64,000 nt of DNA from Methanoplanus endosymbiosus (GTDB lineage Archaea; Halobacteriota; Methanomicrobia; Methanomicrobiales; Methanomicrobiaceae). Position numbers and translations under genes: made by a program. Each line of letters begins with the position of its first letter. Position 1 is the first letter of the stretch. The stretch lies in assembly GCF_024662215.1 (NCBI RefSeq), contig NZ_CP096115.1, positions 1,612,001-1,676,000 on the forward strand, given 5' to 3'. The notes below the pieces were generated by a model. The model was not told the DNA's origin. It ran no database searches and worked only from the letters and a program-made list of their open reading frames with translations. Positions 1 through 64,000 of the stretch are shown piece by piece.

Positions 1-2
1 TC

Positions 3-290
3 GTTGAATTAAAAGCAGTACCGTTTGAACCAGCTTTTGTTGGCCAGCTTAATATGTATCTCTCCGCTGTCGATGACCTGCTTCGACATCCGGATGACAA
101 CAGAACCATAGGTCTTCTACTTTGCAGAAGTAAAAACAGGCTTGTTGCAGAGTATTCTTTGAGAGGATTTAACAGTCCAATGGGTGTTGCCGATTGGGAA
201 ACTGAATTAACTGAAAAACTTCCGGAAGATTTAATGGGCAGTCTCCCATCAATTGAAGAAATTGAAGCTGAACTGAAAGATAAAATTTAA
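3..290 (+). CDS. DUF1016 (YhcG-type) PD-(D/E)XK nuclease, C-terminal part, cut by window edge
   Basis: The frame is open from the first base of the window and reads VELKAVPFEPAFVGQLNMYL, then an IGLLLCRSKNRLVAEY stretch, ending at a TAA. This is the conserved C-terminal half of the DUF1016/YhcG nuclease family. The ELK is the E-x-K part of the PD-(D/E)XK active site, and the upstream Asp lies outside the window. An ATG at 54 is an internal methionine, not the start. Family members are often found in defence-associated or mobile regions, and the neighbouring ATPase, IS and R-M genes fit that. Function beyond a predicted nuclease fold is inference. Confidence 0.85.
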   Translation, partial: VELKAVPFEPAFVGQLNMYLSAVDDLLRHPDDNRTIGLLLCRSKNRLVAEYSLRGFNSPMGVADWETELTEKLPEDLMGSLPSIEEIEAELKDKI

Positions 291-331
291 TTCCTGAGAG
301 AACAGGAACATCTGCCATAATGAGTTAAACA

Positions 332-1777
332 TCACTTCCAGCCGGAAAGATAAGATCTGCTTAATTCCCTTAAATCCTCCAGATCAAAGAGACGATATCC
401 TTCTGCTCTAAGATTTTCCTTACCGGAAATCTCCTTTGCTATGAGAGCATATACTTCAGATCTCTTCTGGTTTTTCCATTCAACAAGGGGTGATTTTTTG
501 GTTAGTGATTTTAATATTCCCCTCGCTTTCATCTCAGAGAGATTCATCCATTTGCACTCACAGAACAGTGCTTTGTCTGACGATTCATCAAATCCGACAA
601 TATCAATCTCATTCTCCTTAAACCACCATCGCCCCAGTTTTGAAAAACGCATATCCTCAAAGAAAAATCCGTTTTGTATAATTTCCATACATAAATTCTC
701 AAACATTTTCCCAAAGTAGACAGGCAACTCAGCCCTGGCTGACTCTAAGACTTCAGATCCTTTTTTTGTTTCAATCTCCATCCTGTGTGGATAGACAACT
801 GCAAACCAGAAGTTAAGGTATGGATCTAAAATCCTGTAGTGCCTCTTCCGGTAGCCTGCATGTGCAGTTACAGGCATCTCATCCACAATGAGATGAATAC
901 CTGCCAGAACCGAGAGATATTTCGACACCATACTCTTATCAAGCCCGGTCTGCTGACAGACTGATGAAAGAGTTGTAAATCCGGATGAGAGAGCACGAAG
1001 AATTGAAATGTAATTCCCTGCTTCACGAAATTCATAGTGCAGCAGGATCTCGGCCTCAAGGTACAGGTATGAACCCTTGCTTAGCATCTGCTGTAAAATG
1101 TTCTCCCACAAGGTAATTTCCGGATTAAACAGCCTGAGATATGCCGGAACACCACCGATAACAGACCAGACCATTATAAGTTCCTCCTCACTGTAAGGCA
1201 GAAATTTCCGGATATACGGATAAAAGAGAGGCTCGACCTGCCACTGCCCTGTTCTCCTGCCGTACAGCGGACTTTTGTAACCCAGCACCTCAGTTTCCAT
1301 CGTGCTGACTGAAGATCCGGAGAGTATAAGCATTATATTTTCATCTGAAAGTATCAGATCCCAGATCTTCTGAAACGCAGATGGAACACCTTTATCTTTT
1401 GAAATAAGATATGAGAACTCATCAATTACAATTACAACCCTCTCACCGGAATCAGGACTGAAATTTCTGTGGCTGATAAGGGATTTAAACAGAGCCTGCC
1501 AGTCAGGATAATTTGCTCTTTTAAAGTCCGGATCTCTGAGGTAATCACCTGCGACATCTGCAAAATCACGGATATTTGAGGCCTGTCCCTCCTCCGAAGC
1601 CATGAAATAAAAGCCCGGAAGGTTTTTGAGAAAACGGGAGATTAGAGTAGTCTTGCCAACCCTTCTCCTGCCGTATATTATTATCAGTTCCGGAATTCTG
1701 GAATTATAATGACCGGTTAAGAACTCCATCTCATCATTCCGGTCAATAAACTCCGGCACAGACATTTGTTGAGACAT
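332..1777 (-). CDS. Archaeal AAA ATPase with C-terminal DUF234 nuclease-like domain
   Basis: This 481-residue protein belongs to the archaeal ATPase_2 family. Walker A is GRRRVGKTT (residues 36-44), Walker B is VVIVIDEF (115-122), and LILSGSSVS (about 151-159) matches a sensor strand. A winged-helix middle region (TLSSVCQQTGLDKSMVSKYL) is followed by DUF234, where ENEIDIVGFD and ALFCECKW give an E/D...E-x-K arrangement like that of restriction-type nucleases. Members are common in archaeal genomes, are often associated with mobile regions, and have poorly known roles. The start ATG lies inside a long inverted repeat that also holds the putative TATA box, so the gene may be autoregulated. It is transcribed alone. 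Confidence 0.85.
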   Translation of the reverse strand: MSQQMSVPEFIDRNDEMEFLTGHYNSRIPELIIIYGRRRVGKTTLISRFLKNLPGFYFMASEEGQASNIRDFADVAGDYLRDPDFKRANYPDWQALFKSLISHRNFSPDSGERVVIVIDEFSYLISKDKGVPSAFQKIWDLILSDENIMLILSGSSVSTMETEVLGYKSPLYGRRTGQWQVEPLFYPYIRKFLPYSEEELIMVWSVIGGVPAYLRLFNPEITLWENILQQMLSKGSYLYLEAEILLHYEFREAGNYISILRALSSGFTTLSSVCQQTGLDKSMVSKYLSVLAGIHLIVDEMPVTAHAGYRKRHYRILDPYLNFWFAVVYPHRMEIETKKGSEVLESARAELPVYFGKMFENLCMEIIQNGFFFEDMRFSKLGRWWFKENEIDIVGFDESSDKALFCECKWMNLSEMKARGILKSLTKKSPLVEWKNQKRSEVYALIAKEISGKENLRAEGYRLFDLEDLRELSRSYLSGWK

Positions 1778-1803
1778 AAGTATACTACTTTATACTCAAC
1801 AAA
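1765..1803. promoter_or_regulatory. Inverted repeat spanning promoter and start codon of the ATPase gene
   Basis: TTTGTTGAG (1765-1773) and CTCAACAAA (1795-1803) are perfect 9-bp inverted repeats separated by 21 bp. The spacer contains an imperfect inner palindrome (ATAAGTA...TACTTTAT), a TATA-like sequence on the minus strand, and the ATG of the ATPase gene. The layout suggests an operator that overlaps promoter and start. The binding protein is unknown. Confidence 0.55.
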
Positions 1804-2077
1804 CTGGTTTAATCTTTTCTCCGGGAATCTTTCAGCGGCCCGAATCTGCACTCAATAGAAGCACCGGTTGTAAGTTATCATACTGTCCAAAGTTAGATGA
1901 AATACTCAGATATTGGAACAATATTCAGACCACAGAACAGTTCATTTTTGCAAATCCTTCCTGCACAGATAGCAGAAACACCAATCCATAATCATTATCT
2001 ATTCCACATCTAAACAGGAAATATATCATCCCGGAATATTACTCAAATGCATACAGAAAGCCATCAAGTGTTAAAAA

Positions 2078-2087
2078 CAGATATATA
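2078..2087 (+). promoter_or_regulatory. Putative TATA box of the SpoIIAA-like gene
   Basis: The sequence AAAACAGATATATAG lies about 25-30 bp upstream of the ATG at 2111. That is the expected archaeal TATA-to-start distance and would give a near-leaderless transcript. The rest of the gap 1778-2110 shows no gene that can be supported. Confidence 0.4.
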
Positions 2088-2385
2088 GTCCCTGCAACAA
2101 TTACCACATTATGATAACCAAACTGCCTGAGAGTTCAGGAAGAAATGTGGGGTTTATGGTTCATGGGAAACTGACTGGTGAGGACTACAGGGAGACACTC
2201 ATTCCTGCAATGGAAGAAGCACTTAAAAACCATGAAAAAATTAATATTCTCTTCCGGATGGAGAGTTTCAGAGGATGGACAGCCCATGCAGCCTGGGATG
2301 ACTTTGTTAACTGGCCGAAAGTCCGGGCAGTCCGAAAGATGGCTATTGTATTTGACGGAGAATGGGACGAATTTATGAGCTGGCT

Positions 2386-2393
2386 CTTTAAAT
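2386..2393. repeat. Left target-site duplication of the IS
   Basis: CTTTAAAT sits immediately before the left IS end. The identical 8 bases follow the right end at 4578-4585. Confidence 0.9.
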
Positions 2394-2417
2394 CTATGGC
2401 GTCATTATTCGGTTGGA
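2394..2417 (+). repeat. Left terminal inverted repeat of the IS
   Basis: The 24-bp end starts CTATGGCGTCA and finishes GTTGGA. It matches the inverted right end perfectly in the first 11 bp and again in the last five to six. Confidence 0.85.
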
Positions 2418-4441
2418 AATATTGAATTTTGATAGCCATTTTTCAGCTGAACGTCCACCTTCAAGCAAGTTTATGAATTCTTCCAAATACTCCAATCTCT
2501 TACTGTCAGAATGTACAATTTCTTTATGTGCATATGGCCTCACCAGTTCACTTGCACTGCTGATCTCTTCAGCTGTAATATCCTGTATCTCTCGAATAAA
2601 ATCTTTTATGTCATAGAGAATTTCTCTCACATAAGTTTCATTCTCAAGGTTTGAGAAAATGGCCATTAGTGCACCATATTGTGCCATTTCGTTTGTAGTT
2701 CTATTTCTTCCGGTTCGTCTTCGTATGTGCATTCTACTCCACCTATGGCCGCGTTCTTCAATATTATTATCTCTCATAATGTCAACTACATTACCAAATG
2801 TGTCTTTTACTTCCACAAAAAGTTCATCCATGTGTTTTCTGCAGTTGTTTGTTATTTGCCTTGCTCCGCGGAGTAATTCGCCCCCTTTGGTTACTCCATC
2901 TATGTCAATGGCATTCAGAATGATCTCAAAATCGTCTCTCATATTTTGAGCATTTGTGGTTATCATATCACTTCCATTTTGACTTAAGTGCCTGCCAACC
3001 CTTAAAGTAATCCTCACTTTCTCAAACCATTCCCATATCTTTTGAATTTTAGAATATTGGGAGTTTATGCCTGCATTGTTTGTGATATCATCTAATTTTT
3101 CAGAAAACTCCTTAATTTCACATACGTTAACTTTATGGGCCATATTCCATTCTAATATTTTGTGGGCCATTATTTGGACATCTAAAATTCTATTCATTAT
3201 TTCAAAGTAGGGTAAACCAAATGGGTAATTTGAACTCCTTTCACGGCAGATAAGAAGATGCTCTATAGCAAGAATAATCCATTTTTGCTCTGCGAAGAAT
3301 ATATCTTTTTCAGAACCATGATGTTTTATTGCACTGAGGTCCCCTTTCATTTTCTTGATTTGACTTAGGATCCTCATTTTCACAATATCTTTGCGAAAAG
3401 TAGAGTATCTGGTTTTAAAAATGGTTTTACCAAGATTTTTAACGAAGTGATACTGACAAATTTGGTGCTTTACGTCAGGAAAAATCTCAAATGCTGCATC
3501 TCGAATCTGCTTGCTCATATCTCTAACAATGACTATTGGGTCCCCCAATAGTGATTTTAAGTTATTCAGGAAGATTTTAACATATTTTTTGCTCTCTGTT
3601 GGTATAATTTGGGCATCCATTGTAATTCCTGTATCCCCGTCCTTTGCCATAAAAACAATTTCATTTCCTGCTTCTCCGGTCCCATCCAGGTGAAGCTTTG
3701 CGCCACCTTCTCTCTCAAAAAAGGACTTCATTTGAGGCATATGTCTTTTGTGCAGAGCATAGAACCTTAACAAAAGCTCTTTAGACAGATTAGATATTTC
3801 ACCAGTTGAAATACTAATTCCTCGAGATAAAAGAATGGTTCTTATTTCATCTCTTTGGAAATCAAAAAGAAATCGCAATAAACCAACAGCAACCATTATT
3901 TTAGTATCAAAGTTGCGTCCGGCAGGGCATATTTGATTGAAAATTGAGATTAATGGTTCATTACACGCACCATGTTCTTTACAGTATTTATAAACTATAT
4001 TAAACCTGATCTCTCCCGATAATGTTTTAACTATTCTTTTAGCTGCTTTTTGGACGTAGAGTCTTTTTTTACAGACTGGGCATCTGTTATGGATTTTTTT
4101 GAGTTCTTTGGGTGGGAAAGGGAAATAGAGTACGTTTTTTTTCCAAAGTCGTAGGTAATACCTACACTCTTAAGGGATTCACGCGAGACAGGGTGTCCCA
4201 TATTTTCCAACATATCTAATACCTCATTTGGAGTTAATTCTCTTTCAGTTAGTTGATTGGCTAAAAAAGAAAAATGGTCTTTATCTATAGTAAAATTATT
4301 TGGAAAAGATGGATCAGTCCCTAAAGGTCGGATGTATCGCTGGACAACTTTTCCATCAATTCGAACAGATTCAACTTCAGCAAAGTAGGTCTTAACATCT
4401 CCATTTTTGTTGTGACGAGTGTATTTCCGTATGTATGACAC
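2394..4441 (-). CDS. IS transposase in two frames joined by a -1 shift at an A8 run
   Basis: The first frame starts at a GTG (4441) and encodes an N-terminal region (YIRKYTRHNKNGDVKTYF...) ending at a TAG at 4031-4033. The -1 frame is open across that stop and carries conserved transposase sequence: FPFPPKEL, a CPVCKKRLYVQKAAKR zinc knuckle, the DDE-type motifs HLDGTGE and VRDMSKQIRDA, and CQYHFVKN. The frames overlap around GGAAAAAAAACG (A8 at 4142-4135). A -1 shift there gives one protein of about 682 residues. Programmed slippage is well known in IS elements, but a one-base mutation is equally possible. Confidence 0.85.
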
Positions 4442-4446
4442 CCATA

Positions 4447-4460
4447 GTGATATATATCAC
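4447..4460. promoter_or_regulatory. Palindromic TATA element upstream of the transposase
   Basis: GTGATATATATCAC is a perfect 14-bp palindrome only 6 bp upstream of the transposase GTG. It contains a TATA-like core. It could be an operator or transposase-binding site. It is too close to the start to serve as the TATA box for a transcript beginning upstream of that GTG. Confidence 0.4.
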
Positions 4461-4553
4461 CACATATATGAAACCATTGATTTAGAATTGAAAGTCAGAT
4501 CAAAATTTAAAAGGAATGTAGGCTGTTTTGAGAGGGATTTAGGGAGTTATAAA

Positions 4554-4577
4554 TCCAACTCTATTTTGACGCCATAG
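4554..4577 (-). repeat. Right terminal inverted repeat of the IS
   Basis: Read on the minus strand it starts CTATGGCGTCA and ends GTTGGA. It pairs with the left end at 2394-2417. Confidence 0.85.
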
Positions 4578-4585
4578 CTTTAAAT
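4578..4585. repeat. Right target-site duplication of the IS
   Basis: CTTTAAAT is identical to 2386-2393. Beyond it the interrupted SpoIIAA-like reading frame resumes. Confidence 0.9.
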
Positions 4586-4778
4586 CGTATGCTGTAGTAT
4601 CTCATGTAGATATGAAATTCTATCACGGTGACCGCATAGATGAAGCATGGGAATGGATGAAAGCTGAGTGAAAACCGGATATGCAGGAATAAATGTCGAT
4701 AAAAACGGGAAGAGGAAAATAAATTTTTAAGAGTGCAGGAGTGGATTTTGGATTGTAGAATCCAGGAAAATAAGCTTA

Positions 4779-5417
4779 TTATTTATTATCCATTACTGAT
4801 ATAGGAATTCCAATACTATCAGTGCCACATATCCGTACACCGTTTTTTTCATCAGAACCGACTACAACCGAAATATTTGAGTTCCAGGACATATTAACTG
4901 CATTTTTATCAGGAACAAGGTCAATTAAAACAGTTCCCGTACCGCCTCCCACAGGCATAAAAGTATGATCCCTGCCAACTTCGATCATGGCACTCCACTC
5001 AGATTCATATTCCGCAGGAGTCCATGTTGCCACATAATATTCAGGAGGCATTGCTCCGGTTTTATTCTCCGGAAAACTGCTTGTTATATCTGAAATATGC
5101 CATCCGTCAGGGATATAGAAAGCAACACCGCCCCAGTCTTCCGGATCTATCTCAATCCCGGCAACAATCTGAATATTTTCAGGAATTCCTTCGCTTCCTT
5201 TGATAAATAGAGTTCCTTTGGCTGAGGTGGTTAATTCTGTAGAATCAGTATTTACACTAAATCCCCTGATCTGAATTATGTCTTTATTTTCAACCGGATT
5301 ATCGCCGGAATTGTTTCCGGACAGAATGCCTGAATAAATTACAGCAACAGAAATAATTACCAGCACTACAATTACAGAAAGTATAGCATATCCGGATTTA
5401 TTGTTCATATTAATCAT
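4779..5417 (-). CDS. Membrane-anchored extracytoplasmic protein of unknown function
   Basis: This 212-residue protein starts with a short basic segment and one long hydrophobic helix (AILSVIVVLVIISVAVIYSG, about residues 11-30). A soluble domain follows, rich in Gly, Asp and aromatic residues. The pattern is an N-terminal anchor, possibly a type IV pilin-like signal, with the rest outside the cell. I recognise no catalytic motif and no family. It is a single gene on the minus strand downstream of the IS-split gene. The hydrophobic N-terminus and normal composition make it likely to be real. Confidence 0.65.
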   Translation of the reverse strand: MINMNNKSGYAILSVIVVLVIISVAVIYSGILSGNNSGDNPVENKDIIQIRGFSVNTDSTELTTSAKGTLFIKGSEGIPENIQIVAGIEIDPEDWGGVAFYIPDGWHISDITSSFPENKTGAMPPEYYVATWTPAEYESEWSAMIEVGRDHTFMPVGGGTGTVLIDLVPDKNAVNMSWNSNISVVVGSDEKNGVRICGTDSIGIPISVMDNK

Positions 5418-5491
5418 ATCTGACCATTTTACTCACAAATAGATTTTTTCAGGGACTTTAAAAATCTGACTTCCCACATAATTCTCAATGA

Positions 5492-5944
5492 TTAAGAGAA
5501 ATCCCCAGACGTTGTGTTGGCAGACGCTTTTGCTTTCTCCGTTGCAGTTACAGATTTTTTCGGCTCTTCTTCCTCCACAATTTCCGGAATTTCAGGCTTA
5601 TAATTAGTTACAACAATTTCATTAATGGCACCCCTTGAACCGGCATCTGAGTTAATCATCCGCCTTGCAGGCACCCTTTCTATACTGAAATCACTGTAAA
5701 GATCGTCAAAGAAGTTGTCATCCGGAGAATTGTTCTTTGGGTCGGAATTGCTGAGCATGACCTTTGCAGACTTTTCACTGCACATCCTGAAAAATGCTGC
5801 AAGCCTTCTCTGATCGTCATCAGTAAATCCGCCCTTTGCATAGCTGTTGAAGCTTGATGTCTTATTCAGTGGGCGGTACGGGGGATCAAAATACAGAAAG
5901 GTATTCTCATCCACAAGTTTTGCAGTGCCCATACTATGAATCAT
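5492..5944 (-). pseudogene. C-terminal remnant of a D12-class adenine DNA methylase (Dam-like)
   Basis: The 150 residues hold motif IV (YFDPPYRPL) near the N-terminus, then KGGFTDDDQRRLA, VMLSNSDPK and RMINSDAGSRG. This is the C-terminal half of a MTase_D12 enzyme. The N-terminal half with the AdoMet-binding FxGxG motif is missing. It overlaps the end of the restriction gene by 11 bp. A Glu/Lys-rich tail of about 35 residues follows the domain. It resembles but is not identical to the complete methylase at 7231-8067, which has YLDPPYDPV at the same site. The likely history is a resident methylase truncated when the R-M pair arrived. It cannot methylate alone, although the short ORF may still be translated. 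Confidence 0.8.
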
Positions 5945-7238
5945 TATAATTTATCAAACAAACAATCCAACTAATCCAACTTTCGACTGTAGAAGAGCGC
6001 CTAAAATAAGTAGAGTCTGAATTAATATTATATAATTTGTATTTTTTCATAAAATCTACAATTACAGATTTCTCTGGCATCTCACCTGTTTTAAAATATG
6101 ATATTAATATCTCATTAAATAATTCATGAGAAAGAATACATCTTACATATTCAAGCTGCCTTTGCTTGTATGGAAGTTTTAGATAACGAAAACCTTCAGC
6201 AGTTAAAAAATATCTTCTTTCTCCATTAACCTGTTTTTTTCCAATAATTCCTAAATATCTTCCGGCATTAGTATAATAATCAGTTTGTCGATTGTCAAAG
6301 GCATATTTATTTGTAATATCTTCCTTATTGAGGTCTTCTTTCATTAGTAATTCACACAGATTGATAATACATTTGAAATTATCTGCTTGCGGAAAAGGTA
6401 CCTTTGGTTCCTCAACACTCGTTACTGAAGAAGATATTTTCTCTATCTCACTTACACTAATACTCATATCCTCAATGGAGTAATCTTTCTGCTTTTTCAG
6501 TTTAAGTGAATTATAATGGTTTGGATTATCAAAGGCGTATTCGTATAAACTGAAAACACTATTGGAATAAACCAAAAAAACCAGTTTAATTTCCTTATCT
6601 ACCTTATCCTTCCAGACTCTATACGGGTAATAAATCTGTCTTATTAAAAAATCATCAGATATATCACATTTTGCTTCAATAAGAGTTAGATAATTTATGC
6701 CTTCATATGCCGCATCTATCTCAATTTGTGAGTTTTCCACTTGAATTTGAACATTAGTGTCTGCTTTAATTGTACTTGAAATTTCAAAACTAAATTTATC
6801 TGTTCCCATTCTACCGCAAACAGTAGGACATAATTCAGAATCTTCTAAAAAGTCCTCAAAAACACCTGAAATTAAAGCAAAATTTAGAGCAATACTTTCA
6901 CCTTTGATATTTTGAGGAGTTAAACTTTGGATATGGGATGGGACTTCTATGTGAAGAACCTCTTTTTCGATGACCTCAAACTTATGATAAGTATTGATAT
7001 GAGATATTATGTAATTCCCACGAGTAATTGGCAGAATCGAAAGATTATTATTAATAAATAAATCAGGTAAATTGATACTATGGTCAAACTTTGCCATCAA
7101 TCGGGGTTCTCGGAACTCACGTATCTCATCAGCAGAAATAATATATTTCCCATATCTCTCAACTTCCTGTAGGATATTATATTTTTCAAACAAATGTCCC
7201 CAAGCGATCTCGGTTTTTGTTTTCTTTGACTTAGCCAT
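5934..7238 (-). CDS. Type II restriction endonuclease, putative partner of the adjacent adenine methylase
   Basis: This 434-residue protein overlaps the methylase stop by 8 bp, so the two are translationally linked. SQIEIDAAYEGINYLTLIEAK contains D-x(n)-E-A-K, the PD-(D/E)XK signature. NLPDLF, ILPITRGNYIIS and RQIYYPYRVW resemble a family annotated as type II restriction enzymes. The very AT-rich codon use differs from the flanking genes and points to recent transfer. The recognition site is not readable from the sequence. A Dam-like partner suggests a GATC-type site, but that is inference. Confidence 0.75.
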   Translation of the reverse strand: MAKSKKTKTEIAWGHLFEKYNILQEVERYGKYIISADEIREFREPRLMAKFDHSINLPDLFINNNLSILPITRGNYIISHINTYHKFEVIEKEVLHIEVPSHIQSLTPQNIKGESIALNFALISGVFEDFLEDSELCPTVCGRMGTDKFSFEISSTIKADTNVQIQVENSQIEIDAAYEGINYLTLIEAKCDISDDFLIRQIYYPYRVWKDKVDKEIKLVFLVYSNSVFSLYEYAFDNPNHYNSLKLKKQKDYSIEDMSISVSEIEKISSSVTSVEEPKVPFPQADNFKCIINLCELLMKEDLNKEDITNKYAFDNRQTDYYTNAGRYLGIIGKKQVNGERRYFLTAEGFRYLKLPYKQRQLEYVRCILSHELFNEILISYFKTGEMPEKSVIVDFMKKYKLYNINSDSTYFRRSSTVESWISWIVCLINYNDS

Positions 7239-8067
7239 AATTTTTAATCAATACCTCCTCAATCTCACCTCTTTTTGAAGCTACAGAATTAATAACACGT
7301 TTTGCTTTCACGACATTAATATCATAATCCACATATAATTCTTTAATAAAATCAGTTGCTGAGTTTGAAAGTAAAAACTTGATTCCATTATCATTAAGAT
7401 AATTACAAGCATCTCTTAACCTGATCTGCTCATCACGATCAAATCCACCCTTATTATAACCTGTAAAATTTGCAGTTCCAGACACTGGATCATATGGCGG
7501 ATCCAAGTAAACAAAGGTATTTTTTGGGATATTACTTAGTACTTCAAAATAATCTTTACTTGAAAAGCAAATCTCTGATTTTTGAAAGTACTTATTTAAA
7601 GCCCTTAACACCGGCTCATTCACAATATTGGGATTTTTATACCTACCAAAAGGAGTATTGAATTCACCTGATCTATTAACTCTAAAAAGACCATTATAAC
7701 AGGTTTTGTTAAGGAATATCATCCGAGAAGCTTTTTCTACATTGGATAGCTCAACATACAGATTCTTATCCCGATCCAAATCTCGAACCTGATAAAAATA
7801 GTCAGATTCATTATTATGTTTCTGTAAATCAATGATCAACTCCTCAATATCATCCATAATTACATTATAAACATTAATTAATTCTGAATTGAGATCATTA
7901 ACAATTGCTTTCTTAGGTTGAAGATAAAACAAAACTGCTCCCCCTCCTACAAATGGTTCACAATATGAAACTATTCTCTTTGGCATCATCTCAGTTATTT
8001 CATTTAATAACTGACGTTTCCCTCCGACCCATTTGAGGATTGGCATTACGAGTTTATTTTTTTTCAT
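7231..8067 (-). CDS. Dam-like adenine-N6 DNA methyltransferase of the R-M pair
   Basis: This complete 278-residue MTase_D12 enzyme has PILKWVGGKRQLL at the N-terminus, the AdoMet-binding CEPFVGGGAVLF (about residues 37-48), and catalytic motif IV YLDPPYDPV near residue 190. It should methylate adenine in host DNA and protect it from the downstream endonuclease. It is first in the minus-strand pair, so protection is made before restriction. It shares the AT-rich composition of the nuclease gene. The nearest relatives are DpnM/Dam types. Confidence 0.9.
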   Translation of the reverse strand: MKKNKLVMPILKWVGGKRQLLNEITEMMPKRIVSYCEPFVGGGAVLFYLQPKKAIVNDLNSELINVYNVIMDDIEELIIDLQKHNNESDYFYQVRDLDRDKNLYVELSNVEKASRMIFLNKTCYNGLFRVNRSGEFNTPFGRYKNPNIVNEPVLRALNKYFQKSEICFSSKDYFEVLSNIPKNTFVYLDPPYDPVSGTANFTGYNKGGFDRDEQIRLRDACNYLNDNGIKFLLSNSATDFIKELYVDYDINVVKAKRVINSVASKRGEIEEVLIKNYG

Positions 8068-8221
8068 CTCTCAAAAATCCTTTAAAATTAAACGAAGATT
8101 CTATTCTAAAATATATGAAAATCAGGAATATTAATACCTACGAAAATACAAAATTTCTCGAATAAACACATTTATATCAAACCATAAAATACTATAAATC
8201 ACACCCATAGATCCCATACGT

Positions 8222-8692
8222 TCAGAGGGAATCCCCATTGATGCGATACAGGTACCAGTCCTGCTTCTTCCCGCCCCTGTTTTCATAGAAATCTATTGAA
8301 GGCTTATTCCATGTAAGAACAGTCCAGTCCATTCTCCCGCAGCCCCTCTCTTTTGCAACATTCCGGCAGAAATCAAAGAGCATACCACCAATACCCATCT
8401 TTCTGTAATCCTTCGATACAAATATGTCCTCAAGGTACAGGGTTGGTTTTGCAAGAAATGTCGAGTAGGTGAAGTAGAATGTGATGTAGCCCACCGGAAT
8501 TTTGCCATTAAAGGCCAGATATGCCTCATATTTTGGGTTTTCTGAAAAGGCATCCTCTTTCAGGCGTAAGATCGCATCTCCATCCGGCGGAGCTAGTTTT
8601 TCGTATTCTGCAAGCTCCTTTATCAGAGATATAAAATCAGGAAAACTCTTCTCTGTTATCTTTTCTACCGCAATATGCACAATATCTGTCAT
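8222..8692 (-). CDS. GNAT-family N-acetyltransferase (diamine acetyltransferase type)
   Basis: The 156 residues show the acetyl-CoA loop VSKDYRKMGIGGMLF (about 93-107) and the late motif WNKPSIDFYENRGGKK. Length and motifs match the spermidine/diamine acetyltransferase-like branch of GNAT enzymes. The substrate is not certain; a polyamine or small amine is the family expectation. It is a single gene on the minus strand with about 150 bp separating it from the R-M pair, and its codon use is back to the genome norm. Confidence 0.85.
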   Translation of the reverse strand: MTDIVHIAVEKITEKSFPDFISLIKELAEYEKLAPPDGDAILRLKEDAFSENPKYEAYLAFNGKIPVGYITFYFTYSTFLAKPTLYLEDIFVSKDYRKMGIGGMLFDFCRNVAKERGCGRMDWTVLTWNKPSIDFYENRGGKKQDWYLYRINGDSL

Positions 8693-8800
8693 CCGCTATA
8701 TTGTCTGATATTGATCTCATTTAACACTGCTATTCAAAACAGATACAGCTTCTGATAAGAATGAAGAGAACAACATAAAAAAACAACTGAAACAACAACA

Positions 8801-8836
8801 GGCAGCACAAGGCAGCACCAGTCAACAGTCAACAGT
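8801..8836. repeat. Short tandem repeats upstream of the C_GCAxxG_C_C gene
   Basis: GGCAGCACAA/GGCAGCACCA (8801-8820) is followed by AGTCAAC twice plus AGT (8820-8836). The repeats lie 30-65 bp before the next start codon, in the promoter/leader zone. The copy number is too low to say more. Confidence 0.5.
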
Positions 8837-8865
8837 AATAAATTCCAACCTGCACATTAATCATC

Positions 8866-9417
8866 ATGGATGATAAAACTGAGACTGAAGATATAATCTC
8901 ACATAAAAATACCGGAGAAACAATATCACAGAAAAATAGTGGTGAAATGAAATACCAAAACAGGGTTGAGAGAGCCTTAAACAACTTCTCATCCGGATAT
9001 AACTGTGCACAGTCCACCCTCAGTGCATTTGCAGAGGATTTCGGCGTTAAGGAGGAGGATGCCATAAACTACGCAACAGGTTTTGGAAGCGGGATGGCAA
9101 CCGGAAGAATATGCGGAGTCTGCACTGGTGCCGATATGGCTATCGGACTTTACACCAGAGATATTCCGGACATACATGAGAGAAAGAAGGTGGCATACGC
9201 ACTCGCAAAGGAATTCCTGGAGAGGTTTGAAGAAGTTCACGGTGCAGTGAACTGCATAGATCTTCTTGGATATGACCATACAGACCTGGAGGAAGAAGAA
9301 AAGCAGCCTATAGAGAAGAGGCCAAAGACCGTGTGCCGGAAATTCATCGGAGATGCAATTGTAATCCTGAGTGAAATTGTTGAGAAGCATAAAGAAAGAA
9401 AAGAAGAACAGATATGA
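8866..9417 (+). CDS. C_GCAxxG_C_C family redox protein
   Basis: The 183 residues show the family cysteines: SGYNCAQS, then GFGSGMATGRICGVCTGA, VNCIDLLGYD and KTVCRKFIGDA. This small family is thought to bind a metal or Fe-S centre and often sits near redox genes. Its biochemical role is unsettled. The first 27 residues are polar and poorly conserved in appearance, so the ATG at 8947 (MKYQNRVERAL) is an alternative start. It is a single gene with its own leader. Confidence 0.85.
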   Translation: MDDKTETEDIISHKNTGETISQKNSGEMKYQNRVERALNNFSSGYNCAQSTLSAFAEDFGVKEEDAINYATGFGSGMATGRICGVCTGADMAIGLYTRDIPDIHERKKVAYALAKEFLERFEEVHGAVNCIDLLGYDHTDLEEEEKQPIEKRPKTVCRKFIGDAIVILSEIVEKHKERKEEQI

Positions 9418-9435
9418 TATTATTTCAGCCAGAGC

Positions 9436-9481
9436 ATTAAAATAATTAATATAATTAAAATAATTAATATAATTAAAATAA
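9436..9481. repeat. 18-bp AT-rich tandem repeat, about 2.6 copies
   Basis: The unit ATTAAAATAATTAATATA occurs at 9436-9453 and 9454-9471, with ten further bases. It lies between the redox protein stop and the K+ channel start, where the promoter of the channel should be. Confidence 0.75.
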
Positions 9482-9536
9482 ACGAAAAGTAAACAGAGAA
9501 AATTCCGGATGACAAATAAAAATAATTCAGATTATC

Positions 9537-10478
9537 ATGAAAGGAACCACTGAGGTAAAAAAGATACGAAGAATGGTTTACGGTGTGATGTCTGAGAGTG
9601 CACCGGAAAATCCCTTAAAGAAGATATTCAATTACCTGATGTTTCTTGTAATTACAGTCAATATTATCTTTGTAAACCTTGAAACAATTCCAAACCTCTC
9701 CTCAGCCATCCTAAACCTGTTCTATGCTTTTTACGGACTCTCAATGCTCATATTCGTTGCCGAATATATCCTGAGAGTCTGGTTCTCAGTTGAGGATGAG
9801 AGATATAAATACTCCATAAAGGGCCGGATAAAATACATACTCTCACCATATGCAATTATTGATCTCCTTGTATTAATCCCGTTCCTGATACCCGACCTAA
9901 TCCCGGCAGACTACAAGACAAACGCCTTAAGGCTCTTAAAACTCTTCATAATACTCAAGCTAATCAGGTATTCACAGTCACTGCAGGGTATTACAAAGGT
10001 ATTCTGCTCAAAGAAAAAAGAGCTTGCAATGCTCATCTACATGCTCTTTTTCCTCCTGGTGCTCGTCTCAACCCTGATGTACTATGTAGAAAACAAGGCC
10101 CAGCCGGAGAGCTTCTCAAGTATTCCGGCAACCATGTGGTGGGGAGTAATCACACTTACAACAGTCGGCTACGGAGATATGTATCCCATAACCCCGCTTG
10201 GAAAAATACTTGGTGCACTTGTTGCAATACTCGGAATCGGACTCTTCGCCCTTCCGGCCGGTATTCTCGCCTCCGGGTTCTATGAGCAGTTTTCAGATAA
10301 AAAAGAAGAAGAAGAAAAGATGGAAGATAATCAGGAAAATGAAAAAGACCCCGGCACCACAGATAAAGACAGATCCGGGAATGAACCTCAATACAATAAT
10401 TCAGACGACCCGGATATAAATATGATTAAATGCCCGGACTGTGGTGCGGAAATCATGCTGACGGTGAATAAGAGATGA
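9537..10478 (+). CDS. Voltage-gated-type potassium channel with C-terminal zinc ribbon
   Basis: The 313 residues have six hydrophobic helices arranged as a voltage-sensor-like S1-S4 unit, a pore loop and S6. The selectivity filter is TTVGYGDMYP (about residue 204-213). LRLLKLFIILKLIRYSQ resembles a charged S4. After S6 a Glu/Lys/Asp-rich linker of about 45 residues leads to IKCPDCGAEIML, half of a Cys4 zinc ribbon that could form a site only by pairing between subunits. It acts in the cytoplasmic membrane in K+ flux. Its place near betaine transport and ablAB fits osmotic control. Confidence 0.9.
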   Translation: MKGTTEVKKIRRMVYGVMSESAPENPLKKIFNYLMFLVITVNIIFVNLETIPNLSSAILNLFYAFYGLSMLIFVAEYILRVWFSVEDERYKYSIKGRIKYILSPYAIIDLLVLIPFLIPDLIPADYKTNALRLLKLFIILKLIRYSQSLQGITKVFCSKKKELAMLIYMLFFLLVLVSTLMYYVENKAQPESFSSIPATMWWGVITLTTVGYGDMYPITPLGKILGALVAILGIGLFALPAGILASGFYEQFSDKKEEEEKMEDNQENEKDPGTTDKDRSGNEPQYNNSDDPDINMIKCPDCGAEIMLTVNKR

Positions 10479-10537
10479 AATACTGCCAGACCACGACAAA
10501 AAGGAAAATATGCAATACTTAAAAAATATATTTTGGA

Positions 10538-12187
10538 TTATTCAGTAACGGCTCCCTTGTCAGCCTGTCCGACCATCTTAGAATATCTGGCTAAAACACC
10601 TTTGAGATCTTTCTTTAAAGGCGTAAAATTATCAAGACGGTTCTTCATCTCATCCCCGGAAATATTCAGATCAAGCCTCCTCTCAAAGAGATCGATCTCA
10701 ATCTCATCGCCTTCCCTGACAATACCAATTGGCCCACCAACAGCCGCTTCCGGAGCCACATGGCCGATACACGGCCCTCTCGTTCCGCCTGAAAACCTGC
10801 CGTCAGTAATAAGTGCAACCTTTGTATAGCCAAGACCCATCAGAGCAGACGTAGGTGAGAGCATCTCAGGCATTCCCGGCCCTCCCTTTGGCCCTTCATA
10901 CCTGATAACAATGACATCTCCCTCACATATCTTCTTAGCAAGAATTGCATCCATTGCATCCATCTCGCCCTCAAATACCCTTGCCGGCCCTTTGTGCTTC
11001 CACATATCATCGTTCACAGCCGCACATTTGATGACACCACCGGAAGGTGCAAGGCTGCCTTTCAGGATTCTAAGCCCACCACCCTCATGAACCGGAGAAT
11101 CAGGGCTTTTTATGACCTTTGAATCCACATATTTGACAGAATCAGCAATCGCCTGTACAGAGATACCAGACACTGTCATAGTATCCTCAAGGTACCTGTC
11201 AATCTGCTTAAAAACGCCTGGAATACCGCCTGACCTGTGCAGAGTCTGCATCGAATGCGGCCCTCCGGGCTGCATCGCACAGATATGCGGCACAACATCC
11301 CCAACCTTATTGAAATCATCAAGAGTGAACGGAAGTTTTGCCTCGGTTGCAATAGCCATAAGATGAAGAACAGTATTTGTCGAACCGCCAAGCGCCATAT
11401 CAACCCTGACGGCATTCCTCATACTCTCCATCGTAATGATATCCCGCGGCTTAATGTCATCCTTCACAAGCTGAACCGATCTCCTGCCGGTCTCATAGGC
11501 AATCCTCATCTTTGCGGCATCAACCGCCGGAATTGCAGCACATCCCGGAAGGGACATACCCATAGCCTCAGTCATGCAGGCCATAGTATTGGCAGTATAA
11601 AGCCCCTGACAGCTTCCGCATCCGGGCATTGCATCGCACTCAATCTCAAAAAGCTCATCCTCAGTCATACTTCCGGCTGCGACCTTTCCGACACCCTCAA
11701 AGACATCAGTCAGCGAGACCTCACAGCCCTCATGATAACCCGGAAGCATATTGCCTCCGGTAACAACAATTGCAGGAATATTGCACCGTGCGGCTGCCAT
11801 CAGCATACCCGGCACAATCTTATCACAGGTGCAGATGCAGACAATTCCGTCAAACCTGTGTGCCTGAATCATCAGTTCAACAGAATCAGCAATATTCTCC
11901 CTTGAAGGAAGTGAATACCTCATACCCTCATGGCCCATTGCAATTCCGTCACAGATGCCTATTGTATTGAACTCAAACGGAACACCGCCCTCTGCTGCAA
12001 TACCCTCACGCACCCTCTCGGCAACCATCCGGAGGTTGATGTGGCCCGGAACTATGTTATTCCATGAGTTTGCAACACCAATAAACGGCTTATGCATCTC
12101 ATTTTCAGTGATTCCAAGGGCACGGATCAGTGACCTGTTGGGTGCACGTGCATACCCGGATTTGACTTCGTCACTTCTCATATTCAT
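10538..12187 (-). CDS. ilvD: Dihydroxy-acid dehydratase
   Basis: This 549-residue enzyme makes 2-keto acids in valine, leucine and isoleucine synthesis, and needs an Fe-S cluster and Mg2+. Family signatures are [12 protein letters not shown] (about 117-128), [16 protein letters not shown] (about 187-202), and [21 protein letters not shown] in the C-terminal half. The length is typical for the IlvD/Edd family. It is a single gene on the minus strand, divergent from the betaine transporter operon. Confidence 0.97.
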
Positions 12188-12397
12188 TACCCAGTTAAAA
12201 GGTCATAATCAATAATAAAACCGCCCCGTATATGCGAATATGCATAATAAAACAGAATCTTCCGTAAGAAAACTATTTATCAATTCAGACCAATTAACCC
12301 AAATCGTAAATCCAGATATCAGCAATAAAAACTATATGACATTAAAAAAATATGTAAAACATCGGAGGATCACTTTTTTTTGATAAGAGGAAAACAT

Positions 12398-13612
12398 ATG
12401 GATGATGAACAGACAGATGATGATAAAATCATCATAAAAGCGGAGAACATTTACAAGATCTTTGGTCCAAAACCACAGAAAATATTAAAATATCTTGACC
12501 AGAAATGCTCCAAGGATGACATTCGCGAAAAAACCAACCACACCGTTGCACTAAACAACGTCTCTTTTGAAGTTATCGAAGGTGAAACATTTGTTATTAT
12601 GGGTCTTTCCGGTTCAGGGAAGTCAACCCTCCTAAGGTGTATAAACAGGCTCATAGAGCCAACCAAAGGAAAGATAACAATAAAGGACAGTGACATAACC
12701 GCCATGAATGAGGACGAACTGATCCAGGCAAGACGGCATCTTATGGGCATGGTCTTTCAGAATTTCGCACTTCTACCACACAGAAAAATAATTGACAATG
12801 TAGCATTCGGCCTCGAAATACAGGGAATAAACGAGGAAGAGAGATACAAAGCAGCCGAAGAAGCCCTTTCACTTGTGGGACTTGAAGGTTACGGCGACAG
12901 TTACCCCGATCAGCTCTCAGGCGGAATGAAACAGAGGGTAGGTCTTGCAAGGGCACTTGCAAGCTCACCGGACATTCTCTTAATGGATGAGGCATTCTCA
13001 GCACTCGATCCGCTGATCAGGCGTGATATGCAGGATGAACTCATAGAACTCAGAGAAAGGCTCAATAAAACAATAATCTTTGTCACCCACGATCTCGATG
13101 AGGCACTGAAACTCGGCGACAGAATAGCCCTGATGAAAGACGGAAAGATTATCCAGATCGGAACACCTGAAGAGATCCTTACAAATCCGGAGAATGCCTA
13201 TGTTGAGCGTTTTGTTGAGGACGTTGACATGACAAGGGTACTCTCTGCGAAAGATATCATGAAGAAGCCCGAACCGCTCGTCCCGATTACAGCCGGACCA
13301 AATGTCGCCCTTCACATGATGAAGGAATACGGAATATCCAGTGTATTTATAACCGGAAGAAACCGCGTCCTTGAAGGCCTGATTCTGGTGGACGACGCAG
13401 TCCGCGCGGCAAAGGAGAAGAGAGCCATTACTGAAGTAATGATACGTGACATTCCGGTTATAAAACTCGAAGAACCGGTAAATGACATAATCCCGATGAT
13501 AGCAGACATTCAGTACCCTGTAGCGGTTGTGAACGATGAAAATAAAATAAAGGGAATAATTGTCAGGGGAACAGTCCTTGCAGCAATTGGCAGAAAGGAG
13601 GCTGAGGAATAA
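12398..13612 (+). CDS. Glycine betaine/proline ABC transporter, ATP-binding subunit
   Basis: OpuAA/ProV-type ATPase of about 404 residues. Walker A GLSGSGKST, signature LSGGMKQR and Walker B ILLMDEAFSALDP are all present. The C-terminal about 130 residues form two CBS domains, which in OpuA sense ionic strength. I prefer the ATG at 12398 (AGAGG seven bases upstream). A TTG at 12380, preceded by GGAGG at 12364-12368, would add six residues. The stop overlaps the permease start by one base. It drives uptake of compatible solute under salt stress. Confidence 0.95.
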   Translation: MDDEQTDDDKIIIKAENIYKIFGPKPQKILKYLDQKCSKDDIREKTNHTVALNNVSFEVIEGETFVIMGLSGSGKSTLLRCINRLIEPTKGKITIKDSDITAMNEDELIQARRHLMGMVFQNFALLPHRKIIDNVAFGLEIQGINEEERYKAAEEALSLVGLEGYGDSYPDQLSGGMKQRVGLARALASSPDILLMDEAFSALDPLIRRDMQDELIELRERLNKTIIFVTHDLDEALKLGDRIALMKDGKIIQIGTPEEILTNPENAYVERFVEDVDMTRVLSAKDIMKKPEPLVPITAGPNVALHMMKEYGISSVFITGRNRVLEGLILVDDAVRAAKEKRAITEVMIRDIPVIKLEEPVNDIIPMIADIQYPVAVVNDENKIKGIIVRGTVLAAIGRKEAEE

Positions 13613-14523
13613 TGTCTGACCAACCTGCAATACCAAAACTGCCAATAGGCGAGGCAGTTGAAGCAATCGTTGACTGGATTCAGATCAATCTGGGGTGGCT
13701 GCTTGACGGGATCACAGCTATTCTGGACACTCTTATCGGAGCAGCAGAATATATACTGACAATAATTCCTCCGGTGATAATGGCACTGTTTATATCCGGA
13801 ATCATGTACTTCCTTGTCAGAAGAAAAGCCGGATTAAAGGGTGAAGCCACATCACTGAAGAATAAGAACGGGCTTAAACTCCTCCAGCTTCCGATAATGA
13901 CATTGTTGTGCCTGCTTCTGATATGGGATCTTCAGCTGTGGGATGATGCCATGGAGACCCTTGCACTCGTAATTGTCTCAGCAGTGATCTCGCTTGTAAT
14001 AGGGATACCAATAGGAATCCTCTCAGCAAAGAGCGAAAGGCTTGAAGGTCTTATGAGAGTATTTCTTGACTTCATGCAGACCATGCCGTCCTTTGTCTAT
14101 CTAATTCCGGCAGTGATATTCTTCGGGCTTGGAGAAGTTCCGGGAGTTATCGCAACCGTCATATTCTCAATGCCGCCTGCAATCAGGCTGACTGAGCTTG
14201 GAATACGGCAGATTCCAAAGGAACTTGTCGAAGTCGCAGATGCCTTCGGCGCAAAACCAATGCAGAAACTTATAAAGGTCGAACTTCCGGTGGCGATGCC
14301 GACCATTATGGCAGGAGTTAACCAGTGCATAATGCTGGCACTCTCAATGACTGTCATTGCATCCATGATTGGAGCAGGAGGACTTGGGTACCAGGTACTG
14401 TATGGTATCCAGAGGGTGGACATCGGTACCGGCTTTGAGGCTGGACTTGCCATTGTAATTATTGCAATAATCCTTGACAGACTTACACAGAATATCATCC
14501 ATGTCAGAGGACAACAGGGATAA
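13612..14523 (+). CDS. Glycine betaine/proline ABC transporter, permease
   Basis: This 303-residue BPD-type inner-membrane permease has about seven hydrophobic helices. The EAA-loop ELGIRQIPKELVEVADAFGA (about 198-217) is the contact for the ATPase. It overlaps the ATPase stop by one base, so the two are translated together. It belongs to the ProW/OpuAB family. Confidence 0.95.
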   Translation: MSDQPAIPKLPIGEAVEAIVDWIQINLGWLLDGITAILDTLIGAAEYILTIIPPVIMALFISGIMYFLVRRKAGLKGEATSLKNKNGLKLLQLPIMTLLCLLLIWDLQLWDDAMETLALVIVSAVISLVIGIPIGILSAKSERLEGLMRVFLDFMQTMPSFVYLIPAVIFFGLGEVPGVIATVIFSMPPAIRLTELGIRQIPKELVEVADAFGAKPMQKLIKVELPVAMPTIMAGVNQCIMLALSMTVIASMIGAGGLGYQVLYGIQRVDIGTGFEAGLAIVIIAIILDRLTQNIIHVRGQQG

Positions 14524-14531
14524 TTATATAT

Positions 14532-14550
14532 AACATCCTAATGTGATGTT
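14532..14550 (+). promoter_or_regulatory. Intercistronic hairpin between permease and binding-protein genes
   Basis: AACATC (14532-14537) and GATGTT (14545-14550) form a 6-bp stem with a 7-base loop in the 89-bp gap after the permease. It could be a processing or partial termination site, or an operator for a second promoter that raises binding-protein expression. No T-run follows. Confidence 0.35.
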
Positions 14551-14612
14551 TAAACGTAAACCTGAAATTTTTGTCCAATTAGGCAAAATATTCATTTTTT
14601 GGTCGTGTATTT

Positions 14613-15497
14613 ATGAATTTAATTAATAAAAGAATTGTTCTGGTTGCTTTGATCGCTCTTGCAGCGGTAATGATTGCAGGATGCACCAGTCAGGAAGCTC
14701 AGACAGCAGATAAAGGAAAAATAACCGGAATAGAGCCGGGCGCAGGGATCATGATGATGACCGAGAATGCCATTGAGGATTACGGCCTCGATTATGATCT
14801 TGTCTCAAGCAGCAGTGCCGGCATGGCATCCGAACTCACCAAAGCAATCAAAGATGAGAAGTGGATTGTTGTTACAGGATGGACACCACACTGGAAGTTT
14901 GCAAGATATGACCTCAAGTACCTGGATGATCCAAAAGGTGTCTATGGCGGAGAAGAGTATATCGCAACCCTTGCAAGAACAGGACTTTCAGAGGATAAAC
15001 CTGATCTCTATTCAATACTTGAACGTTTCCAGTGGAATCCGGAAGACATGGGAGCTGTAATGCTTGATGCAGAGAACGGAATGAAACCCGAAGAAGCGGC
15101 AGAGAAATGGGTTGACAACAACAAGGAGACAGTCACAGAATGGATCGGAGGAGTAAGCTCTGACGGTGAGAAGGTTGAGATCGGATATGTCCTCTGGGAT
15201 TCCGAGATTGCAAGCACAAATGTTGTAAAACTGGTTCTTGAACAGGCAGGATTTGACGTTGATACATCAGCTGTTGATGCAGGCCCACTCTATCAGGCAG
15301 TAGCAGACGGTGACGTTGACTTTACAATTTCATCCTGGCTTCCGGCAACCCACAAGAGTTACCTGGATAAATACGAAGACAAAATAGTAGTTGTCAGAAA
15401 AAATCTTGAAGGTGCAAAAGTCGGACTTGTTGTGCCAACATATGTCACAATTAACTCTATTGACGAACTGAACAGCGTCAAAGAGAAATTTGCGTAA
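14613..15497 (+). CDS. Glycine betaine-binding lipoprotein of the ABC transporter
   Basis: The 294-residue OpuAC-type solute-binding protein has a lipoprotein signal ending AAVMIAGCTSQ, so Cys24 is the likely lipid anchor. WIVVTGWTPHWKFARYDLKYL and FTISSWLPATH carry the tryptophans that typically form the aromatic cage for the quaternary ammonium group. It acts on the outer face of the membrane and hands betaine to the permease. A strong hairpin terminator follows directly. Confidence 0.95.
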   Translation: MNLINKRIVLVALIALAAVMIAGCTSQEAQTADKGKITGIEPGAGIMMMTENAIEDYGLDYDLVSSSSAGMASELTKAIKDEKWIVVTGWTPHWKFARYDLKYLDDPKGVYGGEEYIATLARTGLSEDKPDLYSILERFQWNPEDMGAVMLDAENGMKPEEAAEKWVDNNKETVTEWIGGVSSDGEKVEIGYVLWDSEIASTNVVKLVLEQAGFDVDTSAVDAGPLYQAVADGDVDFTISSWLPATHKSYLDKYEDKIVVVRKNLEGAKVGLVVPTYVTINSIDELNSVKEKFA

Positions 15498-15511
15498 ATA
15501 TTATTAAAGGA

Positions 15512-15539
15512 AAAGCCTCAATTCAGGCTTTCTTTTTTT
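15512..15539 (+). terminator. Hairpin and T7 terminator after the betaine operon
   Basis: AAAGCCT (15512-15518), a six-base loop, and AGGCTTT (15525-15531) form a 7-bp stem followed by C and seven Ts. Confidence 0.75.
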
Positions 15540-15760
15540 GACGGATCTAATGGCCTGGACAGGCACATAAAATCGTACTTTTCCGGATAAACTGCACCTA
15601 AGGCAGTACAGGTATTTTAAGAGTCACGCTTTTTCAGCGGCATATGAATTCCGGAATTCAGGATCTGTATTAGCCTGTGCAGGATTTAGATACTCAAAAC
15701 AGAGATTTTCCGGAAATATCAGATCTAATTATAAAAATCAGAGAAGGAGAAGAAGAGACA

Positions 15761-17080
15761 ATGACAGTATATTCAGAAAACCAGGAAAAAATGGGCAGAA
15801 TAATTGATTCAAAGGTAACAAAATCCAAGTGGAGGGACTGGAAATGGCAGATTGCACATTCAATAAAAGACCTGGAGACTTTTGAGAAAGTCACCGGTGT
15901 GAGATTCACAGATGAAGAGAGAGAGTCTTTCAAAAAGACAACAGAAAAATTCCCGTTCAGCACAACGCCATATTATGCCTCACTGATAGATGCCGATAAC
16001 TTCAGAAATGATCCCGTATTTATGCAGGCCTTTCCTTCAGAATCCGAACTTATCATTGACAAAAAATGTGAGATGTCCGATCCTCTCGCCGAGGAGAAAG
16101 ACAAACCTGTAGACTGCATAACCCATAGATATCCGGACAGAGTGCTCTTTACCGTGAGCAATGTCTGTGCAATGTACTGCCGTCACTGTACAAGAAAGAG
16201 AAAAGTCGGGGATCAGGACTCAGTACCGGGAAGAGATAAGATTAAGGCAGGAATTGAATATATAAGAAATAATCCGGCTATAAGGGATGTTCTGCTCTCC
16301 GGCGGGGATCCGCTCATGCTCTCTGACAGCTATCTGGACTGGATATTGTCCGAAATAAGGGCAATACCGCATGTTGAGATCATAAGAATTGGTTCAAGGG
16401 TGCCTGTTGTTCTTCCGTACAGAATTACGGAAGAACTGATCAGCGTCATAAACAGGTACCATCCGGTCTGGCTCAACACCCATTTCAACCACCCAAAAGA
16501 GATTACTGCATCGTCAAGACTGGCCTTAAAAATGCTTGCAGATGGTGGAATTCCGCTTGGAAACCAGTCAGTTCTGCTTGCAGGTATAAACGACTGCCCA
16601 AGAATTATGAAAGCCCTCAACCAGAAACTTGTGTACAACCGTGTGAGGCCGTATTATATGTACCAGTGTGATCTCTCAGAAGGGCTCACCCATTTCAGAA
16701 CACCTGTCGGAAAGGGCATTGAGATAATTGAAAGCCTGATTGGGCATACAAGCGGCCTTGCAGTGCCGACATATGTTATTGATGCACCGGGAGGCGGAGG
16801 AAAAATTCCGGTTATGCCAAACTACCTCATATCCTGGTCCACCAATAAAGTTATTCTCAGGAATTATGAAGGGGTTATCACAACCTACAAAGAGCCTGAC
16901 AGCTATGAGCAGATTTACTGTGACCGCAACTGTGAGGACTGCCAGCTTCAGCTGATGCTTGACGATGCAGACGAGTCAAAAGCCGTGGGCGTTGAAATGC
17001 TGCTGTCCGATTATGACAGAACCATCTCGCTTGTGCCTGAGAACAATGAGAGGATGGAAAGAAGAAATGAGACCCGATGA
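15761..17080 (+). CDS. ablA: Lysine 2,3-aminomutase
   Basis: This radical-SAM, PLP-dependent enzyme converts L-lysine to beta-lysine, the first step to the osmolyte Nepsilon-acetyl-beta-lysine. The cluster motif is [15 protein letters not shown] (Cys136, 140 and 143 counted from the chosen start). VLLSGGDPL is the family GGDPL motif, and [12 protein letters not shown] holds the PLP-lysine region. The frame is open from a GTG at 15677, but the ATG at 15761 has GGAG 11 bases upstream and gives the family length (439 residues). It overlaps ablB by 14 bp. Confidence 0.93.
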
Positions 17081-17912
17081 TCTCAAAAAAATCGGAAACT
17101 CTCTCATTCAGCACGGAAAATTAAACAGCCGTGTTTATATCATGAAGATGGGTGAAGATGACCCGTCCGCTCTCATATCAAAGGTAGAGGTTCTTGCCCG
17201 TAAAAATGGTTACGGGAAGATATTCGGAAAAATTCCGGAGGAAAAAGCCGGTTATTTCAGAGATGCAGGATATATAAAAGAGGCTTTTGTCCCGGAATTT
17301 TTCAGCGGCAGGGAAAATGCCGTATTTCTCTCCAGATATCTCACTGATGAGAGAAAAATCAGTAAAACCTGTGTAACAGAAGACGAAATTCTCAGAGAAT
17401 GCCTTGAGAAGAATGGGAAAAAAAGAGAGAATAAATCCCTTCCGGAAGGGCTTGCAGTCAATATTGCAGGAGAGGAGGAGATCTTACCCTTATGCAGACA
17501 TTTTGCAGGTGTGTTTGAGACCTACCCCTTCCCTGTAGATGACCCTGATTTTATCAGGAAGTCCATCGATGAAGGAACAGTCTACCTCACTGTAAAAAGA
17601 GGTGAGGAGATAATTGCCGCAGCATCTGCTGAAACAGATTATGATAACAAAAATGCCGAGATGACCGACTTTGCTGTAAGCCCGTCAGCACGCGGGATGG
17701 GAATAGCAGGATATCTTCTCCAAAAGATGGAGGAGATAATGAAAGAGAGAGGCATCAGACATTACTATACAATTGCAAGGGCACTTGAGGCACCGATGAA
17801 TTATACATTTGCAGGTGCAGGCTACTCATATGCCGGAAGGCTCCTCAATAACACAAATATATGCGGCAGTTTTGAGAGCATGAATGTCTGGTATAAATCA
17901 GATAGAAAATAA
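17067..17912 (+). CDS. ablB: Beta-lysine N6-acetyltransferase
   Basis: This GNAT enzyme acetylates beta-lysine to Nepsilon-acetyl-beta-lysine. Starting at the ATG at 17067 gives 281 residues. The open frame runs upstream to 16959, but that part overlaps ablA in another frame and is not needed. The acetyl-CoA motif is [20 protein letters not shown], followed by the C-terminal [21 protein letters not shown]. The ablAB order and overlap are as known in methanogens, where the pair is induced by salt. Here it follows the betaine transporter. Confidence 0.92.
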
Positions 17913-17925
17913 AATCAGTTCAATA

Positions 17926-18333
17926 TTATCTGCTCTGTGAAACAGCAGATAAAGCCTCCCCTGCAAAATCAAAGTAGGAATGCACAAACTGGAATACAAG
18001 TGCAACTGCGTAGATTAACAGGAGAAATATTAGCATAAGAACAAGATACCATTTTTTATCCCGGACTCCGTGTATTATCTCCGAAATAAGCGGCACTGCG
18101 GGAATAGCAACAAAAACTATCAGAAATATGGCAAACATCAGAAATACACTCATCCGGGCACCAATCAGGTCAGAACCGCCATAAAGAAATTCAAACCCGG
18201 CAGCGAATATAGTCTTGTAGCTTAGTATGGTTGCAATTAATAATAGGCCAAAGAAAGAGGAGTATGACCCGACAATACCTATATCTTCTTTGTCAAGGGA
18301 GAAATTTTTTGAAAAACCCGGTTTACTTTTCAT
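17926..18333 (-). CDS. Small integral membrane protein, unknown
   Basis: The 135 residues contain three clear hydrophobic helices (around 25-50, 63-85 and 95-117), with a basic N-terminus (MKSKPGFSKNFSLDK). No family is recognised. It ends 13 bp from ablB on the opposite strand. Composition and helix pattern make it likely to be real, but nothing shows its role. Confidence 0.6.
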   Translation of the reverse strand: MKSKPGFSKNFSLDKEDIGIVGSYSSFFGLLLIATILSYKTIFAAGFEFLYGGSDLIGARMSVFLMFAIFLIVFVAIPAVPLISEIIHGVRDKKWYLVLMLIFLLLIYAVALVFQFVHSYFDFAGEALSAVSQSR

Positions 18334-18518
18334 CAGATACTGTTATTTCAGCCGGAATTTAAATATTTCACGATTATAGATATAAACATACGGAGAATTC
18401 CGCCCCCGGATGATTACGATATATTTATGACTGAATTTGACCTAACCATTAAAATTAAATTCAACATTACTTTTTACAAAAAAATGCCGGAAACAGATAA
18501 TGGCACCGGACAATAAAA

Positions 18519-19565
18519 ATGTCAGAGATAAACAATACAAAAGAAAAAATCAGAGAGACTGTACGTCACCAGAGTTTTACCAAGCTTCTTGATTTCTCAG
18601 GTGAGGATATCCTTTATTTAATTGACCTTTCAAAGGAGATTAAACAGGCAAACCTTGAGAAAAAAGAGAAAAAATATCTCAGCGGCAGAAAGATTGCCCT
18701 GATATTTGAAAAAAATTCTACAAGGACACGCTGTGCCTTTGAAACGGCAGCATATGACCAGGGGGCTAATGTCACATTTTTAGGCCCGGACGCATCACAG
18801 CTTGGCAAAAAGGAGTCCATAAAGGACACCGCAAGAGTGCTGGGACGACTTTACGATGCAATAGAATACAGGGGTTTTTCACAGGAGAATGTAGAGATTT
18901 TAGCGGATTTTGCCGGAGTTCCGATCTACAACGGGCTGACAGATGAGTTTCATCCAACACAGATTATGGCAGATCTGCTTACCATTACCGAACATTCAGA
19001 TAAGCCCTTAAACGAGATTAAGCTCTGCTACCTGGGAGACGGCAGGAATAATGTTGCCAATTCACTTCTGGTCGGCGGTGCGAAACTTGGCATGGACATC
19101 AGGATTTGCAGCCCGAAAACTCTGCGCCCCGCAGAATATCTGGTCGAAGAATGTTCACAGATTGCTGCATCCACCGGAGCAAAGCTTAGCCTTACAGAGA
19201 ATATTGAGGAAGCAGTCAATGGTGCAGATTTCCTCTATACAGATGTATGGGTATCAATGGGTGAGCCTGAAGATGTATGGAATGAGAGAATTTCCCTTCT
19301 TCTGCCATACCAGATAAATATGGATGTTATTGGGAAGACCAATAACCCAAATGTGCTCTTTATGCACTGCCTGCCGGCATTTCATAACCGGGATACCATT
19401 ACCGGGGAAGAGATCTATGAGAAGACAGGGCTTGAATGCCTGGAAGTGTCCGATGATGTATTTGAATCAGAGCGTTCCATCGTCTTTGATCAGGCAGAAA
19501 ACAGGATGCACACAATAAAAGCAATAATGATTGCCACACTCTCCAATTATCCGGATATTTCATGA
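18519..19565 (+). CDS. arcB: Ornithine carbamoyltransferase, catabolic type, first gene of arc operon
   Basis: This 348-residue enzyme has the carbamoyl-phosphate loop STRTR (residues 67-71), FHPTQ, and HCLPAFHN near the C-terminus. [21 protein letters not shown] closely resembles the bacterial ArcB branch. In an arc operon it would split citrulline with phosphate to ornithine and carbamoyl phosphate. Its stop overlaps the arcC start as ATGA. An anabolic role (argF) cannot be ruled out, but the operon argues for catabolism. Confidence 0.93.
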
Positions 19566-20512
19566 GAATTGTAATTGCACTCGGTGGAAATGCACTCCTG
19601 AAGAGAGGAGAACCAATGACCGCCGAAGTGCAGAGGAGAAATATCAGGGAAGCAGCAGTGGCTATTGCCCCTCTTGCAGACGAACATGAGATCATCATTA
19701 CGCACGGAAACGGCCCTCAGGTAGGACTTCTTGCCCTTCAGTCAGAGTGCCTGAAAGATTCCGGCTCATACCCTCTTGATGTGATAGGTGCCGAAAGCGA
19801 GGGGATGATCGGCTATATGATAGAGCAGGAACTTGGAAATGTTCTGCCTGAAGACAAGCCGATTGCCACCATTCTAACTATGGTTGAGGTTGATCCTGAT
19901 GACCCTGCCTTTCTTAATCCCACCAAATTTGTAGGTGGTATTTATTCTGAGAGCGAAGCAGCCAAAATTCCGGATGAAAAAAACCAGATCTTCAAAAGGG
20001 ACGGTGATTATTTCAGAAGGGTTGTCCCGTCACCTGCACCCCTGAGAATCTTTGAGATTAAGCCGATAAGATGGCTCATTGAGAAAGGAGTTGTTGTGAT
20101 CTGTGCGGGAGGAGGGGGAATTCCCACTGCCTTTAAAGACGGAAAAAACTGTCTCGCCGGTGTTGAAGCAGTCATTGACAAGGATCTTGCAGCCGAACTC
20201 CTTGCAGAGGAGATTAACGCCGATCTCCTGATTATGGCCACTGATGTCGGGAATGTCTGCATTAATTTCAGGGAGGCAGATGAAGAGAGAATCGGGTTAA
20301 TCAGCGCCTCAAAGCTGAAAGAATACTCATTTCCGGCAGGATCAATGGGGCCGAAGGTTGAGGCAGCAGTTAAATTTGCAGAAAATACCGGCAGAATTGC
20401 TGTCATAGGGGCCTTAAAGGATATAGACAGAATTGCAAAAGGAGAGGCAGGAACGGTTGTTCTGCCATCCTCTGACTGCATGCCGGAATTTATTGAACAT
20501 GTGGGATTATGA
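19562..20512 (+). CDS. arcC: Carbamate kinase
   Basis: The 316-residue amino-acid-kinase fold enzyme transfers phosphate from carbamoyl phosphate to ADP, yielding ATP. It shows [15 protein letters not shown] at the N-terminus, [11 protein letters not shown], and [12 protein letters not shown], all family signatures. It is coupled by 4-bp overlaps to arcB before and arcA after. Confidence 0.95.
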
Positions 20513-21840
20513 GGAAATTCGGAGTTTTCTCAGAGGCCGGCAGGCTCAGAAAAGTGCTTATGCACAGGCCAGATATTGCTGTATCAAGACTGACACCAAA
20601 AAATCGTGAGAGATATCTCTTTGATGAAACTTTATGGGTCAGCAGGGCCTGTGAAGAGCATGACAGTTTTGCTGCTGAGATCAAAGCCGATGGTGCGGAG
20701 GTTATGTATCTTCATGATCTTCTGACTGAAACGGTCCTAAAAAACCCTTCTGCCCGCAGCAGAATGATTGATGTAATCCTGAAGGAGGGGAATGCCGGAG
20801 TATCCATTAAGGAAAAACTGAAAGATTTTCTGCTGGATCTGGAGCCGGAGATTCTCTCAGGCCACCTTACAGGAGGGCTCATGGTCAGTGAGGCCGAGGA
20901 AGAAACAGATTGTAGTTTCAGAGAGCATTCACTTGTCGGGGCACTTAAAGGGGATGACTCATTTCTTATTCCGCCTCTTCCCAATTCACTATATACCAGA
21001 GACCCTTCAACGTGGGTTTATAGCGGAGTACTTCTCAATGTCATGAAGCACCCGGCGAGATGGCGTGAAGTGCTAAATACCGCCCTTATCTGTTATTCCC
21101 ACCCGGAATTTCAGGGAGGTGGTTTTGAGGTCATATTTCCGGCGAGCAGTCCCGATCTAATATTTGAGGGTGGCAAACTCTGGAATTTTTCTGCCGAGGG
21201 CGGCGATATTATGCCAATCGGAAACCGGACTGTTCTTGCCGGAATTAGCGAGAGAACTGATACACAGATGATTGAAAGGATAGCATCGGCCCTGTTCAGG
21301 AACGGAGAAGTTGAGAGAGTAATTGCATGCAGTATCGGCAGAGACAGGTCGCACATGCACCTCGATACAGTCTTTTCAATGCTTGACTACGGGACTGTGA
21401 CTGTATTTCCGGAAGTGACAGAGAGGGCAGATACGTGGATTATCACTCCTGAAAGAGAGGGTGAAGCCGGAGAAGAACCGGAATCACTGAGCAGAAATAA
21501 TTCCGGAAAAGAGAGAGGCGCAGAAGGCAATGGTGAAATATTCAGGGTTGAAAAGGCAGAGAGCTTCATAAAAGCTGTTGAAGATGCCCTCGATTCCGGA
21601 GGGCTGAATGTGATACCAACAGGTGGGGACTCATTTATGGCCAGAAGGGAGCAGTGGGACGAGGGAAACAATGTCTTTGCTTTGCGCCCCGGAAAGGTGA
21701 TAGCCTACGAGAGAAATGCCTCCACAAACAGCAGTTTCAGAAAGGAGGGCATTGATGTGATAGAAATTTCCGGATCAGAACTGTCAAGGGGAAGGGGCGG
21801 CACACACTGTATGACATGCCCCCTCTCAAGGGATGCTTAG
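20509..21840 (+). CDS. arcA: Arginine deiminase
   Basis: The 443-residue enzyme hydrolyses arginine to citrulline and ammonia. It carries the TRDPSTWV motif (FTRDPS in most homologues), [12 protein letters not shown] with the catalytic His, and [12 protein letters not shown] at the C-terminus, where Cys434 is the expected nucleophile. [16 protein letters not shown] is also conserved. A hydrophilic Glu/Gly/Ser-rich insert of about 30 residues (around 315-345) makes it longer than usual bacterial ADI (about 410). The motif reads CMTCPL rather than the common CMSMPL. It is last in the operon. Confidence 0.92.
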
Positions 21841-21990
21841 AGACAGAGAAACAGGGGGACAGGAGATGATCCGGCCATCTCAATAGCGTTATCCTTATGT
21901 CAGGAGAACGCCAATATTAACTGCATAACCCAGGCAGGTTTGTCAGATAAAAAGAGATAATAACTGCATTCTGCCGGTTGTTTACTTTTT

Positions 21991-22075
21991 GCCGAGATTG
22001 TCTAGTCCGGAAAGGCGGGGGCCTCGAAAGCCTCTGGTGCTCTGCACCGCGAGAGTTCAAATCTCTCTCTCGGCG
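21991..22075 (+). tRNA. tRNA-Ser (CGA)
   Basis: The acceptor stem GCCGAGA pairs with TCTCGGC, with G as discriminator. The anticodon loop is CTCGAAA (anticodon CGA). A long variable arm and GTTCAAATC in the T arm make this a class II serine tRNA. CCA is not encoded. Confidence 0.95.
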
Positions 22076-22220
22076 CTCAATTTTGAAGAATTATACCTAT
22101 TCTGCCAGAGGCAATTAATTTCATCAGTCCTGAAATACCTCAGATAACCTGAAATAGATCTGAGCCTGAACTTAATTTACGACAACTCCAGCAGTAATTC
22201 CGGTTGCAGTCCTCTGTATA

Positions 22221-23456
22221 GTGCTTGTCCTGATCGCAGTCAGGAACACAACAGGAGAAAGATTAGGTTTTAAGCCGGGAATCTGGCAGATAATGCTTGG
22301 CGGAGCAGTTGCTGTCATCATCACAGGACAGATAAGTCCGGTTGAGGCCGCTTATGCCATAAATCCGGATGTGATGATATTTCTCTTCGGGATGTTTGTT
22401 GCAGGCGAGGCTATCTGCCGGAGCGGATCTCTGATACTGTTCTCTGAAAAATTATTCAGGAGAGAGATGAGTATGAATATCCTCATAATCATGCTCATTA
22501 CAGTAACCGGTCTTCTCTCTGCCATACTGATGAATGACACAGTTGCAATTATCGGGACATCGTTTGTCCTTTATCTCTCCCAAAAATACAATATATCCCC
22601 GCCAATGCTGCTTTTAACCCTTGCATTCTCTGTCACAACCGGAAGTGTGATGAGTCCTGTCGGAAACCCGCAAAACCTGCTTATCGCGGTTGAGGGCGGC
22701 CTTGAAAATCCCTTCCTTACATTCATTGAATATCTTGCAGTCCCGTCACTACTGAGCCTCATTATAATTTTTGCAGTCATCAGACTGCTGTACCCTGAAG
22801 AGTTCAGGAAATGCATAATTCCGGTAAAATCTGACAGATCAGAATTCACTCCGGATAATCCACTTCTCCGGCTGACAAAAATCACAATCAGCCTCATATG
22901 CGGTATGATCCTTCTGAAAATCGGACTTATACTATTTAATACCGGAATTACATTGCCGCTCACTGCAATTGCAGTTGCTGCTGCACTGCCCATACTTCTC
23001 TTTTCACCGGAAAGATTCAGAATTCTCAGAAATATCGACTGGGAGACACTCATATTCTTTGCAGCACTCTTTGTTCTGATGCAGAGCGTCTGGAATACCG
23101 GGATAATTCAGAACAGTGTGGACTGTATGCCGTATTCAATCACAGAACCGGATATTATATTTCTCCTTGGCCTGACCGTAAGCCAGATCATATCCAATGT
23201 CCCCTTTGTGGCACTCACACTGCCGTTTTTCTCTGGAGAAGCAGCAACAGATGCAGGGCTTATGGCCCTTGCAGCCGGGAGTACACTTGCGGGAAATCTT
23301 CTCATATTAGGGGCTGCAAGCAACATCATAATAATACAGAATGCCGAAAAAGAAGGAAGAACACTCAGATTTATTGAATTTGCAAAGGCAGGAATTCCGC
23401 TTACAGTTCTTCAGACAGTTGTATTTTTAATCTTTTTTGCAGTAATGAGATATTGA
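22221..23456 (+). CDS. SLC13/ArsB-type anion (divalent anion:Na+) transporter
   Basis: This 411-residue polytopic membrane protein has about ten helices. MNDTVAIIGTSF and SVTTGSVMSPVGNPQNLL, with the later ISNVPFVALTLPFF, are the paired hairpin motifs of the CitMHS/ArsB superfamily. The substrate is unclear: dicarboxylate, sulfate, arsenite or Na+/H+ exchange are all known in relatives. The called start is a GTG at 22221. The frame is open to 22176 with no ATG, and codons 22197-22220 (IPVAVLCI) would complete the first helix, so the true start may lie slightly upstream. Confidence 0.85.
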   Translation: MLVLIAVRNTTGERLGFKPGIWQIMLGGAVAVIITGQISPVEAAYAINPDVMIFLFGMFVAGEAICRSGSLILFSEKLFRREMSMNILIIMLITVTGLLSAILMNDTVAIIGTSFVLYLSQKYNISPPMLLLTLAFSVTTGSVMSPVGNPQNLLIAVEGGLENPFLTFIEYLAVPSLLSLIIIFAVIRLLYPEEFRKCIIPVKSDRSEFTPDNPLLRLTKITISLICGMILLKIGLILFNTGITLPLTAIAVAAALPILLFSPERFRILRNIDWETLIFFAALFVLMQSVWNTGIIQNSVDCMPYSITEPDIIFLLGLTVSQIISNVPFVALTLPFFSGEAATDAGLMALAAGSTLAGNLLILGAASNIIIIQNAEKEGRTLRFIEFAKAGIPLTVLQTVVFLIFFAVMRY

Positions 23457-23590
23457 GTTATCAGGGAACAGAACGTAACTGAAATTATCAACATGTTTAT
23501 TATACCATGAGTGTTAATTTTTTTATAGCAAATGTAAAATATACATTACACATCAGAATTAACCTGTGGCAAAATGATAATTCTGCCTGA

Positions 23591-23776
23591 GAAGAAGGTG
23601 ATGAAACGACACTTCATTTAAATGCTAATGAGTATCTAATCCTTGAAAATATAAATATTAATGTTAAAAATATTAGTTTTTGGCTTAATCTTACAGACAG
23701 AAGACTTGTTCTTATACCCGCAGGGGAGAATAAATCAGATCATATCGAAATTCCGGTTCCGGTAATATATTCAGTA
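23591..23776 (+). other. Probable missing N-terminal region of the Yip1-type protein
   Basis: The frame of the next gene stays open for 62 codons upstream of its first ATG and reads like coding sequence: ETTLHLNANEYLILEN, then NISFWLNLTDRRLVLIPAGE and HIEIPVPVIYSV. It contains no ATG, GTG or TTG. AAGGTGAT, a strong Shine-Dalgarno match, lies at 23595-23602 beside the beginning of this region, and a TATA-like AAAATATAC lies at about 23536. Either a non-standard start codon is used or a small indel has cut the start off. Confidence 0.6.
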
Positions 23777-25030
23777 ATGCCCAAATCAGGAATTTACGAA
23801 GAACCGTCATTATCAGTATCATTTAATGCCCCGGACGGCTCGAAGAAGAGAATTATCCTGACTTTCCCCGGACATACCGGGGAAAATGAGAGCGCCCATC
23901 TGAAAAACGAAATTGAGAATATTATATACCATTACCGGAAGTCCGGTGCAGGAAATAATCAGATTCGCACGCCCGGTTATTCACCGGAATATTCTGTAAA
24001 CCAGAGCCGGCCACGAACAGGAATGGGACAGTACAATGATGCAGACAGGCAGTACCCACATAATTACCAGAGAGATCCTTTCCAGGCAAATACAGGCGAT
24101 TATTCTCCGGAACCACAATACTCCAGATCGTGTGAAATTCCCTATAATGAGAGAAGAACCGCAAATCAAAAGAATCCATCCATAAACAGAGGCCAGGCTG
24201 AAAGCTACGGCAGTTATGGCAATAAGAACCATTACTCCGGACAGACAGGGAGGGATGAGTATGATTCATATGATTACGAATCAAAGAGCAGTTCTTACGG
24301 CTATGAAAAGGATGATTATGATTATCGCACATCTGAAGAATATACCCGCCCTGCCAAAAGAACAAAGCAGAAAAAAGTAAAAACACCACGCCCAAAACGA
24401 AGAAGAAACAGAAATACGGACATTCTGGGCGGGACATATTCCGGAGGCCTTGCAGGCAGTGATTCATTAATTGGCACACTGATTGGTCTCATTATCTCCC
24501 CTGACCAGACATTCAGCAGTAACAGACGAAAGGAGCTTATTGAAGCAGTTCCGGTAATGGTAATATCACTGGGACTTTTTGCATTGCTCAGTTCAGTCAT
24601 TCTTGGAATGATGGCTTCATCCTCCCCCACTGCCCATCCTGAACTGTCTGCACTTACTGACTTTGGCACACTCATATTCATTGTCATTGAAAGTGTAATA
24701 TTTGGTTCTCTTGCAATATTTTTATGCGGAATAATACTGTACTTTGTTGGGTCATACGAAGGATTCAATAACGACATGCAGGATTATATTAAGGTTGCAG
24801 CATATTCATCGGCCCCGTTTGCATTAGCCGGAATAATTCCACTCTTTGGAATAATAATCGCTCCGGTCTGGAGTATTATACTTCTGATAAAAGGCCTTTG
24901 TGAGAACCATTCAATGAATCAGAACCAGGCCATGTTTGCAGTATTTATTATGATTTTAGTCTTTGCAATGTTATTCTTCATGTTCATAATTCTTGGAGAA
25001 GACAATTTCTCAGTATTCGGAAACTCATAG
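23777..25030 (+). CDS. Yip1-domain membrane protein with Tyr-rich disordered middle
   Basis: From the first ATG the protein is 417 residues. The N-terminal part belongs to a PH-like domain that appears to begin upstream. Residues about 60-215 are Tyr/Gln/Asn/Arg-rich and low complexity (YGSYGNKNHYSGQ, YDSYDYESKSSS), ending in a Lys/Arg-rich block. The C-terminal 200 residues contain about five membrane helices of the Yip1 type, with SLIGTLIGLIISPDQTF at the domain start. Such proteins are common in methanogens and have no known function. The disordered linker could mediate binding. Confidence 0.75.
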   Translation: MPKSGIYEEPSLSVSFNAPDGSKKRIILTFPGHTGENESAHLKNEIENIIYHYRKSGAGNNQIRTPGYSPEYSVNQSRPRTGMGQYNDADRQYPHNYQRDPFQANTGDYSPEPQYSRSCEIPYNERRTANQKNPSINRGQAESYGSYGNKNHYSGQTGRDEYDSYDYESKSSSYGYEKDDYDYRTSEEYTRPAKRTKQKKVKTPRPKRRRNRNTDILGGTYSGGLAGSDSLIGTLIGLIISPDQTFSSNRRKELIEAVPVMVISLGLFALLSSVILGMMASSSPTAHPELSALTDFGTLIFIVIESVIFGSLAIFLCGIILYFVGSYEGFNNDMQDYIKVAAYSSAPFALAGIIPLFGIIIAPVWSIILLIKGLCENHSMNQNQAMFAVFIMILVFAMLFFMFIILGEDNFSVFGNS

Positions 25031-25124
25031 ATTAAAAAATACTAACCACAATAATCCAACTGAATTCGGCACTAAAATCAGAATATCATATGAATAACAC
25101 CATATAAAGAGGCGCAGTGAAAAA

Positions 25125-26816
25125 ATGAAGATTAACAGAATCTATGTATTGTTCATATTCATAGTATTATCCGCAGCATTACTAATTTCCCCTGCTGCTG
25201 CGGACGGTAATGAAACAGAAACAAATACAACTGTCACAAATACAACAGTCACATCAACGATAAGTTCAGACATCTCAGCCGGGAGCACATGGGATAATTA
25301 TCTTGTATTAACTTATTCCGGATCAATTAACGGTGGAACTGCTGACTCATGGGAATGGAATTTCGGTGATGACAGCGGCACTTCGACCACCCAGTCAGGC
25401 ACATATACCTACTCTGAAACAGGAAGTTATACAGTTTCACTTACTGTAACATCCTCAGACAGTGAAATTACGGATGCAACCATAGACGATTCAGTTACTA
25501 TCAGTGAACCTGATTTTAATGCTTCAGCAGATATAGAAATGAGCGAAAGTTCTCTCTTAATTGATTACGATAGCACAACTGAAGGAGCAGAATCATGGGA
25601 GTGGGACTTTGGGGACGGTGAAGGCACATCAACATATGAGAGCGGCTCATATACATACGATGATACGGGAACTTATCAGGTAACCCTTACAGCAACAAGT
25701 CCCGCGGGTGATACTGACACATATTATGAATATATAACCTTCAGTGCAGCACCAGAGGCCTGCTTTACGGTTGACAATACTACAGGGAGTTCACCATTAT
25801 ATGTCGAATTTACCGATGATTCTGAGGAAAATCCCTACACGGGTGAAGACATCGTTGAATGGTACTGGGAATTTGGTGATGACGATGGCTCATACTATCA
25901 CGCCTATGAAGATGACGATGATGATCCGGACACCTCATTTACCTTTGAAGATGAGGGCACATATACCGTAACCCTGACTGTCACTGATGACGATGATGAA
26001 GAAGACACCTACGAAGTTGAGATCGTTGTTGACGACGACGTTTCACCGGAGGCCGACTTCTCAGTGGATGACGATTATGATACTGAAGGAAGTGCTCCTC
26101 TCACAGTAGCATTCGTTGATGAATCAGATGAGTCTGATGATACCGGTGCTGAAATTATTGCATGGTACTGGGTAATCTACGATGAGGACGGTGACAAGTA
26201 TGACTATTCAACTGCGCAGGATCCTGAATTCACTTTTGAAGATGAAGGTGAATATACAGTCACTCTGACAGTTACCGACGAAGAAGGTATGTCTGATACC
26301 GAAACTAAGGAAGATTATATTGAAGTCACCCTGGACCTTTCTGCAACATTTACGGCCTCTCCCACATCCGGCTACAAGCCCCTGACTGTAAACTTCTACG
26401 CGACTGACGGGAGCGACAATGAATATGATATTGATTACTATTACTGGTACTTCGGTGACGGCTTAACCAATCTTGGAAGCGATGACAGCCCCAGCCACAC
26501 TTATACATCACCCGGAACATATGATGTAAAACTGATTGTTATTGATGAAAAAGACAACAGATATACTTACGAAAGAGACAACTACATCGTAGTTACGGGT
26601 ACAAATACAGTCACCACAACCCCGACTGCCACAGTAACTCCAACGCCCCAGGCAACGGAATCGGCAGATGATACATTACTGGCAGTCTCTTCATCAGCAG
26701 GAACAAAGATATTCGGCCTTCCCGGAACAGAATATTTCAGGACTGAAATTACCAGATTCCATGAATTTTACAGTGAATATCTCAGCCTTATCACTGGGGT
26801 CTTTGGGATGAAATAA
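25125..26816 (+). CDS. Secreted surface protein with five PKD domains
   Basis: A 26-residue signal peptide (ending SPAAADGNETE) precedes five PKD repeats across 563 residues. Each has the W-x-FGDG / GTYTVTLTV pattern: SWEWNFGDDSG, SWEWDFGDGEG, WYWEFGDDDG, WYWVIYDEDG and YYWYFGDG. Repeats three and four carry long Asp/Glu runs. A Thr/Pro linker (TTTPTATVTPTP) leads to a C-terminal segment with no clear membrane helix or sorting motif, so attachment is unclear. PKD domains in methanogen S-layer and adhesin proteins mediate surface contacts. The acidity could reflect Ca2+ or salt adaptation. Confidence 0.9.
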   Translation: MKINRIYVLFIFIVLSAALLISPAAADGNETETNTTVTNTTVTSTISSDISAGSTWDNYLVLTYSGSINGGTADSWEWNFGDDSGTSTTQSGTYTYSETGSYTVSLTVTSSDSEITDATIDDSVTISEPDFNASADIEMSESSLLIDYDSTTEGAESWEWDFGDGEGTSTYESGSYTYDDTGTYQVTLTATSPAGDTDTYYEYITFSAAPEACFTVDNTTGSSPLYVEFTDDSEENPYTGEDIVEWYWEFGDDDGSYYHAYEDDDDDPDTSFTFEDEGTYTVTLTVTDDDDEEDTYEVEIVVDDDVSPEADFSVDDDYDTEGSAPLTVAFVDESDESDDTGAEIIAWYWVIYDEDGDKYDYSTAQDPEFTFEDEGEYTVTLTVTDEEGMSDTETKEDYIEVTLDLSATFTASPTSGYKPLTVNFYATDGSDNEYDIDYYYWYFGDGLTNLGSDDSPSHTYTSPGTYDVKLIVIDEKDNRYTYERDNYIVVTGTNTVTTTPTATVTPTPQATESADDTLLAVSSSAGTKIFGLPGTEYFRTEITRFHEFYSEYLSLITGVFGMK

Positions 26817-26907
26817 TAATTCAGTCTATTATAAATCAATTTTTAAATAATATGCTACAGACTGAAAAATAAGCGATGGCAGACCAATCTTAAGCATCGG
26901 TATATGT

Positions 26908-28905
26908 TCAGCAATCTTCCGGAGAGAAACAGAACCGGCATACTGTCCCGCCCTCATCCGGAGATTCAAATACCAGTTCACCGTCAAGCTGCATCCTGAC
27001 GATATTTTTCACAAGGGAAAGACCAAGTGAGTTTGTATTTTCCGGATCAAATGTTTTTTTCATGCCGACACCGTCATCCCTGACTACAACACAGATCTTA
27101 TCATCTTCTTTTCCGGCATAAATAGAAATAATTCCCTTTTCCCTGCCGGAAAAAGCATACTTTATTGAATTTGTGAGCAGTTCATTCACAACAAGGCTTA
27201 CAGGAATTGCAGTATTAAGGGCCAGTCTTATACCGCCACAGTCAACATCAAGTGAAACAGAGGCATCAGATACATAATTACTGATTATCTCCTCACCAAG
27301 AAGAGTGAAATGCCTGTCCGCATCTATATGTGAAAAATCCTCTGATTTATACAACTCCTCATGAACAGATGAAATTGAAAATATTCTCATCTCAGCATCT
27401 TTAAGGCTGTTCTTAATGTCATTGTTCTCAACATTCCTGCCCTGCATTGAAAGAAGGGAATTGACTATTGCAAGATTATTCTTAACCCTGTGATGTACTT
27501 CCTGAAGCAGTATGGTCTTCTCATCAAGTGACCTCTTTATCTCATCACGGGCATGAATCTCATCCGTAATATCCCTTGCACAACCAAGTGTCCCGATTAT
27601 ATTTCCGGATGAGTCAAAGAGAGGAGACTTAAATATATCCAGATAAACAGACCTCCCCCTCAAATACCCATGATCTTCATATTTAACCGGCTTTCCGGCT
27701 TCCATAACCTCAAGATCAGTTTGTACAGTCATCTCTCCGACGGTGAACCAGTCCGGATCATCAGGCCGCTCTGCTTTCGTTCTGTCAATAAAATATGTAA
27801 TCGGTTTTCCCACCGGTTCATTGGTATCTGATGCAGAGAGGTACTTATCACACAATTCCCGGTTCGCAAAGGTATAACAGTTATTTCTGTCCTTTGACCA
27901 GATCATATCCGGCACATTGTCGCACATCACCCTCACAAGATTATAGAGATATTTGTATCTCTCCTCTTCATTCCGGAGATTTTTCTCAATTATTTCATGT
28001 TTAACAGCTGAACCTATCATTGATGCAGCAGCTGTAAGTGCCTCTTTTTCAGATGACGACCATATCCTTGAGTCATGGCAGTTGTCAAAACGGACTATAC
28101 CCCACCACTTATCATCCAGAAAAACAGGTGCTGCCATAAAGGAAAAATCTGCCCTGAAATCTCTCTCCCCACCCCCTGATGAACTGCATCCAGGATGATT
28201 TCCGGTTACAACCGCCCCTCTCCTTAAACCGTTAAAACTCTCCTTATAGTCTTCAAAATCAGAATGTTCTGAAAATATATAAGTATCTTTTAAATCCTCG
28301 CAACCCTCTTTATGCCAGCAGTATCCCATTTTTAAATAATGCAGATCTTCATTCCCCTCCGGAAAGACAAAAATAGTAACCCTGTCAGCGCCGCTTGCAA
28401 TACCAAGATTTTTTATTGCACTCTGAATATTGGTATCAAAAATATTTTCTGAGAAGAAATTGTTTGCAGACTGACATACTGCATGAAGAATCGCGTCTTT
28501 CCTTAACAGTTCCTCTTCTGCAATTTTTGCCCTGTTTTTATTAGTAACAATCTCTATAGCAGCTCTTATGTCACGGGATTTTGCCGGCTTGGAGATGAAA
28601 CCGTACGGCTCTGCCTGAAGGGATTTTCTGAGAGTGGCATCATCATCATGTGCAGAGAGAAAAATTACCGGAATGTCCCTTACCTTCTTGATCTCCTCTG
28701 CAATTGAGATCCCCTCCAGACCTCCGGATGACAACTCAATATCCATAAGAATTACATCAGGAGAATTCTCTTTGACAAGCTTTAATGCAGCAACTCTCTC
28801 AGATGCAATACCGGCGATCTGATAACCCATTGACTGAAGGATTTTCTCAAGCCCATGCGCTATAAACTCAGAATCCTCTACAATTACAACTCTTGTTTTT
28901 CCCAT
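26908..28905 (-). CDS. Hybrid response regulator-sensor histidine kinase (REC-GAF-PAS-HisKA_2-HATPase)
   Basis: From the ATG at 28905 (MGKTRVVIVEDSEF) the protein has about 665 residues; an upstream in-frame start would add ten. In order: a receiver domain (VILMDIELSSGG with the phospho-acceptor Asp, K at FISKPAK), a GAF domain, a PAS domain (VPDMIWSKDRNNCYTFANREL) with PAC (GTLGCARDITDE), the HisKA_2 dimerisation motif EVHHRVKNNLAIVNSLLS, and a HATPase_c with VVNELLTNSIKYAF and VRDDGVGM. No membrane helix is present, so it is cytoplasmic. The receiver-first order suggests a phosphorelay intermediate. No target gene is adjacent. Confidence 0.9.
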   Translation of the reverse strand: MGKTRVVIVEDSEFIAHGLEKILQSMGYQIAGIASERVAALKLVKENSPDVILMDIELSSGGLEGISIAEEIKKVRDIPVIFLSAHDDDATLRKSLQAEPYGFISKPAKSRDIRAAIEIVTNKNRAKIAEEELLRKDAILHAVCQSANNFFSENIFDTNIQSAIKNLGIASGADRVTIFVFPEGNEDLHYLKMGYCWHKEGCEDLKDTYIFSEHSDFEDYKESFNGLRRGAVVTGNHPGCSSSGGGERDFRADFSFMAAPVFLDDKWWGIVRFDNCHDSRIWSSSEKEALTAAASMIGSAVKHEIIEKNLRNEEERYKYLYNLVRVMCDNVPDMIWSKDRNNCYTFANRELCDKYLSASDTNEPVGKPITYFIDRTKAERPDDPDWFTVGEMTVQTDLEVMEAGKPVKYEDHGYLRGRSVYLDIFKSPLFDSSGNIIGTLGCARDITDEIHARDEIKRSLDEKTILLQEVHHRVKNNLAIVNSLLSMQGRNVENNDIKNSLKDAEMRIFSISSVHEELYKSEDFSHIDADRHFTLLGEEIISNYVSDASVSLDVDCGGIRLALNTAIPVSLVVNELLTNSIKYAFSGREKGIISIYAGKEDDKICVVVRDDGVGMKKTFDPENTNSLGLSLVKNIVRMQLDGELVFESPDEGGTVCRFCFSPEDC

Positions 28906-29011
28906 AAGACAACCGCCTGAAAACAGCCCGCACAATTAAAACTATAACCGGACACTACAGAAAATAATTAAACACTTCCAAAAGAGAACAGTGTTTATTG
29001 TAGATTATCAC

Positions 29012-29458
29012 TTACTTTATCACAAGGGTGGATATTTTGCTGTGGCTTATGACATGATTACTGACACTTCCAAGAATAAGCCTCTCACCAAGACCCTTAC
29101 CATATGATCCAACAACAATCAGATCTACACCAATCTCTTCAGCAGTATCCAGAATGACATGCCTTGGATCTCCTTTGAGAACATGAAGTTCATAACCGAT
29201 ATTCTTACCTTCACAGGCTTTATTAAGGAAGCCGACAACCTTTTCTCTCTCCTTATCAAGTAAATTCTGCCTTATTTCATATGGAGACTCAACACCATCA
29301 TATCCAACTTCAGATTCAATTGCCTGATAGAGGTGTTTACTCAGTACATGGACAACATGAATCTCAGTTCCTTCCCCTGCGATATCTTCCAGTGCAATTT
29401 TAAGCGCCTTATTGGATTTTGCCGAACCATCAACGGCAACAAGAATTTTTGAGAACAA
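29012..29458 (-). CDS. Universal stress protein, UspA family
   Basis: The domain begins KILVAVDGSAKSNKALK and ends with the ATP-binding motif VGSYGKGLGERLILGSVSNHVI, followed by STLVIK. The open frame extends to 29518, but the extra residues are unlike the family. A TTG at 29458 with GGAG ten bases upstream gives the usual length of 148. Proteins with the G-x2-G-x9-G(S/T) motif bind ATP and act in stress survival. Confidence 0.9.
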   Translation of the reverse strand: MFSKILVAVDGSAKSNKALKIALEDIAGEGTEIHVVHVLSKHLYQAIESEVGYDGVESPYEIRQNLLDKEREKVVGFLNKACEGKNIGYELHVLKGDPRHVILDTAEEIGVDLIVVGSYGKGLGERLILGSVSNHVISHSKISTLVIK

Positions 29459-29743
29459 ATTTATAACTCTCCGGCATAGATCTAAACCCTGACAGTATTT
29501 TATATTTGTCATAAACACAGTTACGATCTAACAGGCAGATGCTGCAAATTGGACAGTATTTACCGGAAATATCACCGGAGACAGATCTCCGGGAACTTAC
29601 TGTTATGAACGAAAATCAGGATTAACATAAAGGAGAAAAGATCATAAACAAACCAGAATAAAACAATTATAGGCTGAGAAATCGGGATAAAATAACGATA
29701 TATCCTGAAATAAGAAATAAGGATAAAAAGGGATATAAATTAT

Positions 29744-29962
29744 TCAGGTTTCCCATAACTTGATTGCCTTCTGCCGAATCTGAAAGAAGGAATGCTTCAG
29801 TATATATTTTTTCACTTCATTGTCACCAGCAAACTTCAGGGCCATTTCTTCAGACTCCTTAGTTCTTTTAATCAGTTCATCCATATAACTCAGAACTTCC
29901 TTTCGCAAATCAGGAGACAGTGAATTTATATTTTCCTCCATTAATTCAGGGTAGGATGACAT
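29744..29962 (-). CDS. Small helical protein, unknown
   Basis: This 72-residue protein is highly charged and predicted to be almost all alpha-helix (SPDLRKEVLSYMDELIKRTKESEEMALKF). No family is recognised. No Shine-Dalgarno is visible before the ATG, so a leaderless transcript is possible. It might be a small regulator or part of a toxin-antitoxin-like pair, but no partner gene is adjacent. Confidence 0.55.
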   Translation of the reverse strand: MSSYPELMEENINSLSPDLRKEVLSYMDELIKRTKESEEMALKFAGDNEVKKYILKHSFFQIRQKAIKLWET

Positions 29963-30109
29963 ATTATTACATCTGATTTATCCGGATATATAATTTAACC
30001 ATCAATCACTAATCCGGAAAAGAGAATGCCTGTATATCAGAAGAAATATAATTGCTCAGAAAGAATATGAAAGTACAGACACCATAAAGAACAATATAAA
30101 AATAGAGAG

Positions 30110-31069
30110 ATGCCTGAAATGTCTGATGAGAACATAATTGAAGTCAGTGGCTTAAGCCATAGTTACGGAGATCTGGAGGCAGTACATGATGTCAGTTTTT
30201 CTGTACGAAGAGGTGAAATATTCTCATTCCTTGGGCCGAACGGAGCAGGAAAGAGCACTGCAATAAATGTCCTGATAACACTTCTCAAGATACAGAGGGG
30301 AAATGTCAGAATTTCCGGATATGAACTGTCAGAAAACCCCCAGGGAGTCAGGGAATCAATTGGTATAGTCTTTCAGGAGATAACCCTTGATCGGGATATG
30401 ACTGTTGAGGAGACACTTAAATTTCACGGAAGGCTGTACTCAATGACTGCTGAAGAGATTAAAAGCAGAACTGACGAACTTCTGTGCCTTGTTGAGCTGG
30501 ATGGAAAAAGAGACAGGCGCACAAAGGAATTGTCAGGAGGAATGAAAAGAAGGCTGGAGATTGCAAGGGGACTTATGACGAGGCCGGACGTTTTATTCCT
30601 TGACGAGCCGACAATAGGGCTTGATCCCCAGACAAGAAGAAAGACCTGGGAATACCTAAGGGATGTCAACCGCGAAGGCACCACAATATTTCTGACAACC
30701 CATTATATGGACGAAGCCGACGTACTCTCAGACAGAATAAGTATAATTGACAACGGGAAGATTATCATCACCGGAACTCCGGCAGAACTTAAAAATAACC
30801 TCGGTGAAGATCTCATATACCTTGAAAGTTCAGATACTAAGTGTTCAAAAGAGATTCTGACTAAATTTCCGGGGGTGAAGGAGATAAAAGAGAAGGACAA
30901 AGGAATTATCCTCTCTACATACAGAGACGGGACAAGAATACTTCCGGAACTTATTAAGGTTCTTGAAGACAGTAAAATCTCAATTGAGGCGGTAAATCTC
31001 AAAAAACCATCTATGGACAATGTATTTATGCATTACACAGGAAGGGGGCTGAGGGACGGAGCTGATTAA
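30110..31069 (+). CDS. DrrA-type ABC exporter, ATP-binding protein
   Basis: The 319 residues have Walker A GPNGAGKST, signature LSGGMKRRLEIARGLM and Walker B VLFLDEPTIGLDPQTR, followed by the DrrA-like C-terminal domain ending KKPSMDNVFMHYTGRGL. An alternative ATG lies at 30119. It pairs with the ABC-2 permease 17 bp downstream. The exported substrate is unknown; relatives move antibiotics, lipids or polysaccharides. Confidence 0.93.
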   Translation: MPEMSDENIIEVSGLSHSYGDLEAVHDVSFSVRRGEIFSFLGPNGAGKSTAINVLITLLKIQRGNVRISGYELSENPQGVRESIGIVFQEITLDRDMTVEETLKFHGRLYSMTAEEIKSRTDELLCLVELDGKRDRRTKELSGGMKRRLEIARGLMTRPDVLFLDEPTIGLDPQTRRKTWEYLRDVNREGTTIFLTTHYMDEADVLSDRISIIDNGKIIITGTPAELKNNLGEDLIYLESSDTKCSKEILTKFPGVKEIKEKDKGIILSTYRDGTRILPELIKVLEDSKISIEAVNLKKPSMDNVFMHYTGRGLRDGAD

Positions 31070-31086
31070 GGCGGGGTAAAATAAAT

Positions 31087-31926
31087 ATGGCAGATCTACG
31101 GTTCATCAATATATATAAGCGCGATATGACCCGGTATTTCCGGTTTAAAACACAGCTCATCTCATCCATGCTTATGCCGGCGTTATGGCTTGCATTCTTT
31201 GGTCTGGCAATGACAGGAAATTTTGAGAGGATTATGCCTGCCGGAGATGCAGTTACGGGTGTCCCCCAGATAGACTATCTCACATTTATGTGTGCCGGAA
31301 TAATTGCTGTGACAATACTCTTCACCAATATTTATGGCGGATTTTTCTTCCTTTTTGATAAGAACTGGGGCATTTTAAGGGAGATTGTGGCAAGCCCTAT
31401 GCCCAGGAAAAACCTGATACTTGGCTTTTGCATGTCAGGCATTACAAAATCCTGCATACAGGCAACGATTGTCCTTGTATTTGGAATTCTGCTTGGGGTT
31501 TCCTTCTTTGGAGGATATCCGCCGCTCAGAATAATATTCTCAGTTGCAGGAATACTTCTCTTTGTCTCCCTCTTTGCTATAGCCTTCCTGTGCATCTCGG
31601 CATCCATTGCCCTCAGGATGGACTCGGCAGAGGGATTTCAGGGAGTTACAACTCTCCTTACCATGCCACTCTTCTTCATGTCAAACGCCCTTTATCCGAC
31701 AAGCGGCATGCCCGGCATTCTGGAGACGGCTTCGGATTTTAATCCGCTTACTCACCTGACAAACGGAATCAGGTATTTTGCCATAGGTGATGACTTTACA
31801 GCAATAGGGACGCACTTTGTATATTCAACAGGGGACATTATAATCTCATTTGCATTTCTGGTTGTATTCGCACTCATAATGTTTGCAATTGCCTTAAAAA
31901 CGGTTGAGAGTATTATAGTGACATAA
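31087..31926 (+). CDS. ABC-2 type permease of the DrrAB-type exporter
   Basis: The 279 residues have six membrane helices and the ABC-2 signature region FKTQLISSMLMPALWLAFFG near the start and LTMPLFFMSNALYPTSGMPG later. It lies directly behind the ATPase gene, and together they form the minimal exporter. Confidence 0.92.
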   Translation: MADLRFINIYKRDMTRYFRFKTQLISSMLMPALWLAFFGLAMTGNFERIMPAGDAVTGVPQIDYLTFMCAGIIAVTILFTNIYGGFFFLFDKNWGILREIVASPMPRKNLILGFCMSGITKSCIQATIVLVFGILLGVSFFGGYPPLRIIFSVAGILLFVSLFAIAFLCISASIALRMDSAEGFQGVTTLLTMPLFFMSNALYPTSGMPGILETASDFNPLTHLTNGIRYFAIGDDFTAIGTHFVYSTGDIIISFAFLVVFALIMFAIALKTVESIIVT

Positions 31927-32114
31927 AGATCTCATCCGGCAGTATGCAGATGATATTTCAGCAATAGATATCAGGCAGTGCCGGATTGTGGATCAATATA
32001 AATACATCTTATTTTAAGTCTATACCATGGGACCAGTATTTTTCCGGGATGTAAATGTACCAGCATACCCATACCGGGGATATTTAATAAACCGTCCGTG
32101 GGGGGACGATAACA

Positions 32115-33878
32115 GTGGCGTTACTTCCTAATCTCCGCCGGATGATGATCATCTACAGAGGGAACTGGAAATGGATAGCCCTCTCACAGATATTTGTTCT
32201 GCTCAGTGCATTCTTCATGCTCCTGATTCCGGTTCAGATTGCAACGCTTATCAATCTCGGAGTAATCACTGGCAATATCAGCGTCATTGTGGACAGCGCA
32301 CTCACCATGCTCTTTTTTGCAATTCTTGCAGGGGCTTTTGCTATGGCAAACCTCTATGTGGCAGCACTTGTAGGAGAGGGCACAGCCCATTACCTCCGGA
32401 CAATAGTCTATGAAAAGATTCAGACCTTTTCTTTTGGCAATCTTGACACCTACCCGGTAGGTGAGATGCTTGTGAGGCTCACAAATGACATCTACCAGAT
32501 CAATATGGCTGCCAATTATGCAACACGCTACATGCTCTACGCACCATTCATGATCCTCATAGCACTCGTCTTTGTCTATATAGGAAGTCCGTCTCTTGTC
32601 TGGATATTTCTGCTGGTTATTATTATAACAGCAGTTCTTTTCGGAGTTATATCACTGGTGCTTCAGAAACAGTACCAGGAGCGTCAGAGAACACTGGATG
32701 CAGAGAATAATGTACTGCAGGAGGATTTTGCAGGAGTCAGAGTAATCAAGTCATTTGTCATGCAGGATTATGAAAATAAACGGTTTGAAGAGAAGAACGA
32801 GAATTTCCGGCTTGCATCCCTCTCACCACTCCGCACAATGTCACTTCAGCTCCCATCAATCTTTCTGATTCTGGGACTTTCAAATGCTCTCGTCATCTGG
32901 TATGGTGGTATGCAGGTGATTGCAGGAGTCATTGAAGTAGGTGAAATTGTGGCATTTACCCAGTATTTCTTCTTCATTCTTGCCCAGCTCTGGATATTAT
33001 CATATGTACTCCCACAGATTATTGCAGCGGAGGCATCAGGCGGGCGGCTGGCAGAACTGATAGATACAGTACCTACCGTTCTGAACGCACCGGATGCAGA
33101 GGCGCTCATCCCCGGAGAAATAAAAGGGCGTGTGGAATTTGAGAACGTCTCTTTCTCGTACGACGGGCCGGGCGGTAAAGAAGCAGTGAAGAATATCAGC
33201 TTCACTGCCGAACCCGGAACCACGGTTGCATTCCTCGGCCCGACAGGCTCAGGCAAATCCACACTGATCAATCTGATACCGCGTTTTTATGACACAACAG
33301 AGGGGCGTATCACGATAGACGGGCATGACATCAAAAAAATTCCGCAGGACAAACTCAGAACAATTGTAGATATCGCCCTGCAGGAATCGGTTCTCTTCTC
33401 CGGAACTATACATGAGAATATCGCCTTTGCAGATCAGGACATGACATATGAACAGGTGAGGGAAGCTTCACTGGCGGCTGATGCAGACGGTTTTGTCTCT
33501 GCCATTCCCGGAGATTATAAATCACGTGTCGCCCGTAAAGGGACAAATTTTTCCGGCGGACAAAGGCAGCGCCTCTCAATTGCCCGTGCTATTGCCCCGC
33601 ACCCTAAGATCTTAATTCTTGACGACAGCACCAGTGCAGTGGATGTCGCCACAGAAAGCCGGATTCAGGCCGCCATGAGCACATTAATGAAAGAGACAAC
33701 AATATTCATGGTAGCTCAGAGGATCAGCACAGTCCTGACGGCAGACACCATCATCCTGCTGGATCAGGGAGAGATTGTGGATAAAGGAAACCACTCTGAA
33801 CTTATGGGCAGAAGTACACTGTATCGTGAGATATTTGAATCACAGCTCGGCGGGATACGAAAGGAGGATGTATCATGA
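32115..33878 (+). CDS. ABC exporter half-transporter (subunit 1 of a heterodimer)
   Basis: This 587-residue fused permease-ATPase of the ABCB/MsbA type has six N-terminal helices, Walker A GPTGSGKST, signature FSGGQRQRLSIARA and Walker B ILILDDSTSAVD. The residue after the Walker B Asp is Asp rather than Glu (LDDSTSA), which in such pairs marks a degenerate ATPase site. It starts with a GTG and overlaps the next half-transporter by 4 bp. It likely exports lipid or drug-like molecules. Confidence 0.93.
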   Translation: MALLPNLRRMMIIYRGNWKWIALSQIFVLLSAFFMLLIPVQIATLINLGVITGNISVIVDSALTMLFFAILAGAFAMANLYVAALVGEGTAHYLRTIVYEKIQTFSFGNLDTYPVGEMLVRLTNDIYQINMAANYATRYMLYAPFMILIALVFVYIGSPSLVWIFLLVIIITAVLFGVISLVLQKQYQERQRTLDAENNVLQEDFAGVRVIKSFVMQDYENKRFEEKNENFRLASLSPLRTMSLQLPSIFLILGLSNALVIWYGGMQVIAGVIEVGEIVAFTQYFFFILAQLWILSYVLPQIIAAEASGGRLAELIDTVPTVLNAPDAEALIPGEIKGRVEFENVSFSYDGPGGKEAVKNISFTAEPGTTVAFLGPTGSGKSTLINLIPRFYDTTEGRITIDGHDIKKIPQDKLRTIVDIALQESVLFSGTIHENIAFADQDMTYEQVREASLAADADGFVSAIPGDYKSRVARKGTNFSGGQRQRLSIARAIAPHPKILILDDSTSAVDVATESRIQAAMSTLMKETTIFMVAQRISTVLTADTIILLDQGEIVDKGNHSELMGRSTLYREIFESQLGGIRKEDVS

Positions 33879-35680
33879 CACCTGCATCAGGGGATACACT
33901 GACATTACCAAAAGAACCTGAAGGAGCAGGGAGGATAAAATCCCTGATCCGTGTCAGCAGGTATCTCGGACTAAAGAAGATCCGTCTTGCCGCAGTGATT
34001 ATCCTCTTCCTTATCGGAACAGTTTCATTCATTCTCCTTTCGGTTATGCTCGGAATTGCAGTCAATTCACTTACCGGAATAAAGACGGTGGATACCATTT
34101 ATCCGGTTGTGGCAACAATGGCCGGCCTTTCAGTTCTCTCGTTCATCTGCTACTACATTGGATATTATCTCCTTGCAGATGTTATTCAGACTGCACTCTT
34201 CCGCCTGCGTCAGAACCTCTTTGAGCATATGCAGACGCTTTCGCTGAGGTTCTACGACAGGCAGCCCATCGGTGAACTTATGAGCCGGGTAACCAATGAC
34301 ATTGATGTTGTCACAGCCTTTTTCCAGGTGCCGCTCGGAACTCTGCTGATGGGGACATTCATGCTCATTACAACCATGGTGGCCATGTTATGGCTCAATT
34401 CATGGCTTGCCCTTGTTGCAATGGTTGCTGTTGTCCTCCTTATAGGAATTGTATGGCTTCTCGCACGGGTTGCAGGGCCGGCATTCGGGATGCTTCAGGA
34501 ACGGCTGGCTGACTTAAACGGCCTGACGGAAGAGACTCTTGCCGGTGAAAAGACTATAATTGCGTACAGGCAGCAGAAAAAGATGGCAGCACGCCAGTCA
34601 GGGGTAAGTAAAGAGGCATATGAAGTTGGGGTGAAGGCACAGGTCGTTTCGCTTGTTATCAACCCGCTGACAGTCCTTGTCACAAACCTTGATGTCGGCA
34701 TCGTAGCCCTCATCGGTTCGATAATGATTGTCAAAGGCGCACTGACAGTCGGAGTCCTGACGACATTTCTCTCATTAACACTGCTCTTTGTCCTTCCTAT
34801 GCTCACCATCTTTGCAAATTACAACTACATCCTCTCTGCTTCTGTCAGTGCCGGACGCATATTCTCAATACTTGATGAAAAGCCCGATATTGTTGACAGA
34901 CCAGGTGCAGTTGAGTTAAAGCCGGTAAAAGGGCATGTGGTCTTTAAGGATGTCAACTTCAGCTACGTTTCCGGGCGGCAAATCCTGAAAAATAATAGTT
35001 TTGAGGCTCTGCCCGGCCAGAAAATAGGGTTATGCGGACCAACCGGAGCAGGAAAGAGCACTATTATCAACATACTGACCCGGTACTATGATATCGACAG
35101 CGGCATAATAGAGATCGATGGCCAGAATATCTATGATGTAAAACAGGAGAGTCTCAGAAAGCAGATTGGCGTTGTACTACAGGAGCCGTTTCTCTTCTCC
35201 GATACGGTTATGAACAACTTAAAATACGGCAGGGACGGTGCATCCGAAGATGAATGCACTGCTGTGGCAAAGGATGCCAACTGCCACGAATTTATCACCC
35301 GCCTGCCGAAAGGCTACGATACCATCCTCTCTGACGGTGGGAGCAACCTCTCGCAGGGTCAGCGTCAGCTCCTGACGATAGCAAGAGCAATGATCGCAGA
35401 CCCCCGGATACTGATACTTGATGAGGCAACAAGCAATGTAGATACCCGCACTGAGAAGAATATCCAGGCAGCACTGAGAAAATTACAGGAGGGAAGAACC
35501 AGTTTTGTGATTGCCCACCGGCTGAGCACTATAAAAGATGCACATAAGATTCTTGTCATAAACCAGGGTGAGATAGTGGAGCGTGGCACCCACGATGAGA
35601 TGATGGCTGCAAAGGGATTTTACTATGATCTCTATATGAGCCAGTTCAAAGGCCGTGTTTCGGAGATTCTTTCAGAATAA
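33875..35680 (+). CDS. ABC exporter half-transporter (subunit 2 of a heterodimer)
   Basis: The 601-residue fused permease-ATPase has Walker A GPTGAGKST, signature LSQGQRQLLTIARAM and Walker B ILILDEATSNVDTRTE with the normal catalytic Glu. Paired with subunit 1, whose matching residue is Asp, it would form an asymmetric exporter like TM287/288 or BmrCD. It begins with an ATGA overlap of the preceding stop. PPK2 follows 25 bp downstream. Confidence 0.93.
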   Translation: MTPASGDTLTLPKEPEGAGRIKSLIRVSRYLGLKKIRLAAVIILFLIGTVSFILLSVMLGIAVNSLTGIKTVDTIYPVVATMAGLSVLSFICYYIGYYLLADVIQTALFRLRQNLFEHMQTLSLRFYDRQPIGELMSRVTNDIDVVTAFFQVPLGTLLMGTFMLITTMVAMLWLNSWLALVAMVAVVLLIGIVWLLARVAGPAFGMLQERLADLNGLTEETLAGEKTIIAYRQQKKMAARQSGVSKEAYEVGVKAQVVSLVINPLTVLVTNLDVGIVALIGSIMIVKGALTVGVLTTFLSLTLLFVLPMLTIFANYNYILSASVSAGRIFSILDEKPDIVDRPGAVELKPVKGHVVFKDVNFSYVSGRQILKNNSFEALPGQKIGLCGPTGAGKSTIINILTRYYDIDSGIIEIDGQNIYDVKQESLRKQIGVVLQEPFLFSDTVMNNLKYGRDGASEDECTAVAKDANCHEFITRLPKGYDTILSDGGSNLSQGQRQLLTIARAMIADPRILILDEATSNVDTRTEKNIQAALRKLQEGRTSFVIAHRLSTIKDAHKILVINQGEIVERGTHDEMMAAKGFYYDLYMSQFKGRVSEILSE

Positions 35681-35705
35681 AAGACAATTGATGGGAGATG
35701 AATGG

Positions 35706-36611
35706 ATGATAAAGGAGAGAATAATAAAAAAGACGCTTGTAATACCCGGAAAAACAGTTTCTCTGAAGGATTTTGGTACAGGGTGGGCACACTACACAGA
35801 GCTGAAGGACATAACAAAAGAAGACCTGAAAAAGGCGGCAGAAGAACTGCTCGAAGAAAACCGCCAGGCTCTTGCATCTGCCCAGGAACTGTTATGGGCG
35901 AGCAATATCTACTCAGTGCTCATAGTACTGCAGGGCATGGATACTGCCGGCAAAGACGGGACAATAAGGCATGTCATGTCAGGAGTAAATCCACAGGGTG
36001 TTGATGTCAGCAGCTTTAAGGTGCCGACGCCCGAAGAGGTTGATCATGACTTTCTCTGGAGATACAGCATAAAACTGCCTTCAAGGGGAAGTATCGGGAT
36101 ATTTAACAGGTCTTACTATGAAGACGTGTTGGTGGTGCGTGTCCATCCGGAGATTCTTGATAGAATGAGGCTGCCACCCGGAAAAAAGAACGGTAAATTC
36201 TGGGAGGAACGCTTTGAAGATATAAATGCCTTTGAGAGGCATCTGGCTCATAACGGCACGCTGATCCTCAAATTTTTCCTGCACATTTCAAAGGAAGAGC
36301 AGAAGAAACGTCTTCTTAAACGCCTTGAAAATGTGGAAAAACACTGGAAATTCTCACAGTCAGACCTTGCTGAGCGCCAGTACTGGGACAGCTACCAGGA
36401 CATATATGAAAAAATGCTTGAAAATACAAGCACAGAATATGCTCCCTGGTATGTCATACCTGCCGACTTCAAGTGGGTTGCCAGAACCCTCATCGCCGAC
36501 ATTATCTCAACAAAGATACAGGCCCTGGACCTTCATTATCCGGAAGTATCAGATGAGGCTATGGCAAATATCAACCGGGCAAAAACAGAGCTGAACGGTG
36601 AAAAAAAGTAA
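35706..36611 (+). CDS. ppk2: Polyphosphate kinase 2 family protein
   Basis: The 301 residues (from the ATG at 35706, with GGGAG eight bases upstream) show Walker A GMDTAGKDGT, Walker B FNRSYYEDVLVVRVHPE, and the lid WKFSQSDLAERQYWDSYQ. These are the class I PPK2 features, for enzymes that phosphorylate nucleoside diphosphates or monophosphates from polyphosphate. An open frame reaches 35655, but that overlaps the transporter and has no good ribosome site. It follows the ABC exporter genes and may be cotranscribed. The link between polyphosphate and export is only positional. Confidence 0.92.
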   Translation: MIKERIIKKTLVIPGKTVSLKDFGTGWAHYTELKDITKEDLKKAAEELLEENRQALASAQELLWASNIYSVLIVLQGMDTAGKDGTIRHVMSGVNPQGVDVSSFKVPTPEEVDHDFLWRYSIKLPSRGSIGIFNRSYYEDVLVVRVHPEILDRMRLPPGKKNGKFWEERFEDINAFERHLAHNGTLILKFFLHISKEEQKKRLLKRLENVEKHWKFSQSDLAERQYWDSYQDIYEKMLENTSTEYAPWYVIPADFKWVARTLIADIISTKIQALDLHYPEVSDEAMANINRAKTELNGEKK

Positions 36612-36648
36612 TTCATAATAGCAGGACAAGTCACAATAGCCACAAAAT

Positions 36649-36675
36649 CTCTCAAAAAAAGAGAGTTATTTTTTT
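36649..36675. terminator. Hairpin terminator between ppk2 and the serine hydrolase gene
   Basis: CTCTC (36649-36653), an A7 loop, and GAGAG (36661-36665) form a 5-bp stem followed by TTATTTTTTT. The A-rich stretch on the other side could also help the convergent gene terminate. Confidence 0.6.
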
Positions 36676-36728
36676 ACAGGACAAACTGCACCATTCCATG
36701 CCCTATAATTTTTAAAATAACATAGGAA

Positions 36729-38768
36729 CTAAAGCCTGAATACAAAGAGATTCCAGTAATTAACCCACCATACCAGCATCAGGAGTCCAATGACAACTAT
36801 GGTGTAGTGCACCCTCTGCCAGAGACTCCACCAGCGTTTCGTCCAGACCGGAATTATAAAGAGAGCTGCAATTACCGAGAGTAATGATGCAATGAGAGAA
36901 ACTGTCAGAGCAGCTGCCAGGGCAGCAGGAACTGTCATGCCTTCTGCATATGATATGATTATTTCACCACTGCCCACCACCGAAGGGATGATGAAGATAA
37001 TAAAGACAATGAAGAGAATGGATGCAGTTCCGGCTGTCAGACGTGCATAGAAAGGCAATGCATCACAGAGGCTCTTCTGCCCGTTTTCCTTCTCCGGTTC
37101 ATCCGTATCACTCATCACAGAATTACCATCTGCATTGCCGTACGTCCGCCTGCACTCTGCCATAACAGGCCAGATCAAAGCAGTCAGAATAAGAATAAGT
37201 CCCATATTTGCCACCCAGTCAGTAAACGGAGTAGTTTCATACCAGTCCACACGCTCAAATGCAAATACCGGAATATTCTCAAGGCACATGAATTCCACAT
37301 TGCCATTCTCATCCTCACGGAAGACCAAGTTGCCGGAGAATGACTTCTCACCGCCGGAGAGGGCAAAAACTCCAGGTGCCACTGCGGTGTATTCAGCCGG
37401 AGGGTTGCCGCCACGCAGCATATAGATTGAATTGTTATCTCCCGCTATGACCTCCGTCTGATCGGGCGGTGAGATGTAATATTCAAAAGTCCTGTAATTG
37501 TGCCTGGTTGACTGATAAGTTCCTGCATACTTCTGAAGGGAGGATTCAGATTCGCTCAATGTTTCATCAGCACCCTCCTCTGCCAGCCAGTAATTGTCCG
37601 CAAACGCCATCATGAGATCGTTTCTCGCCTGATTACCTCCGGGGCTATTGTAGGAGACAAAGAACCCGGCCTTTTTATCCGGATTTATGGCAATAAGGGA
37701 ATGGAAAGTGTCCGTATCCCCGCCGTGGCTGATGAATCTCTCACCATTCAGCCGGGTTTCATAAAATCCAAGGCACATACTGCTGACCCTCGGATCGTTT
37801 GAAAAGGCAGGCGAGTGCATAAGAGCAGCAGTATCTCCGGAGAGTATCTCTGCACCATGCCATGTGCCGTTCTCCATATGGACTGAGATGAATTTCGCCA
37901 TATCTGTCGCTGTGGAACTTATCGTCCCTGCCGGCCCTATGGTAAAGACCGTATCCGGAACAGCCACATTTTTCCCTCCCTCAAAATGATATCCGGAAGA
38001 GGTAAGTACATCATATTCAGGTGATAGAGGATAGGATATGACCGTATCATTCATCCCAAGAGGATGTAGGATATTATCGGTCACGTAACTTTTATAGGGT
38101 GTGCCGGTGACATCCTCAATGATGACAGCCGCAAGTGCTGTGCCGTAATTTGAGTATGAGGTTACTGTGCCCGGAGGATAGACCCTTGCCGGGATATTAT
38201 CTCTGCAATATACCCTGAAAGAGTAAAGGTCATCTGCATCAGCAACAGACATATGAACCTCGGAGTCCTCAAAACCGGCAGAATGTGTCATCAAATCCCG
38301 CATTGTTATGGGTTCACCGGGATAGGTATCCGGAATGGAAAAATCCCTGAGATATATGTTGACATCTGCATCGAGGTCAATGACACCATCCTCAACAAGC
38401 TGCATTATAGATGTCCAGGTGAAGAGTTTGGTTATTGAACCGATATGAAAGAGTGTTTCATCAGAAATGACAGGACTTTTGCCTGCAATATCTGAATAGC
38501 CGTAACCTTTTGTGAAGACCAGTTCGCCATCCTGTACAGCAGAGACCGTTGCACCGGGGATGTTGTATTTCGCCAGCCCCACCGGTACTGCCTCGTCAAA
38601 AAATTTCTCGATATCAGTCAGACCGAAACCGGAACTGTCATTTACAGAGGGAACTGCAGCATTCACCGGGAGGCATACCAGAGAGCATATTAACAGGACA
38701 ATAGCTGCAACCATGCCGGATTTTTGGAGCCATTCAGCATTATGAAATGTATGGGATAATAGAGACAT
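36729..38768 (-). CDS. Membrane-anchored serine hydrolase of the beta-lactamase class C / PBP4 family
   Basis: The 679 residues begin with a hydrophobic signal or anchor (MVAAIVLLICSLVCLPVNA). The AmpC-like domain follows, with the nucleophile motif SITK (IGSITKLFTW), the YSNYG motif and SHGGDTDTF in place of KTG. The C-terminal 180 residues carry four or more membrane helices. Enzymes of this group are D-Ala-D-Ala peptidases, esterases or peptidases. In an archaeon without murein the substrate is more likely a peptide or ester. It is a single gene with an inverted repeat in its leader. Confidence 0.88.
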   Translation of the reverse strand: MSLLSHTFHNAEWLQKSGMVAAIVLLICSLVCLPVNAAVPSVNDSSGFGLTDIEKFFDEAVPVGLAKYNIPGATVSAVQDGELVFTKGYGYSDIAGKSPVISDETLFHIGSITKLFTWTSIMQLVEDGVIDLDADVNIYLRDFSIPDTYPGEPITMRDLMTHSAGFEDSEVHMSVADADDLYSFRVYCRDNIPARVYPPGTVTSYSNYGTALAAVIIEDVTGTPYKSYVTDNILHPLGMNDTVISYPLSPEYDVLTSSGYHFEGGKNVAVPDTVFTIGPAGTISSTATDMAKFISVHMENGTWHGAEILSGDTAALMHSPAFSNDPRVSSMCLGFYETRLNGERFISHGGDTDTFHSLIAINPDKKAGFFVSYNSPGGNQARNDLMMAFADNYWLAEEGADETLSESESSLQKYAGTYQSTRHNYRTFEYYISPPDQTEVIAGDNNSIYMLRGGNPPAEYTAVAPGVFALSGGEKSFSGNLVFREDENGNVEFMCLENIPVFAFERVDWYETTPFTDWVANMGLILILTALIWPVMAECRRTYGNADGNSVMSDTDEPEKENGQKSLCDALPFYARLTAGTASILFIVFIIFIIPSVVGSGEIIISYAEGMTVPAALAAALTVSLIASLLSVIAALFIIPVWTKRWWSLWQRVHYTIVVIGLLMLVWWVNYWNLFVFRL

Positions 38769-38780
38769 CTGTATTAGTGA

Positions 38781-38806
38781 ACTCTCTTCATTGAGAGTAT
38801 TTAAAG
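38781..38806 (-). promoter_or_regulatory. Promoter and inverted repeat of the serine hydrolase gene
   Basis: ACTCTC-TTCATT-GAGAGT (38781-38798) is a perfect 6-bp inverted repeat 12 bp before the ATG, next to the TATA-like TTTAAATAC read on the minus strand (38796-38806). It may be an operator, or an RNA hairpin near the start. Confidence 0.45.
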
Positions 38807-39215
38807 TGTTCAGGAACTGCCCAGGCTGATATTCCGCCCCGCATAAGGAGAACAGCCTGTCCAGCGGGTTAGTTCCTCCCCTATAAGACTGGTTAGGAAC
38901 TCATGAGAGAGATAAGGGTATGTGAGCAATGAAAAATAATTAAATCCTTTAGAGGCTGTTGCCCAAATTAATAAATAATATATAATCTCACAGAAATTTT
39001 ATCAAAAAAAGGCTGAAAATTACTTAGTCACCAGGAACTGAACCTGCCTGAGAGAGTATAACATTCAGACAGCACCCCATAAACAGGCATACAGTTTATG
39101 GAAATAATATTGTAAATTTCGGGAAAGATTTGGGGGATGATGGAAGAACAGCCATCACCGATTGGGTTTTACTTTCCTTTTTCAATTTGCGGGCTAAAAT
39201 TTAGAGGCAGGAACT
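38807..39215. other. Noncoding gap with scattered short repeats
   Basis: No convincing gene on either strand. AGTTCCT and AGGAACT form an inverted pair around 38873-38900, and CAGGAACT recurs near 38811, 39042 and 39210. GAGGCTGTTGCCCAA at about 38951 resembles the outer ends of some insertion sequences, but no matching partner was found. The region may hold decayed mobile DNA. Confidence 0.3.
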
Positions 39216-39401
39216 TCAGTCTGCCTCATCGCGTTCCAAAACCATCATTCTGATCTCCTTTGTACCGTATTTCATAGAAGAGGAGTAATCCTGATATATA
39301 CTGGTATGGTAACCAGACGGGTATTCGTCACGCTCAAGGAGATCATTGTGATCCATAGGTTTTAGAAAGCCTGAATTCTCAGATAATCCGAAATGAAACA
39401 T
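39216..39401 (-). CDS. Possible small protein or gene fragment, unknown
   Basis: The 61 residues (starting MFHFGLSENSGFLKP) match no family I recognise. The frame stands alone in a 1-kb zone that otherwise has no genes. No well-spaced Shine-Dalgarno is seen. It could be the tail of a decayed gene. Confidence 0.3.
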   Translation of the reverse strand: MFHFGLSENSGFLKPMDHNDLLERDEYPSGYHTSIYQDYSSSMKYGTKEIRMMVLERDEAD

Positions 39402-39833
39402 ATCCTACAAAACATAGATTTGAAAATACAGCATTTAACCTTTGTGGTAGCAGCAATCTCAGGATATGTCGCACAACCATCTAAAAAATGAATTTATTGA
39501 ACCAATTCAATATTTAAGGCCTAAACACAATATTCCATCAGACAACACCACACACCATATATAGATATCCTCAGAATACAAACTCTGTAAAATTAGATGA
39601 TATTATCATAAAATAAGACAGAATATGCAGATTCAATCAGATTAAATGAAATCCGAAATCTTAATCACGCGCACTAAAAAGAGATCAGCATGAAATTTAC
39701 GGCAACATTCCACGTTAAAATTTAAGTCATGCCGCATCATCCGGCTGAGAAAAAATATGACTGCACAGAGAAAGGAACTGTAAATTCAGATCACGCATAA
39801 GCACAGAAGATGTTTAACAGCATGCGATATAAT
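39402..39833. other. Noncoding gap with two palindromes
   Basis: ATTGAA-CCAA-TTCAAT (39497-39512) and TTTAAGGCCTAAA just after it are short palindromes. A 32-codon frame starts nearby but has no support. Nothing else is visible. The gap sits beyond the end of the response regulator gene on the minus strand. Confidence 0.35.
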
Positions 39834-41276
39834 CTATGATTCATCAATTTTATCGAGCCTCTTCTCACTTTCATTACTAACCAGTGACTCAGTCTTATAT
39901 TCGAAGAATTTTTTAATATTCTCATATTTAAGCCACATCATATCAATATCAAAGAGAATATCACCTATTTCATTACAGGACTTAAGGACATCCTTTGAAT
40001 AAAATGATTTATTCATCTCAGAAATCCTCCTGATATGACCCAAAGGACCTTTAATTTTAGTGCATAGATCTGCGATCTCCTCCATATTCCTGCTGTACTC
40101 ATCGACATTTTCGCTAAGAATCCTTGTTCTGTCCTCCATATCTGTCCTGAAAGTATAATCGGTGACAATGACAGCAATATGGGTCACACCGGAATTATCA
40201 GATATTGGTATAGACTCAATGGTGAGATAGCGGTTGCCCTCTCCGGTATTGAGTGTCCTCTCCCTGACAAACGTACTTCCGGTCCTGAAAGACTCAATAA
40301 GATCATATTTCCCACCAAATACCGAAGTTGGCAGAAGATCATATACAGGCTTGTCAAAATCCCTCTGATTAACACCCATAAGCCTGGAAAAAGCTCCAAA
40401 AGCCTTATTATATACAATAATTTTCAGAGAGGAATCAATTAAACAGACAGGTTCGTGGATAGCATCCGTCACAAGCCGGTAATATTTTTCAAGTTTGGAC
40501 TCCCTTGATGAGAGATTGATTATCGAATCTCCGGGCACCAGTAAAATGAAGTATTCGTCATCCCTCCATTTAGAACCCGGAACAAAACCAATATTAAGTG
40601 CAACATCTATTTTTTTGCCACTTTTTGCCAGAAATTTCAGCCCGTCAATCCAGGAGAGAAGTGACTTATCATCCCCCGATTCCTTCCTTAGGGAGATCAT
40701 GACCTCTTCAATCCTATCTCTGTCAAGATCAAATACAGAGAAGAAATCCCTGCCAATCGTCTCCTCACGGCTCCATCCTGTAAGTGCTTCAGCCGCAGGA
40801 TTAATTCTTGTAACCGAACCATCACTCTCTATGGATATAACAGCATCAGAGACAAAGTTGAGGGTTGAGTCAACGACTTCCTCAGGTTCAACATTCTTCA
40901 TAACCCTGTGCTTATGAAGGGTCATCTCAATGTTGCTGTACAGCTCCCTGTCATTGAACGGCTTTAAAATATAACCAAAGGCATTTGTCTTCAGTGCCCT
41001 TTTAAGCGTGGAATCATCCGAATGTGAGGTGAGGTAGATAACAGGGATATTATACAGAGAGTATATCCTGTCAGCTGCCTCAATACCATCCATATCCCCC
41101 TGAAGGATAATATCCATCAGAACAATATCCGGCTGAGTCCGGCCCGCAAGCTCAACCGCCTGCCTCCCTGTCTTTGCCTCTCCGACAACCTGATAGCCAA
41201 GGCCCTCAAGAGTCTCCCTTATCTCAAGTGCTACAAGACCTGAATCCTCAACCACAAGTATCTTTCTGTTGTTTAT
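39834..41276 (-). CDS. Response regulator with two PAS domains, apparently started by a non-AUG codon
   Basis: The receiver domain begins ILVVEDSGLVALEI with phospho-acceptor Asp in DIVLMDIILQG and Lys in YILKPFNDREL. Two PAS domains follow (ISIESDGSVTRINPAAEALTG and VCLIDSSLKIIVYNKAFGA), and the C-terminal 80 residues look helical. The first standard start in frame (GTG at 41255) would cut off the first beta strand. Upstream the frame reads INNRKILV after an ATA at 41276, which has GGTGA six bases before it. ATA seems to stand where ATG is expected. It lies directly behind its histidine kinase gene. Confidence 0.85.
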   Translation of the reverse strand: MNNRKILVVEDSGLVALEIRETLEGLGYQVVGEAKTGRQAVELAGRTQPDIVLMDIILQGDMDGIEAADRIYSLYNIPVIYLTSHSDDSTLKRALKTNAFGYILKPFNDRELYSNIEMTLHKHRVMKNVEPEEVVDSTLNFVSDAVISIESDGSVTRINPAAEALTGWSREETIGRDFFSVFDLDRDRIEEVMISLRKESGDDKSLLSWIDGLKFLAKSGKKIDVALNIGFVPGSKWRDDEYFILLVPGDSIINLSSRESKLEKYYRLVTDAIHEPVCLIDSSLKIIVYNKAFGAFSRLMGVNQRDFDKPVYDLLPTSVFGGKYDLIESFRTGSTFVRERTLNTGEGNRYLTIESIPISDNSGVTHIAVIVTDYTFRTDMEDRTRILSENVDEYSRNMEEIADLCTKIKGPLGHIRRISEMNKSFYSKDVLKSCNEIGDILFDIDMMWLKYENIKKFFEYKTESLVSNESEKRLDKIDES

Positions 41277-41282
41277 CGTATC

Positions 41283-42647
41283 TCACCCCTGGGGCTGGCT
41301 GTTGCTGTAATATATCTTATTTGGAAATTTAATGATAATTTCCTTATAGTCAGGCGTTATATCAAAGTCACCATTTAACTGATCAACAAGTGACGTTATT
41401 ATCTTCATACCAAGGCCTGATTTCTCCTGATTAAAGATCAAATCCCTGTTTATTGTGCCATTATCAGAATAACGGTACACAAAATACTCATTATTCTCCT
41501 CTGAAAATGAGAGATTTATATCTCCTGTTTCACCCTCAGAGAAAGCATATTTTAAAGAGTTTGTCATCAGTTCATTTGTAATTAATGCAAGGGGAATGAT
41601 CATATCCAGATCCATCTCAGGATCACCTTCAACATCAACCACAAGGCCGATGTTTCTGTCCGGAAGCGTGTACTGGACGATAACATCCCTGCCAAGAGTT
41701 CTGAGGAAATTTTTCACGTTTATTGCTGAGAGGCTCTCTGACTGGTAGAGATTTTCATGCACCCTTGCCATAGTATAGACACGGTTTCTGAAATCCCTTA
41801 AGATGCGGACGGTATCATAGTCATCAGTCCTTCGGATCTGAAGGCTTATCATCGCCACAATGATCTGGAGATTATTTTTAACACGGTGATGAACCTCCTT
41901 TAGGAGAGTCTCCTTCTCCCTAAGTGATGTCTCAATCTTTCTCTGTGCAGTAATGTTTTCGGTAATATCAGTCAGTGAGACAATAAAACCCTCATTTTTT
42001 CCGTCATCACTGTAAAGCGATGCAGAGAAAGCCTTGCAAAAATGGAGAACACCATTTTTTGAGACAATATTGATAAATTCCTCCTCGGAATTTTCCTTAA
42101 AACTGCTTGTAAGCCCTGATGCAACATCCTTACATTCATCCGGGATAAAAGAGAGGTTCTTAAATTCCTCTCCGGCAATCTCGTCAGCCGTATAACCAAA
42201 CATTTCCGTAAATTTACGGTTGACTTCAGAGACATTCCCCCCCGGAAGAATGGTTATAAGCGGGGAGGGCGAAGTCTCGAATAAGAGCCTGTATTTATTC
42301 TCACTTCTTCCGAGTGCTAATGACACCAGAGTCACAATTCCGGCTACACCGACCATGATAATTGCATTATCCCCGGTATTTATAACCAGATAAGGGTCAG
42401 GATCAATAATACTCAGCATTGTCAGGAAAAGGGAGATAATAACAAGTGAGAAAATAAAGCCTTTTTTCCGGTAGTAAAATGCTGCAATAATAATCGGCAG
42501 CAGAAAGAGATTTGAGGCTGAATCAGTAATATCATAGAAATAGGAATAATAATTTACAACAAATGCAAGCATAGTCAGCACTATGATAAAAACTATCCAT
42601 CTGGAATCCTTAGAGAGCACCATTTTTTTTGCAGATAAGATATCCAT
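41283..42647 (-). CDS. Membrane sensor histidine kinase (PAS, HisKA_2, HATPase)
   Basis: The 454 residues start with four membrane helices (WIVFIIVLTMLAFVVNYYSY, LFLLPIIIAAFYY, FIFSLVIISLFLTMLSII, AIIMVGVAGIVTLVSLALG). A PAS domain with PAC (VSLTDITENITAQ), the dimerisation motif EVHHRVKNNLQIIVAMISLQ and a HATPase_c domain (ITNELMTNSLKYAF) follow. It should phosphorylate the response regulator encoded just downstream, 6 bp from its stop. The signal is unknown. Confidence 0.92.
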   Translation of the reverse strand: MDILSAKKMVLSKDSRWIVFIIVLTMLAFVVNYYSYFYDITDSASNLFLLPIIIAAFYYRKKGFIFSLVIISLFLTMLSIIDPDPYLVINTGDNAIIMVGVAGIVTLVSLALGRSENKYRLLFETSPSPLITILPGGNVSEVNRKFTEMFGYTADEIAGEEFKNLSFIPDECKDVASGLTSSFKENSEEEFINIVSKNGVLHFCKAFSASLYSDDGKNEGFIVSLTDITENITAQRKIETSLREKETLLKEVHHRVKNNLQIIVAMISLQIRRTDDYDTVRILRDFRNRVYTMARVHENLYQSESLSAINVKNFLRTLGRDVIVQYTLPDRNIGLVVDVEGDPEMDLDMIIPLALITNELMTNSLKYAFSEGETGDINLSFSEENNEYFVYRYSDNGTINRDLIFNQEKSGLGMKIITSLVDQLNGDFDITPDYKEIIIKFPNKIYYSNSQPQG

Positions 42648-42832
42648 ACTGCCTGAAGAGAAAATAGATCGAATAACAGATAATATTTGTTATATATGCA
42701 GATAAACCGGGAAGGAAAATTCTCCGGAGTAACAGGAATACACCGGAAAAATAATCAAAACAGAGATAAAAGGAGAATAAGCACAAATCAAAGCATTCAG
42801 AACCCAGCTTTACAAATGACCCTTCTTTCTGC

Positions 42833-43669
42833 TCAACCATTCAGGTTTAAAGCCGGCATGATAATACGGAGAATATCCTCCGGATGTGACACAACAGCAG
42901 AAGACTCTTCAAGCATGAGATTTACAAGCTCACAATCCCCGACAGTCCTGAAATCTGTTCTGAGCGATATTACCTTTTTGCCCTTTGCATAGGCATAACC
43001 CATCTCCCAGGCAGTGCCGGAGTCTGCATCTGCACCATCAATTACAGCCACCACAATGTCAGACTCCTCAAGGGCTGAGAGATTTCTCTCAAATATTATT
43101 CTCATTCTCTCATCAGCACGCTCTTCTCCATCATCCCCGTGCTCCTGCGGGAGGAAGACCTCACAATAGTTATCCCGGAGAATTTTTGCAACCTTCAGAT
43201 TGAACTCCTGCTCCGCCTGTGAGAAGAGAGGGGCTGCAAGATATATTCTGTACTCTGCAAATTCCTTCACATCAATGGCAGGGATATCAGGAAAACGTGA
43301 TAAAAACGCTCCCCTTCCGGGGATTTTTATGTCACTGTAATATGTCATATCAACCCCGCATGACGGCGATGAATCAACGCCGAGAATGAAGAGCGGCAAG
43401 CCTCTGCCCCGTATAATTTCACGGACATCCTTCTCCCTCTCATCAAGAATTTCAGAAAATTCAGCATTGTTAAGCGACTCGGAGAAGTTTGTCGGTTCCC
43501 TTCCCAGGCCCAGATATTCAGTCTCAGGGCATGGCAGAGGCACAGTCTCAATGCCAAAAGACTCACATCTCTTAAGGCAGCGTGAAAATATCCTTACATC
43601 CTCAGCGCTCGTAATGCCATTCGCTCTCAGAGAAGGATTTATTATGCAGGGGCAGACCAGAATATACAT
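42833..43669 (-). CDS. Fusion of a TudS/DUF523-like Fe-S domain and a nucleoside 2-deoxyribosyltransferase-like domain
   Basis: Starting at the ATG at 43669 gives 278 residues; the longer frame to 43852 runs through the divergent gene. Residues 1-135 match DUF523/TudS: VCPCIINPSLRANG, LPCPETEYLGLGREP and DSSPSCGVD supply the conserved cysteines for a cluster. Residues about 140-278 match nucleoside 2-deoxyribosyltransferase: YRIYLAAPLFSQAEQEFN, ALEESDIVVAVIDGADADSGTAWEMGYAYA. TudS desulfurates thiouracil, and the second domain handles nucleoside glycosidic bonds. A role in salvage of modified or thiolated nucleosides is an inference. It is divergent from tsr3 with only 25 bp between starts. 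Confidence 0.8.
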   Translation of the reverse strand: MYILVCPCIINPSLRANGITSAEDVRIFSRCLKRCESFGIETVPLPCPETEYLGLGREPTNFSESLNNAEFSEILDEREKDVREIIRGRGLPLFILGVDSSPSCGVDMTYYSDIKIPGRGAFLSRFPDIPAIDVKEFAEYRIYLAAPLFSQAEQEFNLKVAKILRDNYCEVFLPQEHGDDGEERADERMRIIFERNLSALEESDIVVAVIDGADADSGTAWEMGYAYAKGKKVISLRTDFRTVGDCELVNLMLEESSAVVSHPEDILRIIMPALNLNG

Positions 43670-43694
43670 CAATAAAGTCTGGTGATACATAATT

Positions 43695-44189
43695 ATGACA
43701 ATGCCGCTTTTTGCATGGCGGGACAATTCCTGTGACCCAAAGGTATGTTCAGTGAAGAAACTCCAGCGTGCGGGCCTTATAAGGGTATTTCCGGCGATGA
43801 AAAAGATCCCAAAATCGACAATAGTCCTTGACCCGACAGCTGAACAGGCCATATCTCCGGCAGACAGAATCGCACCCTCCCTTACAGTGCTGGACTGTTC
43901 ATGGGAGGTTCTGAATACATCAGAACTTGAAGGCTGGAAGAGAAGAAGGGCGCTACCGTTTCTGGTTGCGGCAAACCCCGGACATTTCGGGAGGCCGTTT
44001 ATGTTAAACTCAGTTGAAGCCCTTGCCGCAGCTCTGTATATACTTGGAGAGAAGGATCAGGCAGAGACAATACTTGCAAAATTCGGATGGGGACTGAGGT
44101 TTTTAGAGGTCAATAAAGAACCGCTTGACGAATATGCACAGGCAAAGGACTCATCCGAGATAATAAAAATCCAGTCCTATTACTACTGA
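43695..44189 (+). CDS. tsr3: 16S/18S rRNA aminocarboxypropyltransferase Tsr3 (DUF367)
   Basis: The 164 residues carry FAWRDNSCDPKVCSVKKL near the start, then IVLDPTAEQAISPAD, LDCSWE, and RALPFLVAANPGHFGRP, which are Tsr3 signatures. The enzyme transfers the 3-amino-3-carboxypropyl group from AdoMet to a conserved pseudouridine derivative in small-subunit rRNA. An alternative ATG lies two codons downstream (43701). The short divergent gap implies leaderless or very short leaders. Confidence 0.93.
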   Translation: MTMPLFAWRDNSCDPKVCSVKKLQRAGLIRVFPAMKKIPKSTIVLDPTAEQAISPADRIAPSLTVLDCSWEVLNTSELEGWKRRRALPFLVAANPGHFGRPFMLNSVEALAAALYILGEKDQAETILAKFGWGLRFLEVNKEPLDEYAQAKDSSEIIKIQSYYY

Positions 44190-44273
44190 GCAGATGCAAT
44201 TGTTCTGAATATAATACTCCGGACCAACGTTATAAATCCGGACAGAATATTCAGCCCTGCAGATACCCAGAGA

Positions 44274-46004
44274 TCAACTTCTTTTTCTGACAACATACAG
44301 CACTATAAGAAGAACAATCAGCAGGAGCGCCACATTCTGTTTCTGAAACAACAGAACTGTAATGCCCTGATTTCCGGATGAGACCCCGCCAAAAGTATTC
44401 CCGCCCGGAGCTGTCGCGACCTCTCCGGTAAAATCCCAGTCATGATCGAAGACATCCCTGTAATATCCGGCAATACCAGTCCCTTCAGCAATAATTCCTG
44501 CTTCACGGTTCATCTGAGGGGAATTTTCATTCCAGTTCACCGAGCTTATCAGCACAGCCTCAGAGTCAACAATAACCCCTTTGTTGTGAAGCTTAACAGG
44601 CATCCCGGAACCGGATTTTAAAAGCCTGGCCTCAAGCTGTAAAGACTCCGCATCTGCAACAGAGTTGATATATGCAGCCATCTCGTCATTATCATCATCT
44701 CCATCAACATTGTAGTAATATGAATCCAGAATTATCCTGACAGAAGCGCCCCTTCTTGCAGCATCTATCGCCTCTTCAAGGTATGGGTTTTTGCCGGAAG
44801 ACCAGTTTTTGATGTACGCCTGCTCAATATCAACCGACTCTTCTGCACCTGAGATCATATCCTGTATCAGATAACTTGTATCAGGAGAGATTACAGGTGT
44901 GACGGTTACACCGTCAAATGTCTGCGGTCTGAAGACGGAATTATATGTGCCATAATATCCTGATGAATCGGTCTCCTCAAAGATGCCCGTCTCCCCCTCA
45001 GGCGGCCCTGACCAGCCCCCGCTGAAGTCATATGTAAATACCTCATCAAAGTAGTCCGAGACCCCCGCATCATCAACTACAATGCCCCAGCCACGGTTGC
45101 CATTGTACCCGGTCTCCGGAAAACCTGTCTCACCGAAGTTCTCACTGGCAACCAGTACACTCTCCCCGTCAGAGACCAGATATTTGGCGTGGTCATACCT
45201 GTATGGTGCATGAGAATCTCTGTTTTCGGTCAGCATCATCCTCACTTCTCCGCCGGAATTCTGCACAACATTCACTGCCGCGTATTCAGAGTCTGAGACC
45301 CCGCCAACAGGAGAACCCTCAAGCAGCACCTTCACATCCACACCTGCGGATGATCTTTTGGAGAGCAGATCTGCAATTTTGGATTTTGCCAGTTCATAGA
45401 CATTGAGACGGATGGACTCATCTGAACCGGAGATCAGGGATGCAAGAACTTCATAAGAAGAGTCAGGTGAGACAAAAGCGGTAATTGTTGTATCATAGAA
45501 TGTTTCAGGCTCAAAGGAGGACTGTCCCTCATAATACACCCTCCTGTCCCATTCACCACCCGACAGTATATGCACCCGGCCTTCTCCTGTGCTGACTATT
45601 CCCGGCCAGTAAATCTCCTGAACCTCCTCTCCGTCATCAACGAGAACCAGTTCATCGGCTTTGTTTGCCATCCGGAAATTTCCGGTAGTTATCATATCAG
45701 GCACTGAAGTGTCTGTCGGAATGATCTCGTAGTCCGGATTTATGCCATAGACACTGCGGTATGCAACTGCCTCCATTGCTACAACTGTGCTTCCTGAGAG
45801 ACGGGAACCACCCGGAAATCTGACACTGCCCTCATTGTCAGTTATAAAGAGACCTTCTCCCGGCCCCGTTCCGCCAACCACGAAATATTCATCCCCTTCA
45901 CCTGAGAGCCATGTATCCGGACAGAAAGCTGTTATCTCAAAGCATAATCCTGAATTTACAAGCAGTGCAGAGAGCAGAAGCAGGAGGAGTGACCTTAACC
46001 TCAT
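44274..46004 (-). CDS. Secreted phospholipase D-like protein with two HKD motifs and a C-terminal anchor
   Basis: The start is placed at 46004 (MRLRSLLLLLLSALLVNSG, a signal peptide); the longer frame to 46232 overlaps mfnE. The 576-residue protein has an N-terminal lamin-tail-like domain (FCPDTWLSGEGDEYFVVGG), then two PLD repeats with HAKYLVSD and HNKGVIVD. Each supplies half of a PLD active site. The C-terminus has one helix (VALLLIVLLIVLYVV) followed by RKRS. It should act outside the cell on a phosphodiester such as lipid or DNA. It diverges from mfnE with 40 bp between starts. Confidence 0.88.
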   Translation of the reverse strand: MRLRSLLLLLLSALLVNSGLCFEITAFCPDTWLSGEGDEYFVVGGTGPGEGLFITDNEGSVRFPGGSRLSGSTVVAMEAVAYRSVYGINPDYEIIPTDTSVPDMITTGNFRMANKADELVLVDDGEEVQEIYWPGIVSTGEGRVHILSGGEWDRRVYYEGQSSFEPETFYDTTITAFVSPDSSYEVLASLISGSDESIRLNVYELAKSKIADLLSKRSSAGVDVKVLLEGSPVGGVSDSEYAAVNVVQNSGGEVRMMLTENRDSHAPYRYDHAKYLVSDGESVLVASENFGETGFPETGYNGNRGWGIVVDDAGVSDYFDEVFTYDFSGGWSGPPEGETGIFEETDSSGYYGTYNSVFRPQTFDGVTVTPVISPDTSYLIQDMISGAEESVDIEQAYIKNWSSGKNPYLEEAIDAARRGASVRIILDSYYYNVDGDDDNDEMAAYINSVADAESLQLEARLLKSGSGMPVKLHNKGVIVDSEAVLISSVNWNENSPQMNREAGIIAEGTGIAGYYRDVFDHDWDFTGEVATAPGGNTFGGVSSGNQGITVLLFQKQNVALLLIVLLIVLYVVRKRS

Positions 46005-46044
46005 GGATAAGCTATTTGCATAATCAGGTATTATATCTGGCGGG

Positions 46045-46656
46045 ATGGATGGTTTTTCAGATAAAAGTCCTGTCATTAAGATCGGGGGAAGCCTGACCGG
46101 ATGTGCAGGTGAGATAATCCGGGCGATAGAGAGCAGCGGAGTCGGCGCGCTCATCGTTCCGGGAGGCGGCGAATCAGCCGACATAGTGCGCCGCCTTGAT
46201 CCTGATGACGACACTGCACACTGGATGGCCATACTTGCGATGGAGCAGTTTGGATTCTACCTGTCAGGTTTTGGTGTGCCTGTGACTGTTAATCCGGAAA
46301 ATAAGGATGGACTAGAGATACTCCTCCCTTACAGGATTCTTTATGATAAAGATCCTCTCCCCCATTCGTGGGATATAACATCAGACTCAGTTGCAGCCTG
46401 GGTTGCCGGATTAAGAGGTTCTGATCTGATACTTGTGAAATCTGTTGACAAAATACGATCGGACGGGGAATATGTCACTGAGATCAGTGATGGGAGCAAA
46501 TTCATAAATTCGGGCGATGTGGACGAATTTTTCGTAGATTATGCCCTTAAAAATGATATAACGGTATATGTAATAAACGGACGTGACCCTGAAAAACTGA
46601 AGAATTTCCTGAAAACCGGGACCGGTTTTGGGACACGCATTATCAGAAGTTATTAA
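46045..46656 (+). CDS. mfnE: [5-(aminomethyl)furan-3-yl]methyl phosphate kinase of methanofuran synthesis
   Basis: This 203-residue amino-acid-kinase-fold protein has VIKIGGSLTG, ALIVPGGGESADIVR, and the MfnE-typical DTAHWMAILAMEQFG. MfnE makes the pyrophosphate of the aminomethylfuran unit before coupling to tyramine in methanofuran. The gene is strong evidence for a methanogen-type archaeon. It is first in a run with the zinc ribbon protein and EF-1 beta. Confidence 0.88.
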   Translation: MDGFSDKSPVIKIGGSLTGCAGEIIRAIESSGVGALIVPGGGESADIVRRLDPDDDTAHWMAILAMEQFGFYLSGFGVPVTVNPENKDGLEILLPYRILYDKDPLPHSWDITSDSVAAWVAGLRGSDLILVKSVDKIRSDGEYVTEISDGSKFINSGDVDEFFVDYALKNDITVYVINGRDPEKLKNFLKTGTGFGTRIIRSY

Positions 46657-46700
46657 GAGTTTAAAGGATGAAATTATAAGATAATTCAGGAGATAAAATA

Positions 46701-46862
46701 ATGTCAGTTGAAAAATGCACTTCCTGCAAAGCTCCGCTCTCTGAGCCGGGCTGGACAAAATTCGAATGCCCTAAATGCCGCGAGACCATCTACAGATGCC
46801 ACAGATGCAGACACCAGAGTGTCCCATACACATGCCAGAAATGTGGATTTGAGGGGCCATAA
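46701..46862 (+). CDS. Small zinc-ribbon protein upstream of EF-1 beta
   Basis: This 53-residue protein has four CxxC pairs (CTSCKAP, CPKCRET, CHRCRHQ, CQKCGFEGP), enough for two zinc sites. It matches the archaeal zinc-ribbon RNA-binding protein family (HVO_2753 type). AGGAGAT lies 6 bp before the ATG. The stop is 2 bp from the EF-1 beta start, an arrangement shared by many archaea that suggests a role in translation. Confidence 0.9.
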   Translation: MSVEKCTSCKAPLSEPGWTKFECPKCRETIYRCHRCRHQSVPYTCQKCGFEGP

Positions 46863-46864
46863 GC

Positions 46865-47122
46865 ATGGGTGACGTAGCAGTCATCTTCAAAGTTATGCCG
46901 GAATCACCGGATGTTGACCTTGAAGCACTCAAAGCAACAATTAAAGAAACACTTCCGGGAACACAGGACATACAGGTAGAGCCAATCGGATTTGGCCTTT
47001 CTGCACTTAAAATGATAATTGTAGTTCCTGACGGTGAAGGTACACCAGAAGACGCAGAAGCTTCACTCAAAGCAATTGAGGGAGTTGAAAGTGCAGAGAT
47101 TGAATCTGTAACACTTACCTGA
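46865..47122 (+). CDS. ef1b: Translation elongation factor 1 beta (EF-1A nucleotide exchange factor)
   Basis: The 85 residues cover the whole archaeal EF-1 beta: VAVIFKVMPESPDVDLEAL, VEPIGFGLSALKMIIVVPD, and a C-terminal VESAEIESVTLT. It recharges aEF-1A with GTP. It is cotranscribed with the zinc-ribbon gene and followed by a UUCG hairpin. Confidence 0.95.
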   Translation: MGDVAVIFKVMPESPDVDLEALKATIKETLPGTQDIQVEPIGFGLSALKMIIVVPDGEGTPEDAEASLKAIEGVESAEIESVTLT

Positions 47123-47169
47123 GTATTTTTTAATTTAAAGGAGATATTTCTCCACAGAAACATTAACAG

Positions 47170-47187
47170 AAAATCCTTCGGGATTTT
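47170..47187 (+). terminator. UUCG tetraloop hairpin after EF-1 beta
   Basis: AAAATCC, loop TTCG, and GGATTTT form a 7-bp stem with a very stable tetraloop, ending in a T-run. Confidence 0.6.
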
Positions 47188-47387
47188 TCAGATTTCTATT
47201 ATCACGGACTTTACCGTATCTGACGGATTGTTATTTTAACCGGGTAAATCCATAGAAACAGATAACCGCATCCGGAAAACAGAATGATCTACAGCGAAGG
47301 CTAACCACTAAGAATAAAAATTACCCAAACAACAAAATTTCCGGATAAGACAGATATAAATGTAAGATCTACAGGAAAATAATTCAT

Positions 47388-48392
47388 TCAGAATAAGAGA
47401 TCATTCTTATGAACTACGTTGTTTTTCTTATCAAGTTCAGCGCTCTCGGATTTAAGATCAGATAATACCTCAGATGTTATTGACCGGATTCTGTCAACAG
47501 ATCTCTGAAATCCTAAGACCTCTTCCTCATTTATCCTTATAGGCACAGGGAATACACCCTTGCGGTTGATCCTTACAGGTACGCCTATACAGACATCACC
47601 AATGTCATTCACTTCACTGCGGATATATGCAGATACAGACAAAATCCTGTCTTCATTGCCAAGAATAGTCCTTACAATCGTTGCTATGGCTTCTCCCGGA
47701 CCGTAAATTGTCGCACCGCATTTATTGATAATCTCTGATCCTGCAACCTTTACACATTCAACAAAATCATCCTTTGGAAGGCTTGAAAACTCAGGCAGAT
47801 TCTGAATCTGAATACCCCCTATTGTCGTTGCAGACCACAGAGGCACCATAGTCTCACCATGCTCACCGATAATCCTCGTATGAACTTCACTTACATGCAC
47901 ACTGAAGTGATTTGCAATGTACGATTTAAGCCTCATAGAGTCAAGATGTGTACCAAGCCCGAATACCCTTGACGGCGCAAAACCTGAACACTCAAGGGCA
48001 ACTGCTGTCATGACATCAACAGGGTTTGAGACAACCATGATGATTGCATTTGGCGCATATTCTGCAATCAGTCTGGAATAGTATGCCACCACTCTTGCAT
48101 TCTGCTTTGCGAGATCCAGCCTGTCCTGTCCCGGTGACCTTGGAATTCCGGATGTGATAATAACAACATCAGAACCTTCAATATCTCCCGGATTTGTCGA
48201 AGCAGAGAGCTTTACATCCCTGCCAAGGGCCGAAAATGAGTCAATAAAATCTAATTTTATGCCTTCGAGAAAGTTCTCATTGCCTTCTCTGCCAAATAAT
48301 ACGAGGCGTGATACAAAAGGGATCTTGGAAATTGCATACGCAGCAAACTGCCCCACCTTGCCTGATGCTCCGATAATACAAACTTTGGTCAC
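47388..48392 (-). CDS. mdh: Malate/lactate dehydrogenase family protein
   Basis: The NAD(P)-binding motif VCIIGASGKVGQFAAYAI opens the protein. RSPGQDRLDLAKQNARVV (substrate Arg loop), NPVDVMTAVALE, and IIGEHGETMVPLWS (catalytic His) support malate dehydrogenase of the archaeal type. The open frame continues to 48551, but that part is read from the SRP RNA gene. The GTG at 48392, with GGTGA a few bases upstream, gives 334 residues. It provides malate/oxaloacetate interconversion in the incomplete TCA pathway. Confidence 0.93.
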   Translation of the reverse strand: MTKVCIIGASGKVGQFAAYAISKIPFVSRLVLFGREGNENFLEGIKLDFIDSFSALGRDVKLSASTNPGDIEGSDVVIITSGIPRSPGQDRLDLAKQNARVVAYYSRLIAEYAPNAIIMVVSNPVDVMTAVALECSGFAPSRVFGLGTHLDSMRLKSYIANHFSVHVSEVHTRIIGEHGETMVPLWSATTIGGIQIQNLPEFSSLPKDDFVECVKVAGSEIINKCGATIYGPGEAIATIVRTILGNEDRILSVSAYIRSEVNDIGDVCIGVPVRINRKGVFPVPIRINEEEVLGFQRSVDRIRSITSEVLSDLKSESAELDKKNNVVHKNDLLF

Positions 48393-48408
48393 AAAATTCA
48401 CCAAAAAA

Positions 48409-48716
48409 GGGACGTGATCGGGGTGGGAATCGCGTGTCTTTCTTTCGCGTGATACCCTTCCTCCACCCTGCAACCCTGTGGGCACCAGATGTCTGCGGTA
48501 AGTCTGCTCCCTTCCGGGCCTGAACCGGTCTCCGCAGCTAAAAGTCGCCATCCCCTCCGGAATTTTGATGCTTTTCCACTGATCTCACAGGACAAGGCTT
48601 CGCAGTCAGGGCAGGCACGTTCCAAAAAGATCGCCAAAGCCGCTCCCGACCTATCACCCCCCGCATAACGGCGGTTTCGGGTAACAGGTGACGCCTAACC
48701 ACCCAGGTTAGTCCCC
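48409..48716 (-). ncRNA. ffs: Signal recognition particle RNA (7S RNA)
   Basis: On the minus strand the sequence GGTTCAGGCCCGGAAGGGAGCAG carries the universally conserved SRP helix 8 loops. The 5' domain GTTACCCGAAACCGCC matches the archaeal Alu domain. The 5' end GGGGAC can pair with the 3' end GTCCC to close helix 1, and a T6 run (48403-48408) ends the gene. The length, about 308 nt, fits archaeal 7S RNA. Exact ends are estimated to within a few bases. Confidence 0.95.
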
Positions 48717-48730
48717 AGCAATATTATCTT

Positions 48731-49780
48731 TCAAGGAATAAAAGAGTCACCGCCGGTCTCACCATCCCACCACCGGATAAGCTCATCTGTTCTGGCAGTA
48801 TTTTCTTTGTCAAATACATCAAATACGGCAATAGGAGACGTTTTTTTGCCATCCGGAATTATTCCGGGGAGGGATCTGTAATCACCGTGTATGACCTGTA
48901 CAGCCCTGTCCGCGCCAAATGCCTCAGCCACCACAACTGAAGAGTCACCGTGGTGCATGACAGGGGTCTCTGATAACTTTTTTAAGTCAGATCTGAATAC
49001 CACCTCATCTATTCCAAGAAGTGTCCGGTTTGCATAGAGGTTTACGGCGGACCACCACGCAGATGAGTACCATGCGTCATTTAGAATGACATTTTCAGCA
49101 CCGGTGAGGGAGGCTGCAATACCGAGTGTTCCGCATCCACAGAAGGCATCTACAAAAATTTCAGGATTATTGCGGAGAATCTTCTTCCGGACGGTCTCTA
49201 TCTTTGGGTTTGAGCCTTTCGGATATTCGATATGGCAGAGGGACTGCTGCTTATAGATGATGAATTTCTTCTTCTGCACCGGAAATATGTCTCCTCTCAC
49301 ATCACAGCCGGAAATAAGTTCATTGCCCGCTGCACCTCCGTTTGGGCCGATTCCGGGCAGAATACCTCTGTCAAGAATGACTCCCTTTATCTCCGGAACT
49401 TCACTGTAGATCCTCTCTGCGATATGGCGGCTGACAGCTTTGGACAAGAGCACCACTGAATCATGACCTAAAAACGGTGGCCGGAGCATAAAAATTCCGG
49501 GGGACAGCAATGGCATTCCTACGGCAGAGACGGGCATGGCACTGAAACTGCCATTCTCTTCAGAGATGATGCTATGGCAGTGCGCCATAACATCATCAAT
49601 AAATCTCCTGCCACAGCCAGGGCACGGCTGAGGTACATCACCTGATGGCGGGAGGCTTTTGTCACGGATGTCTGCATGGCATCTGCTACACGGCGAAAAT
49701 ATTTTTATTGGGTTATCCGGAATTATGTCAGTCGCTCTTATGCAGTCTCCGCCACAGACAGGGCATGAAATATTATCCAT
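48731..49780 (-). CDS. Predicted AdoMet-dependent methyltransferase with N-terminal zinc ribbons
   Basis: The 349 residues start with CPVCGGDC, CSRCHAD and CPGCGRRF cysteine pairs. The C-terminal half has the class I methyltransferase motif EIFVDAFCGCGTLGIAAS followed by an acidic strand end (ENVILNDAW). It resembles Trm11-like or DNA/RNA methylases that combine a nucleic-acid-binding front with a Rossmann domain, but the usual (D/N)PPY motif is not clear. A conserved methanogen gene is likely; the target is unknown. Confidence 0.75.
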   Translation of the reverse strand: MDNISCPVCGGDCIRATDIIPDNPIKIFSPCSRCHADIRDKSLPPSGDVPQPCPGCGRRFIDDVMAHCHSIISEENGSFSAMPVSAVGMPLLSPGIFMLRPPFLGHDSVVLLSKAVSRHIAERIYSEVPEIKGVILDRGILPGIGPNGGAAGNELISGCDVRGDIFPVQKKKFIIYKQQSLCHIEYPKGSNPKIETVRKKILRNNPEIFVDAFCGCGTLGIAASLTGAENVILNDAWYSSAWWSAVNLYANRTLLGIDEVVFRSDLKKLSETPVMHHGDSSVVVAEAFGADRAVQVIHGDYRSLPGIIPDGKKTSPIAVFDVFDKENTARTDELIRWWDGETGGDSFIP

Positions 49781-49802
49781 CGGTCTCCCGGAAAAATCTT
49801 AT

Positions 49803-50417
49803 TTACTGGATATTATTCAGTCTTTCCATAACATCATTAATTCCACACTGATTTACCTCCATAATTGAAGATATGACAGCATCTGAAAATATCATGGCTG
49901 AAGTTTCAAAGAGAGTACCTATAGATGCAAGTGGCAGAGAAACTGACTTATATCCGCCTGTAATCTGCCTCACCTCAAATGTATTGGGCCATTCATTCTC
50001 AGGAGGGTTTTGAGACTGAAGTTCAACCACACAGTCTGCAATCTTTCCTATTGTTGAATTTTTATGTGAGGTTATCAGGCAGAGATACCCGCCAAGTGAC
50101 TTTGCAGTCTCTGCAATATCAACAACCGAGTTAGTCTCACCTGAACCTGAGAAGATGACCACAGCATCACCCTCCCGCATAGCCGGGGTTACTGTCTCAC
50201 CGACTACATAGCTCTCAAGGCCCACATGCATAAGCCGCATGGCATAGGCACGCCCGATAAGGCCGGACCTGCCCGCACCTGCAACATATATTCTTCTCTC
50301 CTTAACCATTTCAGAGAGGAAGAGATCGACATTTTCAGGCTTTATTTTATCAATAAGCATGCTTATCTCTCCTTCCATAATTCTCATATTCTCAAGAACA
50401 TCGCCACATCCGGTCAT
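49803..50417 (-). CDS. hxlB: 6-phospho-3-hexuloisomerase
   Basis: This 204-residue SIS-domain protein shows RRIYVAGAGRSGLIGRAYAMRLMHVG and VVIFSGSGETNSVVDIAE, the two phosphosugar-binding loops of PHI. It isomerises hexulose-6-phosphate and fructose-6-phosphate. With HPS (not in the window) it forms the archaeal reverse ribulose monophosphate route to pentoses. It is a single gene on the minus strand. Confidence 0.93.
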   Translation of the reverse strand: MTGCGDVLENMRIMEGEISMLIDKIKPENVDLFLSEMVKERRIYVAGAGRSGLIGRAYAMRLMHVGLESYVVGETVTPAMREGDAVVIFSGSGETNSVVDIAETAKSLGGYLCLITSHKNSTIGKIADCVVELQSQNPPENEWPNTFEVRQITGGYKSVSLPLASIGTLFETSAMIFSDAVISSIMEVNQCGINDVMERLNNIQ

Positions 50418-50668
50418 TATCAGTTATTGAGTGAATATAATATTTAACAGAAAGGAAGGCCGGAGGATCTGACCACCCGGAATTATGGCAGGAATATAAC
50501 TAAATTAAGAGTTTTTTGCAATTAAAGCACACTATAGTCATAAATTGCGGAAAAAACCAGAAAATGCACAAACATTTCAAATAACAGACATAAGACCCCC
50601 AAATTTAAATTAACAGACTAAACAACTACTTTTTACATTCACCCCGCGCACGGCGAGTATTAATGTAG

Positions 50669-50699
50669 TCCTCCGGAAATAACAGGAAACAGAGGAGGA
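50669..50699 (+). promoter_or_regulatory. Possible Shine-Dalgarno-sequestering hairpin
   Basis: TCCTCC (50669-50674) is complementary to GGAGGA (50694-50699), which holds the ribosome site of the gene at 50707. The loop is 19 bases. An AT-rich promoter-like AAATTTAAATTA lies about 100 bp before the start, so a leader of 70-80 nt is plausible. The rest of the gap 50418-50668 shows no gene. Confidence 0.4.
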
Positions 50700-50706
50700 A
50701 TAACCT

Positions 50707-51156
50707 ATGATAAACCGTGCAGGGCATGCAGTCCGGGGAAGAAATGGCGCAGCTGATGAAGACGGCAGGATTACAGAAATAATTGAGATCAATGCAGGCA
50801 GTTGTGTGCTGGGTGTTAAAACCGGAGATCTGAGGAGGACTTTTGCATCCGGAAGGCCGGCCGAGATCTGGACTATAAGGAGAGAATGGGGCTGTCACCT
50901 CGCCGAGAGGGAAGGAAAGGGAGTGGTATCACATAATAAGCGGGCCTTTAATATTGAGATGAAATCGGGAAGGAGATTTACAATATCACTTGAGAGCCTT
51001 AAAAATCTCCTGAAAGGCCACTCATCATATGCTTATGTCGGAGAGATTGTTCCTGCAAAGCGGACATACAGAAATCCTGTGGGCAGTGGAATGATACCTC
51101 CGGCTGGGAGGATGACAGGTGCCCGATTATCACCGACTGTGAATCAGGCATTATAA
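50707..51156 (+). CDS. Conserved-looking basic protein of unknown function
   Basis: The 149 residues are preceded by an excellent GGAGGA site. IEINAGSCVLGVKTGDLRRTF, EIWTIRREWGCHLAEREGKG and the C-terminal ending VGSGMIPPAGRMTGARL suggest a compact beta-rich domain with a Gly/Pro/Arg tail. I recognise no family. The basic tail could bind nucleic acid. A methyltransferase gene follows 31 bp downstream. Confidence 0.6.
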   Translation: MINRAGHAVRGRNGAADEDGRITEIIEINAGSCVLGVKTGDLRRTFASGRPAEIWTIRREWGCHLAEREGKGVVSHNKRAFNIEMKSGRRFTISLESLKNLLKGHSSYAYVGEIVPAKRTYRNPVGSGMIPPAGRMTGARLSPTVNQAL

Positions 51157-51187
51157 TCACTTCCTGAAGAGAATATTTCTGTACTTC

Positions 51188-51802
51188 ATGAAAAAGGCAG
51201 AAAACCCCTGGGAGAGCGCATATAAAAAGCAGGGGAACCTCTGGGCAGGACATCAGCATCTTCTTCCGGAGATCGAAACAGGGAGCAGAGTTCTTGAAAC
51301 CGGATGCGGGAACGGTAAGACCGCAGTTCAGCTGTGCAGTAAGGCAGTGACCTGCCACGGAATGGACATATCCACCTCTGCCATCAGAATGGCAGCAGAG
51401 GCATGCAGGGAAGCTGAATTCTATGCCGGAGATATAACCGCAATTCCGGCAAAGAACGGAGTATATGATGCAGTAATATCATTTCATACTATCAGTCATC
51501 TTAATGAGTCTGAGAGACTGACAGCGGCATCTGAAATATACAGGGTTCTGAGTAAGGGAGGGAGGTTTTATTTCAGGGATTTTGGAAGAGGCGATCTGAG
51601 ATGCGGGAAGGGCGCAGAGACTGAAAGGAATACATTTCGTAAAGGAAACGGGATATCCACGCATTTCTTTGAGATGAATGAACTGAATGAGTTGTTCCGG
51701 GAATTTGAGCTGATCAGTTCAGAGTATATCCGGTGGAGCATGAGAGTTAAAGGCCACGATCACCAGAGAGAAGAGATTCAGGCCGTTTTTCTGAAGGAAT
51801 GA
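51188..51802 (+). CDS. Class I AdoMet-dependent methyltransferase
   Basis: The 204 residues show motif I VLETGCGNGKTAVQL (about 33-47), HGMDIS as motif II, and DAVISFHTISHLNE as motif IV, the pattern of Methyltransf_11/25 enzymes. The substrate is unknown. It follows the uncharacterised gene at 50707 and may share its transcript. Confidence 0.88.
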   Translation: MKKAENPWESAYKKQGNLWAGHQHLLPEIETGSRVLETGCGNGKTAVQLCSKAVTCHGMDISTSAIRMAAEACREAEFYAGDITAIPAKNGVYDAVISFHTISHLNESERLTAASEIYRVLSKGGRFYFRDFGRGDLRCGKGAETERNTFRKGNGISTHFFEMNELNELFREFELISSEYIRWSMRVKGHDHQREEIQAVFLKE

Positions 51803-51901
51803 ATTTAAACCGGATTATTGCCGGACAATGGAGAACTGAAGGAGGCATTCCGGGTTTAATCCGGATATAATCTGCTAAGTTATTTTCAGAGGTACTTATC
51901 T

Positions 51902-52267
51902 TTAAGATTCTGATATTGCATATTCAGCAGACTTTCTGAAGGCTCTTGATACGCCTCCCGGACCGAGTTTTATCCCCCCAAATATTCTTGAGACAACAAT
52001 CACATGGGAATCAAGGCCATTGGCTTTCATAATCTGAAGCATACCCTTTGCAGGATGGCCTACCTCGCCGTCATTTTTAAATTCCTCGCATAAATTGCCC
52101 ACGCTGTCGGTAAACCGGGCAGCAACACAGCGGTGAGCAGCTTTTTTGTACTTCTTTCTGTGTACTGTAATGATCGCTTCCAGATCTCTTTCATCAATGA
52201 TTCTGTACAGGTGTGCATAGAACCGTGACTTCTTCTCCTCGTATTTTATTGCAGAGATCTCTTCCAT
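51902..52267 (-). CDS. IMPACT/YigZ (UPF0029) family protein
   Basis: The 121 residues carry KKSRFYAHLYRI, KAAHRCVAARF, and the signature EFKNDGEVGHPAKGMLQIM followed by VVSRIFGGIKLGPGG. Relatives are linked to translation stress control (IMPACT) or to maturation and inhibitor functions; the archaeal role is unknown. It lacks the C-terminal DUF1949 domain of bacterial YigZ. Confidence 0.9.
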   Translation of the reverse strand: MEEISAIKYEEKKSRFYAHLYRIIDERDLEAIITVHRKKYKKAAHRCVAARFTDSVGNLCEEFKNDGEVGHPAKGMLQIMKANGLDSHVIVVSRIFGGIKLGPGGVSRAFRKSAEYAISES

Positions 52268-52555
52268 CAGAGCACCACCCCATGCAGGGTTTATCCTGCC
52301 AGGTATTGATATGTCCGGAATTAAACAGAGTTATCCGGAGTCGCAGTACAGTTGTGTGCGCATACCTATCCTGATTATCTCAACCGGAACGATCGCAGCA
52401 TTTCAATCTGTTTAACTCAGAAACAACTCAAAATCTATTTAAATCCGGAATTACAAGTTTATTTACGCAGAAGGTCATACCCGCAAGGATATCTCAATAC
52501 TTATCCGGCAATGGTTAGGTTTTTTTGCTAAAAGATACAAATACTATAGTCCACA

Positions 52556-52627
52556 GGGCCTGTAGCTTAGTGGTGGAGCGCCCGGCTCATAACCGGGCGG
52601 TCATGCGTTCGAATCGCATCAGGCCCA
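52556..52627 (+). tRNA. tRNA with anticodon CAU, probably tRNA-Ile2 rather than Met
   Basis: GGGCCTG pairs with CAGGCCC and the discriminator is A. The anticodon stem-loop CCCGG-CTCATAA-CCGGG gives CAU. The acceptor and D-arm start (GGGCCTGTAGCTTAG) resemble archaeal tRNA-Ile(CAU), whose C34 is modified to agmatidine. It lacks initiator features such as A1-U72, and elongator tRNA-Met of methanogens usually begins GCCGGG. CCA is not encoded. A T5 run follows. Confidence 0.9.
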
Positions 52628-52892
52628 TATTACTGTTTTTCTCCGGCTTTATGAATACTCATAACTATCTGCTGCAATCATAGTCATCAGTTAATTTCAC
52701 AGATTCATCCCCTAACACCAGTCAGTATCAGAGGAAAAAACGGCCGGCAATACGCAAAGGCGCATTAGAGATTAAATTTTTATTTGCTATTCTGTGATAT
52801 TTATTTTGAGAGACTGACAGAGTACATAGCATTAAATCAGATAACTGACATTAACATATCCACCTACAGATATTATTAAAGGTAGATATACA

Positions 52893-53792
52893 ATGCCCGG
52901 AGATACAAATCAGGATTCAGGAGACCAATTTCACATTCTTATCGCTGAAGACAGCATAACACAGCGTGAAATTTTAAAAGATGTCTTAAAAGAGCACAAC
53001 TTATCTGTGACAGCTGCGGAAAACGGTAAAATTGCATTCCAGAAACTGACCGAGCAAAGATTTGACCTCGTCATCAGTGACATCGATATGCCGGTAATGA
53101 ACGGATATGAATTCTGTTCAGCAATAAAACATGATGATAAATTCAGTGAAATCCCTGTTATCCTTCTCACCTCTCTCTCAGATACCAGCAATGTGGCCCT
53201 GGCTCTTCAGGCAGGAGCAGATAATTTCATCACAAAACCCTATGATTCTGAATATCTGGTCTCCCGTATCAAGCAGATGATTGCTTCGGGGAGAAGAAAA
53301 CAGAGATCAGATGACCCGTCAAAATCGGTAGAGATACTGCATGGAAATCAGATAATCCGTATTGATGCAGACAGGCACAAAATAAGTGAATTCCTTCTCT
53401 CCGCGTACGATGTAGCAGTAATGAAACAACGGGATCTCATGACTGCCCAGAGAGAACTGAAAAAAACCAATGAGCATCTTAAACAGCTGAACAATAAGCT
53501 TAGCGAGTCAAAGACTGAAACCGAGATGAAACACGCCGCACTTATAGGTTACATGACCGAGTACACAGTCCGGCTAAAACAGCCTGTAGAACTGGTTCTG
53601 AATAACCTGCGGACAATGGCTGAGGATTTCCAGAAAAATGACGGTCTTGTGGACGATGAGATAATTGGCTCATTCATGCTCCAGATCAGAATAATGGAAA
53701 AGGTATTTGAAAATCTCCAGTCCCTCAATGAAGAAGTTGCAAACGAACGTGCTGATATCCCTGATGCATATAAGGAATTCTTAAAGAAATGA
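52893..53792 (+). CDS. Response regulator with coiled-coil and helical C-terminal domain
   Basis: The 299 residues start with a receiver domain (HILIAEDSITQREIL; phospho-acceptor Asp in LVISDIDMPVMNGYEF; Lys in FITKPYDSEY). A predicted coiled coil (residues 185-215, LMTAQRELKKTNEHLKQLNNKL) and an all-helical region like a dimerisation/phosphotransfer domain follow. No kinase ATPase domain is present. It lies 12 bp before a KaiC-like gene and probably works with it. Confidence 0.85.
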   Translation: MPGDTNQDSGDQFHILIAEDSITQREILKDVLKEHNLSVTAAENGKIAFQKLTEQRFDLVISDIDMPVMNGYEFCSAIKHDDKFSEIPVILLTSLSDTSNVALALQAGADNFITKPYDSEYLVSRIKQMIASGRRKQRSDDPSKSVEILHGNQIIRIDADRHKISEFLLSAYDVAVMKQRDLMTAQRELKKTNEHLKQLNNKLSESKTETEMKHAALIGYMTEYTVRLKQPVELVLNNLRTMAEDFQKNDGLVDDEIIGSFMLQIRIMEKVFENLQSLNEEVANERADIPDAYKEFLKK

Positions 53793-53804
53793 TGTGAACA
53801 GCCC

Positions 53805-54347
53805 ATGACATCTGAATATAATCATCAATATGAAAAAAAACTATACCTTGTGGTATCAGCTGCAAACAAACTGAGACAGAGTAATATTGAGGTCCTGCGC
53901 AATCTGATCCAGAACGATCACCCTGTTCTTATCGTAACAACCAACCAGCCATATGCCACACTCGTAAAAAACTACGAGGAAAACGGTCTTGACCTTAAGC
54001 ATATTTATTTCATTGATGCAATTACCAGATACGCAACCGGAAAAATAACAGAGGGAGCTGAGAACTGCAGATTTGTAAACAGTCCGTCAAACCTGACAGA
54101 TCTTGGAATAGCCATCACCGAGATGCTTGACAGTATTCCTGAAGATAAGCCCTTTATCCTCTTTGATTCTATAAGCACAATGCTCATTTACATCCCGTCC
54201 ATCAACATCTCCAAGTTCTTTCACTTTGTAACAAGCAAGCTCAGGCTGATGGATTCCTCCGGTATTTTTCTTGCAGTAGAAACGGGGCTTGATCCCCTCC
54301 TGTTAAGCCAGATCACCACATTTGTGGATGAGATAATTGACATCTGA
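53805..54347 (+). CDS. KaiC/RecA-like protein lacking Walker A (DUF7504-type)
   Basis: The 180 residues keep the RecA-fold strands: YLVVSAANKLRQSNIEVLRNL in place of the P-loop, HPVLIVTTNQPYATL, LKHIYFIDAI and a Walker B-like PFILFDSISTMLIYI. No GxxxxGK(S/T) is present, so ATP binding is doubtful. Such degenerate KaiC proteins in archaea often accompany response regulators, as here. The role is likely signalling. Confidence 0.7.
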   Translation: MTSEYNHQYEKKLYLVVSAANKLRQSNIEVLRNLIQNDHPVLIVTTNQPYATLVKNYEENGLDLKHIYFIDAITRYATGKITEGAENCRFVNSPSNLTDLGIAITEMLDSIPEDKPFILFDSISTMLIYIPSINISKFFHFVTSKLRLMDSSGIFLAVETGLDPLLLSQITTFVDEIIDI

Positions 54348-54463
54348 TTTGGATATAAAGGCAAAATTCCATCCTTTTAAGCGGGGAGTCTTCCATCCCG
54401 AAACAGAATAAATGTTTCTGCATCAGCAGGTCACATTATCAGGAGGAAAATTCCGCAGACAAT

Positions 54464-54486
54464 ATTATATAGTTAAGTAACTTAAC
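54464..54486 (+). promoter_or_regulatory. MarR operator and TATA box
   Basis: GTTAAGTAACTTAAC (54472-54486) is a perfect 15-bp palindrome directly downstream of a TATA-like ATTATATA (about 54464-54471). It lies 37 bp before the marR start. A repressor bound there would block RNA polymerase recruitment, which fits an autoregulated MarR operon. Confidence 0.75.
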
Positions 54487-54523
54487 AATATGTGGCAGAT
54501 AAAGCCGGAGTGAAAAGAGGCAT

Positions 54524-54991
54524 ATGGCAGAGAGCAGAGACTTACTGAAAATATCAGAGAAATGGATCAGAATCCTCAACAAAAACGAGGAGCATGAAAA
54601 GATCCCAAGGGATTACGGTACCGGAGATCTGCTGCACTGCTCCGAGATCCATACAGTCATGGCAATAGGCAAAAATCCGGAGATAAACGTCACAAACCTG
54701 TCACTAATCCTCGGAATTTCCAAAAGCGCCATATCACAGATGGTAAGCAGGCTGGAACGTAAAAAACTGGTTGAAAAATACCAAAATTCCGGCAATGAAA
54801 AGACAATCCTCCTCCGCCTCACACCACGTGGAAATATTGCCTTTCTCGGACATGAACAGCACCACGCAAAGATCTATGCCGCCATGCACCAAAAGCTCGG
54901 CGAAATTACCGGAGAAGAACTCTCATTGATAATCCGGTTTTTATCAGCAATTGAAGAGACCTTTGATGAATGCAGCCGGGAAGATGAGTAA
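54524..54991 (+). CDS. MarR-family transcriptional regulator
   Basis: The 155 residues have a winged helix: recognition region TNLSLILGISKSAISQMVSRLERKKLVEKY and wing GNEKTILLRLTPRGN. N- and C-terminal helices would form the dimer. It is first in a transcript with a methyltransferase and a broken flavodoxin, and has a palindromic operator over its own promoter. The ligand is unknown. Confidence 0.92.
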   Translation: MAESRDLLKISEKWIRILNKNEEHEKIPRDYGTGDLLHCSEIHTVMAIGKNPEINVTNLSLILGISKSAISQMVSRLERKKLVEKYQNSGNEKTILLRLTPRGNIAFLGHEQHHAKIYAAMHQKLGEITGEELSLIIRFLSAIEETFDECSREDE

Positions 54992-55042
54992 ATTTTTTTT
55001 CAGAGAATAAATTGTAAACAATCTTAACAAAAGGTAAAAAAT

Positions 55043-55630
55043 ATGAAGACAGTCCATAAAGGAAACAATCAGGCAGAAAAACTCTGCCGGTATTCGTTCA
55101 CACATGCACATATGCTTGACAACAGTATCAGAAGGCTCTTTCAAAACCCAAAAAAGATCCTTGCACCTCACATAAAACCGGGAATGACAGTCATAGATCT
55201 CGGCTGCGGCCCCGGAACCTTCACCCGTGCAATGGCAGAACTGGCAGGTGACAAAGGGACAGCCATCGGATGCGACATACAGGATGAAATGCTTAGATGT
55301 GCAGAGGGCCGTTGCAGAAGAACAGGCCCGGAATCACGCATAATCTGGCATAAAAGTTCGCCGGAAAAAACGGGAATAAAACATAAGGCAGATTTTATCC
55401 TCTCATTCTACATGGTACATGAGGTTTCTGACCGGAATTCCTTCCTGAAGGAAATCTTTGAAATGCTAAGGCCTGAGGGAAAATACCTCATCGTGGAACC
55501 GGCATTTCACGTTACAGAAGCCGAATTTGAAAAAACCATAAAATCAGCAGCAGAGGCAGGATTTACAGTAGAGAAAAACCCGAAGATCTCATTCAGCAGG
55601 GCCGTGCTGCTTTCAAAAAGAGAAGAATAG
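55043..55630 (+). CDS. Class I AdoMet-dependent methyltransferase, marR operon
   Basis: The 195 residues show motif I VIDLGCGPGTFTRAM (about 51-65), IGCDIQDEML, and FILSFYMVHEV with the ending YLIVEPAFHV. This is the UbiE/ArsM-like branch. It lies 51 bp behind marR and 23 bp before the flavodoxin, so the regulator probably controls it. The substrate could be a small redox or xenobiotic compound. Confidence 0.88.
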   Translation: MKTVHKGNNQAEKLCRYSFTHAHMLDNSIRRLFQNPKKILAPHIKPGMTVIDLGCGPGTFTRAMAELAGDKGTAIGCDIQDEMLRCAEGRCRRTGPESRIIWHKSSPEKTGIKHKADFILSFYMVHEVSDRNSFLKEIFEMLRPEGKYLIVEPAFHVTEAEFEKTIKSAAEAGFTVEKNPKISFSRAVLLSKREE

Positions 55631-55653
55631 ATAAAATCCCGGGAGGAATAAAT

Positions 55654-56196
55654 ATGAAAATCCTGACATTCTGCTTTTCTGCAACAGGAAACACAGCAAA
55701 AATTGCTGATGTTATAGAGAAAAAACTCACTTTACCCGGAGCAGAGGTCCATAAAACCGACATCACAACTCACAAAGCAAGAAAAAAAGAAACCGACCTT
55801 AAGCCGTACGATGCTTTTGTATTCGGATTTCCGGAATACTCATGGCGTGCTCCAAAAGAAGCAGGAGAATGACTCAGTACACTTTCCGGGCAGAATAAAA
55901 AATGTTCAGTGTTCTTCACATACGGAGGGTTTAAAATCCACCCGGCACACCAATCAACAAGGCAGATACTTAACAGGCAGAATTTTTCTGTGGTGGCATC
56001 TGCTGAATTTCCCGGAGCACATACCTTCAACGCCGGCGGCTGGAAGGCAATGGAGAACAGACCGGACAGTTCAGATTTAAAAGTGGCAGAGGAGTATGCA
56101 GAGGCAGTTCTGAAAAGATTTACCGGAGAGGATTCTGAAATAGCTGGTGAACCGGAAAAATACTTCAGAGAGCATCAATCAGAATTCCGGACATAA
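55654..56196 (+). pseudogene. Flavodoxin-like gene with an in-frame TGA
   Basis: The frame starts LTFCFSATGNTAKIADVIE, the flavodoxin FMN loop, and runs to a TGA at 55870-55872. The same frame continues LSTLSGQNKKCSVFFTYGGF and ends after SAEFPGAHTF, NAGGWKAMENRPD and a helical tail at 56196. The joined length of 180 is normal for the family. The stop falls in KEAGE-x-LSTL, where Trp (TGG) is the likely original residue, so one base change explains it. Readthrough or a sequence error are alternatives. Confidence 0.85.
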
Positions 56197-56297
56197 TCAG
56201 AAGAATTTATCATTAAAATCTGCTTGAAAGGCATCCTCACAAAAAAAGGTACAATTACAGACAGAACCGATTAATAAAACCAGAGTAAATATATTAT

Positions 56298-56471
56298 ATG
56301 AAATATTCCACGAGGGATCTCATTATTTTCGCAGGAAGTACAATTGCAGTTCTTGCAAATATCGCAAATATAGCTCTGGGGGCAACAGGAAACGGACTGT
56401 ATATATCCTTATTTGTCATACTCATGTTTATCATCGTAATAATGCTGACGCTGAAAAAATGCAGGAAATAA
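56298..56471 (+). CDS. Small two-helix membrane protein
   Basis: The 57 residues start MKYSTRDLIIFAGSTIAVLA and contain two hydrophobic helices joined by ALGATGNG, ending LKKCRK. A TATATT-like element lies just upstream and no Shine-Dalgarno is seen. No family is recognised. Positive-inside topology and clean helices support a real gene. Confidence 0.55.
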   Translation: MKYSTRDLIIFAGSTIAVLANIANIALGATGNGLYISLFVILMFIIVIMLTLKKCRK

Positions 56472-56555
56472 AAAGGATTTTTCTAACAGAAACCCGTGTA
56501 AAAGCAGATTGTAGAAATGCCTGCAAAATATCCGTTAAAACAGGACTGACAAAAA

Positions 56556-57311
56556 TCAGGACTTACCACGAATTAACCGGATTATCTCCTCACGTAATCT
56601 TATAAAGTCAGGGTTCACCGGATTTCTTGGGTGAGGAAGGTCAACAGTCAGGATATCTGACACAACAGAAGGCCGCTCAGAGAGAATAACAATTCTGTCA
56701 GCGAGATATACAGCCTCCTCAGGATTGTGTGTAACCGTAATTACGGTCGTCTTCGTCTCTTTCCGGATTCTTAAAGCTTCATCCTCAAGTTCTCTCCTTG
56801 TAAAAGTATCAAGAGCACTAAACGGTTCATCCATCAGCAGGATGTCAGGCCTGATAGCAAGCGCCCGTGCAACAGAAACCCTCTGTTTCATCCCGCCGGA
56901 GAGTTGATGGGGCAGGGAATCTGAAAATCCGTCCAGATGGGTCAGGGACAAAAGCGCTTCTGCACGCTCCTTTAACTCCTCTTCAGGCACCCTGTGTGAA
57001 GAAAGTCTAAGCCCATACACTATATTTTCATATATCGTAAGCCACGGAAAGAGGGCATGGTCCTGAAATACCATAGCAGCTGAGAGACTGCCTCCTTCAT
57101 TCTCAGGATATTCACGCACAGTGCCTGAGTCTGCCTTTTCAAGTCCGTTTATTATCCTCAGCAGAGTGGACTTACCACACCCCGAAGGTCCCATAATGCA
57201 GACTATCTCATTGACACAGACATCAAAGGATATACCATCAAGAGCCGGACATATCTCACCCTCATCATGATATGCCTTTTTTATATTTACAAATGATAAA
57301 ACCGGATTCAT
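56556..57311 (-). CDS. ABC transporter ATP-binding protein (nitrate/sulfonate/taurine type)
   Basis: The 251 residues have Walker A GPSGCGKST, signature LSGGMKQRVSVARA and Walker B ILLMDEPFSALDTFTR, typical of SsuB/TauB/NrtD. It is last in the minus-strand operon and its start touches the permease stop by one base. With the permease and binding protein it would import an organic sulfonate, nitrate-like anion or other small acid. Confidence 0.93.
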   Translation of the reverse strand: MNPVLSFVNIKKAYHDEGEICPALDGISFDVCVNEIVCIMGPSGCGKSTLLRIINGLEKADSGTVREYPENEGGSLSAAMVFQDHALFPWLTIYENIVYGLRLSSHRVPEEELKERAEALLSLTHLDGFSDSLPHQLSGGMKQRVSVARALAIRPDILLMDEPFSALDTFTRRELEDEALRIRKETKTTVITVTHNPEEAVYLADRIVILSERPSVVSDILTVDLPHPRNPVNPDFIRLREEIIRLIRGKS

Positions 57312-58096
57312 TATTCCTTCCCCTGCCAGCCGAAGAAACGGGCCTGCCCTGCCTTAAACAGAGTATCAGCACCAAGACCTATCACGCCGATGATAACCAT
57401 ACCTGCCCCGATAACCTGAAGCTGACCAAGATTATAGGCATACATAATCAGAAAACCAAGTCCTGCCGAAGTTCCGGGGAGCATCTCAGCAGCAACCACA
57501 CACATCCACGCAACGCCAAAAGAGACCCTGAGACCTGTCCATATAACGGGCAGGGCACCGGGGATCACAACAGTGCGTATCTCTTCAAAGGGAGTTGCAT
57601 GCAGCATCTCTGCCACCTCAATCCAGCGCCTTCTGATACCCTTAACCCCTTCAACAGTATTAATCAGAATAGGAAAGAATGCCCCGATCACTATGATAAA
57701 CAGAACAGAATTAAAACCGATTCCAAACCATGCAATTGCAAACGGCATCCAGGCAATAGGCGGAACAGGACGGAGTATCTGAATAACCGGATTGAGATAT
57801 TTCCCCGCCTCAGACGACCAGCCGATAAAAAGGCCAAGCGGAATTGCAATCGCTGCTGCACAGGTAAATCCACTGATAACCTCCTTAAGACTTACCAGAG
57901 TATTTTCAATCAGTGTTTCACCGCCGATTATCTCTTCAAACGGATGGAAGAGAACCATGAGTATGTCCATAGTCTGTGGAAGGACGTAGTTGTTCTGAAT
58001 CAGATACGCCACCGTATCCCATACAGAAAGGAGAATAATTATCGCCACAAGACCTTTGGCAAATTCAGGGATATGATATTTCATTATTTGTGCCAT
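57311..58096 (-). CDS. ABC transporter permease (SsuC/TauC type)
   Basis: The 261 residues have six membrane helices and the EAA loop VKGIRRRWIEVAEMLHATPFEEI. AIPLGLFIGWS and PPIAWMPFAIAWFGIG are family landmarks. It overlaps the end of the binding protein gene by 32 bp. Confidence 0.92.
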   Translation of the reverse strand: MAQIMKYHIPEFAKGLVAIIILLSVWDTVAYLIQNNYVLPQTMDILMVLFHPFEEIIGGETLIENTLVSLKEVISGFTCAAAIAIPLGLFIGWSSEAGKYLNPVIQILRPVPPIAWMPFAIAWFGIGFNSVLFIIVIGAFFPILINTVEGVKGIRRRWIEVAEMLHATPFEEIRTVVIPGALPVIWTGLRVSFGVAWMCVVAAEMLPGTSAGLGFLIMYAYNLGQLQVIGAGMVIIGVIGLGADTLFKAGQARFFGWQGKE

Positions 58097-59288
58097 ATAA
58101 CTTTACCAGAATATTTTCATATGCAAGTGCTTCCCGGATAGTATCCTCCTGAATAGAACTCTGAACAGTTGCGATGATTACCGGACATCCTTCATCTGAG
58201 CGGAGTTTTACCCAGCCAATAAAACTTTCCCAGTCATCACAGGGTGCCTCATTATCAACAACAATTCCTGTACCGCCTGTATTGATGGACTGGATAATAA
58301 CTGAAGGATTCCCAAGAGCAATCTGCATTTCAGCAGGAATTGAACCTACATAAGCACCATCAAGTGCCCTCTGCCCGACAGTTGTCATAATACCGCCGCC
58401 GGACTGGCCCGGAATGAAATTTACACGGGCAACGGAATCATTCCCGGCAAGAAGCGTACAGTAAACCGGCCTTGATGACCCCGCATTATCCGGGAGAAGG
58501 CAGAAACCGTAACGGCCGCAGAAATACTGAAAATCCCTGATCATTACATAAACAGGTGCAAAATTATCTGAAGAAGGCAGATAACCGATATTCAGCTCAG
58601 GGACATCACCGGAAATTTCAGGAACAGCCGAACCGTTAAGGAACTGTTCCCCCCTTACAGTGACAGCCGGATTCATCATATCCCCAGGGTTATAACTGCC
58701 TTTACCATCCGGATCAATAAGACTGCTCACCAGACCTGACAGAGGCGGTTTTGCAGAAGAAGTAAACTCCATATTCTCAAATGACCGGTTTTCAACATCA
58801 AGTGGTTCAAGGAGACCTCCGGGAGTCAGAACAGGATTTTTGCCAAAAACCCAGTCCGATGTTATTCTTATAGCAGATTTCGGGTCTTCATTTGTCCGGT
58901 TTACAGCAGCAGTTGTAAGAGCAGAGAGGAGCCCGGATACATCCGGGTAATCGTTTATTATGTCATTTCTGAGCACAAAGACACAGCTTGCAGCATCCGC
59001 CCATTTTCCCGGGGGCGGAAGATCAGAAGGTACTGCAATCCTTTTTCCGATTCCGGATAGTTCTGCATTGGCAACCACAGGCTCCCAGATAATAAAAGAG
59101 TCAATCTGATTCGTATTAAGCAGTTGGGAGACCGAACCTGAGGAGGCATAGAGAAGATAAATAACAGGCCGGTTATCTTTACAGGAAGCAGCCTGCGGAG
59201 ATAAAACAGACGGAACCAGAAACAGAGATAACAGCAGAAGAGAAAAAACAGCTACAATAAACCCCAAAACTAATTTTCGTCCCCACAT
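58065..59288 (-). CDS. Substrate-binding protein of the sulfonate/nitrate-type transporter, lobes in permuted order
   Basis: From the ATG at 59288 (MWGRKLVLGF, AAGGA upstream) the protein has 407 residues with an N-terminal membrane anchor. The first domain (about 40-145: IDSFIIWEPVVANAE, ADAASCVFVLRNDI, DVSGLLSALTTAA) resembles the late part of SsuA/NrtA. The last 190 residues (LNIGYLPSSDNFAPVYVMI, GGTGIVVDNE, GCPVIIATVQSSIQEDTIREAL) resemble the early part of the same fold. The order is thus reversed against usual members. It likely binds the imported solute outside the cell. Confidence 0.8.
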   Translation of the reverse strand: MWGRKLVLGFIVAVFSLLLLSLFLVPSVLSPQAASCKDNRPVIYLLYASSGSVSQLLNTNQIDSFIIWEPVVANAELSGIGKRIAVPSDLPPPGKWADAASCVFVLRNDIINDYPDVSGLLSALTTAAVNRTNEDPKSAIRITSDWVFGKNPVLTPGGLLEPLDVENRSFENMEFTSSAKPPLSGLVSSLIDPDGKGSYNPGDMMNPAVTVRGEQFLNGSAVPEISGDVPELNIGYLPSSDNFAPVYVMIRDFQYFCGRYGFCLLPDNAGSSRPVYCTLLAGNDSVARVNFIPGQSGGGIMTTVGQRALDGAYVGSIPAEMQIALGNPSVIIQSINTGGTGIVVDNEAPCDDWESFIGWVKLRSDEGCPVIIATVQSSIQEDTIREALAYENILVKLYGTNNEISYP

Positions 59289-59446
59289 AAGAGAATCCTT
59301 GGAGAGAATAATGATATTCCGGTATATAACATTATGGAAGTGAAGTGAGAGTATCACTATAGCAGACCATTAATTATTTTCAGCATCCGGACTGCTGATG
59401 AATTATCCGGAATTTTCGGAAATAATCAGGATAAACACCCAGACAG

Positions 59447-59968
59447 TCAGTCTGCCAGATCGCCTCTCCCAAGCATCCGGACAGCCTTTCGTGCTGAAAC
59501 CCTCACCTCCGGCTCAGGATCCTCAAGAAGCGGAATAATCCGGTCAACTGCGTCCCAGTAACTGATCATTCCTATAGCCTCGGCAGCCGCGGCACGTATC
59601 TCAGGAACCTCATCTGACAACAGTTCAGAGACAGGATCAACGGCCTCACGATCACCAATTATGCCAAGTGATTTCGCGGCCCCGCGCCTCACCCATTTCT
59701 CACTGCTCTTCAGCTTTGATATCAGAGGCTGCACTGCTCTTCTGTCCCGGAGCTTTCCAAGAGAACACGCAGCCATATACACAACCTCAGTCTCAGGGTC
59801 ATTCATCATACAGAAAATAAGCGGCATAACAGCCTTTTCATCACCGGAATTTCCAAGAGCCTCAGCTGCGCGGACCCTGTACGAAATGCCCCTGTGATTA
59901 AGCTGCCCGATAAACAGCTCCAGATTTTCATGGCCGCGCCTCAGTCTCTCCGCATAAACACGGTTCAT
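59447..59968 (-). CDS. HEAT-repeat (PBS lyase-type) protein
   Basis: The 173 residues hold about five 30-residue HEAT repeats such as VRAAEALGNSGDEKAVMPLI, VVYMAACSLGKLRDRRAVQPL, VRRGAAKSLGIIGDREAVDPV and IRAAAAEAIGMISYWDAVDRI. They form a curved solenoid for protein contacts. The start is set at the ATG (59968) with GAGGG upstream; the frame is open to 60013. The partner is unknown. Confidence 0.85.
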   Translation of the reverse strand: MNRVYAERLRRGHENLELFIGQLNHRGISYRVRAAEALGNSGDEKAVMPLIFCMMNDPETEVVYMAACSLGKLRDRRAVQPLISKLKSSEKWVRRGAAKSLGIIGDREAVDPVSELLSDEVPEIRAAAAEAIGMISYWDAVDRIIPLLEDPEPEVRVSARKAVRMLGRGDLAD

Positions 59969-60145
59969 TGGATCTTCCCTCTCCGTCCTCATTGAATCAA
60001 AACAACCTATCAATATCGTAGATCCCGGATCTTTTAAAGTTTTACGCCGCCGGAAAATTTCCGGACATTACCCATACATTCGGTTGAATTATTGTTGATC
60101 AGAGACAAACATTACAGCATATAATACAGGAGTAACTTCAATCCC

Positions 60146-61087
60146 ATGACCAGTGACAATATCTGTGGAACGCCGGTAATTCAGGCAAAAGTAAGAGCCA
60201 AAATGACAGTAGGGGAACTTGTTGAGGAATTCGGCAAATCCAGGGCATATAATGCCGGTTCACTCTGGCAGGCAGTAAATATATATGAAAAGATGCTCAC
60301 AGACCCCGAAGTTGTAAAATTTTTCGGTTTTTCAGGCGCGATGGTGCCCGGAGGAATGGGTGGAATAGTATCAGACCTCATAGATGCCGGACATATTGAT
60401 GTCTTAGTATCTACAGGCGCAAATCTCACCCATGATGTCATTGAGGCTATCGGTTGCCACCACTATCACGGAACAGAAGTATGCGATGATGTAATGCTCA
60501 GAGAAGAGGAGGTAAACAGAATATATGATGTATTCCTGCCAAATGATGCCTTTGTACGGTTTGAAGAGTTCCTTCAGGGCGTTTTCTCAGGAATTGAGGC
60601 CGGAAAGAAGATATCCATAAGTGACTTAACCCGTCTCATAGGTGAAAACCTGGACACAGGAATACTTGCATCGGCTGCAAAAAAAGGAATACCTGTGTAC
60701 TGTCCGGCAATTCAGGACTCAATGATAGGCCTTCAGTACTGGATGTTTGACCAGACATCAGGTGTGACGGTTGATGCCTTTAAGGATATGTCAGAGCTTA
60801 TGGACATCTGCTTTGCCTCCAAAAAATCCGGTGCAATGCTTGTCGGAGGCGGTGTACCGAAAAATTATATATTCCAGAGCATGCTTATGACTCCAAAAGG
60901 TTTTGACTATGCTGTGCAGCTCACAGGTGACCGGCCTGACCTTGGCGGGCTTTCGGGAGCGACCCTTGATGAAGCAAAGTCATGGGGCAAGCTGACAGGA
61001 GAGGCAACCTCACAGACAGTCTACGGGGATGCCACAATAAACATGCCGCTTATTATAGCAGCAACTCTGGAGAGAATTGAGAGATGA
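60146..61087 (+). CDS. dys: Deoxyhypusine synthase
   Basis: The 313-residue enzyme uses spermidine and NAD+ to modify a lysine of aIF5A. GAMVPGGMGGIVSDLI and STGANLTHDVIEAIGCHHYHG are the NAD-binding signatures, and MLVGGGVPKNYI and SGATLDEAKSWGKL precede the C-terminus. The VGGGVPKNY Lys is the residue expected to form the enzyme intermediate. It overlaps pyrF by 4 bp. Confidence 0.96.
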   Translation: MTSDNICGTPVIQAKVRAKMTVGELVEEFGKSRAYNAGSLWQAVNIYEKMLTDPEVVKFFGFSGAMVPGGMGGIVSDLIDAGHIDVLVSTGANLTHDVIEAIGCHHYHGTEVCDDVMLREEEVNRIYDVFLPNDAFVRFEEFLQGVFSGIEAGKKISISDLTRLIGENLDTGILASAAKKGIPVYCPAIQDSMIGLQYWMFDQTSGVTVDAFKDMSELMDICFASKKSGAMLVGGGVPKNYIFQSMLMTPKGFDYAVQLTGDRPDLGGLSGATLDEAKSWGKLTGEATSQTVYGDATINMPLIIAATLERIER

Positions 61088-61719
61088 CAGAATTAATGCT
61101 TGCACTCGATGTCCTGACAAGGGCAGAGGCAATGGATATTGCGGAGAAGACACATCCGTATATTGACGCAATTAAGATCGGATATCCGCTTGTACTTGGA
61201 TCAGGCCTTTCGGTTGCGAGAGACCTGTCCGAATTTGACCTTCCCCTTATAGCGGATTTCAAGGTTGCCGACATTCCGAATACTAACAGGCTCATCGCTG
61301 AGCATGTCTTTGAAGCCGGATTTTCAGGAATTATCACTCAGGGATTTACGGGCCGGGATTCTGTGTCAGCCTGCGTTGATGTTGCACACAGTGCCGGGGG
61401 TAAATGCTATGTTGTCACTGAGATGAGCCACCCCGGTGCACTTGACTTCATGGGTGAAGGAATAGCAGAGAGACTTGCAGCGTTAGCTGTAGAATGCAAT
61501 GCTGACGGAATTATTGCACCTGCAACAAGACCTGAGAGGGTAAAGGCGCTAAGGGAGATTATCGGAAAGAAGAAGATCCTCTCACCGGGAGTTGGTGCAC
61601 AGGGTGGCAGTGCAGAGGAGATTGCACCGCTGATAGATTCGATGATTGTCGGACGTTCAATATACAACAGTGAAGATCCGGCGAAGGCTGCACAATCCTA
61701 CTCGTTTATCCGGAACTAA
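61084..61719 (+). CDS. pyrF: Orotidine 5'-phosphate decarboxylase
   Basis: The 211 residues show LALDVLTRAEAM, the catalytic IADFKVADIPNT (D-x-K-x-x-D), and a phosphate-binding loop VGRSIYNSEDP. The archaeal length is typical. It performs the last step of UMP synthesis. It starts within the ATGA overlap of the deoxyhypusine synthase stop. Confidence 0.96.
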   Translation: MTELMLALDVLTRAEAMDIAEKTHPYIDAIKIGYPLVLGSGLSVARDLSEFDLPLIADFKVADIPNTNRLIAEHVFEAGFSGIITQGFTGRDSVSACVDVAHSAGGKCYVVTEMSHPGALDFMGEGIAERLAALAVECNADGIIAPATRPERVKALREIIGKKKILSPGVGAQGGSAEEIAPLIDSMIVGRSIYNSEDPAKAAQSYSFIRN

Positions 61720-61951
61720 AGCCGGAATCCCGGAAGAATTTCCGGGGAGAGATGAAGCAGACCAAAACCCCCCCCCTAACCTCTATTCCCATTCGCCGAT
61801 GATGAGTGAAACCGATCTGACCTTAATGGAAGCGATTCCAAAGAGGGATGAAGAACCCTATGAGTCACCTGAGGCGAATTACATAACACATACATAGATA
61901 AAAATAAAAAATAGCAAAAAACCGCACAACCCTCTTTTAGTCCCCAGATAA

Positions 61952-62288
61952 CTACAGCTTAATAATTAGGACATTCTTCACCGGAATCATAACCCCGGTC
62001 AAAAGCTCCTCCTCCGGCACCTGTGCCGGGTCATTGATGTATACCTTGTCGGCCCTGCCGGAATGAGATTTTCAGAGTCAAGGTATGCAAAGAGCTTCTC
62101 ATAAGCTGCCGGTACCCCTGATAAGGCCCGGTGTGAAAAACTGCTGCAAACCCCCCGCCTTCAAGATTTCTAACCTCAACTGCCGGATCGCTGATAGTAA
62201 TCCTGCCGGGCACAGGTATTTCAGATTCAATATCGGTAACCTGTACATATATCCCTTTCAGAAGGCACAGGCAGGCCCTTCTCATCAT
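61952..62288 (-). pseudogene. Decayed GyrI-like/AraC effector-binding domain gene
   Basis: Three frames on the minus strand carry successive pieces of one domain. The first has PVPGRITISDPAVEV and GGGFAAVFHTGPYQG. The second has VPAAYEKLFAYLDSENLIPAG. The third has ADKVYINDPAQVPEEEL and VMIPVKNVLIIKL before a TAG at 61952. At least two indels are needed. The family is the GyrI-like small-molecule-binding domain. The flanking gap 61720-61951 contains a C9 run but no gene. Confidence 0.7.
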
Positions 62289-62487
62289 AAATTCACAGCG
62301 CTTTCTGCGAGAGATGAGCGATATACGAAAATGTCCCTGTCGGAATGTTATCTCCTGTCATGGGTTACAGAATAATCTCTCCTCCCCGGATATATCAGAT
62401 CATAGTCTGCCCCGGGTTAAGGAAATATCATTTCCGGGCCGGCCATCAAACAATAATTCTTATCTTCTGAGTAGCATATTCTTCTTC

Positions 62488-62850
62488 ATGATCTGGACTG
62501 AAGAACAGTTAAAACTGTCAAAAAAATACAAAAATCTTGAGGAAATCCCTGTGGAAGAGCGGAGATACAAGTGCCACACCTGCCACCATGTGGTTACAGA
62601 AAATCCGTGCCCATGCTGCGGTGAGACAAACCTTGAGATAATGTGTCCTCTTGATCACTGCAACTGCCACCACAACATAATTGAGAAGATTGAGTACTGC
62701 CCTCTCTGCGGCCAGGCAATATGCCCCGACTGCGGAAGCCACGATGTATCACAGGTTTCACGGGTAACAGGATACCTCGCTGATGTCTCAGGATGGAACA
62801 AAGGCAAACAACAGGAATTAAAGGACAGAGCGAGATACTCTGTTGCATGA
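62488..62850 (+). CDS. Stand-alone zinc and RVTGYL domain like the C-terminus of anaerobic ribonucleotide reductase
   Basis: From the ATG at 62488 (MIWTEEQLKLSKKY) the protein has 120 residues. It has many Cys pairs (CHTCHH, CPCCGE, CPLCGQ, CPDCGS), then RVTGYLADVSGWNKGKQQELKDRARY. That tail matches the end of class III reductase (NrdD), where RV-x-GY holds the glycyl radical. The catalytic barrel is absent. The frame is open to 62314, but the extra residues look noncoding. It overlaps cbiZ by ATGA. Confidence 0.8.
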   Translation: MIWTEEQLKLSKKYKNLEEIPVEERRYKCHTCHHVVTENPCPCCGETNLEIMCPLDHCNCHHNIIEKIEYCPLCGQAICPDCGSHDVSQVSRVTGYLADVSGWNKGKQQELKDRARYSVA

Positions 62851-63770
62851 AGTATTACATAAAAAATAAAACTCTTTTTTTACGCGGAAATTTCAGGGCA
62901 GTCAGTTCAGGCGCAGGCGGCGGTCTCTCAGATGTCTCAACCATTATCAACCGGACGGTTGAGAAGAATTTCATGCACGACAGTCCTGAAACATTTATTG
63001 AGGAGATTGTCAGGGATGAGGGCTGCACAGGGGATTTTTACGGCCTGCTGACCGCCGTTGATATGAAGACTCTCTGTGTACTCATAAACCGCACCATAAC
63101 AGTATTCATCACCGCCGGAGTGAGCAACCCAAACCCGGAAAATCCCAGACTTCCGGGTACGATAAACATAATTGTACACAGCAGGGACGGCCTTTATGAC
63201 GAGGCAATGGCCGGACTTATCATCACTGCAACGGAGGCGAAGACAGAGGCCCTCTTCTCAATGGGCTATGACTTTGCCGGAACCACAACCGACGCAGTCG
63301 TCACATGCTGTAATAAGGAGAACCAGAAGGTACACAGATATGCCGGAAGAATGACCGGGATCGGCAAGTGGACCGCCGAAGCTGTCCTCTTCGGGGTGCA
63401 GGAAGCTATTGCAAGACACGACGGCAAAAAACCGGCAGATAAGCCCGCCCTGTATGTACTCAGCACAATCGGAGGGGACCACTGGATTGAATGGTCACCG
63501 GAAGGCTGCCCGTATTACCCCTGCCATTTCAGAGGACAGGTATGCAACTACTGTTACTGCCCGTTTTACCCGTGCAATGACGAAGAACTTGGATATTCTG
63601 TTGATACATCCACTGGCGGCACAGTCTGGGGGTGCACGAACTGCATACTGATGCACCACCCGGAGATTGTCAGCCATCTGAAGAAGAATCCTATGGCTGA
63701 AATCAGTGAACTTAAAAAAGTTGCAGAAGAGCTGGAACTCGAAATTAACGCAGAAAAACAGTCAGAATGA
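62847..63770 (+). CDS. cbiZ: Adenosylcobinamide amidohydrolase with Cys-rich C-terminal domain
   Basis: The start at 62847 overlaps the previous stop and gives 307 residues. VSSGAGGGLSDVSTIINRTV, FITAGVSNPNP and TTTDAVVTCCNK are CbiZ signatures. The enzyme removes the nucleotide loop from salvaged cobamides so that they can be rebuilt. The last 90 residues hold about nine Cys (GCPYYPCHFRG, CNYCYCPFYPC, GCTNCILMHHPE), suggesting a metal or Fe-S site. Corrinoids are essential for methanogenesis. Confidence 0.92.
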   Translation: MKYYIKNKTLFLRGNFRAVSSGAGGGLSDVSTIINRTVEKNFMHDSPETFIEEIVRDEGCTGDFYGLLTAVDMKTLCVLINRTITVFITAGVSNPNPENPRLPGTINIIVHSRDGLYDEAMAGLIITATEAKTEALFSMGYDFAGTTTDAVVTCCNKENQKVHRYAGRMTGIGKWTAEAVLFGVQEAIARHDGKKPADKPALYVLSTIGGDHWIEWSPEGCPYYPCHFRGQVCNYCYCPFYPCNDEELGYSVDTSTGGTVWGCTNCILMHHPEIVSHLKKNPMAEISELKKVAEELELEINAEKQSE

Positions 63771-63872
63771 ACAGTAATAACGCCTGAAATGGGAGTCAGT
63801 AATATCCCAGGCAAATCTCCGCGAGAGATGCCGGGCAAAAATAATTCCGGATTTAAATTCCGGACATTTACA

Positions 63873-64000
63873 TTACTCTTCTATGCCAAGTGCATCAAGA
63901 AGTTCTGCAAGAGGAATACCATGCCCTTCTGCTGCCTGCCTGATGTTCTCTCCGCTCGCAAGGGCGCAGCCTACACAGCCCATTCCAAAACGCATCAGTA
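63873..64000 (-). CDS. DUF1858-domain protein, C-terminal part, cut by window edge
   Basis: The minus strand reads MRFGMGCVGCALASGENIRQ and then a helical end PLAELLDALGIEE before a TAA. This is the C-terminal part of DUF1858, a small domain of about 65-75 residues with a CxxC, often linked with hybrid-cluster or Fe-S proteins. The N-terminus lies outside the window. Confidence 0.85.
   Translation of the reverse strand, partial: LMRFGMGCVGCALASGENIRQAAEGHGIPLAELLDALGIEE

Follow-up and report, generated by a model that had tools for sequence, protein, structure and literature searches.

Desulfidases of the TudS type (DUF523, PF04463; PDB 6Z92) have 4-thio-UMP as their best substrate, preferred more than 2000-fold over the free base, and Tyr18 of TudS is seen to stack on the base in docking models. 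A TudS-type domain also forms the N-terminal part of the two-domain RudS proteins, followed there by a tRNA-binding domain, DUF1722, and the CD3072 family (NF045597) consists of uncharacterised, TudS-related putative desulfidases. Nucleoside 2-deoxyribosyltransferases (NDTs), such as CtNDT and 7o62 of Desulfotalea, have no Fe-S domain. The active-site residues of CtNDT include Y7, D82, E88, N118 and M120, and D62 of this enzyme has been blamed for the poor fit of a 2′-OH and hence of ribonucleosides; a D62N variant keeps about half of the efficiency and hydrolysis is increased. AvNRT, the N-ribosyltransferase of Archaeoglobus veneficus, works as a stand-alone protein and accepts only ribonucleosides, chiefly those of purines. 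Each half of the protein described here has known relatives. Consistent with the first-pass annotation, which knew of no characterised enzyme with this combination, no paper pairing TudS or DUF523 with a deoxyribosyltransferase was found in the searched literature, which takes in only a minority of the subscription literature.

The gene is located at positions 42833..43669, on the minus strand, of the window, the 64,000-nucleotide stretch of the Methanoplanus endosymbiosus genome that was analysed, and encodes a protein of 278 amino acids. The ORF begins at an ATG, and the codon immediately 5′ of the same methionine is a stop in several orthologues. Profile searches of both halves bear out the original reading of the gene as a fusion of a TudS/DUF523 domain to a deoxyribosyltransferase, with an N-terminal half that is divergent and scores under the family cut-offs. 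The fusion of a CD3072/TudS-related half to an NDT half is confirmed. An assembly artefact or a chance ORF is ruled out, as the complete fusion is present in ~19 genus groups.

The N-terminal domain (residues 1-139; 43253..43669, minus strand) carries a predicted [4Fe-4S] site. Its best sequence match is NF045597 (E 2.7e-13, 49.9 bits against a curated equivalog cut-off of 130), and it is also matched by PF04463 (E 5.6e-5, 23.6 bits against a gathering score of 34.7). Because both scores are under the cut-offs, we treat this half as divergently related to both families and as belonging fully to neither. All 47 aligned members are matched by NF045597 and 33 of the 47 by PF04463, with one relative (G047) scoring 34.7 against PF04463 and flagged above the cut-off. 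When the profile of the N-half was aligned by hhalign with the true TudS domains of RudS proteins from the same order, the probability was 95% (E 3e-8) and the first-Cys/Arg, C-P-E and S-P-x-C-G motifs were superposed. The RudS proteins resemble the fusion in being two-domain proteins with an N-terminal TudS-type domain but are encoded by a separate gene and have DUF1722, not an NDT, as the partner; a profile search gave no match to DUF1722 in the fusion protein. Full-scoring PF04463 proteins are present in over half of the relatives, and those read are RudS-like, whereas the fusion is the only protein matched by PF04463 in the window genome. AlphaFold2 modelled the N-half with a pLDDT of 97. 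The TudS structure 6Z92 was absent from the 50 best Foldseek matches of this domain, though it is in the PDB.

The three cysteines that, by equivalence to TudS, would hold a [4Fe-4S] cluster are invariant in all 55 aligned orthologues. These are Cys8 (TudS Cys10; 43646..43648), Cys47 of the CPE motif (TudS Cys43; 43529..43531) and Cys104 of the SSPxCG motif (TudS Cys104; 43358..43360), all read from the minus strand. Glu49 and Ser101, the counterparts of the TudS catalytic residues Glu45 and Ser101, are likewise present in 55 of 55, as is Arg15, which is positioned seven residues after Cys8 and corresponds to TudS Arg17. The fusion differs from TudS, in addition to its low PF04463 score and its NDT partner, at two positions. 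That of the catalytic Ser103 is unconserved (Thr in 16, Ala in 13, Ser in 12, Val in 8 and Cys in 6 of the 55 orthologues), and that of Tyr18 is occupied by Ala16 in 53 of the 55. Tyr18 is also missing from the aligned CD3072 rows, from which the fusion is set apart by its relaxed Ser103 position, its fused state and a longer stretch after the first motif. This stretch, shortened in most stand-alone CD3072 proteins, contains a further cysteine, Cys35 (43565-43567, minus strand), that is invariant in the fusions. From these residues the N-domain is predicted to bind an Fe-S cluster and to have desulfidase activity, with 4-thio-UMP an unlikely standard substrate given the unconserved Ser103 position and the replacement of Tyr18 by Ala.

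The C-terminal domain (residues 140-278; 42836..43252, minus strand) matches PF05014 with E 1.2e-27 and 96.8 bits, above the cut-off of 28.8, and Foldseek places it on solved NDTs, the best match being 7o62 (TM-score 0.83 by target length, 37% identity). With 7o62 and CtNDT it shares the fold, the active-site Tyr, the nucleophilic Glu, the sugar-binding Asp and the Asn-x-Met motif. Tyr143, Asp216, Glu222, Asn250 and Met252, the counterparts of CtNDT Y7, D82, E88, N118 and M120, respectively, are invariant in the fusions. Asp216 is the NDT residue that binds the 5′-OH, Glu222 (43004..43006, minus strand) is the predicted nucleophile, and Asn250 and Met252 belong to an NLM motif. The first-pass annotation had made the hypothesis depend on the conserved cysteines and on the catalytic Glu of the second domain being retained across orthologues; Cys8, Cys47, Cys104 and Glu222 are invariant in 55. 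The Asp retained in 7o62 and CtNDT (CtNDT D62) is, in contrast, replaced in every fusion. At this position, Asn196 in the window protein (43082..43084, minus strand), the 56 fusion rows have His (27), Asn (24) or Leu (5) and none has Asp, whereas Asp is found in 4 of 4 f9 rows, in 17 of 21 rows from Methanosarcinaceae and in 13 of 14 rows labelled as bacterial.

A protein encoded in an Archaeoglobus-type genome (L168) shares 54% identity with the C-half and contains published AvNRT peptides. One of these, CEAEREFNIKVAEFL, is present exactly, around position 972 of the L168 locus, and the protein is therefore AvNRT or a near copy of it. AvNRT has the NLM motif and the catalytic Glu in common with the fusion but differs in having Phe7 in place of Tyr143 and Asp62 in place of Asn196; Tyr is present at the Phe7 position in 56 of 56 fusion rows and Phe in 4 of 4 f9 (Archaeoglobus-type) rows. 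N-glycosyl activity is thus predicted for the C-half. With the Asp replaced in all fusions, the enzyme may lean to cleavage over exchange, and to ribonucleosides, to judge from this one residue. A preference for deoxyribose would fit Tyr143, which is typical of NDTs, but the loss of Asp points the opposite way. An NMP glycosidase of the DNPH1 or MilB type is less likely for the C-half, as the matches are weaker and Asn250, a 5′-OH contact in CtNDT, is kept. Purine specificity through a base-contacting Asp (CtNDT D111) was also considered, but this position is variable in the fusions and allows no conclusion.

AlphaFold2 modelled the full-length protein with a pLDDT of 91 and a pTM of 0.87. Comparison with a congener gave a dN/dS of about 0.15 in each half, showing purifying selection on both.

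The query is matched at E≤0.001 by all 46 high-quality relatives, a few of them, from family f2, over the C-half only, and almost every sampled genome of the order Methanomicrobiales encodes the fusion. A peptide-pattern scan of a species genome collection, a method that reaches close relatives only, returned full-length fusions from records of Methanomicrobiales, one labelled only as Euryarchaeota, and the C-half alone from Methanolobus and various bacteria. Among 295 genomes of the phylum no fusion was found outside Methanomicrobiales, the CD3072-type and NDT-type proteins there being separate ORFs. Within the loci examined from Methanosarcinales, the stand-alone CD3072-type and NDT genes are unlinked and tsr3 is not adjacent. 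Two f2 genomes, L128 (3045-3611) and L129 (2949-3398), encode an NDT without a TudS-like half. In L128 this gene is directly divergent from tsr3, and in L129 an ORF that by eye is flavodoxin-like intervenes. In a tree, both NDTs group, with moderate support, next to an f2 fusion within the clade of fusion proteins, and both share the change at position 196, so that these two genomes have probably lost the N-half. In a single-contig genome (G036:C1:2163981-2164911) and in a Methanogenium cariaci record (L057, around 6285-6330), the coding sequence of the fusion is divided between two frames, possibly as a result of sequencing error, pseudogene formation or a frameshift.

The neighbouring gene, tsr3 (DUF367, 16S rRNA aminocarboxypropyltransferase; 43695..44189, plus strand), is not part of the enzyme and is identified by PF04034 (E 1.5e-43) and by NF002621, above its cut-off. 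As first described, it is divergent from the fusion gene with the two starts 26 bp apart. The same divergent arrangement is present in 55 of 57 loci, a set that includes some genomes reached twice, with the starts mostly 26-80 bp apart, and no further gene family occupies a constant position in the majority of them. With starts so close, the two promoters probably overlap. TATA-like stretches of the fusion gene and tsr3 are present in the window at 43652-43700, near each other's start codon. The spacing of promoter elements is too non-uniform across loci for a common arrangement to be claimed. This pairing of domains has become fixed in most members of an archaeal order, where its gene adjoins one for rRNA modification. 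Both halves retain most of their catalytic residues, and a single NDT residue is altered throughout. The fusion offers a direct way into the role of the CD3072-type TudS relatives and a way to ask how methanogens dispose of thiolated nucleosides.

The reading that we favour, with confidence only just short of even, is that of a desulfidase-like Fe-S domain coupled with a nucleosidase or transferase whose substrate is a thiolated nucleoside or one modified in another way. In the N-domain, Cys8, Cys47 and Cys104 would ligate a [4Fe-4S] cluster with one iron left free, and this iron would take the thiocarbonyl sulfur as in TudS, assisted by Glu49 and Ser101. In the C-domain, Glu222 would attack C1′ of a free nucleoside to form a sugar-enzyme intermediate and release the base, in a site completed by Asn250 and Met252 from the neighbouring subunit. 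As the usual NDT Asp is replaced by His, Asn or Leu, the intermediate would probably pass more readily to water, as in a nucleosidase, and a 2′-OH may be accommodated more easily. The joint task of the two halves would probably be to remove a nucleoside or base that arises from RNA turnover and carries sulfur or some other modification, and the two steps may perhaps act on one and the same molecule, a thiolated nucleoside. It is doubtful, but a tentative possibility, that the protein is in full a bifunctional enzyme in which the desulfidase and a nucleosidase-like NDT act one after the other on a single thiolated nucleoside; the substrate would not be 4-thio-UMP, and there might be a tie to rRNA or tRNA modification through the tsr3 locus. 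The persistence of the NDT in the f2 genomes that lack the N-half, the loss of Ser103 and Tyr18 and the ability of AvNRT to function alone would also be expected if catalysis lay with the NDT half, as a base-exchange enzyme or a nucleosidase of purine or general specificity, and the TudS-like half were an Fe-S module for regulation, redox sensing or structure, with no desulfidase role. We consider this rather unlikely, as the retained cluster cysteines, Glu49, Ser101 and Arg15, and selection of equal strength on both halves, look like those of an active catalytic site.

The first-pass annotation had proposed sequential cleavage and desulfuration of thiolated nucleosides. The loss of the NDT Asp fits the cleavage part of this proposal; the specific version is weakened by the absence of Ser103 and Tyr18 and by f2 genomes that keep an NDT without the N-half, and cleavage of the glycosidic bond before desulfuration is not needed, as TudS acts best on 4-thio-UMP. 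A salvage pathway of this kind, in which the NDT half converts thiouridine to thiouracil and the TudS half then yields uracil, would be in keeping with the intact cluster motifs, with a lean to cleavage, with the presence of ThiI, the maker of s4U, in 46 of 46 high-quality relatives and with a canonical uracil phosphoribosyltransferase gene (upp) in most searched f1 genomes, that of the window included. It is nevertheless unlikely. In seven of the eight f2-f6 genomes searched upp had no match, and in the eighth only a weak, sub-cut-off match, so that a universal role in thiouracil-to-uracil salvage is not well supported; moreover, TudS strongly disfavours the free base, its Tyr18 and Ser103 are missing here and purines are preferred by AvNRT, the nearest characterised relative of the C-half. 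Fusion merely for shared expression or folding, with the halves acting on unrelated substrates, would agree with the observation that, outside the order, none of the examined loci has the two stand-alone genes linked. This is very improbable, given retention of the fusion across an order and the confidently predicted single-chain arrangement. In one f8 genome (G198, locus L133), a stand-alone CD3072-type protein is encoded ~1.4 kb from a gene that by eye is of the NcsA/TtuA type and tRNA thiolation-like (ORFs 2458-2967 and 4383-5291).
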